Assembly: GCA_018436785.1 (NCBI GenBank)
Contig: JAHDKR010000101.1
Coordinates: 1-49,685, forward strand
Reading direction: 5' to 3'
Source: Synergistaceae bacterium
GTDB taxonomy: Bacteria > Synergistota > Synergistia > Synergistales > Aminobacteriaceae
DNA: 49,685 nucleotides
Below are positions 1 to 49,685 of this stretch, piece after piece; positions within the stretch are counted from its first letter, which is position 1, and the number at the start of each line of letters is the position of its first letter. Under the pieces are notes generated by a model. The model had not been told where the DNA came from and searched no databases. It worked only from the letters and a program-made list of their open reading frames with translations. The translations under genes were made by a program, and so were the position numbers.

Positions 1-396
1 CTTCAGCGAGCCGAAGATGGTGTTCCTCTGAAAGGGGCCGGCCATGTCGATCAGGCCGTCCTGGAAGCTCCCCCAGTGCTTGCCGACCACGATCAGCGAG
101 CAGTCCTTCAGCGCGTGCGTCCTTCCCTGCCCTGCGGGCATGACGGGGTTGGTCACGCCCGGGAACATTACGCCCCCGGAGACCTTGCAGCGCATCTCGA
201 TGGCCTCCTTCACGGGGACCATGCGGACCTCGTCTCCGGGGCATGCGATGTGCAGCTCAGCCTCGGTGATGTGGCTGTCTTCCTTCACCACCGCAAGAGC
301 CTCTTCCTTGTTTATGGTCAGTACGCCCTTGCTGTAGCCGGTCTTCTCGCCGAAGACCATCTCCTTCACAAAAAACTTTCCTATCTCCAGTTTCAT
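1..396 (-). CDS. Glycine/sarcosine/betaine reductase component B alpha/beta subunit, N-terminal part (cut by window edge)
   Basis: Reading from the ATG at 396 toward the window edge gives 132 codons without a stop, beginning MKLEIGKFFVKEMVFGEKTG. This matches the N-terminus of the GrdE/GrdG/GrdI proprotein family, the substrate-binding component B subunit that in known systems is autocleaved at an internal cysteine into alpha and beta chains; that cysteine would lie outside the window. The motif GKHWGSFQDGLIDMAGP fits the family. A purine-rich Shine-Dalgarno sequence (GGGAGGGTG) lies just upstream. Component B passes the amine substrate to selenoprotein A during Stickland-type fermentation. 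Whether it serves glycine, sarcosine or betaine cannot be told from this part. The 3' end is missing. Confidence 0.85.
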   Translation of the reverse strand, partial: MKLEIGKFFVKEMVFGEKTGYSKGVLTINKEEALAVVKEDSHITEAELHIACPGDEVRMVPVKEAIEMRCKVSGGVMFPGVTNPVMPAGQGRTHALKDCSLIVVGKHWGSFQDGLIDMAGPFQRNTIFGSLK

Positions 397-715
397 AGGC
401 TCACCCTCCCGGAATGGAATAGCATATTCCTCCGTTGAGTAGTCTAGGGGAAGGGGGGAGGGGCGCGCATCGTGCAAAGTATGATTGTAGCGTAGCGCAA
501 ATTATGAATTCTCAGGCTGAACTTTGGACGATTTTATGAATCAATGAGGAATCAAAGCGCGCTGCTCCCGCTTGTCATGCCTCTTTGCGGCGTTCGACGC
601 GCGTTGCGCGGGGAGCGCGGGCGGAGAACCCCTGTCGGCATGGTAGCAGTTGCCTCATGTTCACCGCAGCGTGTAGAATCGAGGGGAGAAAACAAGCCGG
701 GAAGGAGTGAGCGGC
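397..715. other. Intergenic region between divergent genes
   Basis: About 320 bases separate the reductase gene (reverse) from the histidine kinase (forward). The half next to the reductase is AT-richer around 470-550 and probably holds both promoters, but no hexamer pair is convincing. The open frames crossing 540-700 have no codon pattern or ribosome site that I would trust. No RNA gene is recognised. Confidence 0.4.
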
Positions 716-1798
716 ATGAACGACGACCGGACCCCATACGACGCCCTCGGAACCCTCTTCGCAAAAATACTGGAACCCGTGGCCCTCTACCGGGCGCTCT
801 TCGACGAAAGAGGCGCGTTCCGCGACGTGGTCTACATCGACGTGAACCCCGCGTACGAGCAGGTGATGGACATCCGCAAAGAGGACATCCTCGGCCGCCC
901 CTTCCGCGAGATATGGTCGGAGAGGGAGCGGGAGTGGCAGGACATCATCCTTCAGGTGGCGACCACCGGGATCTACGCCCGGTACGAAGGACCCAGCTAC
1001 GACACGGGGAAGTACCTCCACGCCATCGCCTTCAGCCCCACTCGCTCCGTTGTCGCGGTGATCTTCCTCGACATGACCGACTGGAAGCGGGCCGAGGAAG
1101 CGCTCCAGGAGAAGGAAGTCCTGCTCACCGAGTACCGGCAGGAGCTGCGCACCCTCGCCGCGCGTCTCTCCCTCGCGGAGGAGCATACCCGCAGGGAGAT
1201 CTCCGTCAAGCTGCACGACCGGGTGGGGTACTCGCTCGTCTCGCTGCTCACGCGCCTGCGTACCCTCGCCGAAAAGCACGACCCCGACGACATCGCCCCG
1301 GCCATCGAGGAGGTGGAGGGGCTGCTCTCCGACACGCGCTCCCTGACGCTGGAGATCAGCTCGCCGCTGCTCTATGAAGTCGGCCTGGAACCGGCGCTCG
1401 CCTCGCTCGCCGAACGGATGCTCGCCCCGCACGGCATCGCCGTCGACTTCCGCGAGTGCGGCCCGCAATCGCACATCTCGATGGAAATCCGCATTCTGAT
1501 GTACCAGATGGCGCAAGAGCTGCTGCTCAACGTGATCAAGCACGCCGGGGCAAGGAACGTGATCCTTCGCGTGCAGCGGGGGAACAAGCGCGTCCGCATG
1601 CTCGTCGAGGACGACGGCGCGGGGTTCTCCTCGAAGACGCCGAAGCACTGGGGGAAGTGGGGCGGCATGGGCCTTTTCAGCATCCGCGAGAAACTTCACT
1701 CCGTCGGCGGAGAGATTCGCGTCTTCTCGGAGAAGGGGAAAGGGAGCACCGTCGCGCTCGTCGCGCCGCTCATGTTCGAGGGAGGAAAGACGTCATGA
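716..1798 (+). CDS. PAS-domain sensor histidine kinase (NarL/DegS type)
   Basis: This 360-residue soluble kinase has an N-terminal PAS domain (about residues 20-125, ending in the DMTDWKRAEE linker typical after PAS folds), a coiled-coil linker, a HisKA_3 dimerisation helix with the probable phospho-acceptor His near residue 167 (LHDRVGYSL), and a C-terminal HATPase_c domain with N-box QELLLNVIKHA and G-box DDGAGF. No membrane segment is seen, so it should sense a cytoplasmic signal. ATG 716 is preferred over an in-frame GTG at 707 because GGAG lies 8 bases upstream of it. The stop overlaps the start of the response regulator as ATGA, so the two are co-translated. The signal is unknown. Confidence 0.9.
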   Translation: MNDDRTPYDALGTLFAKILEPVALYRALFDERGAFRDVVYIDVNPAYEQVMDIRKEDILGRPFREIWSEREREWQDIILQVATTGIYARYEGPSYDTGKYLHAIAFSPTRSVVAVIFLDMTDWKRAEEALQEKEVLLTEYRQELRTLAARLSLAEEHTRREISVKLHDRVGYSLVSLLTRLRTLAEKHDPDDIAPAIEEVEGLLSDTRSLTLEISSPLLYEVGLEPALASLAERMLAPHGIAVDFRECGPQSHISMEIRILMYQMAQELLLNVIKHAGARNVILRVQRGNKRVRMLVEDDGAGFSSKTPKHWGKWGGMGLFSIREKLHSVGGEIRVFSEKGKGSTVALVAPLMFEGGKTS

Positions 1799-2445
1799 AG
1801 ATCCGCGTGCTGATGATCGACGACCATACGCTCTTCCTGGCCGGGTTGGAGGACATTCTCGCCCGCGAGGACGACATCGAAGTGGTCGGCGTCGCCGGGA
1901 GCTGCCGTGAAGGCGTGTCGCTGGCGATGGAGAAGCGCCCCGACGTGATCGTCCTCGACCTCGCGATGCCTGGGACCAGCGGCGTGGAGGCGGCGCGCAT
2001 CCTCGCCGAGGCGCTGCCGGGCGTCCGCATGGCGGCGCTCACGATGCACCTCGACCGCCAGATGGTCTTCGAGGCGCTCAAAAGCGGCATGACCGGCTAC
2101 ATTTTGAAAGAGGCCACTCCGGAGGAGTTCCTCTTCGCGCTCCGCGTGGTGGCGCGCGGGGAGACCTGGCTCAGCCCGAAGGTGGCCGCCATTGTGGCGA
2201 ACGACTTCGTCCGAGGGAGCGCTCAGGAAGCGCCGAGCCTTCCTGTCCTCTCGGATCGCGAGCGCGAAGTACTCCATCTCCTCGTCAAAGGGGCGGGAAC
2301 GCGTGAGATAGCGTCTCGTCTGCACATCAGCAAGAGCACCGTGGACACCCACCGCCGCAACATCCTCGATAAACTGGGCTGCGAAAACGTCACCTGCCTC
2401 ACCCGCTACGCCCTGCGCCACGGCCTGGTCGACCTGGACGAGTGA
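1795..2445 (+). CDS. LuxR/NarL-family response regulator
   Basis: A 216-residue two-domain regulator. The receiver domain carries acidic residues D9/D10, the phospho-acceptor D55 (VIVLDLAMPG) and the conserved Lys in the YILKEA segment. The C-terminal LuxR-type helix-turn-helix is at about residues 150-205 (LSDREREVLHLL, then TREIASRLHISKSTVDTH). It overlaps the kinase gene by 4 bases and is the obvious partner of that kinase. Targets are not evident; no adjacent gene is clearly controlled by it. Confidence 0.93.
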   Translation: MKIRVLMIDDHTLFLAGLEDILAREDDIEVVGVAGSCREGVSLAMEKRPDVIVLDLAMPGTSGVEAARILAEALPGVRMAALTMHLDRQMVFEALKSGMTGYILKEATPEEFLFALRVVARGETWLSPKVAAIVANDFVRGSAQEAPSLPVLSDREREVLHLLVKGAGTREIASRLHISKSTVDTHRRNILDKLGCENVTCLTRYALRHGLVDLDE

Positions 2446-2473
2446 GAGGAAAGGCTTTTCAAGTCACTCTGCA

Positions 2474-2502
2474 TTGACGTGTGTTCTCATATTTGGTAAC
2501 AT
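2474..2502 (+). promoter_or_regulatory. Sigma-70-like promoter of the toxin-antitoxin operon
   Basis: TTGACG (2474-2479), a 17-base spacer, then TAACAT (2497-2502). The imperfect inverted repeat CATAT...ATATG surrounding the -10 box could be the operator for autorepression by the antitoxin. Start of transcription would fall at about 2509, which is the A of the toxin ATG. Confidence 0.55.
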
Positions 2503-2508
2503 GCGGAT

Positions 2509-2841
2509 ATGGCTTATTCCGTCGAATACTTCAATGATAGAGTCCGTGCAGAGATAGAAGCGTGGCCCGTCGGTATTCTTGCCGACTATGCGCGGATTCT
2601 TGAGATGCTTATGGAGTTCGGTCCGGAAGTGGGGATGCCGTATTCCCGTCCGATGGGAGACGGTCTTTTCGAACTGCGCCCCCGAGGACGCGAAGGGATC
2701 GGACGTGCGTTGTACTGCTATATGAGAGGAAGGCGTCTGCTCATACTCCACGCCTTTGTAAAGAAAACGGGCTCCACCCCGCAGAAGGATTTGAATAGAG
2801 CCCGCGATAGATTGAAGGAGGTGCGTCATGACTGGATGTGA
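2509..2841 (+). CDS. higB: RelE/HigB-family toxin
   Basis: This 110-residue protein has the layout of the phage-derived Gp49/HigB branch of the RelE superfamily: an N-terminal helical pair, then beta strands with FELRPRGREGIGRALYCY and the LLILHAFVKKT segment that is diagnostic of the group. Such toxins cleave mRNA on the ribosome. The gene precedes and overlaps its antitoxin by 14 bases, the usual HigBA order. The ATG has no visible Shine-Dalgarno sequence and sits where transcription is predicted to begin, so the message may be leaderless. Function is by family; I do not see an inactivating change. Confidence 0.88.
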   Translation: MAYSVEYFNDRVRAEIEAWPVGILADYARILEMLMEFGPEVGMPYSRPMGDGLFELRPRGREGIGRALYCYMRGRRLLILHAFVKKTGSTPQKDLNRARDRLKEVRHDWM

Positions 2842-3178
2842 ATATAAACCGGTTCCTCATAATCACGATGAGTTTCTGGCCGCGATGTCGGAAAGAGAAG
2901 GTTTTACCTCCGCGTATGCCGCGCTGGAGGATGAATACCGATTTGTCCGCGAACTTTTGGCGGCCAGGATACGCGCAGGTCTCACACAAGAAGAGGTTGC
3001 GGAGTCCATGGGAACAAGTAAAAGCGCAGTTTCCCGCCTGGAAGCGGGGGGAAAGCATTCTCCTTCCGTCCAGACGCTGAGGAAGTATGCAAAAGCAGTA
3101 GGGTGCGACGTCGAAATTCGTCTGGTTGAAAAACCGTCTCGTTGCGCTTCGCCTGCAAAAAATACTTCGGTGATGTGA
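2828..3178 (+). CDS. higA: XRE-family antitoxin (HigA type)
   Basis: A 116-residue protein with an N-terminal segment expected to bind the toxin and an XRE helix-turn-helix at about residues 40-95 (RAGLTQEEVAESMGTSKSAV, then SRLEAG). It has a strong ribosome site, AAGGAGG, just upstream of ATG 2828, in contrast to the toxin, so the antitoxin should be translated in excess. It is expected to neutralise the toxin and repress the shared promoter. The tail after about residue 100 is rich in small and polar residues and looks disordered. Confidence 0.9.
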   Translation: MTGCEYKPVPHNHDEFLAAMSEREGFTSAYAALEDEYRFVRELLAARIRAGLTQEEVAESMGTSKSAVSRLEAGGKHSPSVQTLRKYAKAVGCDVEIRLVEKPSRCASPAKNTSVM

Positions 3179-3376
3179 GGTTTTTGAGGCTTTCGGCGGA
3201 GACGGAGAGCGGCGCATGGAGTCTCGGGAATGCTTCGAGGCAAGAATACTACCGAAAAAAGCCGCTTTCCGTCCGTCTTTCACTTCAAGGATGTACTCGG
3301 AACCCCTCGTCCGTCGGATAGAGGATTCGCGCCTGCGTGAAGAAGCTCCCTCCGGTCTTCCTACGATGGATGCGTT

Positions 3377-4252
3377 TCAGAGCTCCAGCTCGACTACTTT
3401 CATTTTGCCCTGCACGAAACTGTGAATCGTCGCGCCGGCCTTCAGGCGCGGGTCCGACTCGTAGAGTTCGCATACAGCCCCGAAGTCCGGAACATCGCCC
3501 TCGGTCAGCTCGGCCAGACGATCGAGCAGCGCCAGGTCGGAGTCGTCCGTGTCGCGTTCGAGCATCATCCCCCAACAGTCCCACGGCAGCAGTTCGACCT
3601 TGTTGAGCGCCGCGACGTCGCGGACGAGATTGCTTCCCACGAACCCCATTCCCCGCATATCGAAGATGCCGAAGGCGTTCGGGTCGGCCGCCCCGCTGCG
3701 GCACATCCTCCATGCCGCGCCCCCGGCGACGAAGCGGTCCCGCGGCACGTCCAGCGGATCGAATGAAACGTTCAGCACGCCGCGCTGAAAAGCGTCGAGC
3801 TGCGCGTCGACCAGCATCCAGCGTTTCTCGGATTCGTTCCAGTACTCGGCGACCCAGTGATCCTCGAAGTGTCCGGGCAGGAAGTACGTCCCGAATCCGC
3901 AGCGCGCACGGGCCGGGACCCCTTGACTGCGCAGCATGGACACCAGCAGCAGCGTGTGGTCGCGGCAGTTGCCGACCGTCTTCAATTCCAGCGGCCGAGG
4001 AACGGTCAGTGGGCGCGAATCGAGTTCCAGAGTGCGGGCCAGACGTTTCTCCATGGTACGGAGCTGCACCTCGGCGCCCCTCTCGGCGGCGAGCGTCACC
4101 CCGTACCGTTCGGCCCAGAAGGGGTGAACGGTGACGCCCTGGACGACCGCACACAACTCCCCGATGTCCGCAGGGAGAGAATCGAAAAGTTCAGCGTGCG
4201 CTCCGGGCCTGCTGAGAGGCCCTTGAGTCGCGAAAAACGAGAATTCGTTCAT
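3377..4252 (-). CDS. Transglutaminase-like cysteine protease-fold protein
   Basis: A 291-residue cytoplasmic protein with a transglutaminase-core triad: Cys96 in GNCRDHTLLL, His132 in GHFEDHWVAEYW and Asp149 in RWMLVDAQLD. Bacterial members of this superfamily usually act as proteases or peptide hydrolases, rather than cross-linking enzymes; the substrate is unknown. A strong ribosome site (AAGGAGG) precedes ATG 4252. It is a single gene, not clearly linked to its neighbours, and runs convergent with the antitoxin gene. There is no signal peptide. Confidence 0.82.
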   Translation of the reverse strand: MNEFSFFATQGPLSRPGAHAELFDSLPADIGELCAVVQGVTVHPFWAERYGVTLAAERGAEVQLRTMEKRLARTLELDSRPLTVPRPLELKTVGNCRDHTLLLVSMLRSQGVPARARCGFGTYFLPGHFEDHWVAEYWNESEKRWMLVDAQLDAFQRGVLNVSFDPLDVPRDRFVAGGAAWRMCRSGAADPNAFGIFDMRGMGFVGSNLVRDVAALNKVELLPWDCWGMMLERDTDDSDLALLDRLAELTEGDVPDFGAVCELYESDPRLKAGATIHSFVQGKMKVVELEL

Positions 4253-4571
4253 AGGTTTCCTCCTTAAACAGAGAGCGGCGTACCCCGCTTCGAACGCCGC
4301 AGCGTCCGGCGGATCGCGTCTAACAGTATTCGGGAACGGGGATCGACTCCCGTCCGACGGTATGTATTGTATCAGTTGCCTCGGCCCGGCGCCTCGGTGC
4401 AGACAACACCCGGCCCTCTTTCAAAAACGGAGGGTGAGGTCTCCGAGAAGGCGCCATTCGTGGTACTATTTTCTAAAGAAGTTTTATTGTCAAGAAGCAG
4501 AATGATTGGGAGTCATGGCATAACCATCGTGCAACAATGAGGAAACACCTGACGCAGCCTGGAGGTGCGAT
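4253..4571. other. Divergent intergenic region with likely promoters
   Basis: About 320 bases between the transglutaminase gene (reverse) and the truncated dehydrogenase (forward). On the reverse strand the 9-mer TGATACAAT (4366-4374) is a good extended -10 element for the transglutaminase gene. On the forward strand TACTAT near 4454 may be a -10 box for the dehydrogenase remnant. No gene is seen here. Confidence 0.4.
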
Positions 4572-4822
4572 ATGGAATTTGCAGGAAGAACAGCGCTGGT
4601 TACCGGCGCCGGAACAGGGAACGGCGAAGCAATAGCCGAGCGGCTCTTCACCGGCGGAGCGTCGGTCGGGCTGGTGAGTCGCCGTCTTGAATCAGTGGAC
4701 GCAGTCTGCCGGCGGATTGACCCTGAAGGTGAACGGACGCTGGCTATCGAAGCCGATGTGCGCGATCCGAAGGCGATGGAGGCTGCGGTGCAACGCATCG
4801 TCGAACGCTTCGGCTCGTACGG
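4572..4822 (+). pseudogene. Short-chain dehydrogenase/reductase, N-terminal remnant
   Basis: The first 80 or so residues are a normal SDR start: a Rossmann beta-alpha-beta with the nucleotide motif TGAGTGNGEAIAERL, then EADVRDPKAMEAAV and RIVERFG. Homology stops at ERFG, just before the expected LVNNAG segment, the catalytic SYK region and the rest of a roughly 250-residue protein. Beyond about 4820 the frame stays open by chance to 5186 but runs antisense through the solute-binding gene. A good ribosome site (GGAGGTG) and ATG remain. The loss looks like a deletion or rearrangement that joined this gene to the 3' end of the gene on the other strand. Confidence 0.75.
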
Positions 4823-4831
4823 GCGAAAGCG

Positions 4832-5611
4832 TCACGGAGTCGAATACTTGCCGGACGCCGCGTCGTCGAGTATCTCCTGGTATCGGCCGCTTGCCTTCAG
4901 CTCGGCGAGCCCCTCATTGAATGCTGCCAGCAATTCCTCGGCGTTCGGCGCTTTTTTCGAAAAAAGCAGAGAGTACGGCGCCGAGCGGACGGGGGTTTCG
5001 CAGTACCAGAACCGGTCGGCTTCCAGGGCAAATCCGCGGTTGATCAGCTCGATGCCTACATATCTATCGACTGCGACGGCGTCCACTCTTTTTCCGAGGA
5101 GCTTCCTGAGGCTCGTCTCGTCGTCCGAAGATGGATCGGTTCGGAAGAGACCTTCTTCGCTCGCTTTTTCGAACTCGTTCCCGTAGTGATACCCCCGCGT
5201 AACTCCGATCAAGAGCCCTGCAAGGTCCTGTCACTCCTTCCACTCCACCTTCTTGTCGTTCCGGGAGAAGAGAATCACCGGCAGGTCGACAAGCGCGTCG
5301 CTGAAGTAAAAGTCCCGCGCTCGTTCTTCCGAAAAAGCCCACCCGACGGACGCATCCCACTTCCCCTCCGCGGCGAGGGCAAGAGCGCGCGCCCACGGGA
5401 AGAATCCGTACCTCGTTTCGATGCCCTTAAGGGCGAAGGATTCCCTCACAACCTGCGAGATCGCTCCATTTTCGGGAAGATGCTCCCCCAGAAACGGAGG
5501 CCAGTCGCCGTTCGTAATACGGGCGACTCTTCCTTCGGCGGAAGCAATCGAGACGCAAGCGATCGTACCAAAGAATACGAAAAGAAGAAGCGCTGTAAAA
5601 ATGCGTCTCAT
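4832..5611 (-). pseudogene. Family 3 amino-acid-type solute-binding protein interrupted by an in-frame TGA
   Basis: From ATG 5611 (ribosome site GGGAGGTG) the product starts with a signal peptide (MRRIFTALLLFVFFG...ASA), followed by a bacterial extracellular solute-binding family 3 domain (ARITNGDWPPFLGE, FPWARALALAAEGKWDASVG, FSDALVDLP). A TGA at 5233-5231 stops it after 126 residues. Reading continues in the same frame for about 133 codons with the expected second lobe (IGVTRGYHYG, RKLLGKRVDAVAVDRYVG, LLAAFNEGL). The whole gene would be about 260 residues, normal for the family. The stop stands where a Trp (TGG) would fit, so a single transition or a sequencing error explains it. No transporter permease or ATPase is adjacent. 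Confidence 0.8.
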
Positions 5612-5873
5612 AAGCAACACCTCCCGCTTGTGGTATAACGCAAAACGCTCTGGTGGAGATGGAGAAAGTGTTGAAAAATACAATTTGTAATTTATTATTG
5701 AAATTATAGAGGGTGATGTTTTGGATGTCAAGCGCCGCTTCAACAGACTCGGTTTCTGAAAGAATTTGAAGACATTGTGGAGAGTGGAACGGAGCGTTTT
5801 CCTTGTGTCATAATAGAAAACACGCAGGACGAGTCGTAGAAAAAATTGCCGGAAGAAACGGGGGAAGAGCACA

Positions 5874-6857
5874 ATGGGTCTGAAACGCGGAATGGTACGG
5901 GTAGCGGTGGTGCAGGCGGGGTCCGTTATTATGGACAAGGAAGGGACTCTGGAGAAAACCGAAAGGCTCGCGATCGAAGCTTCGGAAAAGGGGGCGAAGA
6001 TCGTGCTCTTTCCGGAGGCGTTCATCCCGTGCTATCCGCGGGGACTCTCCTTCGGCGCCGTCGTGGGCAGCCGTTCGCCGGGGGGCCGGAAGGACTTTGC
6101 CCGGTATTACGCTAACTCCATCGACGTTCCCGGTCCGGAGACCGATTTTCTGGGGGAGCTGGCGGCGCAGACCGGGACGTATCTCTCCATCGGCGTCATC
6201 GAGAGGGAGGGAGGTACTCTCTACTGCACTCTTCTCTACTTCGGCCCCGACGGTGCGCTTCTGGCCAAACACCGGAAGCTGAAGCCCACGGGGAGCGAGC
6301 GGCTCATCTGGGGAGAGGGCGACGGAAGCACGCTGGCGGCGGTGGAGACGCCCTACGGGACGATGAGCGGCCTCATCTGCTGGGAGAACTACATGCCGCT
6401 CGCGCGGGCAGCCGTCTACGGCCGGAACCCCTCGATCTACCTCGCGCCCACGGCGGACCAGCGCGACGGCTGGCAGTGCTCCATGCGCCACATCGCTCTG
6501 GAGGGGCGCTGTTTCGTGCTTTCGTGCAACCAGTTCGTCACCAAGGAGATGTACCCGTCCGACCTCGCCTGTTTTTCCGACCTCGAGCAGCAGCCGGAGG
6601 TCATGAGCAGAGGAGGGAGCGCGATTATCGATCCTCTGGGGAACTACGTCGCCGGTCCGCTCTGGGACAAGGAGGGAATGCTCGTCGCCGACCTCGACCT
6701 GGAAGCCGTCGTCGAGGCGCGGTACGACTTCGACGTGATGGGCCACTATGCCCGGCCCGACGTCTTCACGCTGCTGGTCGACGATGAGCCGAGGAGCGGG
6801 GTGGAATTTTCCGGAGACGCGAGCGCTTGGGAGGAAGACTGCTCATGTCAGGGGTGA
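5874..6857 (+). CDS. Nitrilase/cyanide hydratase-type C-N hydrolase
   Basis: This 327-residue protein has the complete nitrilase-superfamily triad: Glu48 in FPEAFIP, Lys135 in KHRKLKPT and Cys169 in GLICWENYMP. The CWENYMP signature and the length match the true nitrilase branch, which turns nitriles into carboxylic acids plus ammonia, rather than the shorter amidases. The substrate is unknown. A ribosome site (GGGGGAAGAG) precedes ATG 5874. The gene overlaps the next one, a PLP-dependent decarboxylase, by 13 bases, so both probably serve one pathway, for example handling of an aromatic or amine-derived nitrile; this link is inference. Confidence 0.88.
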   Translation: MGLKRGMVRVAVVQAGSVIMDKEGTLEKTERLAIEASEKGAKIVLFPEAFIPCYPRGLSFGAVVGSRSPGGRKDFARYYANSIDVPGPETDFLGELAAQTGTYLSIGVIEREGGTLYCTLLYFGPDGALLAKHRKLKPTGSERLIWGEGDGSTLAAVETPYGTMSGLICWENYMPLARAAVYGRNPSIYLAPTADQRDGWQCSMRHIALEGRCFVLSCNQFVTKEMYPSDLACFSDLEQQPEVMSRGGSAIIDPLGNYVAGPLWDKEGMLVADLDLEAVVEARYDFDVMGHYARPDVFTLLVDDEPRSGVEFSGDASAWEEDCSCQG

Positions 6858-8290
6858 GAAACCGCTCGGAGGGCTTCGGGGCTCTGCCCCGTCTGCTCGA
6901 CGAGACGGCGAAGACGGCAGGAGAGTGGCTTGCAGCCCTTCCGGAAAGAGAGGTCAATGCGGCCACGTCTGCGGAGGAGCTTCGGGAAGCTCTGGGCGGG
7001 CCGCTGAACGAGGAGGGCGAGCTCGCCGCAGACGTGCTGCGGAACTTCGCGCACGCCGCCGAAAGAGGCCTTGTCGCCTCGCCCGGCCCGCGCTATTTCG
7101 GATTCGTGACGGGCGGGGCGCTTCCCGCGAGCCTCGCCGCGGACTGGCTGACTTCCGCGTGGGACCAGAACGCGGTGCTTTTCGTCTCCTCTCCTGCGGC
7201 GAGCGTGGCCGAGGAGGTCGTCGCCTCCTGGCTGCTGGATCTGCTCGGCTTTCCTGCGGACGCGTCGGTCGGCCTGGTCACCGGCTGCCAGATGGCGAAC
7301 TTCACGTGCCTTGCGGCCGCGCGCCACGAAGTCCTCAGAAAGGCCGGATGGGACGTCGAAGCGGACGGTCTCTGCGGCGCTCCGCGAATCACCGTCGCCG
7401 CCGGGGAGGAGGCGCACGCCACGCTGCTTGTCGCGCTTCGGATGCTCGGCCTCGGCGAGCGGAATGTGCTCCCGATTCCCGCCGACGAGCAGGGGCGAAT
7501 GATCCCGTCCGCGTTGAAAGAGGCTCTGGAAAACGTCTCCGGCCCGCTTATCGTCTGCCTTCAGGCGGGAAATGTGAACTCCGGAGCCTTCGACCCGTGC
7601 GCCGAGCTTGTTCCTCTTGCGAAGGCCAAGGGGGCGTGGGTGCATGTGGACGGCGCGTTCGGCCTGTGGGGCGCGCTGCTGCCGGAGCTTGCCGCTCACA
7701 CCGAAGGCATCGGACTGGCGGACTCCTGGGCGACGGACGCGCACAAGTGGCTGAACGTCCCCTACGACTCGGGGATTGCCGTCGTGCGGAACGAGGCTGC
7801 CCACAGAGCGTCGATGACGTTGAAGGCGCCCTACTACATCGCCGCGCCGGGGGCCGTCCGCGACCCGTCGCAGTGGGTTCCCGAGTCCTCCAGACGGGCC
7901 AGGGTCTTCCCGCTGTACTGCGCGCTCCGCTCGCTCGGGAAGAACGGCCTCCGGGAGATGATCGCGCGGAACTGCGCGCAGGCCCGATTGATGGCGTCGC
8001 TTCTTGCCGAAGACCCCGGAATCCGGATTCTCAACGACATCGTCCTCAACCAGGCGCTCGTTCGGTTCATCCCTCCGCGCGGCGGCGACGCGGACGCCTT
8101 CACGAGGCGCGTGACTGCCGCGGTGCAGGAGGAGGGAACCTGCTGGGCGGGGGGAAGCGTCTGGAAGGGGATGGCCGCCATGCGCATCTCGGTCTCCAAC
8201 TGGTCCACGACCGAGGAGGACATCCGCCGCTCCGCAGCCGCCATACGGAGCGTCCTGGCGGAGGTTTCGCAGCTCGCCGAAAGCGAGTGA
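6845..8290 (+). CDS. Group II pyridoxal-phosphate-dependent amino acid decarboxylase
   Basis: A 481-residue protein of the aromatic-L-amino-acid/glutamate decarboxylase family. It shows the fold-type I layout: PGPRYFGFVTGGALPAS near the N-terminus, the cofactor-contacting VTGCQMANFTCLAAAR region, the Asp of HVDGAFGLWGALLPE, and the Schiff-base Lys301 in ATDAHKWLNVPYDSG. It would convert an amino acid to its amine and CO2; the side chain cannot be assigned. ATG 6845 is preferred over a TTG at 6827 because GGAGG lies 10 bases upstream. It shares an operon with the nitrilase and is followed by a strong hairpin. Confidence 0.87.
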   Translation: MSGVRNRSEGFGALPRLLDETAKTAGEWLAALPEREVNAATSAEELREALGGPLNEEGELAADVLRNFAHAAERGLVASPGPRYFGFVTGGALPASLAADWLTSAWDQNAVLFVSSPAASVAEEVVASWLLDLLGFPADASVGLVTGCQMANFTCLAAARHEVLRKAGWDVEADGLCGAPRITVAAGEEAHATLLVALRMLGLGERNVLPIPADEQGRMIPSALKEALENVSGPLIVCLQAGNVNSGAFDPCAELVPLAKAKGAWVHVDGAFGLWGALLPELAAHTEGIGLADSWATDAHKWLNVPYDSGIAVVRNEAAHRASMTLKAPYYIAAPGAVRDPSQWVPESSRRARVFPLYCALRSLGKNGLREMIARNCAQARLMASLLAEDPGIRILNDIVLNQALVRFIPPRGGDADAFTRRVTAAVQEEGTCWAGGSVWKGMAAMRISVSNWSTTEEDIRRSAAAIRSVLAEVSQLAESE

Positions 8291-8393
8291 ACGGGAGGCG
8301 CGGAGAAAGCGAGTTCAGTTGTCGAGGGTTCGGCGAAGAGGAGCAATGAAAGCATTCGATAGAACAAGTTCGGAATTTACCGTAGAATTGACA

Positions 8394-8462
8394 CGCCCTC
8401 GGTGGTTTGGGAAGAGCGTTGCGTAGCCCGGCGACTTCTCCAAACCTCGGGGGCCTTTTTTA
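8394..8462 (+). terminator. Rho-independent terminator after the decarboxylase
   Basis: Long inverted repeat: GCCCTCGGTGGTTTGGGAAG on the left pairs with CTTCTCCAAACCTCGGGGGC on the right, with one or two mismatches and a GC-rich loop, followed by a TTTTTTTAT tract. It isolates the nitrilase/decarboxylase operon from the ATPase module downstream. Confidence 0.8.
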
Positions 8463-8507
8463 TTGCTCGGAAAATCCATAGCCGACACGCGGGATCGAAG
8501 TCGATGG

Positions 8508-8513
8508 TATAAT
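8508..8513 (+). promoter_or_regulatory. Likely -10 element for the ATPase/nuclease module
   Basis: A consensus TATAAT lies 52 bases before the ATPase ATG, in an AT-rich stretch directly after a terminator. The -35 box is weak (a CCGACA-like hexamer is about 20 bases upstream), so activity may need an activator or be low. Confidence 0.4.
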
Positions 8514-8564
8514 AAATTTCGATTTTAGCATGCTATTCTATGCTCCCTGAAAAGAGGGTGTTCC

Positions 8565-9932
8565 ATGAAACGTCGATATATGAAGCAGCAGTGGACCTTG
8601 CGCTTCAAAAAACTTGGACTGATAGAGGAAGGAGCCGTCCGGATAGCTCCTCTCATGATTTTTACCGGCGATAACAACACCGGAAAAAGCTACGTCATGA
8701 CTCTGCTCTGGGGGGTGATCGCGCTCGGACGCAGCCTCTTCCCGACGTCGATTCCGGAGAGCGACTCGTATCGCCAGTGCGAAAAGTGGCTGGGGAGTTT
8801 TTCGCAGGAAGGTGAAGACGAAAAAATGCTGCTCCCCGAAGACGAGGAGGTTTTCGTACGTTGGTTCGGAGACGTGCTCAACCAGCGGCGACAGACTCTC
8901 TGCGACGAGCTTTTCGGGGAAAACGCAGTGCGGCTTCGCGAGCTTCGCATTACGGATTTTGTTCGCGAACGGCCTCTTTCCCTTCGATGGAACAAAGACG
9001 CGGCCGAGGGAAGCCGGTATTCCAGCGGAGAACACTATGTCCGCTTCCCGCTGCCGTCGAGTCCTCCTCCCCGAGCCGAAGTCTACAGGATGATCCAGTA
9101 TTTAACCTGGAAGCTGATCATGGACGATTTGAGCGCGCCTCTCTATCCTCCGCGATCTCCGGTGAAAACCGTTCCCCCGGGCGAGATCCTCTACTTGCCG
9201 GCGGCACGAACAGGGTTCGTGCTCTTGCGAAAAACTCTTGTTTCCGCAGCGCTGAGCATGGGAGGCGAGAGCGTGCCGCTTCTGCTGCCCGTCAGGCGTT
9301 TCGTTCAACGCCTTCTTACCCTTTCCTTCAAAGAGAAAAACAGGTTCTCCGCCTTCGCGGATATTCTGGAGCGCCGAATTCTGCGCGGACACATTCACCC
9401 GGACGGCGCTCCGCTACCGGAGTACCGATACAGTCCTCAAGGCCAGGATAACGAAGCGCTCCCTCTTTGGCGGACGTCGTCGCTTGTTACGGAGCTTGCT
9501 CCGCTTCTTGTCTTTCTGCGAGGGAACGACGATTTTCGCTCTTTGATCATCGAAGAACCGGAAGCGCACCTTCATCTGGAAATACAGAGAGAGCTCGCCC
9601 GCCTTCTGGTTCGATTGGTGAATTCCGGTCTTCCCGTCTGGATCACGACGCATGGAGATACCTTCTTTCAGCAGGTGAGCAACCTGGTCAAGGCGTCGGC
9701 CATGGATGACGCCGCTCTCTCCCGGCTCGATCTGGAGCCCGAAGAGAGCATACAGCCGGAACGGGTTTCAGCATGGCATTTCCGGAGAGTCTCCGCCTCG
9801 TCCGGTCGCGACCGAACCGAAATTTCGCCGTTGCACGCCGATCATGACGGAATAGCCGCAACCGCGTTCAATGCGGCCATAGCCGAACTCACTCGGCAAA
9901 CTCTTGACTTGAGCCCGGACGATGAAGCGTGA
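8565..9932 (+). CDS. AAA/ABC-type (OLD/SMC-like) ATPase of a two-gene candidate defence module
   Basis: A 455-residue ATPase of the AAA_15/AAA_21 type. It has a Walker A at about residues 35-42 (GDNNTGKS), a long middle section, a Walker B at about 327-338 (LIIEEPEAHLHL) and a switch histidine in WITTHGDTFFQQ. This is the architecture of the ATPases in Septu, PARIS, Gabija and retron effector pairs, where a stand-alone P-loop protein senses phage and controls a nuclease. No TOPRIM domain is fused to it. The gene overlaps the downstream putative nuclease by 11 bases. I do not recognise this exact pair as a named system. Confidence 0.82.
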   Translation: MKRRYMKQQWTLRFKKLGLIEEGAVRIAPLMIFTGDNNTGKSYVMTLLWGVIALGRSLFPTSIPESDSYRQCEKWLGSFSQEGEDEKMLLPEDEEVFVRWFGDVLNQRRQTLCDELFGENAVRLRELRITDFVRERPLSLRWNKDAAEGSRYSSGEHYVRFPLPSSPPPRAEVYRMIQYLTWKLIMDDLSAPLYPPRSPVKTVPPGEILYLPAARTGFVLLRKTLVSAALSMGGESVPLLLPVRRFVQRLLTLSFKEKNRFSAFADILERRILRGHIHPDGAPLPEYRYSPQGQDNEALPLWRTSSLVTELAPLLVFLRGNDDFRSLIIEEPEAHLHLEIQRELARLLVRLVNSGLPVWITTHGDTFFQQVSNLVKASAMDDAALSRLDLEPEESIQPERVSAWHFRRVSASSGRDRTEISPLHADHDGIAATAFNAAIAELTRQTLDLSPDDEA

Positions 9933-10458
9933 ACGAGTGGAAAGCACCGCAGCAACGGAGGGAACGCAACTCGTCGTTCGAGAGTCCGAAGAGAGCGGCG
10001 AGGCCGAACTGACGCTGAATATCGCACGGAACGGAGTACTTTTTCAGTACCCGCATAATAACAACTTCATCTTCTCGAATAAAAAGCGCGCGGACGGCAT
10101 TCTCTTCTTGCAGAGAGAGAATGACTGGGAGGTCATGATCGTCGAACTCAAAAAGACCGTGAAGGCCAAGGAGTGGATGAAGATCAAAGAACAGTGGCAT
10201 GGAGCATGGCTTCATGCTCTGGCCCTCTCCGGTGTTCTGGAGGCTCCTTTTCCCAACCCTCCCCGTTTTCTGGTGGCGTACCGCAAGGACGGTATCGGCG
10301 AGAACGCTCCCGATCCGATCCTGTTGAAATCGCCAGAGTATGCTCTTGCCTTCATCGAGTGGAGGAAGGGGCGCGCCGCCTTGAACGAGATCGGAGAAGC
10401 AGCCTTTGAAAAAGCGCCTCTCGATGAAACGGGAAGAGGCGAATTGCGTATTCCATGA
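9922..10458 (+). CDS. Putative PD-(D/E)XK-fold nuclease partner of the ATPase
   Basis: This 178-residue protein is not one I can name. A likely restriction-endonuclease-like core is visible: strand and turn with Asp58 (KKRADGILFL), then the E-x-K motif Glu75-Leu-Lys77 in WEVMIVELKKTVK, followed by a helix (WMKIKEQWHGAWLHALAL) that would carry the fourth conserved position (Gln91). The spacing of these residues fits PD-(D/E)XK enzymes. Its start lies inside the 3' end of the ATPase gene, so the two are translationally coupled. The expected role is DNA or RNA cleavage gated by the ATPase; that is inference from motif and context. Confidence 0.6.
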   Translation: MKRERVESTAATEGTQLVVRESEESGEAELTLNIARNGVLFQYPHNNNFIFSNKKRADGILFLQRENDWEVMIVELKKTVKAKEWMKIKEQWHGAWLHALALSGVLEAPFPNPPRFLVAYRKDGIGENAPDPILLKSPEYALAFIEWRKGRAALNEIGEAAFEKAPLDETGRGELRIP

Positions 10459-10489
10459 AAGACGCCGGAATCCGGAGCGAGGAAGATTG

Positions 10490-10540
10490 AATAAACGCAG
10501 ATCGCGCTGCATATTTTTAGCGGTGCGATCTGCGTTTATT
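10490..10540. terminator. Perfect-stem hairpin, probably a bidirectional terminator
   Basis: AATAAACGCAGATCGC (10490-10505) is the exact reverse complement of GCGATCTGCGTTTATT (10525-10540), and the stem extends inward with two G-U pairs. It lies between the convergent nuclease and DUF3795 genes. Because of its A- and T-rich ends it can terminate transcription from either side. Confidence 0.75.
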
Positions 10541-10559
10541 GTCCGGATGGGCGAGACTT

Positions 10560-11081
10560 CTATCGCGCCCGCTTCATGGCCTCTTCGATAACTTCTCTGT
10601 GCCTGGCGGTGAAGGCGCAGCTCGGCTCCGCGCCGCACTTCCGGCACTTCAGGTCGTAGGCGGAGTTGAGGGTTGCGCACTGCGGACAAGCGTAGTGCTC
10701 CCGTTTTTCCGTCATCCACTGCGCGTACCCGACGTCGCGGATCCGCTCCAGATCCTCCCAGAGTTCGGCGCGGTGCGGCCGTTCGGCCTGGAACGCTTTC
10801 AGCATGTCGCAGGGGTATTCGTCGCAGTCGCCGCAGAAGTCGATTCCCCGTTCGGCGGCGCATACGAACATCCGGCACGTTGTGCAGTAGGGGCCTCGCT
10901 TCTCCGAGCGACAGCCGTAACAGCGCATCTCCTCCTCCGGAAGCTGGAACATTTTCGCCAACGCGGTCAGCCGCGCCGGGTCCTCCTTCGTGGCGATAAA
11001 AAGCGAGCACGCCTCGCAGTACAGGCCGCACACCGCGGCGAGCGTCTTGTCCTGCTCTTTGCAGCTCATTTCTTCATGCAT
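10560..11081 (-). CDS. Cysteine-rich DUF3795-like protein
   Basis: This 173-residue protein has three Cys clusters: CGLYCEACSLF near residue 18, a central CYGC...CTTC...CGDCDEYPC region typical of DUF3795, and a C-terminal zinc-ribbon-like pair (CPQC, CRKC). It probably binds zinc or another metal; no enzymatic role is established for the family. It starts at ATG 11081 with AAGGAGG upstream. It is the last gene of a three-gene reverse operon and follows the alpha/beta hydrolase by 29 bases. Confidence 0.75.
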   Translation of the reverse strand: MHEEMSCKEQDKTLAAVCGLYCEACSLFIATKEDPARLTALAKMFQLPEEEMRCYGCRSEKRGPYCTTCRMFVCAAERGIDFCGDCDEYPCDMLKAFQAERPHRAELWEDLERIRDVGYAQWMTEKREHYACPQCATLNSAYDLKCRKCGAEPSCAFTARHREVIEEAMKRAR

Positions 11082-11110
11082 GATGTTCCCTCCTTGAGAA
11101 TGTTGCGCGA

Positions 11111-12034
11111 CTACAGGCGCGCCTCGATCCTGTTCAAAAAGTCGCCGACCACGCGCAGGTAGCGCTCCGTCTCTTCAAGGTGCGGCATGTGCGCGCTCTC
11201 CTCGAAGATCACCCATTCGGAGCCGCGTATGCCGCGATGCACCGTTTCGGTAATGGCGGGGGTAGCCTCGTCGTAGCGGCCGCCGATGACGAGCGTGGGC
11301 GTGTCTATCTCCGGAAGGCGCTCCACGATGTCCCACTCCTTGAGTTTGCCGGTGACGTGGAACTCGCTCGGCCCGTTCATGGAGGTGTAGACTTCGAAGC
11401 CCGTCTTCTCGAACGCCCTGAGGAGGCACTCGGGCCACGGGTCGAGGCGGCAGAGGTGGCGATTGTAAAAGACGTTCATCGCCTCCTGGTATTCGGGAGC
11501 GTCCGTGGTTCCGGCGGCTTCGTGCTCCAGAAGCGTCCGCTGCGTTTCGGGGGGAAGCTCCGCCCTCAGGAGGTTCGCCTCGGAAACCCACTGAAGCATG
11601 CTGGCGGGGGAGTCGGCGACGATCATGCTCGCCAGTCCGGACGGCCGCGTGAGGGCGTATTCCATCGCGAGCATGCCTCCCCAGGACTGTCCCAGGATAT
11701 GGACGCGATCCAGTCCGAGGGCTTTCCGGACGACGCCGAGTTCTTCGAGAAACAGACCGACCGTCCACATCGACGGGTCGCTCGGGCGGTCCGAATTGCC
11801 GCACCCCAGCTGATCGTAGAAAAACACTCTCCGTCCGCCTGAGGCCAGCGCCTCCAGCGGTTCGAGATAGTCGTGCGGCGCGCCGGGGCCGCCGTGCAGA
11901 CAGAGAAGCGGCAGTTTTCCCGGCTCTTCCCGCTCCCCGACGACGCGGTACCAGATTTTATACCCCCTGAACGGGACGAAGCCCTCTTCGGCGATTGGCT
12001 TTTCCATCGGATTCGGGCGTTCGATATCCGACAT
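11111..12034 (-). CDS. Alpha/beta hydrolase, prolyl iminopeptidase (S33) family
   Basis: A 307-residue hydrolase with the HGGPGAP oxyanion motif, nucleophile Ser117 in GQSWGGMLA, and later Asp (GRYDEATP) and His (SAHMPHLE) that complete the triad. The HGGPG plus GQSWGG combination is characteristic of proline iminopeptidases and related tricorn-interacting aminopeptidases, which remove N-terminal residues from peptides. An in-frame ATG at 12046 is possible, but 12034 has GGGAGAG at good spacing. It is the middle gene of a reverse-strand operon behind the isochorismatase-like gene. Confidence 0.85.
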   Translation of the reverse strand: MSDIERPNPMEKPIAEEGFVPFRGYKIWYRVVGEREEPGKLPLLCLHGGPGAPHDYLEPLEALASGGRRVFFYDQLGCGNSDRPSDPSMWTVGLFLEELGVVRKALGLDRVHILGQSWGGMLAMEYALTRPSGLASMIVADSPASMLQWVSEANLLRAELPPETQRTLLEHEAAGTTDAPEYQEAMNVFYNRHLCRLDPWPECLLRAFEKTGFEVYTSMNGPSEFHVTGKLKEWDIVERLPEIDTPTLVIGGRYDEATPAITETVHRGIRGSEWVIFEESAHMPHLEETERYLRVVGDFLNRIEARL

Positions 12035-12068
12035 CAGCTCTCCCATCCTTTCGATTCCGTCAGTCCGT

Positions 12069-12602
12069 TCATTCCACGACCGTCACGAAGGTCCGCATCA
12101 TGCGCAACGACTGACTGTGCATTGCCGCGTCCGGAGAGGCGCACCCGGACGCGAACACCCGGATGTTCGCGTCCGGCACGGTGTTGTAGACCAGGACGGC
12201 GTTATGAAACACGCAGACGTCGGTATACACCCCGACGATCTCCAATTCTCTGATGGGGGATGCGGCAATCCGGCTCGCCAGCTCGGCGCAGCCGTAGGTT
12301 GCCTTTTCGATCGCTTCCACGCCGGGGTACGTCATATAGTTTTTGATCACGCCGTAGGGAAGCCAGCCCTCCGTGTATTTCCGGCAGTGCAGCGTATATG
12401 AGGAGCTTTCGACGGAATCCGAATAGACGGGCTCCGTGTGGGTGTCCAGCGTGAAGAAAACTGTATGACGCGCGTCGAGATGCTCTTGAATCTTCTTCTC
12501 GATGAAACTCTCGATATCCAGCGCCGGCTGTCCGCAGCCAAGGACGCCGTCCACAAAATCCTTCTGGTAATCGACAACGACGAGGCACTGCGTGTTCGAC
12601 AT
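12069..12602 (-). CDS. Isochorismatase/nicotinamidase-family cysteine hydrolase
   Basis: A 177-residue protein with the full family triad: Asp11 (VVDYQKDFVDG), Lys100 (IEKATYG) and Cys130 (GVYTDVCVFHNA). The DYQKDFVDG start and the TDVC motif resemble nicotinamidases and related amidohydrolases that attack amide bonds through a cysteine thioester; the true substrate is not known. GGGTGGGA lies upstream of ATG 12602. It is the first gene of the operon with the peptidase-like hydrolase and the Cys-rich protein. Confidence 0.85.
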   Translation of the reverse strand: MSNTQCLVVVDYQKDFVDGVLGCGQPALDIESFIEKKIQEHLDARHTVFFTLDTHTEPVYSDSVESSSYTLHCRKYTEGWLPYGVIKNYMTYPGVEAIEKATYGCAELASRIAASPIRELEIVGVYTDVCVFHNAVLVYNTVPDANIRVFASGCASPDAAMHSQSLRMMRTFVTVVE

Positions 12603-12644
12603 TCAAATTCCCACCCTTCCGTGGTGTAGAAGACACTTTGAAAA

Positions 12645-12659
12645 AGCATACCGTATGCT
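12645..12659. promoter_or_regulatory. Perfect 15-base palindrome upstream of the isochorismatase-like gene
   Basis: AGCATAC-C-GTATGCT is a perfect 7+1+7 inverted repeat, 43 bases before the reverse-strand ATG at 12602. The size and position fit an operator bound by a dimeric repressor. No candidate regulator is adjacent. Confidence 0.4.
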
Positions 12660-12733
12660 CCTTCATCTATTCTTGTTTTTCCCTTGATTCGACGCAGGAC
12701 GCGGTTTTTCGCGGTGTTTCCATGCCCTCTTCT

Positions 12734-12856
12734 TCACACCCTTTTCACGCCGACGAGGACCTGGAGCGGATACTCGCCGTCCTGCTGGACGAAGGGTGCG
12801 TACAGGTCGTCGAGCCGCGTCCATGCCGTGTCGAACTCCGCGTCCTCCGCCGTCAT
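12734..12856 (-). CDS. Possible 40-residue small protein or C-terminal remnant
   Basis: A reverse frame from ATG 12856 encodes MTAEDAEFDTAWTRLDDLYA and continues to VGVKRV before its stop. The composition looks protein-like (acidic helix, aromatic residues) and open reading continues upstream past the ATG with IIKQKRWIGY. No good Shine-Dalgarno site precedes the ATG, while AGGAGAGG occurs about 30 bases before it. It may be a very small gene following the membrane-protein gene, a frameshifted tail of that gene, or chance. No family is recognised. Confidence 0.3.
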   Translation of the reverse strand: MTAEDAEFDTAWTRLDDLYAPFVQQDGEYPLQVLVGVKRV

Positions 12857-12882
12857 GTAGCCGATCCACCGTTTCTGCTTGA

Positions 12883-13374
12883 TTATTTCCTCTCCTTCGA
12901 AGCCGAGTACGCCCCCAGAAGCAACGAAAGCGCCGTTAGAACCAGCGCGGAGTTCCAGCCCCATTCGGAGATGGGTTGCCGCGTATGCCGGTCCAGCGAA
13001 CGGCGCGTGATGAACCAGTGGGTATAGCCCGGAGGCGTCATGAAAAACTCCGCATCGGGCAGGACGGCCACTTCCAACTCCTGCCCCAAGTGAAGCGAGC
13101 CCACCTCCGTTATCTCGTCCATCAGAATGTGGGACGCCAGAAGATCCTCCCCGGCAGGCCTCCGTCCGTCCGTTACTCTCTCGGCGACGGCTATCCTCCG
13201 TGTTCCATCCTCCCCGCTGGCAACCTCCTCGAAGCGGATAATGCGGACCATCGTCGGTACTCCGCGCTCCCTGAAGGCGTTCGTCTCCCCGGAGAGCCAC
13301 CAGGAGACCGGCAATATGATACACGCGGATAGAAAGAGGACGACCGCAGTGATCTCCGCATACGTTTTGCTCAT
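12883..13374 (-). CDS. Small two-helix membrane protein (DUF3592-like)
   Basis: This 163-residue protein has a transmembrane helix at about residues 6-26 (ITAVVLFLSACIILPVSWWL), a mostly beta-rich extracytoplasmic part, and a second helix near the C-terminus (NSALVLTALSLLLGAYSA). That pattern, two helices flanking a small beta domain, resembles DUF3592 proteins, whose function is unknown. ATG 13374 has an excellent ribosome site (GGAGGAG). An extended -10 element on the reverse strand at 13416-13424 lies upstream. It stands alone between the hydrolase operon and the BREX locus. Confidence 0.65.
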   Translation of the reverse strand: MSKTYAEITAVVLFLSACIILPVSWWLSGETNAFRERGVPTMVRIIRFEEVASGEDGTRRIAVAERVTDGRRPAGEDLLASHILMDEITEVGSLHLGQELEVAVLPDAEFFMTPPGYTHWFITRRSLDRHTRQPISEWGWNSALVLTALSLLLGAYSASKERK

Positions 13375-13763
13375 GTTTCTCCTCCGTATCGTCGCCTGGG
13401 ATGCCTTCTTTGTGTATTGTATCACTTGTACTTGCCGACTTCGGAAAGCGAGCCCGAGGATTTGAGTTTTTGCAAACAGAGTTTGACGTAGAGGGCATTT
13501 GTAAGGTATCGTACGTACACATTCACATCCCAACTTTCAAAACTCCATTTCCCGGTACAATTTTTCTATAATACGAAGATAATGGTATTATATTTTCGTA
13601 GATCTGGACGGCCTGCCATTTCCGCCTTTTTTGTGTCTGTATGGCCGGAGAATCCAAAAGCCGGAATCTGAAGTTTGGAAAGTACGGATGAGCCTCATGT
13701 GCACAGTATGCAGCGCACTGGAAAATATTTGTATTTTAAAACGAAGGGTATGTCAACCGATAA
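13375..13763. other. Regulatory region between the membrane protein gene and BREX
   Basis: This 389-base AT-rich region serves two divergent transcripts. On the reverse strand TGATACAAT (13416-13424) is an extended -10 for the membrane protein. On the forward strand TATAAT (13567-13572) is followed at once by an inverted repeat, and TTGACG (13483-13488) is a further possible -35. No credible gene is present; frames starting at 13631 and 13675 overlap brxA in the wrong phase. No regulator gene (for example a WYL protein) is present between the membrane-protein gene and brxA. Confidence 0.5.
13567..13600 (+). promoter_or_regulatory. BREX promoter -10 box and adjoining candidate operator
   Basis: A consensus TATAAT (13567-13572) abuts an imperfect inverted repeat: TACGAAGATAAT (13572-13583) against ATTATATTTTCGTA (13587-13600), whose reverse complement begins with the same TACGAA. 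A protein bound here would cover the transcription start. The -35 is poor, which would fit a regulated promoter for a potentially costly defence operon. Confidence 0.5.
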
Positions 13764-14378
13764 ATGGGAAATTCGGAATACGCCATGTCTTTTTCAACAG
13801 GAGGTCTTTTTCGCCGGGAATCGTTGGAGGCGGCTTCTTTGTTTCTTCAAAGCGGTTCGTGGGATGCTGTCCGGAAGGAGATTATGGCAAAAAATCTCCT
13901 CCAGGCCAGAACCTTGAGCACGTTGCAGCGGGAGTGCCGCGAGGTCCTCTCCCGGTTGCGGTTGCTCAACGGCGAAGAGCTGCGTTTCCTGGTCGAAGCG
14001 GAGTACCGGGAGCAGGGACACCTCCTTTGGATCGCCGTCTGCCGCCGCTACCCCTTCGTCCGCGACTTCGCCGTCGAAGTGCTCAGGGAGCGCTATATCA
14101 CTCTGAAAGCGGATGTGCGCTACGAGGAGTTCGACGCCTTTTTCAACGCGCAATCGGAGGCGCATCCGCAACTCCATGAAATCAGCTCCACGACGAGGAA
14201 GAAGCTGCGGCAAGTCCTCTTCAAAATTCTCCGCGAGTCGGAACTGCTGGATTCGGACAACACGATCATCCCGGTCATGCCCGGCGCGGAACTGACAGCC
14301 TTGATCTCGCGCGGCAATAAACGGGAACTTCTCCTTTTCCCTGTATTCGAATCCGACCTCAAGGGGATGACGCAATGA
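13764..14378 (+). CDS. brxA: BREX protein BrxA (DUF1819)
   Basis: This 204-residue protein matches the BrxA/DUF1819 family in order, size and sequence style: STGGLFRRESLEAASLFLQS near the start, then LSTLQRECREVLSRLRLL and the FVRDFAVEVLRERYI segment. BrxA is a small helical DNA-binding protein of type 1 BREX. An in-frame TAA directly precedes ATG 13764; ATG 13785 (MSFSTGG) is an alternative that resembles the family start better, and neither has a clear ribosome site. It is the first gene of the operon and overlaps brxB as ATGA. Confidence 0.88.
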   Translation: MGNSEYAMSFSTGGLFRRESLEAASLFLQSGSWDAVRKEIMAKNLLQARTLSTLQRECREVLSRLRLLNGEELRFLVEAEYREQGHLLWIAVCRRYPFVRDFAVEVLRERYITLKADVRYEEFDAFFNAQSEAHPQLHEISSTTRKKLRQVLFKILRESELLDSDNTIIPVMPGAELTALISRGNKRELLLFPVFESDLKGMTQ

Positions 14379-14986
14379 AAAAGGATATCGCGGCACGTCC
14401 TGTGCAGGAGAGATTGCAGCATCTTTTCTCCGTGATCTCCGGCAGGAGGTTCCTCGAAAAACAGGGGCTGGGCAACGAAGTGCCGTTCTTCATCTGCCCC
14501 TACCCGCCGGAGGAGTCCGTGGAGATGGATCGTATGCGGCGCAGCTTGGTCAGGCAGTTGGAAAACGCGGGAGTCCGGATTCTGGAGATCGACCTGTACG
14601 ACCTCTCGGTCGAAATACTCAAAGAGCGGGGTATCTGGGATCGAATCCTCAAGATGGAGACCTCGACTTCCAAGGAAGAGCTGAATGAGCTCTTACAGGG
14701 AGTGCTGGATCCGAAGGCGAACCTTGTGCCCGCGATCGCCGCCCGGATGGCGGGCGCTGAGTTCGACGTGCTCTTCATTTCCGGGGTCGGCGAAGTCTTT
14801 CCCTGCATACGGTCGCACAGTGTGCTCAACAATCTTCAGAGTACCGCGAAGGAGCAACCCACCGTCATGTTCTTCCCGGGAGCCTACACACACTCGTCCG
14901 AGTCGGGCGCCTCGCTGGACCTCTTCGGAAGGCTGCATAACGATAAATACTACAGGGCATTCAATATCTTCCACTGCGAAGCATGA
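14375..14986 (+). CDS. brxB: BREX protein BrxB (DUF1788)
   Basis: A 203-residue DUF1788 protein. Family features include FFICPYPPEESVEMDRMRRS with a later LEIDLYDLSVEILKERGIWD segment, VLFISGVGEVFPCIRSHSVL and PTVMFFPGAYTHSSES. Its biochemical role in BREX is not known, but it is needed for restriction in the systems studied. It overlaps brxA by 4 bases and ends next to brxC, so it should be made in step with both. Confidence 0.9.
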   Translation: MKKDIAARPVQERLQHLFSVISGRRFLEKQGLGNEVPFFICPYPPEESVEMDRMRRSLVRQLENAGVRILEIDLYDLSVEILKERGIWDRILKMETSTSKEELNELLQGVLDPKANLVPAIAARMAGAEFDVLFISGVGEVFPCIRSHSVLNNLQSTAKEQPTVMFFPGAYTHSSESGASLDLFGRLHNDKYYRAFNIFHCEA

Positions 14987-15000
14987 GAGAGGGGATCGAA

Positions 15001-18000
15001 ATGACTCTGAAGGACATTTTCAAAAAACCGGTCGACCGTCCGATCGAAGGGGTTATCAAGGCCGACGACGAAGCGAGCCTTCGCCTCGAGATAGAGGAGT
15101 ACGTCCTCACCAACGAAATCGAAAAACGCCTGGAATCCTTTCTTGCGGCGTACAATAGCTGTGACGGCTCAAACGGGGCCTGGATATCGGGATTCTTCGG
15201 ATCGGGTAAATCGCATCTGCTGAAGATCCTCGCCCTGCTTCTGGAGAACCGCGAGATCGACGGAACGGCGGCGCTTGAACTCTTCCTCCCCAAGTGCGGC
15301 GACAACGAGATCCTTCGCGGCGACCTCAAGAGAGCCTCGTCCATCCCCTCGAAAAGCATCCTGTTCAACATCGACCAGAAGGCGGATATCATCAGCAAAA
15401 CGCCGATCGACGCCCTGCTCGCGGTCTTCGTCAAGGTCTTCGACGAGATGTGCGGCTACTACGGCAAGCTCGGGCATATCGCCCAGTTCGAACGTGATCT
15501 GGACAGCCGCGGACTCTACGGGAAATTCACATCCGAATACCTGGCATGCGCCGGGATACCCTGGCAAAAGGGGCGCGAGCAGGCGCTGCTGGAGGGGCGC
15601 AACATCGCCCGCGCATACGCCGCCGCCGGCGGAGGCGAAGAGGCCGAAGCATCCGGGATACTGGACAAGTACCGCAGCCAGTACCAGGTGTCGATCGAAG
15701 ACTTCGCGGAACAGGTCCGCGCCTACATCGAAAAACAGCCCTCAGGCTTTCGGCTGAACTTCTTCGTCGACGAAGTCGGCCAGTACATCGCCGACAACAT
15801 CAAGCTGATGACCAACCTCCAGACCATCGCCGAAAGCCTGGCCACCAAATGCCGGGGGAGGGCGTGGATCGTCGTCACCGCCCAGGAGGACATGGACACG
15901 GTTGTCGGAGAAATGAGCCGGCGGAAGGGGAACGACTTCTCGAAGATACAGGCGCGCTTCAACAACCGGATGAAGCTCACCAGCGCGAACGTCGCGGAGG
16001 TCATCCAGAGCCGCCTGCTGACGAAAAACGACGAAGGAGTGCGCCTCCTTACCGATCTCCATCAGGCGCAGTCCAACAACTTCAAGACCCTGTTCGACTT
16101 CTCCGACGGGTCGAGGCACTACAAGAACTTTCAGGACCGGGAACACTTTGTCCGCAGCTACCCCTTCATCCCGTACCAGTTCGGCCTCTTTCAGTCCTCC
16201 ATCCAGAACCTCTCGCAGCACAACGCCTTCGAAGGGAAGCACAGCTCCGTGGGGGAGCGTTCCATGCTCGGGGTCTTCCAGCAGGTGGTCATCCACATAG
16301 GAGGTAACGCGACAGGCCGTCTCGCGACCTTCGACCTGATGTTCGAAGGCGTCCGCACCGCCCTCAAATTGCAGATTCAAAAGGCGGTCATCCAGGCGGA
16401 GAATCACCTCGGCGACCCCTTCGCTGTCAGGCTTCTCAAGGCGCTCTTCCTCGTCAAATACGTCAACGCTTTCAAGCCGACGGTGCGCAATCTCTGCGTC
16501 CTGATGCTGGAGCGCTTCGACGAGGACCTTCCCGCGCTGAAAAAGAGGGTGGAGGAGGCGCTCAACCTTCTTGAACAGCAGACGTACATTCAGCGGAACG
16601 GCGACGTGTACTCCTACCTCACCGACGAAGAGAAGGACGTCGAGCAGGAGATCAAAAACACCGTGGTCGAGCACGCCGACGTATCTGCGGAACTGGAGAA
16701 GATCGTCTTCGACCACGTGCTCAAGATCGGAGGCAACAAAATCCGCTACGACGAAAACGGCCAGGACTACCAGTTCTCACGGAAGCTCGACGACCGGCTC
16801 TACGGCCGGGAATACGAGCTGGCCGTCCATGTCGTCAGTCCGTTTCACGAGAACGCCGAAAACGAATCGGCCCTCGCGATGATGAGCATGCTCAAAGAGG
16901 AGCTGCTGGTCGTGATGCCGCCCGACGACCGGCTGATCCGCGATCTTCTTATGTACAAGCGCACCGAGAAGTATATACGGCAGAACATCTCCATAGCGCA
17001 GCAGGAGAGCCTCAAACGCATCCTGAACGACAAGGGGCTCCGGAACAGGGAGCGCCTCGCGGAAATACAGCAGCGGGTCCGCCGCCTTCTTGGCGGAGCG
17101 AAGCTCTTCCTCGCCGGAACTGAACTCGAACTCTCCTCCGAAGACGCGCAGACGAGGGTGATTCAAGGGTTCTACGAACTGATCGCCCGCGCCTACCCCC
17201 ATCTCCGGATGCTCCGCGGCGTCCGCTATACGGAGAGCGACGTCGCGAAATACCTCGCGCAGTCGAAGGACGGGCTCTTCGGAACCGACGAAACGCCGAT
17301 CACCGAAGCCGAACAGGAAGTCGTGAACTACATACGGAACAACGGCGCGGAGGGCGTGAGGACCACATTGAAGAGCCTTCTGGAGGGGTTTGGACGCAAG
17401 CCCTACGGATGGTACTATGCCGCCGTGCTCTGCACTCTGGCGCACCTGTGCGCGCGCGGCAGGGTGGAGGTGCGGGAGGACGGCAATCTGCTGGAGGACG
17501 ACGACCTTGAGCGCGCGCTCAAAAACACGCACGGGCACGGCAACGTGGTGCTGGAGCAGCAGATGGAGTTCACCGCATCCCAGCTTCGGGCGCTCAAAGA
17601 GTTCTACGGCGATTTCTTCGATGCGACGCCGCGCGCCGTCGAGGCGAAAGCCCTCGGAAAAGAGACGTCCGAAGCGTTTCAGGAGCTTCGACGTCACCTT
17701 GCGCTTCTGATGAACCAGGCGGAGCGCTACCCCTTCATCAACGCCCTCGAACCGGTGGCCGAAGCGCTGAAGGAGTGCGCGGACAAGCCCTCCACGTGGT
17801 ATCTGACGGAACTCCCGCGCCGGACGGACGCCCTGCTCGACATGAAGGAGCAGGTGATCGACCCCCTCCGCAAGTTCATGAGCGGGCCGCGGAAGGCTAT
17901 CTTCGACGATGTCCGCGAATTCGTCCGGATGCAGGAGCCGAACTTCGCCTATGTCCAGTGCGAGGAGGCCGTCCGCCTGAAGAACGTCCTCGTCGATCCG

Positions 18001-18528
18001 GACTGTTTCCGGAACAGCCGTATGCAGCAGGCGAAGAGCGATCTGGAAGCCCTGAAGAAAAAGATAGACGATACCCTGCAGGACGAGGTCGGAAACGCAA
18101 AAAAGCGCGTCGCCGCGCTCGAAAAACGCCTGCGCGGAGCGCCCGATTTCGATAAGCTGGCGCCGGACAGGCAGGAGCAGATCGTCGCGGAATTTCAGAA
18201 GACCATCGACGAAATAGAGGGGCAGAACCTCATCGCCGTTATCCGCGACACGGCGCGGCAGTTCGAGGAGTCCGGCTATAAGCGGCAGCTTTCGAGGATG
18301 ACGGAGTGGCTGACGCGGGTCGCCTCTCCTTCGTCCGGCCCCGGAGCAGAGCCTGGAATCACCCCCGAACCCGCGCCCCGCATCGAATACGTCTCCAGCA
18401 GTTCGCTCATCGTCTCTTTCGACAAGCCGTGGCTTGCCGACGAGAACGACGTGGACCGCTATGTGGCCTCCATGAGAAAGGCGCTGCTTGCGGAAATTCG
18501 CAGCGGGAAGAGGGTGCAGGTATTATGA
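15001..18528 (+). CDS. brxC: BREX ATPase BrxC
   Basis: A 1175-residue large P-loop ATPase, the size and start expected for BrxC (MTLKDIFKKPVDRPIEGVIK). The Walker A, GFFGSGKSHLLK, is at about residues 63-74; FFVDEVGQYI near residue 255 serves as Walker B. The C-terminal third is helical and charged, with likely coiled coil. ATG 15001 has AGAGGGG upstream; an ATG at 14983 that overlaps the brxB stop is possible but resembles the family start less. BrxC is thought to be part of the BREX complex with PglX and PglZ. The gene ends overlapping the pglX start. Confidence 0.93.
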   Translation: MTLKDIFKKPVDRPIEGVIKADDEASLRLEIEEYVLTNEIEKRLESFLAAYNSCDGSNGAWISGFFGSGKSHLLKILALLLENREIDGTAALELFLPKCGDNEILRGDLKRASSIPSKSILFNIDQKADIISKTPIDALLAVFVKVFDEMCGYYGKLGHIAQFERDLDSRGLYGKFTSEYLACAGIPWQKGREQALLEGRNIARAYAAAGGGEEAEASGILDKYRSQYQVSIEDFAEQVRAYIEKQPSGFRLNFFVDEVGQYIADNIKLMTNLQTIAESLATKCRGRAWIVVTAQEDMDTVVGEMSRRKGNDFSKIQARFNNRMKLTSANVAEVIQSRLLTKNDEGVRLLTDLHQAQSNNFKTLFDFSDGSRHYKNFQDREHFVRSYPFIPYQFGLFQSSIQNLSQHNAFEGKHSSVGERSMLGVFQQVVIHIGGNATGRLATFDLMFEGVRTALKLQIQKAVIQAENHLGDPFAVRLLKALFLVKYVNAFKPTVRNLCVLMLERFDEDLPALKKRVEEALNLLEQQTYIQRNGDVYSYLTDEEKDVEQEIKNTVVEHADVSAELEKIVFDHVLKIGGNKIRYDENGQDYQFSRKLDDRLYGREYELAVHVVSPFHENAENESALAMMSMLKEELLVVMPPDDRLIRDLLMYKRTEKYIRQNISIAQQESLKRILNDKGLRNRERLAEIQQRVRRLLGGAKLFLAGTELELSSEDAQTRVIQGFYELIARAYPHLRMLRGVRYTESDVAKYLAQSKDGLFGTDETPITEAEQEVVNYIRNNGAEGVRTTLKSLLEGFGRKPYGWYYAAVLCTLAHLCARGRVEVREDGNLLEDDDLERALKNTHGHGNVVLEQQMEFTASQLRALKEFYGDFFDATPRAVEAKALGKETSEAFQELRRHLALLMNQAERYPFINALEPVAEALKECADKPSTWYLTELPRRTDALLDMKEQVIDPLRKFMSGPRKAIFDDVREFVRMQEPNFAYVQCEEAVRLKNVLVDPDCFRNSRMQQAKSDLEALKKKIDDTLQDEVGNAKKRVAALEKRLRGAPDFDKLAPDRQEQIVAEFQKTIDEIEGQNLIAVIRDTARQFEESGYKRQLSRMTEWLTRVASPSSGPGAEPGITPEPAPRIEYVSSSSLIVSFDKPWLADENDVDRYVASMRKALLAEIRSGKRVQVL

Positions 18529-21500
18529 TGGACACCGCCGCCCTGAAAAAGTTCGCCCGGGCCGCCCGCCGCACCCTGATGGAGCAGACCGGCGCACGGT
18601 TGAAGCTGGTTCTCTCCGAAGGAAGCGCGGCCCGCCGCGAGAGCCCGGAGGCCGTGAGAAACCTGGACGAGGCCCTCGAACGCGACGGCAGGGAGCGGGT
18701 CGTCGAAAACGTTGCGTACACGTGGTTCAACCGCTTCTGCGCGCTCCGCTTCATGGATGCGAACGGCTATACCGGCATCGGCGCGGTGTCGCCCGCGGAG
18801 GGGCAGTCGCAGCCGGAGATTCTCGCGGAGGCCAAGATGGGGCATATCGACGAGGAGATCGCAGGCGACGCGCTACGTCGACGGATAACCTCTCTTCTTT
18901 CGGGGAGCGCCCCCAGCCGCGACCCGCAGCAGGAGGCCTACCGGCTGCTTTTGGTCGCGGTCTGCAACTTCTGGCACAGATCGATGCCCTTCCTCTTCCA
19001 GCGCATCGACGACTACACCGAACTGCTCATGCCGGACGACCTCCTCTCCGAAAACTCCGTCCTCTCTTCTGTCCGCGAGGCGATGACCGGCGAGGCCTGC
19101 CGCGACGTCGAAGTGATCGGATGGCTCTACCAGTTCTACATCTCCGAGAAGAAGGACGAGGTCTTCGAGGGGCTCAAGAGGAACGTGAAGATATCCCCCG
19201 AGAACATCCCGGCGGCCACCCAGCTCTTCACGCCGCACTGGATCGTCCGATACCTCGTGGAGAACTCTCTCGGTCGGCTCTGGATGCGCAACCGCCCCGC
19301 CTCGAAGCTGAAGGAGCGGATGGACTACTACATCAAGCCCGAAGAGCCCGAGACCGACTTTCTGCGCATCGCCTCGCCCGAGGAGATCCGCGTCTGCGAC
19401 CCCGCCTGCGGTTCGGGCCACATGCTCGCCTACGCGTTCGACCTGCTCTGCGCAATCTACGAGGAGGAGGGGTACGACCCCGCCTCGATTCCCGGCATGA
19501 TCCTCGCGAACAACCTCTACGGCATCGAGATCGACGAACGGGCGGGGGAGCTTGCCGCCTTCGCCCTCGCCATGAAGGCACGCGCGAAGTACCGCCGCTT
19601 CTTCCGAAAGCCCGTGCAACCCAACATCTGCGTCCTTCGGAACGTCCGCTTCGACGGGGAGGAACTGCAGCGCTACATGGAGCACATCGGACAGGAGCTG
19701 TTCACCCAGCCTCTGCTGGACACGATTCGGCAGTTCGAGGAGGCGGAGACCTTCGGCTCCCTGATACGCCCCGCCCTCGCGGACGCCTCGGCGGCGCTGC
19801 GCGCGCTGGAGCCCGCGGACATCTCCGGGCGGATCTTCCTGACCGAGACCCGCAGCAAGGTGCTCCAGGTTCTAAGGCAGGCCGACTACCTGAGCGGAAA
19901 GTACCACGTGGTGATCGCGAACCCCCCGTACATGGGAGGCAAGGGAATGAACGCGAGGCTTTTCGCGTGGGCGAAAGAGAACTACCCGGACAGCAAGTCC
20001 GATCTGTTCGCCATGTTCATCGAGCGGAACCTAGAGTTTTCTCGAAGGCACGGAATGGTTGCCATGATCACGATGCAGAGTTGGATGTTCCTCTCCTCAT
20101 TTGAGAAATTCCGTGGGCTGCTTCTGGAACAGAGCACGCTGCTCTCAATGGCTCACCTTGGAGCGAGGGCTTTCGACAGCATCGGAGGAGAAGTCGTTTC
20201 GACAACCGCGTTTGTGTTGGGAAGCTATACGCGACCAGAGTATCGGGGAGGATATCTGCGATTGATAGACGGGGACTCCGAAAGCGAGAAAGAGTCGGCT
20301 ATTCGTGAAGCCGTCAAGAATCCTGATTGTGGTTGGTTTCATCGTGCCGCTCCATCGGACTTCAAAAAGATACCGGGAAGTCCGATAGCGTATTGGCTTG
20401 GCGATAGAATGCTCAAGGTTTTTGAATCAAATCGCATGATTGGCGATGTCCTCGAGCTGAAAGCGGGGTTATCTACAGGTGACAATACTCTGTTTCAAAG
20501 GTTTTGGTACGAGGTAACCAAAGAGGCTATAAGTTTTTCTACACTGGATATCGTTGAAACGCCAAAGAAACCGGAAAGGTGGTATCCGTGCCATAGTGGC
20601 GGAGAGTACAGAAAATGGTTTGGCAATCACGAAACAGTGGTCGATTGGAGCAATAACGGAGCGGCGATACGAAGATTCGGTTCGGAATGTGGCAAAATAC
20701 GATCGGCGGTCCGAAACGAAGCTTTCTATTTTCGGAAAGGAATAACCTGGTCGAAAATCAGCTCCGGCAAGTTCGCCGCCCGCTGGCGTCCCGAAGGATT
20801 CCTTTTCGATGATACCGGAAGGTGCGGCTTCGCAGAAGATGACTCGATTCTATACCGCTCTCTCGCGCTGTTTTGTTCTTGCCTTGCGGATAAATTTCTG
20901 CGTGTGCTCTGCCCCACGTTGAGTTTCACCAGCGGAGAAATTGCAAAAATTCCGTATTGCGATCATCCGAATCATTCTGTGATCGACGGGGCAAAAGAAA
21001 TCATTACCATTGCAAAATCCGACTGGAACTCCTACGAAACCTCCTGGGACTTCAGAACCCTCCCGCTGCTCGCCCCCGAACATCGCCGGGCGACGCTGGA
21101 GGAATCCTACCGGCATCTTCGCGCCCGTTGGCGGGAGACCATGCTGGAGATGCGGCGGCTGGAGGAAGAGAACAACCGTATCTTCATCGACGCCTACGGC
21201 TTGCGGGACGAGCTGACCCCCGACGTGCCGCTGCACGAGATCACCCTCACCTGCAATCCGCACTACCGGTACGGCGCGGGCAAGAGCGAGGAGGAGCTGG
21301 AGGCGCTGTTGCTGGCGGACACCATGCGCGAGCTGGTCTCCTACGCCGTTGGGTGCATGTTCGGCCGCTACGCGCTCGACGAGCCCGGCCTGATCCTCGC
21401 CAATCAGGGGGAGACGCTCGACGACTATCTGCGGCGCATTCCTCGGCCGCTCTTTCCGGCGGACGAGAAGAACGTCATCCCCGTCGTGGACGGCGACTGG

Positions 21501-22070
21501 TTCGCCGACGGCATAGCCGAACGCTTCCGCGCCTTTTTGCGCACGGCCTTCGGAACGGAGCAGTACGAGGAAAACCTCCGCTTCGTCGAGAAGGGGCTGA
21601 ACATCAAGAACAAGCGGAACTACGGCATCCGCGACTACTTCCTCGGCGAGTTCTACGCGGACCACGTCAAGCGCTACAAGAAGCGTCCGATCTACTGGCT
21701 CTTCAGCTCCCCCAAAGGGAGCTTCAACGCGCTCGTCTATATGCACCGCTACCGTCCGGAGACGGCGGGCATCGTCCTCAACGACTATCTGCGCGAGTTC
21801 CGCGCGAAGCTTCTCTCGCACAAGGGGCGGCTTGAAGCGGTGAGCATCAGCGCCGCAGCCTCTCAGGGGGAGAAGACGAAGGCGCTGAAGGAGATCGAAA
21901 AGCTGGGCAAGGTTATCGCGGAACTTGAGGAGTACGAGCGCAACACGCTCTATCCGCTGGCCGCGGCCCGGCTGCGGATCGACCTCGACGACGGCGTGAA
22001 GGTCAACTACCCCAAGTTCGGCGCCGCCCTGAAAAAAATCCCCGGTCTGGATGAGAAGGAGGACGAGTGA
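18525..22070 (+). CDS. pglX: BREX adenine-specific DNA methyltransferase PglX
   Basis: An 1181-residue methyltransferase. It has AdoMet motif I (VCDPACGSGHMLAYAFDLL, near residue 290) and the catalytic NPPY motif (VIANPPYMGG, near residue 466), as in N6-adenine methylases. PglX marks host DNA at a non-palindromic site so the rest of BREX can tell it from phage DNA. The start ATGATG overlaps the brxC stop. Bases 20030-21010, roughly residues 500-830 and probably the target recognition region, are clearly poorer in GC than both flanks, which suggests exchange of specificity. No frameshift or phase-variable repeat is visible. Confidence 0.94.
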   Translation: MMDTAALKKFARAARRTLMEQTGARLKLVLSEGSAARRESPEAVRNLDEALERDGRERVVENVAYTWFNRFCALRFMDANGYTGIGAVSPAEGQSQPEILAEAKMGHIDEEIAGDALRRRITSLLSGSAPSRDPQQEAYRLLLVAVCNFWHRSMPFLFQRIDDYTELLMPDDLLSENSVLSSVREAMTGEACRDVEVIGWLYQFYISEKKDEVFEGLKRNVKISPENIPAATQLFTPHWIVRYLVENSLGRLWMRNRPASKLKERMDYYIKPEEPETDFLRIASPEEIRVCDPACGSGHMLAYAFDLLCAIYEEEGYDPASIPGMILANNLYGIEIDERAGELAAFALAMKARAKYRRFFRKPVQPNICVLRNVRFDGEELQRYMEHIGQELFTQPLLDTIRQFEEAETFGSLIRPALADASAALRALEPADISGRIFLTETRSKVLQVLRQADYLSGKYHVVIANPPYMGGKGMNARLFAWAKENYPDSKSDLFAMFIERNLEFSRRHGMVAMITMQSWMFLSSFEKFRGLLLEQSTLLSMAHLGARAFDSIGGEVVSTTAFVLGSYTRPEYRGGYLRLIDGDSESEKESAIREAVKNPDCGWFHRAAPSDFKKIPGSPIAYWLGDRMLKVFESNRMIGDVLELKAGLSTGDNTLFQRFWYEVTKEAISFSTLDIVETPKKPERWYPCHSGGEYRKWFGNHETVVDWSNNGAAIRRFGSECGKIRSAVRNEAFYFRKGITWSKISSGKFAARWRPEGFLFDDTGRCGFAEDDSILYRSLALFCSCLADKFLRVLCPTLSFTSGEIAKIPYCDHPNHSVIDGAKEIITIAKSDWNSYETSWDFRTLPLLAPEHRRATLEESYRHLRARWRETMLEMRRLEEENNRIFIDAYGLRDELTPDVPLHEITLTCNPHYRYGAGKSEEELEALLLADTMRELVSYAVGCMFGRYALDEPGLILANQGETLDDYLRRIPRPLFPADEKNVIPVVDGDWFADGIAERFRAFLRTAFGTEQYEENLRFVEKGLNIKNKRNYGIRDYFLGEFYADHVKRYKKRPIYWLFSSPKGSFNALVYMHRYRPETAGIVLNDYLREFRAKLLSHKGRLEAVSISAAASQGEKTKALKEIEKLGKVIAELEEYERNTLYPLAAARLRIDLDDGVKVNYPKFGAALKKIPGLDEKEDE
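20030..21010 (+). other. GC-poor segment inside pglX (probable target recognition domain)
   Basis: Sample 60-base lines here are about 40-45 percent G+C (for example 24 of 60 at 20521-20580), while lines on either side are near two thirds. Codon choice also shifts toward A/T-ending codons. The reading frame is continuous. It lies after the NPPY motif, where PglX proteins recognise their DNA site. Confidence 0.7.
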
Positions 22071-22071
22071 T

Positions 22072-23349
22072 ATGCGTATTCGGAGCCTGAAGCTGGAGAG
22101 GTTCCGGGGAGCCCGCTCCTTGCGGCTCGACCTGGATGAACGTCTGAACGTCTTCGTCGGAGTGAACGGAGCGGGGAAGTCCACGATTCTGGATGCGGCG
22201 GCGATTCTGCTCTCGTGGTTCATGAACAGGATAAAGCAGAGCGGGGCGTCCGGGAGGCCTATCGTCGAGGCCGATATCGCCAACGGCGAGGCTTCGGCGA
22301 ATCTGGAAATCGCCATGGAACACTCCGGGGTCTCTTTCGGCTGGAATGTCGCCAGGGTCCGAAGAGGGCGCGAAAGGAAGGAGATCGCTTCGGTTCTGAC
22401 CTCGGCGTCGGAAGCGGCCAACCGCATCCGGGCTGAAATTTCCGAAACCGAAGGAAGGTGTAATCTCCCTCTGTTCGTCTATTATCCCGTCAATCGAGCG
22501 GTGCTGGATATTCCGTTGCGCATACGGAGCAGGCATCGTTTCGACCTTCTCTCGGCGTATGACGAATCGTTGACCGGCGCGGCGAACTTCCGCACGTTCT
22601 TCGAGTGGTTCCGGGAGCGCGAAGATCTGGAGAACGAAAACCGCAGGCATCGGGAGAGTCCTGCGGAGTCCGGAGAATCGCCCTTTCCCGATCCCCAGTT
22701 GGAGGCGGTCAGGCGCGCCTTGAGGAGCTTCATGCCGGAGTTCGCCAACCTGACGGTCAGACGGAGTCCGCTGCGCATGGAGGTGGAGAAGAACGGCCGC
22801 AGACTGACTGTGGATCAGCTTTCGGACGGAGAAAAGGGCGTGATGGCGTTGATCGGAGATCTTGCCCGCCGGATGTCGATAGCCAATCCGCTGCTCGACG
22901 AGCCCCTGGAAGGGGAGGGCGTGGTGCTGATCGACGAGATCGATTTGCATCTTCATCCGCTGTGGCAGAGGATGGTGGTATCCGGAATGACGGAGATCTT
23001 TCCGAACTGCCAGTTCCTGATTTCGACGCACTCTCCCCATGTCGTCACGCATGTGCGGCCGGAACACCTTTTTCTTATGAGCATGACGGATGAAGGGCTG
23101 GAGGCCGCCCGCGCGGAGGAATCCTACGGAAAGACGGTCGAGCGGGTGCTGGAGGATCTGATGGGGTTGCCGACGACCCGGCCCGACGAAGTCAAGGAGC
23201 GCATTCTGGAAGTTTACCGGCGGATAGACGAAGGAGATCTGGATACCGCGAGAGAGTCGATCTCCGATCTGGAAAGCAGCATAGGGAAGGATCCCGAACT
23301 GCTCAAGGCGCGTGTGTTGATCAGACGCAAGGAGCTGGTCGGCAAATGA
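22072..23349 (+). CDS. Septu-like (PtuA-type) ATPase embedded in BREX
   Basis: A 425-residue RecF/SMC-like ATPase: MRIRSLKLERFRGARSL start, Walker A GVNGAGKST at about residues 30-38, an ABC-like signature LSDGEKGVMALIGD near 250, Walker B VVLIDEIDLHLHPLW near 285-298, and the switch ISTHSPHVVTHV. This layout is that of PtuA in Septu and in retron effectors, where it activates or inhibits an HNH nuclease partner. AAGGAGG precedes ATG 22072, one base after the pglX stop. It overlaps the HNH gene as ATGA. Assignment to Septu rests on the pair, not on a search. Confidence 0.82.
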   Translation: MRIRSLKLERFRGARSLRLDLDERLNVFVGVNGAGKSTILDAAAILLSWFMNRIKQSGASGRPIVEADIANGEASANLEIAMEHSGVSFGWNVARVRRGRERKEIASVLTSASEAANRIRAEISETEGRCNLPLFVYYPVNRAVLDIPLRIRSRHRFDLLSAYDESLTGAANFRTFFEWFREREDLENENRRHRESPAESGESPFPDPQLEAVRRALRSFMPEFANLTVRRSPLRMEVEKNGRRLTVDQLSDGEKGVMALIGDLARRMSIANPLLDEPLEGEGVVLIDEIDLHLHPLWQRMVVSGMTEIFPNCQFLISTHSPHVVTHVRPEHLFLMSMTDEGLEAARAEESYGKTVERVLEDLMGLPTTRPDEVKERILEVYRRIDEGDLDTARESISDLESSIGKDPELLKARVLIRRKELVGK

Positions 23350-23981
23350 AGCATGTGGTGAAAGGGAGCGAACCCCGTCTCTTCGCCGAATGGAAGGGGT
23401 GCGCCAACGAGAACTGGCGCCCTTCATGGGAGAATCTGGGCGGCGAACCCAAGAAAGCGCTCAAAGAGTCGCTGATTGCCGAACAAGGAAGCATCTGCTG
23501 CTATTGCGAGAGAAGGCTTGCGGAGAACGACTCCCACATAGAGCATTTTCGTCCCCGGTGCGATCCCGCAGTTGATCCTCTGGAGTATTCCAACCTTCTC
23601 TGCTCGTGTCAGGAGAACCTCCGGAGGGGAGAGCCCCGTCACTGCGGCAACTTGAAAGGGGACTGGTTCGATCCCGCGTTGCTGGTGTCGCCGCTTTCCG
23701 TTGATTGCGAGCGTCGCTTCGCTTTCACCGGCGACGGGGGGATCACGCCGGCCGACGAAAAAGACAGCGCGGCGTCGGAGACGATCAAAAGGCTTGGACT
23801 GAATATCTCCAAGCTGCGCGCGTTGCGCGCCGGAGCCGTCGAACCGTTTTTGGACGAAGCTTTGTCCCCCGAGGAGATGCGGTGTTTTGTTTCCGGCTAT
23901 CTTGCGAAAGACGACGCGGGGCGCTTCGGCGAATTTTGGACGACTATCCGCTATCTCTTCGGAGGCTTCGTCGAATCATGA
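23346..23981 (+). CDS. Septu-like (PtuB-type) HNH nuclease embedded in BREX
   Basis: A 211-residue protein of the TIGR02646/PtuB type. It has the zinc-binding CCYCERR (Cys51-Cys54), the HNH core HIEHFRPRCD (His64, His67), EYSNLLCSCQE with Asn83, Cys86 and Cys88, and Cys100. In Septu and related retrons this nuclease is held by the neighbouring ATPase and released on phage infection. The gene overlaps the ATPase gene and the pglZ gene by 4 bases each (ATGA), so it is tied into translation of the BREX operon. All expected catalytic residues seem intact. Confidence 0.85.
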   Translation: MKHVVKGSEPRLFAEWKGCANENWRPSWENLGGEPKKALKESLIAEQGSICCYCERRLAENDSHIEHFRPRCDPAVDPLEYSNLLCSCQENLRRGEPRHCGNLKGDWFDPALLVSPLSVDCERRFAFTGDGGITPADEKDSAASETIKRLGLNISKLRALRAGAVEPFLDEALSPEEMRCFVSGYLAKDDAGRFGEFWTTIRYLFGGFVES

Positions 23982-26476
23982 ACGAACGAATAGCGCAGGC
24001 GCTGACGAAACTCTTCGAACGCAGCCGGATCGTCTTCTGGTACGACGAAAAGCGGGAACTACGCGCCGGTTTCGAGGCGCTCGCCCTTCCCGATGTGGAG
24101 AAGATAGAGCTTGCCAACAACGAGTTCGGCGTGAAGTACCGGATTCTTCGCGAGCGGCCCAAGAACCGTTTTTTGCTCTACCGGGAGGGGCCGCGCCCGG
24201 ACGATCTGGAGAACTGGCTGCTGGACGTGGAGCTTGCCCATGCGGAGTTTCGCACCGACCAGGCCGCGATCTGGCTCTCGGAGCTGGAGCTTGGGGAGGA
24301 GTTCTCCGAAGTGGTCCGCTCCCATGCGGAGTTCTTTCAGGCCGCGCGGCGCAAAGAGGCGCTGAAAAAACTGCTGCTGCCGGACGATACGGTCGGCAGG
24401 ATCAGGCTCAAGATGCTTGCGGTCTGCGCGGGGGGCGATCCTCGCACGGACTCCGTGACGGAACAGCTCCTTGAGGAACTGGCCGACGGGCGGGACGAGA
24501 AGATACGGCTGATCGGACGGTGCGCTCTGGACGGCTTCCTGTGGGAGCAGATGTCGCGCAGCTATGGCTACCGCTCCGGCGAGCCGGGCATCCGCGACTT
24601 CGCGCTCGAACTCTTCAGGTCGTGCTACGCCATGGGAACGGACGGGGAGGTGAAGCTGACAGCCGACGCGCTGGTCTTTCTTAAACGATGGAAGGACAGC
24701 CGCCGGTTCGACGAGAGCTTCCAGTCGCTTTCCTCCGAATGCGAGGGGATTCTGGGTATCGAGCAGGATCTCACGAAGCGGGATTTCCGCGAGCTGATCG
24801 ACCTGGACTACTTCCGCCTGATCGATCAGAAGATCGTCAGCGATCTGGTGCGGGAGACGCTCTCGCGCACTGTTTCAGCCGGCGACGTGACGCTCTGGGT
24901 GCGCCGCAGGCGGCAGGGGCGCTGGTACCGCGAATTCAGCCACCTCTACGAGGCGATCGAATACGCCGCCCGTTTCCTCCACGCGCTCGACGAGGCGGAG
25001 CTGTCCATGGAGAGCCTGTCGGACGGGGTGCAGCGGTACTGCGGCTCGTGGTTCCGGATAGATCAGCTCTACCGCAAGTTCACGTACCATGTCCGCATGT
25101 CGGGGCAGGCCACGCTGATGTCGGCCCTGAGCGACCGGATCGAAAACCTGTACTCCAACAGCTATTTGCTGAAGCTCGGCGACGCCTTCCAGATATTCGT
25201 CGACACCGCGCCGAGATGGGAGGCTTTCCCTCTGCACACGCAGAAGGAGTTTTTCGAGCGGCGGGTGCGCCCCTTTCTGCGCAAGGAGAACAAGGTGTGC
25301 GTGATCGTGTCGGACGCGCTGCGGTTCGAGATCGCGGACGAACTGCTGGGCCTGATACGCCAGGAGGACCGCTACAGCGCGGAGCTGGAACCGGCGCTTT
25401 CGATGCTGCCGAGCTACACGCAGCTCGGCATGGGGGCGCTGCTGCCCAATGGCGAACTCGCGATCGCGGAGGATGAATCCGGCGCTGTCTTCGTGGACGG
25501 GCAGGACTCACGGGGCACGGAGAACCGCATCAAGATCCTTTCGAAGGCGAACGGGCTGCGGGCGACTGCCTGCAAAACGGACGAGCTGATGGCCATGAAG
25601 GGCGACGACTGCAGAGCGCTAGTGCGCGAGCACGATGTGCTCTTCGTCTACCACAACCGGATCGACGCCGTCGGCGACAAGCGCGAGTCGGAGGAACGGG
25701 TTTTCGAGGCGGCGGAGGAGTCGCTGCAGGAGATCGTTCGTCTGGTGAAGAAGCTGACGGGCGCCAACGTGAACAACATACTGGTCACCTCGGACCACGG
25801 CTTCATCTACCAGAACCGGGCCCTCGACGAGAGCGACTTCTTCGGGGGCGAGGCGAAGGGGGAGCGAATTCTTTACAGAGACCGCCGTTTCGTCCTCGGG
25901 AAGGGGTTGCTCCCCTCGCCGGGACTGCATACGTTCACTTCTGCGCGGCTCGGACTCTCCGGCGGGGTGGAGGTGCAGATTCCCAAGTCGATCAACCGTT
26001 TGCGGCTGAAGGGCTCGGGGAGCCGTTTCGTCCACGGGGGCGCTTCGCTGCAGGAGGTGGTTGTTCCGGTGCTCCGTATCAACAAGAGACGGACGAGCGA
26101 CCTCTCCTCCGTCGAAGTGGAGATCGTGCGCGGGGGCAGCGCGCTCATCACCTCCGGTCAGATCGCGGCGACGCTCTACCAGACGGAGGCGGCGACGGAG
26201 AAGGTGCAGCCGCGCCACCTCAGGGCGGGCATCTTCACGGAGTCGGGCGAGCTGATCTCGGACAGCCACGACCTGACCTTCGACCTGACTTCGGAGAACC
26301 CTCGCGAGCGAGAGCAGCAGGTTCGGTTTCTGCTCACCCGCAAGGCCGACGAGGCAAACGGCAGGGATGTGTATCTCAGACTCGAGGAAAAGGTTCCCGG
26401 CACTTCGTATTTCAAGGAGTACACGTCGCTTCGCTATACGATGCGCAGATCGTTTACCAGCGACTTCGACTTTTAA
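23978..26476 (+). CDS. pglZ: BREX alkaline-phosphatase-fold protein PglZ
   Basis: An 832-residue protein of the PglZ type A family. It starts MNERIAQALTKLFERSRIVF and has the alkaline-phosphatase superfamily metal sites: VCVIVSDALRFEIADELL near residue 443 and ILVTSDHGFIYQ near 602. PglZ is a core BREX subunit that partners with PglX and BrxB. ATG 23978 overlaps the HNH stop, with GGAGG 12 bases upstream. The frame is open upstream into the nuclease gene, but homology starts only here. It is followed by brxL after 17 bases. Confidence 0.92.
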   Translation: MNERIAQALTKLFERSRIVFWYDEKRELRAGFEALALPDVEKIELANNEFGVKYRILRERPKNRFLLYREGPRPDDLENWLLDVELAHAEFRTDQAAIWLSELELGEEFSEVVRSHAEFFQAARRKEALKKLLLPDDTVGRIRLKMLAVCAGGDPRTDSVTEQLLEELADGRDEKIRLIGRCALDGFLWEQMSRSYGYRSGEPGIRDFALELFRSCYAMGTDGEVKLTADALVFLKRWKDSRRFDESFQSLSSECEGILGIEQDLTKRDFRELIDLDYFRLIDQKIVSDLVRETLSRTVSAGDVTLWVRRRRQGRWYREFSHLYEAIEYAARFLHALDEAELSMESLSDGVQRYCGSWFRIDQLYRKFTYHVRMSGQATLMSALSDRIENLYSNSYLLKLGDAFQIFVDTAPRWEAFPLHTQKEFFERRVRPFLRKENKVCVIVSDALRFEIADELLGLIRQEDRYSAELEPALSMLPSYTQLGMGALLPNGELAIAEDESGAVFVDGQDSRGTENRIKILSKANGLRATACKTDELMAMKGDDCRALVREHDVLFVYHNRIDAVGDKRESEERVFEAAEESLQEIVRLVKKLTGANVNNILVTSDHGFIYQNRALDESDFFGGEAKGERILYRDRRFVLGKGLLPSPGLHTFTSARLGLSGGVEVQIPKSINRLRLKGSGSRFVHGGASLQEVVVPVLRINKRRTSDLSSVEVEIVRGGSALITSGQIAATLYQTEAATEKVQPRHLRAGIFTESGELISDSHDLTFDLTSENPREREQQVRFLLTRKADEANGRDVYLRLEEKVPGTSYFKEYTSLRYTMRRSFTSDFDF

Positions 26477-26493
26477 AAAAGAGGGTGTGCACG

Positions 26494-28530
26494 ATGAACG
26501 AACTCGACAAGAAGATCAACGCGCACTTCCCGGGACTCGTCGTCCGCAAGGATCTCGTCAAGACGGTCAAGGGGAACGCGATCGTTCCGACCTACGTTCT
26601 GGAGTACCTGCTGGGCCAGTACTGCGCGACAAGCGATGAACCGACCATTCAGGCGGGCATCGAGACAGTCCGGGAGATTCTGCGGAAGCACTACGTCCAT
26701 CGCGGCGAGGCGGGGCTTGTCCGCTCCAACATCAAGGAAAAGGGACGCTACAAGGTCATCGACAAGATAAGCGTCGCGCTGAACGACAAGACCGACGCGT
26801 ACGAGGCGGAGTTTTCGAACCTCGGCATCAGGAAGGTGCTGGTGGACTCCGGAACCGTCAAAGCCCATCCGAAACTTCTGGTCGGCGGCGTCTGGTGCAT
26901 CGCCGACGTGGAGTACGAATTCACCGAGGCGAAGAACGCCTCTCCGTGGATATTGTCGATGCTGAAGCCGATACAGCTCTCCCATTTCGATTTCGACGCC
27001 TACGCCGCCGCGAGGAGACAGTTTTCCACGGACGAGTGGATCGACCTGCTGATTCAGAGCGTTGGCTTCAATCCTGAGCTGTTCGGCAAGCGCAGCAAAC
27101 TGACCCATCTGCTCCGTCTGATTCCCTTCTGCGAGCGGAACTACAACCTGATAGAACTGGGACCGAAGGGGACCGGAAAGTCACATATCTACTCGGAGTT
27201 CTCCCCCCACGGCATTCTGCTCTCGGGGGGCGAGGTGACCGTTCCGAAGCTCTTCGTGAACAACTCGAACGGGAAGATCGGTCTGGTCGGCTACTGGGAC
27301 TGCGTCGCCTTCGACGAGTTCGCGGGGAAGAAGAAGCGCGTGGATAAGGCGCTGGTGGACATCATGAAGAACTACATGGCGAACAAGTCGTTCTCAAGAG
27401 GCATCGAAACCCTTGGGGCCGAGGCGTCCATGGTCTTCGTGGGCAATACCCAGCATACCGTGCCGTACATGCTGAAGCACGCCGATCTTTTCGACGAACT
27501 CCCGGAGTTGTTCTACGACTCCGCCTTCCTCGACCGCATCCACTGTTACATTCCCGGATGGGAGGCCGACATCATCCGGGGGGAGATGTTCTCCGACGGA
27601 TACGGTTTCGTGGTGGACTATCTGGCCGAGATTCTCCGTTCCCTGCGCGATCACGACTATTCCGACCGGTACAGGGAGCGCTTCACGCTCTCCTCCGACA
27701 TCTCGACCCGCGACCGCGACGGCGTCAACAAGACCTTTTCCGGCCTGATGAAAATCCTCTTTCCGGAGGGAAACGCCTCCGCCGAGGAGATGGAAATGTT
27801 GCTGCGATTCGCCGTTGAAGGGCGAAAGAGGGTGAAGGATCAGCTCCTGAGGATCGACTCCACCTACGGGAGCGTGCGTTTTTGTTATACCGATACGACC
27901 GGGAAGACGAAAACGGTCACGACGCTGGAAGAGGAGGAGTATCCGCACTACTACCACAAGACGGTCGCGGAGGGCGATGATGAGGTCGGGCGTGGAGCCG
28001 TCCAGGAGCAGGTGAAGGTTCCTGCGTCCCCGGAAGCGCCTCTTCAGGAGAAGCATCTCACCTTTCAGGAGAACCAGAAAGGGGTATCGTACGACGCGCT
28101 GCTGGGACCGTACCTCGAGGGCGCGACGAAGATCACGGTGACGGACCCGTACATACGGCTCTTCTATCAGGTGCGCAACTTCATGGAATTCCTGGAGACG
28201 ATCGTCAGGCGAAAGGCCCGTGAAGATGAGATCGAGGTGCATCTGATAACGGTCGAGGACGAATTCAAGGCCGATTCCCAGCACGAGAGCTTCGAGAAGA
28301 TACAGGAAGCCTCGGTCGCTCTGGGCGTAGCGTTCACCTGGGAGTTCGACGGCAGCGGCACGCTTCATGCCCGCCATATAACGACCGACCACGGCTGGAA
28401 GATCTCCCTCGATCGGGGACTGGATATATTCCAGCATTACGAGATGAACAACGCCTTCTCCTTCGCCAACCGCCTGCAAGCATTCCGCTCCTGCAAGGCG
28501 TTCGAGGCAACGTTCATCAGGGTGGATTGA
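26494..28530 (+). CDS. brxL: BREX AAA+ protein BrxL with an unusual C-terminus
   Basis: A 678-residue protein. The N-terminal region (MNELDKKINAHFPGLVVRKD) and the AAA+ core are typical BrxL: Walker A GPKGTGKSH near residue 225, Walker B VAFDEFAG near 271, and the sensor segment EASMVFVGNTQHTV. After about residue 520 it has GVSYDALLGPYLEGATKI, DPYIRLFYQVRNFMEFLETI and later HITTDHGWKISLDRGLDIFQ, which resembles the MIT C-terminal (MITD1, phospholipase-D-like) domain rather than a Lon S16 protease; I see no Ser-Lys dyad segment. BrxL acts on phage DNA in BREX. ATG 26494 is preferred over GTG 26485 because of GAGGG spacing. Confidence 0.88.
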   Translation: MNELDKKINAHFPGLVVRKDLVKTVKGNAIVPTYVLEYLLGQYCATSDEPTIQAGIETVREILRKHYVHRGEAGLVRSNIKEKGRYKVIDKISVALNDKTDAYEAEFSNLGIRKVLVDSGTVKAHPKLLVGGVWCIADVEYEFTEAKNASPWILSMLKPIQLSHFDFDAYAAARRQFSTDEWIDLLIQSVGFNPELFGKRSKLTHLLRLIPFCERNYNLIELGPKGTGKSHIYSEFSPHGILLSGGEVTVPKLFVNNSNGKIGLVGYWDCVAFDEFAGKKKRVDKALVDIMKNYMANKSFSRGIETLGAEASMVFVGNTQHTVPYMLKHADLFDELPELFYDSAFLDRIHCYIPGWEADIIRGEMFSDGYGFVVDYLAEILRSLRDHDYSDRYRERFTLSSDISTRDRDGVNKTFSGLMKILFPEGNASAEEMEMLLRFAVEGRKRVKDQLLRIDSTYGSVRFCYTDTTGKTKTVTTLEEEEYPHYYHKTVAEGDDEVGRGAVQEQVKVPASPEAPLQEKHLTFQENQKGVSYDALLGPYLEGATKITVTDPYIRLFYQVRNFMEFLETIVRRKAREDEIEVHLITVEDEFKADSQHESFEKIQEASVALGVAFTWEFDGSGTLHARHITTDHGWKISLDRGLDIFQHYEMNNAFSFANRLQAFRSCKAFEATFIRVD

Positions 28531-28565
28531 TAAAGCGAGGGGTTTTTCCAGGTGTCTTCGCCATC

Positions 28566-28592
28566 GATTCGCTAATCAATGATTGGCGAATC
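28566..28592. repeat. Hairpin-forming inverted repeat after BREX
   Basis: GATTCGCTAATC (28566-28577) and GATTGGCGAATC (28581-28592) form a 12-base stem with one mismatch and a 3-base loop, 36 bases after the brxL stop. There is no T-tract, so it may be a weak terminator, an mRNA-stabilising hairpin, or a protein site at the edge of the BREX locus. Confidence 0.5.
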
Positions 28593-28791
28593 TCAAAAAG
28601 GGCAATCGCCGACTGTCCTTTTCAAATCGAGAGTATCCGCTTCCGCGTGTCAGGGAAGCGCTTCTTCAAGATCCACGGCCACTCCGCCCCCTTGCCCCTT
28701 CCGCCTTCTTGGAGTATCCTCGTTTTAAGACTGCGGGTCCGCGTTCACTTTTTTCGTTTCCGGGCCCGATATTTCAGGAGGTCGTTGAGGG

Positions 28792-30045
28792 ATGCTGAAA
28801 CATACGCGGATGTCCGATCCGGAGCTGTACGACATCGTCGTCGAGGAGCTGGACCGGCAGGAGCACAATATCGAGATGATCGCCTCGGAGAGCACCGAGA
28901 GCGAGGAGCTGCTGGAGCTTTCGGGGTGCGTCTTCGCGAACAAGACGACCGAGGGGTATCCGGGGGCGCGCTTCCAGGCCGGGTCGCAGATCGCCGACAA
29001 GATGGAGCGGATGGGGATCGAGCGCGCGAAGGCGCTCTACGGGGCGGACCACGTGAACTTGCAGCCTTACTCCGGCTCCACCGCCAACTACAGCGTGTAC
29101 GCGGCGGCGCTCAAGCCGGGCGACTGCGTGCTCGGGATGCGGCTGGACCACGGCGGGCACCTGACGCACGGCTCTCCGGCGAACTTCATGAGCAAATTCT
29201 ATCACTTCGTTTCGTACGGGCTGAACCCGCAGACCGAGCAGATCGACTACGACGAACTGGAGGCGCTGGCGAAGGAGCACAAGCCCAGGCTGATCATCGC
29301 GGGCGGCAGCGCCTACCCGCGCCTGATCGACTACGAGCGGATCGCACGTATAGCGCACTCCGCCGGCGGCCTGCTGATGGTGGACATGGCGCACGTCGCC
29401 GGCCTCGTCGCGGCGAAGGTCATTCCCAGCCCCGTGCCGCACGCCGACTTCGTCACCTCGTCCACGACGAAGACGCTCTGCGGGCCGCGCGGCGGCATGG
29501 TCCTCTGCAAGGCGGAGCACGCGAAGGCGCTGGACAAGGGGGTCTTCCCCGGCGCGATCAGCTCCATCCATCTGAACATCATGGCGGCGAAGACGTGGCT
29601 CTTCAAGCACGCAGCCTCCGAGGAGTTCAAGCAGGTCATGACGCAGATAGTGGCGAATTCGAGAGCGCTGGCGGCGGAACTGACCGGCTACGGCTTCCGC
29701 GTGATCAGCGGGGGGACGGACAACCACATCGTCCTGCTTGACCTGCGTCCGAAGAAGATCACGGGCAAGCTCTTCCAGGACGCCCTCGAATACGTGGGCA
29801 TCACGATCAACAAGAACATGATCCCCTCCGACCCGGAGAAGCCCTCCGTCACCAGCGGCGTACGCATCGGGACGACCTCCGTCTCGCAGCGCGGGCTGAA
29901 GGAGCCGGAGATCAAGCGGATCGCCGCGATCATGAACGAGGTCGCAGGGGCCCCCGAGGACAAAAACGTCCTCGACGCCTGCAAGGCCGAGGCGATGCGG
30001 CTGATATCGGCTTTCCCGCTCTACCCGAAGGGGCCGCTGGAGTAA
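28792..30045 (+). CDS. Serine hydroxymethyltransferase-like PLP enzyme, divergent
   Basis: This 417-residue protein aligns along its length with SHMT (GlyA), with IASES, GYPGARF, LAHGG-like LDHGGHLTHGSP, VDMAHVAGLVAA and the Schiff-base Lys227 in TTKTLCGPRGG. Several residues constant in GlyA differ: the Tyr-Tyr of GKRYYGG is Phe-Gln, the His before the Lys is Thr, the PLP-stacking His of QPHSGS is Tyr, and the GGQGGP loop is GAISSI. It may act on another beta-hydroxy amino acid or use no folate. AGGAGG precedes ATG 28792. A strong terminator follows. It stands alone. Confidence 0.8.
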   Translation: MLKHTRMSDPELYDIVVEELDRQEHNIEMIASESTESEELLELSGCVFANKTTEGYPGARFQAGSQIADKMERMGIERAKALYGADHVNLQPYSGSTANYSVYAAALKPGDCVLGMRLDHGGHLTHGSPANFMSKFYHFVSYGLNPQTEQIDYDELEALAKEHKPRLIIAGGSAYPRLIDYERIARIAHSAGGLLMVDMAHVAGLVAAKVIPSPVPHADFVTSSTTKTLCGPRGGMVLCKAEHAKALDKGVFPGAISSIHLNIMAAKTWLFKHAASEEFKQVMTQIVANSRALAAELTGYGFRVISGGTDNHIVLLDLRPKKITGKLFQDALEYVGITINKNMIPSDPEKPSVTSGVRIGTTSVSQRGLKEPEIKRIAAIMNEVAGAPEDKNVLDACKAEAMRLISAFPLYPKGPLE

Positions 30046-30115
30046 GGGAAACAGAACCCGTATATCCTCCCCCGGCGGATTGCGTTAGCTTCGAACGAGG
30101 GGTCTGCGACAGCGA

Positions 30116-30172
30116 AGCGCCTGAGTGATCCCGGCAGAAACGTGCCGGATCTCTCGGGCGCTTTTTATTTTT
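30116..30172 (+). terminator. Strong intrinsic terminator after the SHMT-like gene
   Basis: GCGCCTGAGTGATCCCGGCA pairs with TGCCGGATCTCTCGGGCGC around a GAAAC loop, followed by TTTTTATTTTT. It also ends near the stop of the convergent cyclophilin-like gene. Confidence 0.88.
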
Positions 30173-30578
30173 AGACCTGATTTCCGGCGGTGAGCGTCGC
30201 GTTCTTCAGCGACGAACCGAAGTTCCGGAAGAGCGTCGCGTCCCCCTTGATCCTCCCGAGCGGAACGCACGGCGAGGCCGCGCGGGGCTCGTCGCCGACG
30301 CTGGCCGGGGTGGGGCCGAAGAAGATGCAGAACGCGCCGCCGGGCGGCCACATCGCGACTTCGCCGATCTCGAAGACGTCGCGGAGCGTGTCCCCCGCGT
30401 GCCCGATCTTCGGATGCAGCGTGCCGTAGAACTCGTCGCCCCAGCGCGACATGGAGAGAGTCTGCGGCAGGTTGGCTAGCAGCTCGCGCCCCGCGCCGGT
30501 GTCGTATAGCTCCACCTCGAAGGTCTTCTCCCCGATGCCGAGAAGCATCGTCGCTCCGTCTCCGTTGTGCGTGCTCAT
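30171..30578 (-). CDS. Cyclophilin-like fold protein
   Basis: A 135-residue protein (start MSTHNGDGATMLLGIGEKTF) with the motif chain of the bacterial cyclophilin-like domain: ELYDTGAGRELLANLPQTLS, GDEFYGTLHPKIG, EVAMWPPGGAFCIFFGPTPAS and PLGRIKGDA. These small beta-barrel proteins resemble cyclophilins but generally lack evidence of isomerase activity; the role is unknown. The ATG at 30578 is preferred over 30584 because AGGAG lies six bases before it, while the earlier ATG touches the ribosome site. Confidence 0.78.
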   Translation of the reverse strand: MSTHNGDGATMLLGIGEKTFEVELYDTGAGRELLANLPQTLSMSRWGDEFYGTLHPKIGHAGDTLRDVFEIGEVAMWPPGGAFCIFFGPTPASVGDEPRAASPCVPLGRIKGDATLFRNFGSSLKNATLTAGNQV

Positions 30579-30605
30579 ATGCATCTCCTCTCTTTCTTCG
30601 TTGAT

Positions 30606-30636
30606 TCCGAAAAGAGCGCCCCGCAGGCGGCTCTTT
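30606..30636 (-). terminator. Intrinsic terminator after the YbaK gene
   Basis: On the reverse strand AAAGAGCCGCC and GGGGCGCTCTTT form a stem directly after the stop codon, ending in a short T-run. Confidence 0.6.
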
Positions 30637-31116
30637 CTATTCCCCCTCCTGCTGCCGCAGGGGGACGAAGGACGCGCCGGTCAGCTTCTTCAGGTCGTTC
30701 GGGCTCAGCTCGATGTCCAGCCCTCTCCGCCCCGCGCTGACGAGAATCGTGGAGAAGGCTTCGGCGGACGAGTCGATGAAGGTTCTGAGGCGCTTCTTCT
30801 GCCCGAGCGGGCTCACCCCGCCGAGGACGTACCCGGTGGCGCGCTCGACGTCGGCGGGCTGCGCCATGACGGCCTTCTTCGCCCCTGCGGCCTTCGCGAT
30901 CAGCTTCATGCTCAGCATGGCGTCGACCGGGATGATCCCCACTGCCAGCTCCTTGCCGTCGAGCGCGACCACCAGCGTCTTGAAGACGCGCTCGGGCGGC
31001 ACGCCGAGCTTCTCCGCCGCCTCCAACCCGTACGACTCGCTCGACGGGTCGTGTTCGTATTCGTGCAGCGTGTAAGGGATGCGCGCCTTCTTCGCCGCGT
31101 TGATTCCCGGTGTCAT
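30637..31116 (-). CDS. ybaK: YbaK/EbsC-family Cys-tRNA(Pro) deacylase
   Basis: A 159-residue single-domain editing protein. Family features are ERVFKTLVVALDGKELAVGI with the conserved Lys, the ATGYVLGGVSPLGQKKRLRT motif and the ending DLKKLTGA. YbaK hydrolyses Cys-tRNA(Pro) mischarged by prolyl-tRNA synthetase, acting in trans in the cytoplasm. Length is normal. It is monocistronic and lies divergent from the sugar-acid operon. Confidence 0.9.
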   Translation of the reverse strand: MTPGINAAKKARIPYTLHEYEHDPSSESYGLEAAEKLGVPPERVFKTLVVALDGKELAVGIIPVDAMLSMKLIAKAAGAKKAVMAQPADVERATGYVLGGVSPLGQKKRLRTFIDSSAEAFSTILVSAGRRGLDIELSPNDLKKLTGASFVPLRQQEGE

Positions 31117-31251
31117 GTCCGCATACCAGCCTTTCTTCGATGGTCGCCGTCTCTTGAACTCCCGCGCTTCCGCCGATGGAACGCTTTCGACGATTATAGC
31201 ATCGAAGGGCGCCGATCATGGAATTTGCGGAATTGAGTGTCCGGCAAACGT

Positions 31252-31280
31252 TTGACAAGTATGCTGCGCGATATTATAAT
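31252..31280 (+). promoter_or_regulatory. Near-perfect sigma-70 promoter of the sugar-acid operon
   Basis: TTGACA (31252-31257), a 17-base spacer and TATAAT (31275-31280), both hexamers perfect consensus. The leader to the aldolase ATG at 31339 is about 50 bases. With such a strong core promoter, control probably comes from repression, most simply by the IclR protein encoded at the end of the operon. Confidence 0.9.
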
Positions 31281-31338
31281 TTTTGAAACGTTGTCCAGCT
31301 ATGATGAACTAATTTCAGTGAAAGAAGAGGATGTTCGC

Positions 31339-31989
31339 ATGGACGTAAAAGTTGAAATACTGAAGCGTAAGCTCGTTGTGATCTGCAGAGGCGTCTACGG
31401 AGACGATTTGCTGAACATGGCGAAGGCGATTTACGACGGCGGTCTCCGGTGCATCGAGGTGACGTTCGACCAGAGCGACGCGCAGGGGGTCGAAAAAGCC
31501 TCGAAGGCCATAGAACAGCTGAACGGCGTCTGCGGAGGCGAGCTGCTCGTCGGCGCGGGGACGGTGCTGAACTCCGAGCAGGTCGTCGCCGCGATGAATG
31601 CGGGGGCGACGTACATTATTTCTCCCAATGTGGACGACGACGTGATCCGTTTGACGAAAGCGCTGAAGCTGGTCTCCATACCCGGCGCGATGACGCCGAG
31701 CGAGGTGGCGCACGCGTACAAGGTCGGCGCTGATATCGTGAAACTCTTCCCCGCCGGACACCTTGGGACGAAGTACATCAAGGAGCTGCGGGCGCCGTTG
31801 AGCCATATTCCGCTGCTGGCCACCGGAGGGGTGAACGAGGAGTCGCTGCCCGCTTTCCTGGACGCCGGGTGCGCCGGAGCGGGCGTGGGCGGGCGTTTGG
31901 CCGACAAGAAGCTCCTCGCGGAGAAGAACTACGGAGAAATCCGGAAGAGAGCCGAGGCGTTCGTCTCGCTGCTTCAGGGAAGGGCGTAA
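31339..31989 (+). CDS. eda: 2-keto-3-deoxy-6-phosphogluconate / 4-hydroxy-2-oxoglutarate aldolase
   Basis: A 216-residue class I aldolase. Catalytic Glu is in IEVTFDQS and the Schiff-base Lys in GADIVKLFPAGHLG; PGAMTPSEV and LLATGGVNEE are also typical of Eda. It splits KDPG to pyruvate and glyceraldehyde-3-phosphate. ATG 31339 has AAGAGG upstream; an open frame starting at 31237 runs through the promoter and is not used. It is the first gene of a seven-gene unit with KDG kinase, an aldolase, a transporter and a regulator. Confidence 0.9.
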   Translation: MDVKVEILKRKLVVICRGVYGDDLLNMAKAIYDGGLRCIEVTFDQSDAQGVEKASKAIEQLNGVCGGELLVGAGTVLNSEQVVAAMNAGATYIISPNVDDDVIRLTKALKLVSIPGAMTPSEVAHAYKVGADIVKLFPAGHLGTKYIKELRAPLSHIPLLATGGVNEESLPAFLDAGCAGAGVGGRLADKKLLAEKNYGEIRKRAEAFVSLLQGRA

Positions 31990-32002
31990 GGAGGGGCGCG
32001 GC

Positions 32003-33025
32003 GTGGGAAGGATCGTCTGTTTCGGCGAGGTGATGCTCCGCCTGGGCCCCGAAGGGTACTACCGCTTCCATCAGGCGGACAGGTTCGTCCTCAACTACAC
32101 GGGGGCGGAGGCGAACGCCGCCGTGGCGCTGTCGCAGTTCGGCATGGAGACGGAAGTCGTCACGAAGCTTCCGGACCACGCCATCGCGAAGGCTGCTGTG
32201 GCCGAGCTGAAAAAGTTTGGCGCGGGAACCAGGTTCATTCAGTTCGGCGGCGAGCGGATGGGCGTCTACTTCATCGAAAAGGGAGCGTCGCAGAGGCCCT
32301 CGAAGGTCATCTACGACAGAAAGAATACCTCGATTTCGGCTGTGCGCCCGGGAGAGTTCGACTGGGAGACTATTTTCGAGGGAGCTTCGGCCTTTCTCTT
32401 CTCCGGCATCACCGCGGCGCTGAGCGACACGATGCCCGACGTGCTGGCCGAGGCGTGCGAAAAGGCGAAGGAAAAAGGCGTCAAGATCTTCTGCGATCTG
32501 AACTACAGAAAGAACCTCTGGACCCCCGAGAAGGCGCAGATCACGATGAAGCGCCTTGTACAGTACGTCGACGTGCTCGTCGGCAACGAAGAAGACACCG
32601 AGAAGATGCTGGGCATAAAGGCCGGCGAATCCGACGTGCACAAGGGCGAGCTGGACACGGCGTCGTACGTGGACGTCGCGAAGCAGCTTCAGCGGGAGTA
32701 CGGCTTCGAGGCGGTGGGCACCACGCTCCGCAAGTCGATATCCGCCTCGGACAACAAGTGGTCCGGGATGCTGTACACGAACGGAACGGCATATCTCTCC
32801 AGAGAGTACGACATCCGGATCGTCGACAGGGTGGGCGGAGGCGATTCGTTCACGTCCGGCCTCATGTACGCGATGCTCAACGGGTACGACAGCAGGAAAG
32901 CCCTCGAATTCGCGACGGCCGCATCCTGCCTGAAACAGAGCATCGAGCTGGATTTCAACCTCGTCTCGGTGGAGGAGATTACCGCCCTGATGGAGGGCGA
33001 CGGCTCCGGACGAGTGCAGCGATGA
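32003..33025 (+). CDS. kdgK: 2-keto-3-deoxygluconate kinase (PfkB family)
   Basis: A 340-residue ribokinase-like sugar kinase: N-terminal GRIVCFGEVMLRLGPEGYYR, NYTGAEANAAVALSQFG and the catalytic anion-hole motif DRVGGGDSFTSGLMY with the base Asp. The GEVMLRL start and gene order point to KDG rather than fructose or ribose. Its product, KDPG, is the substrate of the preceding aldolase. The start is GTG 32003 with AAGGAGGGG upstream. Confidence 0.87.
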   Translation: MGRIVCFGEVMLRLGPEGYYRFHQADRFVLNYTGAEANAAVALSQFGMETEVVTKLPDHAIAKAAVAELKKFGAGTRFIQFGGERMGVYFIEKGASQRPSKVIYDRKNTSISAVRPGEFDWETIFEGASAFLFSGITAALSDTMPDVLAEACEKAKEKGVKIFCDLNYRKNLWTPEKAQITMKRLVQYVDVLVGNEEDTEKMLGIKAGESDVHKGELDTASYVDVAKQLQREYGFEAVGTTLRKSISASDNKWSGMLYTNGTAYLSREYDIRIVDRVGGGDSFTSGLMYAMLNGYDSRKALEFATAASCLKQSIELDFNLVSVEEITALMEGDGSGRVQR

Positions 33026-33080
33026 ACAGTTCCGCAGTGAAGCGGTTCGCCGGGAGAGAACCCGGGAAGGGAGATGCGCG

Positions 33081-33986
33081 ATGAAGAAGCTGTTCGGAGT
33101 AACAACGTCCATGACGACTCCCTTCGACGAAAGGGACAGGGTCGACGTGGCGGCCCTCGAGGCGATGACCGATTTCTCGATCGCCAAAGGAACGGATTGC
33201 CTGTATCCGTGCGGCACCACGGGCGAGATGCACCTGATGTCGTGCGAGGAGCGGGAGCTGGTCGCGGAGACGGTGGTCCGTCGCGCCGCCGGCCGCGTCA
33301 CCGTCTTCATCCATACGGGCGCGATGACCACCAAAGATACGATACGGCTGGCGAAGCACGCGCACGCCATCGGCGCGGACGGTATCGGCGTTGTAACGCC
33401 GAGCTATTTCAACGTCCACGACAGGGCGATGGTTCAATTCTTCGTCGACGTGGCGCAGAGCGTCCCTGCCGACTTCCCGGTCTATATGTACGGCATTCCG
33501 CAGTGCGCGGCGAACGATCTGAGCGTGGCGGTGGCGGCCGAGGTTGCCCGGCAGGCGCCGAACATCGTCGGCGTGAAATACAGCTACCCGGACATGCACA
33601 AGATCAACGAATTCACCAGGATCAACGGGGGCGATTTCTCCGTCGTGGTCGGCCTTGACAGACTCTTCCTGTCCTCGCTCGTCATCGGGTGCTCCGGTAT
33701 CGTGTCGGGCGTGGCCTGCCCTCTGCCGGAGCCGTTCGTCAACGTGTACAAATATTTCCGGGAGGGCGATCTCGCGGAGGCGGGACGCTGGCACAAGATC
33801 GCCAACGAGACGGTGCTCTGCATGAAGGCGGGGGCCGATATGAGCATTTTGAAATACGGTCTGGAGCTGCGCGGGCTGCGGGGAGGTGGGGTACGGAAAC
33901 CGTTGCTGTATATCGAAGACGCGGAGAAACAGCGGATCGAAAAGGAACTGCGCGGTATCGCCGGCGCGGCGAACATCGCGCTGTAA
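33081..33986 (+). CDS. DapA/NanA-family aldolase or dehydratase
   Basis: A 301-residue class I Schiff-base enzyme: GTTGEMHLMS phosphate/keto-acid motif near residue 45, Tyr in PVYMYGIPQ near 138, and Lys in NIVGVKYSYPD near 165. The family includes dihydrodipicolinate synthase, N-acetylneuraminate lyase, KDG aldolase and sugar-acid dehydratases. Because it lies with eda and kdgK, an action on a 2-keto-3-deoxy or aldaric acid is more likely than lysine synthesis, but the precise reaction cannot be read from sequence. Confidence 0.83.
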   Translation: MKKLFGVTTSMTTPFDERDRVDVAALEAMTDFSIAKGTDCLYPCGTTGEMHLMSCEERELVAETVVRRAAGRVTVFIHTGAMTTKDTIRLAKHAHAIGADGIGVVTPSYFNVHDRAMVQFFVDVAQSVPADFPVYMYGIPQCAANDLSVAVAAEVARQAPNIVGVKYSYPDMHKINEFTRINGGDFSVVVGLDRLFLSSLVIGCSGIVSGVACPLPEPFVNVYKYFREGDLAEAGRWHKIANETVLCMKAGADMSILKYGLELRGLRGGGVRKPLLYIEDAEKQRIEKELRGIAGAANIAL

Positions 33987-34054
33987 CAAAGCGCACCTTG
34001 GAGCCCGCAAGGGCAGTGGAAGAGCTGTTCATGAGAACGACAGGAGGAGACAAA

Positions 34055-35020
34055 ATGAAAAAAGCGATGAGCGTGTTGCTTGTAGCGGCGTTGGTTCTTG
34101 GTCTTGCAGGGGGAGTCGTCGGCGCGTCCGCGGCGGACTATCCGAGAAAGCCGATCACCATCGTTGTTCCGTATTCGCCCGGCGGGGCTTCCGATACGGT
34201 CTCCAGAATCTACGCCAAAGAGCTTGAGAAGATCCTGAACAATCCCGTGATCGTCACCAACCGCACCGGCGCTTCGGGCGCCGTCGGCCTCGAATTCGTC
34301 AAGAGCAGCGCCCCGGACGGATACACTCTTGCCTATATGCCCGTCGAGTCGACGATGATCAGCGCGCTTGGCTTTACGGACACGAAGAGCAGCGACTTCA
34401 CCTTCATCGGCCGCGCCATGACGATTCCCGCCTCCGTCACCGTGAGAGCCGATTCCGAGTGGAAGACGCTCGACGAGTTCCTCGAGTACGCGAAGCAGAA
34501 CCCGGAAAAGCTGCGCGCCGGAAACTCGGGCACGGGCTCCATCTGGCACATCGCCGCGGCCCTTCTTGAGAGAGAGCGCGGCTCCAAGTTCATCCACGTG
34601 CCGTTCGAAGGCGCCGCTCCCGCGATCGCCGCGCTGATGGGGAAGAACATCGAGCTTGTCACCGTCTCCCCCTCCGAGATTCAGTCCGCGGTGGAGAGCG
34701 GCGAATTCAGAGTGCTCGCCGTCCTGGGCGAGAAGAGATCTTCCATCCTGCCGGAGATCCCGACCGCGAAGGAACTCGGCGTCGACGTCGTCATCCAGGG
34801 GTGGGGCGCGTTCGCAGTGCCGAAGGGAACGCCCGCCGAGATCGTCGCGATCCTGGAGAAGGCGAGCGAACAGGCCCTGAACAGCGAGGAGATGAAGTCC
34901 CTTCTGGCGAAGAGAGGCTTCGAGCACGCCTATATGAACGCGGCGGATATGGACGCGTTCGCTCAGAAGAATCTCGAAATGTTCTCGGATTTGATCCCGA
35001 GCCTGGGAATATCCAAGTAA
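34055..35020 (+). CDS. tctC: Tripartite tricarboxylate transporter substrate-binding protein (TctC/Bug)
   Basis: A 321-residue periplasmic binding protein with a signal peptide (MKKAMSVLLVAALVLGLAGG, cut near ASAADYP). Mature sequence shows the Bug-family start YPRKPITIVVPYSPGGASDT, NRTGASGAVGLEFV and KLRAGNSGTGSIWHIAAALL. It captures a carboxylate for the TctAB membrane pair downstream; in this operon a sugar acid is the likely ligand. Its ribosome site is AGGAGG. An internal hairpin separates it from tctB and may favour its expression. Confidence 0.92.
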   Translation: MKKAMSVLLVAALVLGLAGGVVGASAADYPRKPITIVVPYSPGGASDTVSRIYAKELEKILNNPVIVTNRTGASGAVGLEFVKSSAPDGYTLAYMPVESTMISALGFTDTKSSDFTFIGRAMTIPASVTVRADSEWKTLDEFLEYAKQNPEKLRAGNSGTGSIWHIAAALLERERGSKFIHVPFEGAAPAIAALMGKNIELVTVSPSEIQSAVESGEFRVLAVLGEKRSSILPEIPTAKELGVDVVIQGWGAFAVPKGTPAEIVAILEKASEQALNSEEMKSLLAKRGFEHAYMNAADMDAFAQKNLEMFSDLIPSLGISK

Positions 35021-35060
35021 AATAGATTCCGCCGCACCTCGCGGCGGGCAGTGCGACCGG

Positions 35061-35105
35061 AAGAGGCGGGGACGAGGTCCGTAGCGCCCCGCCTCTTCTT
35101 CTTTT
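35061..35105 (+). terminator. Internal hairpin between tctC and tctB
   Basis: AAGAGGCGGGG (35061-35071) pairs exactly with CCCCGCCTCTT (35087-35097), followed by CTTCTTTT. It has the form of an intrinsic terminator. Because tctB and tctA lack a visible promoter of their own, it probably acts as a partial terminator that leaves more tctC than permease message. Confidence 0.75.
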
Positions 35106-35167
35106 GAACGGCGGCGATACCGGGCCCTCGCCGGCCCGAGGAAATTTAACGACGGGGGTGGCGCTCC

Positions 35168-35617
35168 ATGCGCATCAAAAAGGATGTTCTCTCCGGAGCG
35201 GCGGCTGTATGCATCGCCGTCGCGTTCATGTTCCCCTCTCTTCGGCTGGGCGTTGCGTCGCTGACATCCGACGGCGTTCCCGGCCCCGGCTTTTTCCCGT
35301 TTTTTGTCTCGCTTCTCGTCATCGGCCTCGGAGTCGCGCTGATTCTCAAGGGTTTTTTGCGCAAGGACGCCGAAGAGTACGTTACATTTGTCTTCGACGA
35401 CAATTCCAAGAACGTTTTCGTCACGATCGCCGCCTTCGCCGCCTATCTGGCGCTGTGGCGCGTCTCGGACTTCTTCCTCGCTTCGGCGCTCCTGGTCGTC
35501 TTTCTCAACTTTTACTACGCGCGTTCTCTCAAATTCAACGTCGTCTATACCATCGTCTTCATCTCGATGGTCTATCTTGTCTTTTACCGCTTCCTGCGGA
35601 TTTATTTCGTGATATGA
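35168..35617 (+). CDS. tctB: Tripartite tricarboxylate transporter small membrane subunit TctB
   Basis: A 149-residue protein with four predicted transmembrane helices. The first region (DVLSGAAAVCIAVAFMFPSL) and GPGFFPFFVSLLVIGLGVAL are typical of TctB, including the conserved GPGFFP. It pairs with the large subunit TctA that follows 13 bases later. Function of the small subunit is structural or regulatory in a proton- or sodium-driven symporter. Confidence 0.88.
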   Translation: MRIKKDVLSGAAAVCIAVAFMFPSLRLGVASLTSDGVPGPGFFPFFVSLLVIGLGVALILKGFLRKDAEEYVTFVFDDNSKNVFVTIAAFAAYLALWRVSDFFLASALLVVFLNFYYARSLKFNVVYTIVFISMVYLVFYRFLRIYFVI

Positions 35618-35630
35618 GGGGGGATGCGCG

Positions 35631-37142
35631 ATGATATGGCTTCAGGGTTTTCTTGATTTGATGACGGTCTCCACGCTCTTCTGGGTGTTCGCGGGCGTGT
35701 TCGTCGGCACGGTCGTCGGCGCGCTGCCCGGTCTTTCCGCCACCATGGCGATCGCCATCCTCACGCCCATGACTTTCTGGCTCTCGCCGAACGACGGGTT
35801 CGCGGTGCTCATCGCCCTGTGGAACTCCGCGATCTTCGCAGGAGGGCTCTCCGCGATTCTGGTGAACACTCCCGGTACTCCGGCGTCGATCATGCAGACG
35901 CTCGACGGCTACGAACTGTACAAGCAGGGCAAGGGCGGTCTCGCGCTCGGTATCAACGTCATCTACTCGGTGATGGGCGGCGTCTTCAGCACGCTGATAT
36001 TGATCTTCTTCTCCTTCCCGCTGGCAAGGTTCGCCGTCCGTTTCGGCCCCACCGAATACTTCGCGCTCGCGCTCTTCGGCCTCTCGATGATGGTCGTGGT
36101 TTCCGACAGGTCCGTGGTGAAGGGGTTGCTTATCGGGTGCGTCGGTCTTCTCCTCTCGACGATCGGCATCGATCCTATTCTCGCGGTGCGCAGATTCACG
36201 CTGAACAGCACGCAGCTTATTGCGGGAATTTCCTTTCTGCCGGTGATGATCGGCATGTTCGGCATCGGAGAGGTGCTCAACCAGATCTACGAGAGAAATC
36301 TGGAGCTGGAGAAAGCGGAAGAGAAGGTCAAGTTGGAGAATCTGTCGTTGGGGAAGGTCTTCCCGACCCGCAAACAGGCGAGAGAGCTCTTCCGGCCGAC
36401 CATGATCGCGGCCGCAATAGGAACGCTCATCGGCGCCGTGCCGGCCGCGGGCGGAGATATCGCGTCGATCGTGGTCTGGGGGCAGTCGCGCAAGATGTCG
36501 AAGCACCCAGAGGAGTACGGAAAGGGCTCGCTTGAGGGGCTGGCGGTCGCGTCCACGGCGAATAACAGCGTGATCGGCGGCGCGCTGACGACGATGCTCG
36601 CGCTCGGCATTCCGGGCGACTCGGCCAGCGCGATCCTGATAGGGTCGCTGATGATGTACGGAATGCAGCCGGGGCCGAAGATGTTCACCGACAATCAGCA
36701 CTTCGTGGTGACCATCATGCTGCTGATGCTGATATCGAACGCGCTCATCCTGCTCTTCGGACTGCTCACAGCGAAGCTCTCCGCCAAGGTGCTGAACGTG
36801 CGGAAGGAGACGGTGTGGGTGTCGGTCGTCGTGCTGTGCACGGTGGGCTCCTTCGCCCTCAACAACAGCTTCTTCGACGTCCTGATCATGGGGGGCGCCG
36901 GAATTTTAGGCTTTTTGTTCAAGAGAGGCGGTTTCGTTCCGGGGCCGTTCATCCTGGCGCTTCTGCTGGGAGGACTGCTGGAATCGAACCTTCGGCGGGC
37001 GCTTGTGATGTCGCAGGGCAGCTACAGCATCTTCTTCACGCGCCCCGTCACGGTGACGCTGCTCGTTCTGACGGCGCTTTCCATACTGTTCCCCCTGATC
37101 AGAAATCATTTTTCCGCGGCGAAGATAAAGGAACGTGATTGA
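35631..37142 (+). CDS. tctA: Tripartite tricarboxylate transporter large permease TctA
   Basis: A 503-residue integral membrane protein with about 11-12 helices. Family landmarks are GTVVGALPGLSATMAIAILT near the start, ILVNTPGTPAS, the second half repeat with GAVPAAGGDIASIVVWGQSR and LALGIPGDSASAILIG. It moves carboxylates delivered by TctC. The gene ends overlapping the regulator start, so permease and regulator are translationally linked. Confidence 0.94.
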   Translation: MIWLQGFLDLMTVSTLFWVFAGVFVGTVVGALPGLSATMAIAILTPMTFWLSPNDGFAVLIALWNSAIFAGGLSAILVNTPGTPASIMQTLDGYELYKQGKGGLALGINVIYSVMGGVFSTLILIFFSFPLARFAVRFGPTEYFALALFGLSMMVVVSDRSVVKGLLIGCVGLLLSTIGIDPILAVRRFTLNSTQLIAGISFLPVMIGMFGIGEVLNQIYERNLELEKAEEKVKLENLSLGKVFPTRKQARELFRPTMIAAAIGTLIGAVPAAGGDIASIVVWGQSRKMSKHPEEYGKGSLEGLAVASTANNSVIGGALTTMLALGIPGDSASAILIGSLMMYGMQPGPKMFTDNQHFVVTIMLLMLISNALILLFGLLTAKLSAKVLNVRKETVWVSVVVLCTVGSFALNNSFFDVLIMGGAGILGFLFKRGGFVPGPFILALLLGGLLESNLRRALVMSQGSYSIFFTRPVTVTLLVLTALSILFPLIRNHFSAAKIKERD

Positions 37143-37945
37143 CGGTGGAAAAAAAGGAGCGATCCGAGGGCTGGAAGATGCAGTCCGTAGTCAAGGCGTT
37201 CGGGCTGCTGAAGCTGTTTACGGGGAAAAATCCGGAGTGGACGTTCAACCAGCTGCTTCAGGAGAAACGGTGTCCGAAGAGCACGCTCTCGAATATGCTG
37301 CGGACTTTGGAGTTCTGCGGCGTTCTCGAGAAGGAGAAGACGAGCCAGCTCTACCGGCTGGGGCTTGACGTGCTCGAAATGAGCTACAGCGTCCGCAAGG
37401 CCCTCCCGATCATCGAGTACGCGATGAAGTTTTTGGACGACGTGCAGCAGAAGACCGGCGGGATCGTCTATTTCACCATTCCCAAGGACGGCAGGGTGCT
37501 CTACCTAGACGCGAGCTATCCGGCGAACAAGAACGTGACCTACTCGATCACCGGGAAGACGCTGGATATGCACTGCACCGGGGTGGGCAAGGCGATGCTG
37601 AGCAAGATGTCGGACGAGCAGATCCGGCGGATTATCGCCGAGCACGGTATGAAACAGTACACCCCGAGGACGATCACGGACTTCGACGAGCTGATGGAGG
37701 AGATCGGGAGAATCCGCGCGCGGGGCTACGCCCTGGACTTCGGGGAGGAGTCGCAGGGTGTGAAGTGCGTCGCCGTCCCCGTCGTTTCAGGACGGATGCT
37801 TCTGGGAGCGATCAGCATCTCGGGGTCGATCATCAGTCTCAAGGAAGAGCAGTACGAGGAGTACGCCGAGATGCTGTTCGAAATCGCCAACATACTGGCG
37901 GACAAGGCGGATATGTTCCCGAGGGCGTACCTCTGCGGCGTGTGA
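37139..37945 (+). CDS. IclR-family transcriptional regulator
   Basis: A 268-residue regulator with an N-terminal winged helix-turn-helix (VVKAFGLLKLFTG, RCPKSTLSNMLRTLEFCGVL) and a C-terminal IclR effector domain (HCTGVGKAMLSKMSD, YALDFGEESQGVKCVAVPVV). It probably represses or activates the eda-kdgK-tct operon in response to a sugar acid. The start is uncertain: TTG 37139 overlaps the tctA stop, and GTG 37145 is as good. It converges on corA with 13 bases between stop codons and no hairpin. Confidence 0.9.
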   Translation: MTVEKKERSEGWKMQSVVKAFGLLKLFTGKNPEWTFNQLLQEKRCPKSTLSNMLRTLEFCGVLEKEKTSQLYRLGLDVLEMSYSVRKALPIIEYAMKFLDDVQQKTGGIVYFTIPKDGRVLYLDASYPANKNVTYSITGKTLDMHCTGVGKAMLSKMSDEQIRRIIAEHGMKQYTPRTITDFDELMEEIGRIRARGYALDFGEESQGVKCVAVPVVSGRMLLGAISISGSIISLKEEQYEEYAEMLFEIANILADKADMFPRAYLCGV

Positions 37946-37958
37946 GGCCGACGCTCGG

Positions 37959-39035
37959 CTACAGCCACTTCCGCTTCTTGAAGGCCGCGAGCATGCTCAG
38001 GGCGAGCGCCGCCATGAACGCCATGACCCCGTAGTACCCCCGGGGCCACTTCAGCTCAGGCATGTGTTCGAAGTTCATCCCGTAGACGCCCGCGATGAAG
38101 GTCAGCGGGATGAAGATCGTCCCGATGATGGTGAGCACTTTCATGATCTCGTTCATCCGGTTGCTGACCGCCGAGAGGAACGTGTCGTGCATGCCGCTCA
38201 CGATGTCGCGGTTGGTCTCCACCATGTCGATGATCTCGATGGTATGGTCGTACAGGTCGCGAAGGAAGGGCTTTATGGAGTCGCCGACGAGGCGCGAGCC
38301 GCTCTTCTCGATAGTCGAAATCTCCTCCCGCAGCGGCCAGACTGCCTTCCGCAGGAAGAGAATCTCACGCTTCAGGCGATGGAGCTCCTTCATGTGCGTC
38401 CTGTCCGGAACGGCGAGGATCTGTTCGTCGATCTCCTCGATGTGGTCGCCGAGCTTTTCAAGGACGACGAAATACTCGTCCACCACCGAATCCATGATGG
38501 CGTAGGCCAGGTAGTCGGCGCCTTCGCTCCGGAGGCGTCCCTTCCCCGACCGGATGCGATCCCTGACGGGATCGAGAACGTCCCCCTCGCGCTCCTGGAA
38601 TGAGACGACCCATCGGTCGCCCAGCACGACGCTGACGTTCTCGTTGAGGATCGAGTGCGTCGCGTCGTCGTAGGTCAGCATCTTGAGGGCGAAGAAGAGA
38701 TACTGCTCGAAGTTCTCCGCCTTGGGACGCTGCGCCGGGTTGCCGATATCCTCCGTCGTCAGCGGGTGCAGTCCGAAAAGGGCCGCCAGGCTCCGGACTG
38801 CACCCGTGTCGCGAATGTCGTCGACGTTGATCCATGTTATTCCTGGGCAGTCTTTCAGCCGTGCGCAGTCTTCCAGCGTCGCGTTGCGGATCTCCTCGAA
38901 ACCGTCCGGAGCGTAGTGCATGATCTCGATGCCGGAAGTCGTTTGTTTCCGCTCTTCGGCGACGAGCTGTTTCTCTGTTGGAAGGCCGGGCAGCTTCGCT
39001 CGGCGTCCGGTTCCGCGCTTTCCGCCTCCGCTCAT
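37959..39035 (-). CDS. corA: CorA-family magnesium/cobalt transporter
   Basis: A 358-residue CorA protein. It has the cytoplasmic funnel domain (ITWINVDDI, LHPLTTEDI), a long helix with ENVSVVLGDRWVVSFQE and ETNRDIVSGMHDTFLSAVSN, and two C-terminal helices with the signature YGMNFEHMPEL in the ion entrance. It forms a homopentameric channel for Mg2+ uptake. GAGG lies 8 bases before ATG 39035. It overlaps the upstream DUF488 gene by 4 bases. The N-terminal 25 residues are basic and Gly-rich. Confidence 0.93.
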   Translation of the reverse strand: MSGGGKRGTGRRAKLPGLPTEKQLVAEERKQTTSGIEIMHYAPDGFEEIRNATLEDCARLKDCPGITWINVDDIRDTGAVRSLAALFGLHPLTTEDIGNPAQRPKAENFEQYLFFALKMLTYDDATHSILNENVSVVLGDRWVVSFQEREGDVLDPVRDRIRSGKGRLRSEGADYLAYAIMDSVVDEYFVVLEKLGDHIEEIDEQILAVPDRTHMKELHRLKREILFLRKAVWPLREEISTIEKSGSRLVGDSIKPFLRDLYDHTIEIIDMVETNRDIVSGMHDTFLSAVSNRMNEIMKVLTIIGTIFIPLTFIAGVYGMNFEHMPELKWPRGYYGVMAFMAALALSMLAAFKKRKWL

Positions 39036-39397
39036 GCGCCGTTCCTCACTGCGATTTGCCGCTCCAGATGCTCCGCAAGCACGACGGCGTGGTTGTATGT
39101 CTCGTCCTTCGCGGCGTAGACGAGCGTGACCGTCCCCTCGCGCAGGCGCTCCATGATCGTATCGACCGCCGCATTCGTCTCCAGCTCGGCGACGTAGCGC
39201 GCCCGGAAATCGTCCCACTTTTCGGGGTCGTGGCAGAACGCTTTCCGCAGTTCCGGGCTGGGCGCGGCCTCCTTCAGCCACAGATCGACGGCGGCCTTCT
39301 CCTTTGTGATTCCGCGCGGCCACAGCCGGTCGATAAGAATCCGGAAGCCGTCTTCCGGACTTTGTGCTTCGTACACCCGTTTCAGCAGCAGCGTCAT
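39032..39397 (-). CDS. DUF488-family protein (YeaO type)
   Basis: A 121-residue protein with the family hallmarks RILIDRLWPRGITKEKAAVD, WLKEAAPSPELRKAF, HDPEKWDDF and LVYAAKDETYNHAVVL. DUF488 proteins are small cytoplasmic proteins of unknown function, widespread in bacteria. It starts 24 bases after the expected transcription start and overlaps corA as ATGA, forming a two-gene operon. Confidence 0.88.
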   Translation of the reverse strand: MTLLLKRVYEAQSPEDGFRILIDRLWPRGITKEKAAVDLWLKEAAPSPELRKAFCHDPEKWDDFRARYVAELETNAAVDTIMERLREGTVTLVYAAKDETYNHAVVLAEHLERQIAVRNGA

Positions 39398-39428
39398 GCT
39401 CTTCCCTCCCCGCAGGTCTCATGAAACG

Positions 39429-39437
39429 ATTATAGCA
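39429..39437 (-). promoter_or_regulatory. Extended -10 promoter of the DUF488-corA operon
   Basis: On the reverse strand TGCTATAAT is a perfect extended -10 element (TGN plus TATAAT), 32 bases before ATG 39397. There is no good -35 hexamer at 17 bases, as is common for extended -10 promoters. Confidence 0.6.
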
Positions 39438-39574
39438 CCGGGTTTCCTCGAAGGCGGATGCGCCGCTTTCATTGAGATGGGAGTATTTGCGTCTTGCGAC
39501 TCATTGCAAAAGGCGCCCCCGTGCGATTATTATAATTATGCAGCAAGAAAGCGTGTCCGGATGGGGGAGAGCGA

Positions 39575-41425
39575 ATGGAGGAACTGCGAGAGTTGCGGGA
39601 ACGCCTTCTCGATGCTGAAGGCAAGTTGCTCGAAACGGAACGTTTCCTCGCTGATCTGATAGAGAACAGCGGCTCGTTGATGGTCATCAAGAGCGTCGAC
39701 GGAGTGTATACATTCGTGAACCGCAGATGGGAGGAGTGCACCGGTCTGCCCAGGGCCGACGTGCTGGGAAGGACGGACGCCGAGCTCTTCTCCCCGGAAG
39801 CAGCCGAACACTTCCGCCGCAACGACTCCGAAGTGCTCCGCAGAGGAGAGCTTGTCGAGTTCGAGGAATTTTTCGACCGTCCCGACGGCAGACATTTCTT
39901 CCTCTCGGGCAAATTTCCGGTGCACGGAGAGGATGGAACCGTCTCCGGGCTCTGCGCCGTCATCACCGACATCACCGACCGGAAGAGAGCGGAGGAGAAG
40001 CTGCGCATAAGCCGTGAGCGCTACGAGCTGGCAATGGCGGCGACCAACGACGGCCTGTGGGACTGGAACCTGCTCACGGGCAAGGTGTACTTCGACCCTC
40101 GGTACTACACGATGGCCGGCTATGAGCCGGGCGAGTTCCCCTCCTCGTTCGACGAGTGGGCGAAGCGGCTGCATCCGGACGACCATCCATTATGTAACCG
40201 CGCTCTTCAGTCGTATTTCTCCGGAAAGACGCCCGTGTTCGATATGGAGTTCCGCTTCCGCCGGAAGGACGGCTCGTGGATGTGGATCCGCGGACGGGGA
40301 CGGCGCGTCGAGTCCGACGCGAACGGCAACGCCGTCCGGATGGTCGGGACGCACATCGACATCACCGAGCTGAAACAACAGCAGCAGGAGATTCAATACC
40401 TCAGCTTTCACGACCACCTCACCGGACTGTACAACCGGCGTTTCTTCGACGAAGAGCTTGCGCGCCTGGACACTCCGAGAAACATGCCGCTGACGCTCTT
40501 TCTCATGGACGTCAACGGACTCAAGCTGACGAACGACGCTTTCGGTCACCAGGCGGGGGACCGCCTGCTGCGCACCGTGGCGGACGTGCTCCGCCGAACC
40601 TGCAGGGAGGACGAGATTATCGCCCGCATAGGAGGCGACGAGTTCATCCTTCTGCTTCCCCAAACCGGTGAAGAGGATGCCGCGTCGCTCGGCATACGAT
40701 TGCGGGAGGCCTTTGAGAATGTCAGGATGGAGACGGGGACTCTTTCCGTCGCATTCGGCTGGGCAACCAAGAACGACATGTCGCAACCTGCGGGAAACGT
40801 CTTCATCACCGCTGAAAACAGGATGTACCAGCAGAAAATTTACGAGATGAACAGCGTCCGCAGCAAAGCCATCTCTTTCATTCTGGAGACGCTGTACGAG
40901 AATATTCCACGGGAGCGCCGGCACTCGGAGAACGTCGGCGTCCTCTCCGGGCGGATCGGCGTTGCAATGGACCTGGATGCCGAGGCGGTCAAAGAGCTTG
41001 TACTTGCAGGAAAGCTCCATGACATAGGCAAGATAGCCATAGGCGCCGAAATCCTCGATAAAAACGGTTCCCTGAACGAAAGCGAGTGGCTGACCGTAAA
41101 GCGGCACCCGGAGATCGGGTATTTCATACTGAACTCGGTGAGCGACTACGCTTCGCTCGCCCTCATTGCGCTGGCCCACCAGGAGCGGTTCGACGGAAAG
41201 GGCTATCCGAAAGGACTGAGCGGCGGGAACATTCCGCTTCATGCGCGCATCATCGCGGTGGCGGACGCGTACGACGCAATGACGAGCGGCCGCCCCTACC
41301 GTCCTCCGCTCTCTTCCGCCGAGACGTTGCGTGAAATTCGCGCAGCGTCGGGAACACAATTCGATCCGAACGTCGTCGAGGTGTTCCTGGAGCTCTTCAA
41401 AAAGTCCCCGGAATCCATCTGTTGA
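39575..41425 (+). CDS. PAS-PAS-GGDEF-HD-GYP cyclic-di-GMP signalling protein
   Basis: A 616-residue cytoplasmic protein. After a short coiled coil it has two PAS domains (about residues 25-140 and 145-270, the second with a PAC motif RRKDGSWMWIRGRGRRVE), a GGDEF domain with intact active site RIGGDEFILLL near residue 352, and an HD-GYP domain with KLHDIGKIAIGAEIL near 481 and HQERFDGKGYPKGLSG near 535. GGDEF domains make cyclic-di-GMP and HD-GYP domains break it down; both look active. PAS domains would sense small molecules or redox state. A GC-rich hairpin follows. Confidence 0.92.
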   Translation: MEELRELRERLLDAEGKLLETERFLADLIENSGSLMVIKSVDGVYTFVNRRWEECTGLPRADVLGRTDAELFSPEAAEHFRRNDSEVLRRGELVEFEEFFDRPDGRHFFLSGKFPVHGEDGTVSGLCAVITDITDRKRAEEKLRISRERYELAMAATNDGLWDWNLLTGKVYFDPRYYTMAGYEPGEFPSSFDEWAKRLHPDDHPLCNRALQSYFSGKTPVFDMEFRFRRKDGSWMWIRGRGRRVESDANGNAVRMVGTHIDITELKQQQQEIQYLSFHDHLTGLYNRRFFDEELARLDTPRNMPLTLFLMDVNGLKLTNDAFGHQAGDRLLRTVADVLRRTCREDEIIARIGGDEFILLLPQTGEEDAASLGIRLREAFENVRMETGTLSVAFGWATKNDMSQPAGNVFITAENRMYQQKIYEMNSVRSKAISFILETLYENIPRERRHSENVGVLSGRIGVAMDLDAEAVKELVLAGKLHDIGKIAIGAEILDKNGSLNESEWLTVKRHPEIGYFILNSVSDYASLALIALAHQERFDGKGYPKGLSGGNIPLHARIIAVADAYDAMTSGRPYRPPLSSAETLREIRAASGTQFDPNVVEVFLELFKKSPESIC

Positions 41426-41427
41426 CA

Positions 41428-41464
41428 CGCGCCGCCGGTGCATCACGGCCGTGGCGCGCTTTTC
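41428..41464 (+). terminator. Imperfect terminator hairpin after the GGDEF/HD-GYP gene
   Basis: CGCGCCGCCGGTG pairs imperfectly with CACGGCCGTGGCGCG, followed by TTTT and a pyrimidine-rich tail. It lies directly after the stop codon. Confidence 0.55.
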
Positions 41465-41544
41465 CCTCCCTTTTTTCCACCCGCATCTTTCCACTGATCG
41501 TCGAGCAACACGGCTGAAAACTGGATTTTTTTCCGCCGGAGCGC

Positions 41545-41572
41545 TTGACGTCTTCGGCAGATGTGGTACTAT
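41545..41572 (+). promoter_or_regulatory. Sigma-70-like promoter for the GIY-YIG gene pair
   Basis: TTGACG (41545-41550), a 16-base spacer and TACTAT (41567-41572). It is followed by an AT-rich leader with repeats. Confidence 0.6.
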
Positions 41573-41593
41573 TCATCCGTGATAATTAGTAAA

Positions 41594-41616
41594 CGAGTAA
41601 TTTAGTAAATGACTCG
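41594..41616. repeat. Inverted and direct repeats in the leader of the GIY-YIG gene
   Basis: CGAGT (41594-41598) and ACTCG (41612-41616) are inverted around a TTAGTAAAT core, and TTAGTAAACGAG/TTTAGTAAATGAC forms a direct repeat across 41585-41614. It sits just downstream of the -10 box, where a repressor could block transcription. Confidence 0.4.
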
Positions 41617-41637
41617 TTGGATTCGAGGTGTCGTATC

Positions 41638-41970
41638 GTGGACAGGAAAAAAGAGCTGCTGATGGAGTACAAACAGCGGAAGCGGGAGATGGGCGTCTTT
41701 CTTTTCGAATGCGCGGAGGGCGGACGCTACATCGGGCGCGCCGACGACCCGAAGGGCGCGATCAACAAAAACGTCTTTCAGCTGAAGATGGGGTCGCACC
41801 CGAACAAGCGCCTGCAGAAGGAGTGGTCGGACCGCGGCGGGGCGGCGTTCTCCGTCCGCGTGCTGGATTCGTTGGAGTACGACGAGGAGACGAAAGCGGA
41901 GTGCGCCGAAGAGCTTGCGATGCTCTTCGACGACTGGATACAGAAAATGAAGGATGCGGAGGTCGTATAA
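41638..41970 (+). CDS. Small GIY-YIG nuclease-family protein
   Basis: A 110-residue protein whose core reads GVFLFECAEGGRYIGRADD, the beta-strand pair of a GIY-YIG domain with GVF and YIG, then KMGSHPNKRLQKEWSDRGG with the conserved Arg/Lys helix and an FSVRVLDSLEYDEE strand. The catalytic Glu is not certain, so nuclease activity cannot be assumed. GTG 41638 has GAGGTG upstream; TTG 41617 is less likely. The next gene starts 1 base after this stop. Confidence 0.68.
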   Translation: MDRKKELLMEYKQRKREMGVFLFECAEGGRYIGRADDPKGAINKNVFQLKMGSHPNKRLQKEWSDRGGAAFSVRVLDSLEYDEETKAECAEELAMLFDDWIQKMKDAEVV

Positions 41971-41971
41971 T

Positions 41972-42466
41972 ATGAAAATCCCGACGACATTGAAACATAA
42001 ACCGGTGGTCGCGGTGGAGAACTACGAAAACGTGGACGGACGCCAGGCGTACAATTCCGAGGCCAAGGGGCTTTCGCTGGGGCTGGCCCAGTGGAACGAC
42101 CGGGGCAGGGTGGACGTTTCGGCGAAGGTCTGGCGGCATACGGGCGGGAAGTGGTCGCGCCAGTCCGAGGAGCTGCCGATGCACAGGGTGATCGACATGG
42201 CCATCCTCGTCTGCTCGGCGAAGCGGTACTTTTCGGAGAGCTACCGCCGCTCCGAACCGTACGATAAGGAAAACCCCCGCATCGACAGGATCGGGCTTCA
42301 GGGGGACGCGATGAGCGTGGAAATTTGCACCGGAAACCCGATGATAGACCAGGACATCGAGCTCTTTCAGGAGGCGCTCCGGCGCGACGACGAGCTGATG
42401 GCCGAGCGGCTGCACACCCTCGCCAACCTCCTGATCGGGATGGGGTACGGGAACTGCGCGCGGTGA
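41972..42466 (+). CDS. Uncharacterised protein, possibly DUF6530
   Basis: A 164-residue soluble protein (MKIPTTLKHKPVVAVENYEN). It has LGLAQWNDRGRVDVSAKVWR, SEELPMHRVIDMAILVCSAK and LQGDAMSVEICTGNPMIDQD. I recall similar sequences under DUF6530, but cannot confirm it and know no function. No signal peptide or membrane segment is present. GGAGG precedes ATG 41972. It is co-transcribed with the GIY-YIG protein, which suggests a joint role. Confidence 0.6.
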   Translation: MKIPTTLKHKPVVAVENYENVDGRQAYNSEAKGLSLGLAQWNDRGRVDVSAKVWRHTGGKWSRQSEELPMHRVIDMAILVCSAKRYFSESYRRSEPYDKENPRIDRIGLQGDAMSVEICTGNPMIDQDIELFQEALRRDDELMAERLHTLANLLIGMGYGNCAR

Positions 42467-42587
42467 GGAGTGTTCGGGAGGTCGGGAGTTTCGATTGAAT
42501 TGGCGGAAACATCTTGCTCTTGTAGGTTTTTTCGTGGTGAACTGAGAGCGATTTGACGTATTTTCAGGAATTGAAGGAGGTTTTTTT

Positions 42588-43178
42588 ATGCGCTCCAAAG
42601 CGTACGTACTTGTCTTCGACGGTCTGGCGGACTGGGAGCCTGCGCTCGCGATGTGCCAGATACGAAAATCGGGAAAGCTGGAGATTGTCAGCGTCGGCTT
42701 TTCGAAAGAGAATGTTGTGACGATGGGCGGATTCACGATATGCCCCGATATCGCGCTCGACGAGGTGAACGTCGACGAAGCGGGGCTTTTCCTTCTACCC
42801 GGCGGCGACATGTGGGAACAGGGAGGAAGCGACGCGGTGCGCGAACTGCTCGGACGCCTTTCCTCGAACGGCGTTCCTGTCGCCGCGATTTGCGGGGCGA
42901 CGCTGGAGGTCGTTCGGGCCGGGCTGACGCGCGGCGTCCGGCATACGAGCAACGCCCTCGGCTACCTCAAGGCAGTGCTGCCCGGATACGCCGACGAGGA
43001 GTTCTACGTGGACCGGCCGGCGGTCGCCGACGGAAATCTGATAACAGCGGGAGGGCTCGACAGGATCGAGTTCGCGTACGAAATCGTCAAGCGGCTGGAA
43101 ATCTTCGACGAAGCCGAGGCGGGCGAGCTGTACGAGATGTTCAAAAACGGCGTCGTCCCGGCAAGGTATATGGCGTAA
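42588..43178 (+). CDS. DJ-1/PfpI-family protein
   Basis: A 196-residue protein with the DJ-1 fold: KAYVLVFDGLADWEPALAMC at the start (acidic residue near the nucleophile), LFLLPGGDMW, and the nucleophile-elbow Cys in VAAICGATLEVVRAG, followed by GVRHTSNALGYL. Members act as glutamine amidotransferase-like hydrolases, glyoxalases or stress proteins; this one resembles the type 1 glutamine amidotransferase (YoaZ-like) branch. A perfect ribosome site, GGAGG, precedes the ATG. Two terminator hairpins follow. Confidence 0.83.
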   Translation: MRSKAYVLVFDGLADWEPALAMCQIRKSGKLEIVSVGFSKENVVTMGGFTICPDIALDEVNVDEAGLFLLPGGDMWEQGGSDAVRELLGRLSSNGVPVAAICGATLEVVRAGLTRGVRHTSNALGYLKAVLPGYADEEFYVDRPAVADGNLITAGGLDRIEFAYEIVKRLEIFDEAEAGELYEMFKNGVVPARYMA

Positions 43179-43185
43179 CATGCGA

Positions 43186-43220
43186 AAGGGAGAGCGCGGC
43201 GGCCGTTGCGCTCTCCCCTT
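43186..43220. terminator. Hairpin between pfpI-like gene and minC
   Basis: AAGGGAGAGCGC (43186-43197) pairs with GCGCTCTCCCCTT (43208-43220). On the reverse strand it is followed by TTTCG, so it may mainly end minC transcripts. Confidence 0.6.
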
Positions 43221-43233
43221 CATGGAGTTCCGC

Positions 43234-43275
43234 GACGCCGCAGAGCGCCTTCAGGGGCGCGGGCGTCTTTTTTTT
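43234..43275 (+). terminator. Intrinsic terminator facing minC
   Basis: GACGCC...GCGCC and GGGGCGC...GGGCGTC form a GC-rich stem with a TTCA loop, followed by a run of T to 43275. It ends forward transcription from the DJ-1-like gene and overlaps the last bases of minC. Confidence 0.8.
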
Positions 43276-44002
43276 ATGACGCGAAGTCGAGTTTCAGCTC
43301 CCGTGCGACCAGCTGCCCGTTCTCCAGCGCGATCAGCACTGCCTTTCCCCACCAGGCGCTCTCCCTGCCGAGGGAGGAACAGATCTTCCCCCCGATGCGC
43401 ACCTGCGTCGCCTCGAAGCGCTCCGCCCACACGCCGTGCTCGCCGCCGCGCGTTCCCGCGTGGACTACGCCCTTGAGTTTGCCGTGGACGAAGATGTTCC
43501 CGGACGCCCTTATTTCCGCGCCCTCGTTCATGTGCCCCAGAAGCATGACGTCGCCGTCGTGCTCCACCATTTGCCCCGAGCGAAGCGATTGCGTCAGGAT
43601 GAGCGAGCCCGATTCGACGCGCTCTCTGTCCGGGCGTCCGGCGACCGGCTCTCCGGTGGTGAACCCCGTATTGCGAAAAAGCTCCAGCGTCTCCGTATCG
43701 TCCGACGTCCATGAAAGAACGCGGAAACCTCCGGCCCATACGAAGTCGCAGAGCAGTCGGGAAAGGAAATCCGGCGTGAGTTTGCGCATCTTGCAGTCGA
43801 TCACCAGGCCGGTGTCGCCGGCGATGCGGGCCAGTTCTTCGACGGAGGCGCGCGCCTCCTCCAGGAGTTCGTCCTCCGCGGCGTCGTCCTTCAATATGAC
43901 GCGAATGCCGTACCCGGCTCCCTTGAGGAGAATCCGCGGTTCGTTCCCCCGTTCGACGAACTTCTTCAACAGCTTTTCTCTGGTTTCCAGGATATTGAAC
44001 AT
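43274..44002 (-). CDS. minC: Septum site-determining protein MinC
   Basis: A 242-residue protein. The C-terminal beta-helix domain is clear: LRSGQMVEHDGDVMLLGHMN, GAEIRASGNIFVHGKLKGVV, HAGTRGGEHGVWAERFEATQ. The N-terminal domain (about residues 1-110) is a typical poorly conserved MinC_N region. MinC blocks FtsZ polymerisation away from mid-cell, normally recruited by MinD. ATG 44002 has GGGAG 9 bases upstream; the frame continues upstream without family similarity. No minD or minE is next to it in this window. Confidence 0.88.
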   Translation of the reverse strand: MFNILETREKLLKKFVERGNEPRILLKGAGYGIRVILKDDAAEDELLEEARASVEELARIAGDTGLVIDCKMRKLTPDFLSRLLCDFVWAGGFRVLSWTSDDTETLELFRNTGFTTGEPVAGRPDRERVESGSLILTQSLRSGQMVEHDGDVMLLGHMNEGAEIRASGNIFVHGKLKGVVHAGTRGGEHGVWAERFEATQVRIGGKICSSLGRESAWWGKAVLIALENGQLVARELKLDFAS

Positions 44003-44061
44003 GGCGTTCACTCCCTTTCGCGCTCTCCCCGGTGATTTCTCTCTTGAGAAACAGCCTACAC

Positions 44062-44084
44062 CTTGACATAGTGTGAGAGTCAAG
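44062..44084. promoter_or_regulatory. CTTGAC-N11-GTCAAG palindrome upstream of minC
   Basis: Perfect 6-base inverted arms (44062-44067 and 44079-44084) separated by 11 bases. Each arm contains a TTGAC that could be a -35 box in one direction, so it may be a promoter/operator shared by divergent transcripts. Confidence 0.4.
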
Positions 44085-44166
44085 CGGAGGAGCGCAATCT
44101 TTTGATTCCAGAGCGAATTTTTAAATGTGGGAGCGGCGCGTAACGGGCGACCTTCGCTCACGGGAC

Positions 44167-44195
44167 TTGTGGTCCGGGGCTGAATGGCATATCAT
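44167..44195 (+). promoter_or_regulatory. Possible promoter of cheV
   Basis: TTGTGG (44167-44172), a 17-base spacer and TATCAT (44190-44195), 48 bases before the cheV ATG. Confidence 0.4.
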
Positions 44196-44243
44196 ATTGT
44201 AATGAACTGAGAGATTCCGTTCCGGCCAGAGGAGGGAGCGTTC

Positions 44244-45149
44244 ATGGAAGTACAGAACAACGAGTGGCAGGTAGTGGTCTTCTTTTTGGGAGGGCAGGCG
44301 TTCGCCATCAGCGTGGACAAGACCAGGGAAATTCTTCGCTGGCCGGGCAGCCGTCCTATTCCGGAGTCCCACCCCGCCATGATCGGCATCACATCCGTCC
44401 GCGGAGAGGTAATGCCCCTGCTTGACCTCAGGGCGTACCTCGGCATCACGCCGAAAGTCCCGCTGGAATCGAGCAAAGTGATCATCGCGGAGTTCAACGA
44501 GAGTAAACTGGGGTTCGTCGTCGACGGCGTCGAACGCATTTACGGAATCAGCGCCGCGGAGTTGGATTCCACATTGACGAGCGCGGTGCTCGGCAAGTCC
44601 ATCCTCTACGTCATCAAGCGAAACGAGAGCAACGTTCTGATCCCCGATTACGAGGCGATCATCCAGGCGGCCGCTCCTTCCCTCGACAGAAGCCTCTCCA
44701 TCGACCTGAAGAAGGTCGCGGAACTCGCCGCGCCTCTCGGAGACCTCGACCGGTACCGTATCCTCGTCGCAGAGGACTCGCCGCTCATCCGGACGCAGAT
44801 ATCCGATGTGCTCACCCAGGGCGGCTTCCATAACGTGACGCTCGTCGCCGACGGCAAAGAGGCCTGGGAGCGTCTGGCGATGAAGAACGAACGCTACGAT
44901 CTCCTCGTCACCGACGTCGAAATGCCCCGCCTCGACGGCGTCGCCCTCACCAAGCAGGTGAAGGAGCACCCCGAACTGAAAAGGATGCCGGTCGTCGTCT
45001 TCTCCTCCATCATGGTGCAGGACGTCCGGCTCAAAATCTCCGGCACCGGCGCCGATGCGCACGTCACCAAGCCCGAACTCCCGCGTATGGTCGAGAAGGT
45101 CTGCCGCCTCCTGCTGGACTCGAAGGAGAAGGCCGCGGCGACGAAGTAA
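44244..45149 (+). CDS. cheV: CheV-type chemotaxis coupling protein (CheW-REC)
   Basis: A 301-residue protein. Residues 1-165 form a CheW domain (FLGGQAFAISVDKTREILRW, ITSVRGEVMPLLDLRAYLGI, GFVVDGVERIYGI) and residues 171-290 a receiver domain with D near 225 in LLVTDVEMPRLDG and a Lys in HVTKPEL. CheV links receptors to CheA and can be phosphorylated for adaptation. No other chemotaxis gene is nearby. GAGGAGGG precedes the ATG, and a perfect terminator follows. Confidence 0.93.
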   Translation: MEVQNNEWQVVVFFLGGQAFAISVDKTREILRWPGSRPIPESHPAMIGITSVRGEVMPLLDLRAYLGITPKVPLESSKVIIAEFNESKLGFVVDGVERIYGISAAELDSTLTSAVLGKSILYVIKRNESNVLIPDYEAIIQAAAPSLDRSLSIDLKKVAELAAPLGDLDRYRILVAEDSPLIRTQISDVLTQGGFHNVTLVADGKEAWERLAMKNERYDLLVTDVEMPRLDGVALTKQVKEHPELKRMPVVVFSSIMVQDVRLKISGTGADAHVTKPELPRMVEKVCRLLLDSKEKAAATK

Positions 45150-45169
45150 GAGCTGCCGGAACACCGTTT

Positions 45170-45196
45170 CGGAGGGCGTTCGCGCCCTCCGTTTTT
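45170..45196 (+). terminator. Perfect intrinsic terminator after cheV
   Basis: CGGAGGGCG and CGCCCTCCG close a stable TTCG tetraloop, followed by TTTTT. Confidence 0.93.
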
Positions 45197-45209
45197 ATGG
45201 GGAGGAACT

Positions 45210-45635
45210 ATGAAAGTCTTGGTAAGCGCGTGCACGATAGGGTGCAATTGTAAATATAACGGGAAAAACAACAGGAATGAAGCGGTGGTCGAGTATCTGC
45301 GGGATAAGGAAGTCATAAGCATCTGCCCTGAAGCGTTGGAAAATATGGGGACGCCCCGCCCCTGCGCCGAAATCGTCGACGGCGTGGTGATGAACGAGAA
45401 CGGCAAAAATGTGGATGCTGAATTTCGGAACGCGGTCGAGCTTGCCTTGGAACAAATAAAGGATGAAGCGATCGACCTGGTGATTCTGCAATCACGAAGT
45501 CCAACGTGCGGAGTGAACCGGATATACGACGGAACATTTTCAGGGAAGTTGATCCCCGGACAGGGGCTCTTCGCGCAGGCGCTCATACAAAGGGGATATA
45601 GAGTCGTCGACGCCGAGGATGTTCCGAAACTGTAA
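45210..45635 (+). CDS. DUF523-family protein
   Basis: A 141-residue protein with all DUF523 marks: VLVSACTIGCNCKYNGKNN, SICPEALENMGTPRPCAEIV, LQSRSPTCGVNRIYDGTFSG and GQGLFAQALIQRGY. The conserved Cys residues suggest metal or iron-sulfur binding, but the function is unknown. It has GGGGAGG before its ATG, which lies only 13 bases after the cheV terminator; any separate promoter is not obvious. Confidence 0.9.
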   Translation: MKVLVSACTIGCNCKYNGKNNRNEAVVEYLRDKEVISICPEALENMGTPRPCAEIVDGVVMNENGKNVDAEFRNAVELALEQIKDEAIDLVILQSRSPTCGVNRIYDGTFSGKLIPGQGLFAQALIQRGYRVVDAEDVPKL

Positions 45636-45649
45636 GCCGTTCTTGGCCG

Positions 45650-45822
45650 CCCCGCTGTTCGAGCGGTGATCGCGAAAGAACCGCCGAGAGCGTCTCCCCC
45701 TGCTGGAGGATGCCAAGGGAGCACTCCTCGTGCGAATGCCGCTTGTAGTGCACTTCCTCCTCGGCGCAGAGTTTCAGCTCGAAAAACGGCAAACTCGCAT
45801 CGCGATAGAATTCGATTCCCAT
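45650..45822 (-). pseudogene. AraC-family regulator, N-terminal remnant
   Basis: On the reverse strand from ATG 45822 the frame reads MGIEFYRDASLPFFELKLCA, followed by HYKRHSHEECSLGILQQGET, the start of an AraC-type cupin sensing domain. Homology fades after about 55 residues near the DUF523 stop, and the two DNA-binding helix-turn-helix motifs are missing. The gene appears to have lost its 3' four-fifths. The remaining frame runs antisense into the DUF523 gene. Confidence 0.65.
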
Positions 45823-45939
45823 GTCGCGCCTCCCGTGTACCGAATCATACGTCATGAATCTCCCAGCGATGTTCTCTATTATTGCACAAATGCTTCGTTC
45901 CTTGGAATCCTTCGCCGGGGGCCGGAACACGGCGTTCTC

Positions 45940-45968
45940 TTGAAAAAAACAAAGAGACTGACTATACT
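45940..45968 (+). promoter_or_regulatory. Sigma-70 promoter of the hemerythrin gene
   Basis: TTGAAA (45940-45945), 17 bases, TATACT (45963-45968). The TATACTGTATATA segment at the -10 is itself nearly palindromic and could bind a regulator. Confidence 0.7.
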
Positions 45969-46026
45969 GTATATATGCTGTGCGAAACGAAGAACCAATT
46001 TTTGTCCCGCGAAAGGGGAGAGCGCT

Positions 46027-46581
46027 ATGAAGTCGACGGATGAACTGATGGACGAACACAGGGGAATCGAGGTTATGCTGGATGTTCTTGATGCGGTTGC
46101 CCGGAAGGTCGCGACCGGAAAACCCGCTGATTTGGGTCACCTGGACGGAATGATGGAGTTCTTGTCCGTCTTCGCCGACAAGTGCCACCACGGGAAGGAG
46201 GAGGAGTTCCTCTTCCCGAGCCTTGAAGCGGCGGGAGTGCCGAACGAGGGGGGGCCCATCGGCGTCATGCTGAGCGAACACCGCAAGGGGCGGGAGTGCA
46301 TCGCCGGCATGAAGCAGGGCGTCGCGGCGCTGAAATCAGAGGAAAAGAAGGGAATCGCGCTCTTCGCCGACAATGCGGCGGCCTACACGGAGCTGCTGAG
46401 GCAGCACATCCAGAAAGAAGACAACGTGCTCTTCGTCATGGCCGGCCGGTGTCTGAGCGATGCGCAGGATGAAGAGCTGTTCCGCGAGTTCGAGAAACTG
46501 GAGGAGGAGCGGATCGGAAAGGGGAGGCACGAGCAGTTTCACGCCCTGCTGGACGATCTGCAAAAAATCTATCTCGGCTGA
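46027..46581 (+). CDS. Hemerythrin-like domain protein
   Basis: A 184-residue four-helix protein with the iron-binding His/Glu set of the HHE type: MDEHRGIEVML, CHHGKEEEFLFPSL, LSEHRKGRECI and RQHIQKEDNVLF. Such proteins bind a di-iron centre and handle oxygen, nitric oxide or iron stress, plausible in an anaerobe. GGGGAG precedes ATG 46027. The frame extends upstream through the promoter and is not used. A terminator follows at 46698. Confidence 0.9.
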   Translation: MKSTDELMDEHRGIEVMLDVLDAVARKVATGKPADLGHLDGMMEFLSVFADKCHHGKEEEFLFPSLEAAGVPNEGGPIGVMLSEHRKGRECIAGMKQGVAALKSEEKKGIALFADNAAAYTELLRQHIQKEDNVLFVMAGRCLSDAQDEELFREFEKLEEERIGKGRHEQFHALLDDLQKIYLG

Positions 46582-46653
46582 CCTCCGCCGCGCTGCGCCT
46601 CCGGCGTGCGGCGACAGAGCGTGCGCCGAACGAACCGGCACGCTTGCCCCGAA

Positions 46654-46679
46654 CCGATGCCCCGACCCGATGCCCCGAC
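46654..46679. repeat. Short tandem repeat, two 13-base units
   Basis: CCGATGCCCCGAC occurs twice head to tail, with a third degenerate copy to the left. It lies in the non-coding stretch between the hemerythrin gene and the terminator. Confidence 0.7.
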
Positions 46680-46697
46680 CCGGTAGCGCCGCTTTGT

Positions 46698-46731
46698 CCC
46701 CCGCTTCTCCGAGAAGACGGGGGATTTTTTT
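46698..46731 (+). terminator. Intrinsic terminator after the hemerythrin gene
   Basis: CCCCCGCTTCTC and GAAGACGGGGG form a stem around CGA, followed by ATTTTTTT. Confidence 0.85.
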
Positions 46732-46839
46732 ATAACGAATCTTCCGTCCGTCCCGCAGCGCCGCTTGCGAGAGGAACGAAAGTGCACTATCATGCGTTGA
46801 GGAGCCGCGTTCGCGAATCGGGTACGGGAGGGAAATCCC

Positions 46840-49101
46840 ATGTTTTTCGATATCAGAGGCATTGTGCTTTTCTGGTTGGTTGTCAATCTTATGCTCACCG
46901 TAACGAATATCGCCATGTACTTCCGCTACCGGAAGCGCTTCGAAGGCCTCCTCTTCTGGTCCGTGCACATGATTCTTCAGGTGACGGGCATGACCTTCAT
47001 CTTTCTTCGAGGGTTCATCCCCGGGTTCGTCTCCGTTTTTGTCGCCAACGGGATGCTCGCCATGGGGGCGCTCTCGCTCCTCGTGGGGCTCGAACTGTTT
47101 GTGGACAAGAGCCGACGGCATGGGTTCAACCTCGCGGCGATCGCAGGCTATCTTGCGGTTATGGCCTACTTCTACTGGATTCGTCCCGATCTCGCGGTGC
47201 GCACCGTCGCGACGTCCGCTCTTCATGCCGCCGTCGCGTTTCAGATCTGCGCGTTGCTGCTCCGGCGGGTTCCTTGCGGTCTGCGGGACATCACGCGCAT
47301 CACCGGACTGGTGGCGGGCGTCTACGCCGCGGTCCATTTTTCCAGAATGTGTCTGTTGCTCTTCTTCTCGCCACAGACGAACGATTTGTTCCGCTCCGGT
47401 TTTGTCGATTCGTTTTTTCTCGCCTGTATTCTCACGCTGGAAATAGCCTTGAAGCTCGCCATCATCATGATGCTCTCGCGCCGCCTTCTCGAAACCCTCG
47501 AACAGACCACAGCGGAGGCTGAGCGGATGGCCGTGGCCGCTCAGACCGCGAATAGGGCGAAGAGCGAATTCCTGGCGAATATGAGCCACGAGATACGGAC
47601 GCCCATGAACGGAGTTCTGGGGATGACGGGGTTGCTGCTCGATATGCGTCTGACCGACGAGCAGCGGAGCTGCGCCGAGGCCGTGCGTTCGAGCGGCGAG
47701 CATCTCCTCGGCATTCTCAACGATATTCTGGACTTCTCGAAGATCGAGGCCGGGCGGCTTGATCTGGAGGACGTGGATTTCGACCTGCGCGCCGTGCTCG
47801 ATGAAATCGCCTCCATCCTGGGGGCGCGCGCCGGGGCGAAAGGCCTGCAACTGCGCCTTTCCATGGATCCCGGCGTGCCGGCCTCGCTGCGGGGAGACCC
47901 GCTGCGACTTCGACAGGTGCTGAACAACCTGGCGGACAATGCGGTCAAGTTCACTTCGCGGGGCGAGGTTTCCATCTCCGTAGAGTCCGAGGAGGAAGGA
48001 CAAAACGATGTCGCGCTGCGCTTTTCGGTGCGCGACACGGGGATCGGAATCCCGTTGGAGAAGCAGGGGGCGCTCTTCGACAAGTTCAGCCAGTTGGATA
48101 CCTCGACGACAAGAAAATACGGAGGTACCGGCCTTGGCCTCGCTATCTCGAAAAAACTCGTCGAGATGATGGGCGGAGAAATCGGCGTAACAAGCGCCGA
48201 AGGCCGGGGATCGGAGTTCTGGTTTTCGGCGCGGTTCGGCAAGGCGTCCGGTGCGGGGCGCGCTCTTCCGCAAAAGGAACACCGCGACATGACGCCGCTC
48301 TCCGCGGGGCAAAGGCGAGCGCGGCTTCTCGTCGCGGAGGACAACACGACCAACCTCCAGGTCGCGCTGGGCATTCTGAAAGGCCTGGGACTGGACGCGG
48401 ACGCGGCCTCGGACGGAGAGGAGGCTGTCGAGGCGGTGCAACGCCATCCGTACGATTTGGTGCTGATGGACTGCCAGATGCCCCGGATGGATGGATACGA
48501 GGCGACGCGGAGGATTCGCTCGCTGGAGGGCGACGTTCGCGACGTCCCGATCATCGCGATGACGGCGCATGCGATGGCCGGGGACAGGGAGAAGTGCCTG
48601 CAGGCGGGAATGAACGATTACGTTTCCAAGCCGATTTCTCCTCGTCTCTTCGTCGAAACGCTTCGGCGCTGGCTTCCTTCGGGGGCAGACGCTCTCGAAG
48701 ATGCTCCGGGGCTCAAGGGAACTGTCGGCGAAAGCTGCTCGGCTTCTTCGGGGCAGGAGCGGGAGTTTGCGTCCCGTGTATGGGACAGGAGCCTCCTGCT
48801 GGAGCGGGTGCTCGGGGATGAAGCCTTGGCCGAAGATGTTGTCGCGGGGTTTGTGAGCGATATGCCGGAGAGGATCGCCGCTCTTGAGAAGGCTGTGGCG
48901 GCCGGCGACTTCGGCGAAACGGAGAACCTGAGCCACGCTCTGAAAGGGGCCGCCGGAAGCGTCTCCGCGGAAGCGTTGATGCGTGTCGCGAAGGAGATGG
49001 AGAAGAAAGCGAAAGAGAGTGACCTTGACGCTCTCAGGACTATTCTGCCGGCTGTGATGTGGGAATATGAACGGTTGAGGTCGGCGCTCGAAAAGAAGTA
49101 G
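46840..49101 (+). CDS. Membrane-bound hybrid sensor histidine kinase (HisKA-HATPase-REC-HPt)
   Basis: A 753-residue protein. Residues 1-220 contain about seven hydrophobic helices (for example [20 protein letters not shown]), a membrane sensor of unknown type. Next come HisKA with His near 250 ([13 protein letters not shown]), HATPase_c ([31 protein letters not shown]), a receiver with Asp near 544 ([13 protein letters not shown]), and a C-terminal HPt with His near 699 ([11 protein letters not shown]). The whole phosphorelay is in one chain, so it needs only an external response regulator, which is not adjacent. GGGAGGGA precedes the ATG. Confidence 0.93.
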
Positions 49102-49190
49102 GAAGGGAAATCTCCGAGTCTTCTTCGTGCGAGCGGTTCCGGGCGGGGACGCGACGAAACTGTTCTCCCCGATGCGAAGGGAGGAAAATC

Positions 49191-49673
49191 ATGACTGGAC
49201 GCATAGTTACATTGTTGGCGCGAGGCGTTCTGCTCCTTCTTCTCTGTGCCGTCTCTTCGGAGGCGCAGTCGCGAATGGAGAAAGAGTACTGCAACGCGCG
49301 CTTCGGCTTCTGTTTTTCGTACCCGGCGCATTTCGAGATGGACCCGCCTCCGGAGAACGACGACGGACGGGTTCTGCGCGACAGCGACGGGTGCGTCGTG
49401 ACGGCGTGGGGAGGGTACAACGTCCTCGAAGAGACGCTTGAAGATGCGATGACATCGCGGAACGCCGATTTCGACACCGTGACCTACAGTGCCAAGGGGA
49501 AGAACTGGTTCGTCCTCTCGGGGTACAGAGGGAGCGACATCGTCTATCTCAAACTCTGGGTGGGGCCCGACGCGGTCAACGGACTGGAGATGGCGTACCC
49601 GTCGGCGTTGAAAAAGGAGTACGACGCGGTGGTGACGAACATCGTCCGTTCGTTCCGTCCCGGAGATTTGTAG
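49191..49673 (+). CDS. Secreted protein of unknown function
   Basis: A 160-residue protein with a signal peptide (VTLLARGVLLLLLCAVSSEA, cut near SEAQS). The mature part, with YCNARFGFCFSYPAHFEMDP and a pair of Cys, looks like a small beta-rich periplasmic domain; the pattern resembles lipoprotein-associated domains that begin NxxFGFSxxYP. No catalytic motif is seen. It has GAGGAAAATC before its ATG and lies 89 bases after the hybrid kinase, perhaps in one operon. Confidence 0.75.
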   Translation: MTGRIVTLLARGVLLLLLCAVSSEAQSRMEKEYCNARFGFCFSYPAHFEMDPPPENDDGRVLRDSDGCVVTAWGGYNVLEETLEDAMTSRNADFDTVTYSAKGKNWFVLSGYRGSDIVYLKLWVGPDAVNGLEMAYPSALKKEYDAVVTNIVRSFRPGDL

Positions 49674-49685
49674 CCGGTCCGCGGA

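Follow-up and report, generated by a model that had tools for sequence, protein, structure and literature searches.

A type I BREX BrxL with a MIT_C, phospholipase D-like domain at its C-terminus and a link to human MITD1

The BREX operon and its BrxL protein

The window analyzed here, by which we mean the whole stretch of 49,685 nt, is the forward strand of contig JAHDKR010000101.1 from a Synergistaceae bacterium (Synergistota). Pfam and PADLOC profiles identified in it a complete operon of type I BREX, an anti-phage system, in which brxA, brxB, brxC, pglX, pglZ, and brxL are all present in a single operon and brxL is the final gene:

13764..14378, + strand: brxA (PADLOC PDLC02443, E 3e-79)
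14375..14986, + strand: brxB (Pfam BrxB, E 3e-41; PADLOC)
14983..18528, + strand: brxC (PADLOC PDLC02479, E 0)
18528..22070, + strand: pglX (brxX) methyltransferase (PADLOC PDLC02521, E 0 from ORF residue 75; start placed from the profile match)
22051..23349, + strand: PtuA-like ABC/OLD ATPase of an embedded Septu-type module (PADLOC PDLC00271, E 1e-156)
23346..23981, + strand: PtuB-like HNH protein of the same module (PADLOC PDLC00320, E 7e-87; CxYC...HIEHFRPR)
23975..26476, + strand: pglZ (Pfam PglZ, E 3e-64; PADLOC PDLC02547, E 0; start placed from the profile match)
26494..28530, + strand: brxL with a C-terminal MIT_C/PLD-like domain, 678 aa (PADLOC PDLC02508 over residues 1–676 of 678)

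The brxL frame opens with an ATG at 26494, 17 bases after the end of pglZ, and is preceded by a plausible ribosome-binding site. The Septu-type module (22051–23981) is inserted between pglX and pglZ, and such OLD-ABC and HNH pairs are known from BREX loci (PMC12839542). Upstream of the operon, positions 8565–10458 hold a further gene pair, similar to PD-T4-4 A (E 8e-32) and PD-T4-4 B (E 1e-4).

The window BrxL is divided into the following domains and motifs:

26524..26916, + strand: BrxL_N, residues 11–141 (Pfam PF20442, E 6e-49)
26950..27876, + strand: BrxL_ATPase, residues 153–461 (Pfam PF13337, E 2e-128; likeness to PDB 8EMC/8EMH)
27970..28035, + strand: linker, residues 493–514, probably disordered (pLDDT below 50 in the full-length AF2 model)
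28081..28518, + strand: MIT_C (PF16565) PLD-like domain, residues 530–675 (Pfam E 3e-43; MITD1 in PDB)
28144..28158, + strand: DPYIR motif, residues 551–555 (D551, Y553, and R555 near-invariant and identical in MITD1)
28366..28389, + strand: HARHITTD, residues 625–632 (H-x-R-x4-D, HKD-like with Lys replaced by Arg)
28411..28425, + strand: DRGLD, residues 640–644 (roughly at the GSxN position of HKD enzymes)

The assignment of the AAA+ part to BrxL, made in the original prediction, is borne out by the BrxL_N and BrxL_ATPase matches and by the Walker A (GPKGTGKS, residues 223–230) and Walker B (ending in FDEF, residues 273–276) motifs, which are invariant across the aligned MIT_C-type relatives.

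Fold and conserved residues of the C-terminal domain

The last 150 or so residues had been predicted to resemble the C-terminal domain of MITD1, to adopt a phospholipase D (PLD)-like fold and to lack an S16 protease region, and all three proposals held. PF16565 scored 147.5 bits, with the curated cut-off at 25, over profile positions 1–141 of 142, and the Pfam scan returned no Lon_C (PF05362) match even at E values up to 1. The same scan of the whole protein found no MIT domain, which in MITD1 proper lies at the N-terminus and binds ESCRT-III. Among PDB sequences, a phmmer search with the last 178 residues retrieved human MITD1 only (2ymb and 4a5z; E 6e-18 and 8e-18), and searches of PHROGs and, by tblastn, of phage records gave no match. 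MITD1 is a cell-division protein, known as a membrane-binding ESCRT cofactor and not as an enzyme; it forms a dimer, and its C-terminal domain binds membranes. Hadders 2012 is said to be the source on its biochemistry.

Structure prediction gave the same picture. The AF2 model of the domain alone, built from an input alignment of 65 sequences from the window and the fetched relative loci, reached a pLDDT of 94.9, and its top Foldseek match was human MITD1 (E 3e-16 to 4e-15; rmsd 1.7–1.8 Å; TM 0.79–0.91, leaving aside the target-normalized scores of longer chains). The PLD-superfamily proteins Zucchini, PssA, PLD2, PLD3, and SauUSI followed far behind, at E 2e-4 or worse. In the full-length model (pLDDT 80.1), the first two domains matched BrxL 8EMC/8EMH and the last one matched MITD1. 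The domain swap in this protein is real, and its architecture has already been published as that of a presumed nuclease.

Comparison of 127 MIT_C domains revealed a strongly conserved set of polar residues. H625 and R627 are each kept in 126 sequences, and position 632 holds Asp or Asn in 125; R641 is kept in 126, and Q559, N562, G642, L643, D644, and R665 in all 127. Altogether, about ten polar residues are nearly invariant in addition to the H-x-R-x4-[D/N] site. Human MITD1 is identical to the window protein at D551, Y553, R555, Q559, N562, T586, H625, R627, W635, R641, D644, and R665, and has Asn at the position of D632. This conservation suggests a site that handles phosphates or phosphodiesters, and the domain is perhaps a nuclease. 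The pattern in the 127 sequences is HxRx4[DN] followed by [DG]RGLD; since the Lys of the canonical HKD motif (HxKx4D, then GSxN) is replaced by Arg in 126 of them and GSxN by [DG]RGLD, the site is not a canonical HKD site. An argument for catalysis from the HRD motif alone is further weakened by the presence of these residues in MITD1. The domain is acidic overall, with a net charge of −8.

Distribution of C-terminal types and relationship to MITD1

BrxL proteins of this kind are widespread. A single conserved-peptide scan of GTDB contigs yielded 411 relatives, the best 80 of which span 14 named phyla, and a plasmid search returned 25 records, 17 of them labelled brxL. Among 398 sampled Pseudomonadota genomes, BrxL_ATPase scored above the cut-off in 17, with MIT_C directly behind it in seven, one of which is the genome chosen as the sample center. 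MIT_C exceeded the cut-off in 26 of 394 Bacteroidota genomes, mostly in ORFs of 673–709 aa, and in only two of 188 genomes of Synergistota, the phylum of the window; the 14 control genomes, which included Methanosarcina acetivorans as an archaeon, contained no MIT_C match. The tail is also not standard in all long BrxL proteins, as the original prediction had supposed it might not be: Six others without MIT_C that were scanned match Lon_C (E 8e-12 to 2e-5). Since both kinds are found, long BrxL proteins have at least two C-terminal types, neither of them universal. BrxL-HKD was reportedly first described by Li 2025 (Menshen). With the Lon-like domain exchanged for an HKD-endoDNase with an HRD motif in 1030 of 2913 type-1 BrxL taxa (Rakesh and Krishnan 2026, NAR, PMC12839542), and with the seven of 17 Pseudomonadota BrxL counted here, the swap is common rather than singular, and the window BrxL is no oddity but a member of a large, already published class.

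Surveys with PF16565 have to avoid a trap. Weak matches covering approximately profile positions 58–125 occur in ORFs of 350–450 aa, and the five that were read (loci L027, L145, L193, L214, and L215) proved to be ABC-transporter ATPases, false positives in which the segment HDQ..EAMTM.DRIVV bears a chance likeness to the HxR motif.

MIT_C also occurs in other protein contexts. A plasmid of Candidatus Thiodictyon syntrophicum (L021, 5628–8471; also L207) encodes a 947 aa dynamin-family GTPase that ends in MIT_C (Dynamin_N 3e-20, MIT_C 3e-21), a bacterial fusion of this domain with a protein of membrane-remodelling type. A 349 aa protein of a Paenarthrobacter plasmid (L022, 7473–8522) begins with IF2_N and ends with MIT_C, with no BREX gene annotated nearby, and in a Bacteroidota genome (L187, 790–3414) MIT_C is followed by 11 Sel1 repeats.

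The MIT_C domains of BrxL form two subfamilies with about 30% identity between them: MIT1, which includes the window protein, and MIT2, which is absent from the window (loci L023, L024, L167–L169, L196–L200, and L208–L211). Two further MIT2 genes, on a Hymenobacter plasmid (L020) and at L201, are apparently broken, split over several frames. Identity to human MITD1 is about 35% for the window domain and 42–50% for MIT2 domains (L023 against 4a5z, E 1.5e-39); because MIT2 was picked by its score against MITD1, the higher values describe this subfamily and do not independently test how close it is. MITD1 grouped with MIT2 with support of 100/93 in a tree with a single eukaryotic sequence and without a good outgroup. 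MIT1 and MIT2 also separate in the tree of their BrxL cores, where MIT2 groups with Lon-type BrxL, although a single clade was not rejected (p-AU 0.16). By sequence identity, one BrxL subfamily is closer to MITD1 than to the other; we found neither this relationship nor the division into two subfamilies in the open-licence literature; in that literature, as distinct from all that has been published, no paper contains both MITD1 and BrxL. No one appears to have remarked on the close likeness between the BrxL tail and human MITD1, although the kinship is already implied by the Pfam MIT_C family and by the NCBI label "MIT C-terminal domain-containing protein". We consider it a tentative but serious possibility that the domain crossed between bacteria and eukaryotes, either out of bacterial defence genes or in the opposite direction, with the same conserved pocket then serving the same phosphate ligand in a factor of cell division and in an anti-phage ring.

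Proposed function and comparison with known systems

The reading that we prefer, at a probability of roughly one half, is that the window protein belongs to the HKD/HRD class of type I BREX BrxL and forms a DNA-loaded ring whose PLD-fold domain binds and probably cuts DNA. Its MCM-like AAA+ part would assemble as a ring on phage DNA in an ATP-dependent manner, as shown for a homologue, and the flexible linker would join to it the PLD-fold domain, which takes the place of the catalytically dead Lon-like domain of Lon-type BrxL. H625, R627, and D632, together with D551, Y553, R555, Q559, N562, R641, D644, and R665, would most likely form a pocket for the DNA phosphodiester. Cleavage would then probably proceed through a phospho-histidine step as in other PLD-fold nucleases, and the protein may act alongside PglZ once the ring engages unmodified phage DNA. 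This nuclease model is favored by the match of the BrxL core to the DNA-bound structure 8EMH and to 8EMC, the invariant ATPase motifs, and the complete type I operon; by the near-invariance of HxRx4[DN] and about ten further polar residues; by the nucleic-acid cutters among the Foldseek relatives (Zucchini, PLD3 with ssDNA, and SauUSI); and by the independent assignment of this BrxL class as an HRD-type HKD-endoDNase (PMC12839542). It is disfavored by the Arg at the catalytic Lys position, the replaced GSxN, the acidity of the domain, and the presence of the same residues in a human protein that is not known as an enzyme. The literature searched reports no nuclease or other activity for a BrxL of the MIT_C/HKD class.

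Several of these points would also suit a non-catalytic module for phosphate or DNA binding and dimerization, in which the pocket clamps a phosphate without cleaving it, and we regard this as the most credible of the alternatives, if less probable than cleavage. MITD1, which is not known as an enzyme, is itself a dimer with the same residues, and both Lys and GSxN are lost in the BrxL domain. The Lon-like domain that has been replaced is catalytically dead and mediates ring dimerization (PMC10164562). However, the near-invariant His (126/127) and the Arg and Asp/Asn at the HKD positions are hard to explain by dimerization alone. The original prediction had raised nucleic-acid or membrane binding as a possible alternative to proteolysis; the membrane proposal has no direct support, and the contrast with proteolysis does not hold. 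Action of BrxL at the site of phage DNA entry in the cell envelope is improbable: The nearest solved relative has a membrane-binding C-terminal domain, and the Thiodictyon protein fuses a related MIT_C to a dynamin-like GTPase, but the domain is acidic, the remainder of BrxL is a DNA-loading ring, the BREX partners of known role act on DNA, and in print the domain has been read as a nuclease. As for proteolysis, ordinary BrxL, an MCM-like ring that binds DNA, offers no contrast, since its own Lon-like domain has no Ser-Lys dyad and is inactive (PMC10164562, PMC12839542). That the C-terminus is a diverged Lon S16 protease, as only the family name would suggest, is refuted by the predicted MITD1/PLD-like fold and can practically be dismissed; other long BrxL do match Lon_C, which this protein does not at E up to 1, and even they lack the dyad.

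Turning from the rival readings to the link with MITD1, the human protein retains nearly every residue of the presumed BREX nuclease site. This leaves two options: an activity or ligand of MITD1 that has gone unsuspected, or an HRD-based assignment of BrxL as a nuclease that was too hasty. This link, and the doubt that it casts on the assumed BrxL nuclease site, is the lead worth keeping.

Among known systems, the BrxL class of PMC12839542 resembles the window protein throughout, with an N-terminal DNA-binding part, an MCM-like AAA+ domain, and an H-R-D HKD-type domain replacing the Lon-like one; from position and motif, we infer that the HKD domain described there and the MIT_C domain are the same set. 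In that text, activity is inferred from the HRD motif and the terms MITD1 and MIT_C do not occur, whereas the present comparison also shows that GSxN is missing and that MITD1 has the conserved residues in common with BrxL. The PADLOC model PDLC02508, whose match includes the C-terminal domain, describes the same class, with no difference seen. BrxL of Acinetobacter sp. 394 (8EMC, 8EMH; E 3e-143 by sequence), an MCM-like ring that binds DNA and has no Lon active site, is 48% identical to the window protein in the N-terminal and ATPase parts over about 475 columns, but its C-terminus is an inactive Lon-like fold that holds two rings tail to tail (PMC10164562), where the window protein has a PLD fold. 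PLD nucleases such as Zucchini/PLD6, PLD3, and SauUSI have this fold in common with the window domain (Foldseek E 2e-4 to 5e-3), but the query-normalized TM is only 0.41–0.46, and the window domain lacks the canonical HxKx4D...GSxN. Human MITD1 (2ymb, 4a5z) shares the Pfam family, the fold, and the near-invariant polar residues except for Asn in place of D632; unlike the window BrxL, it carries a MIT domain at its N-terminus and lacks an AAA+ part.
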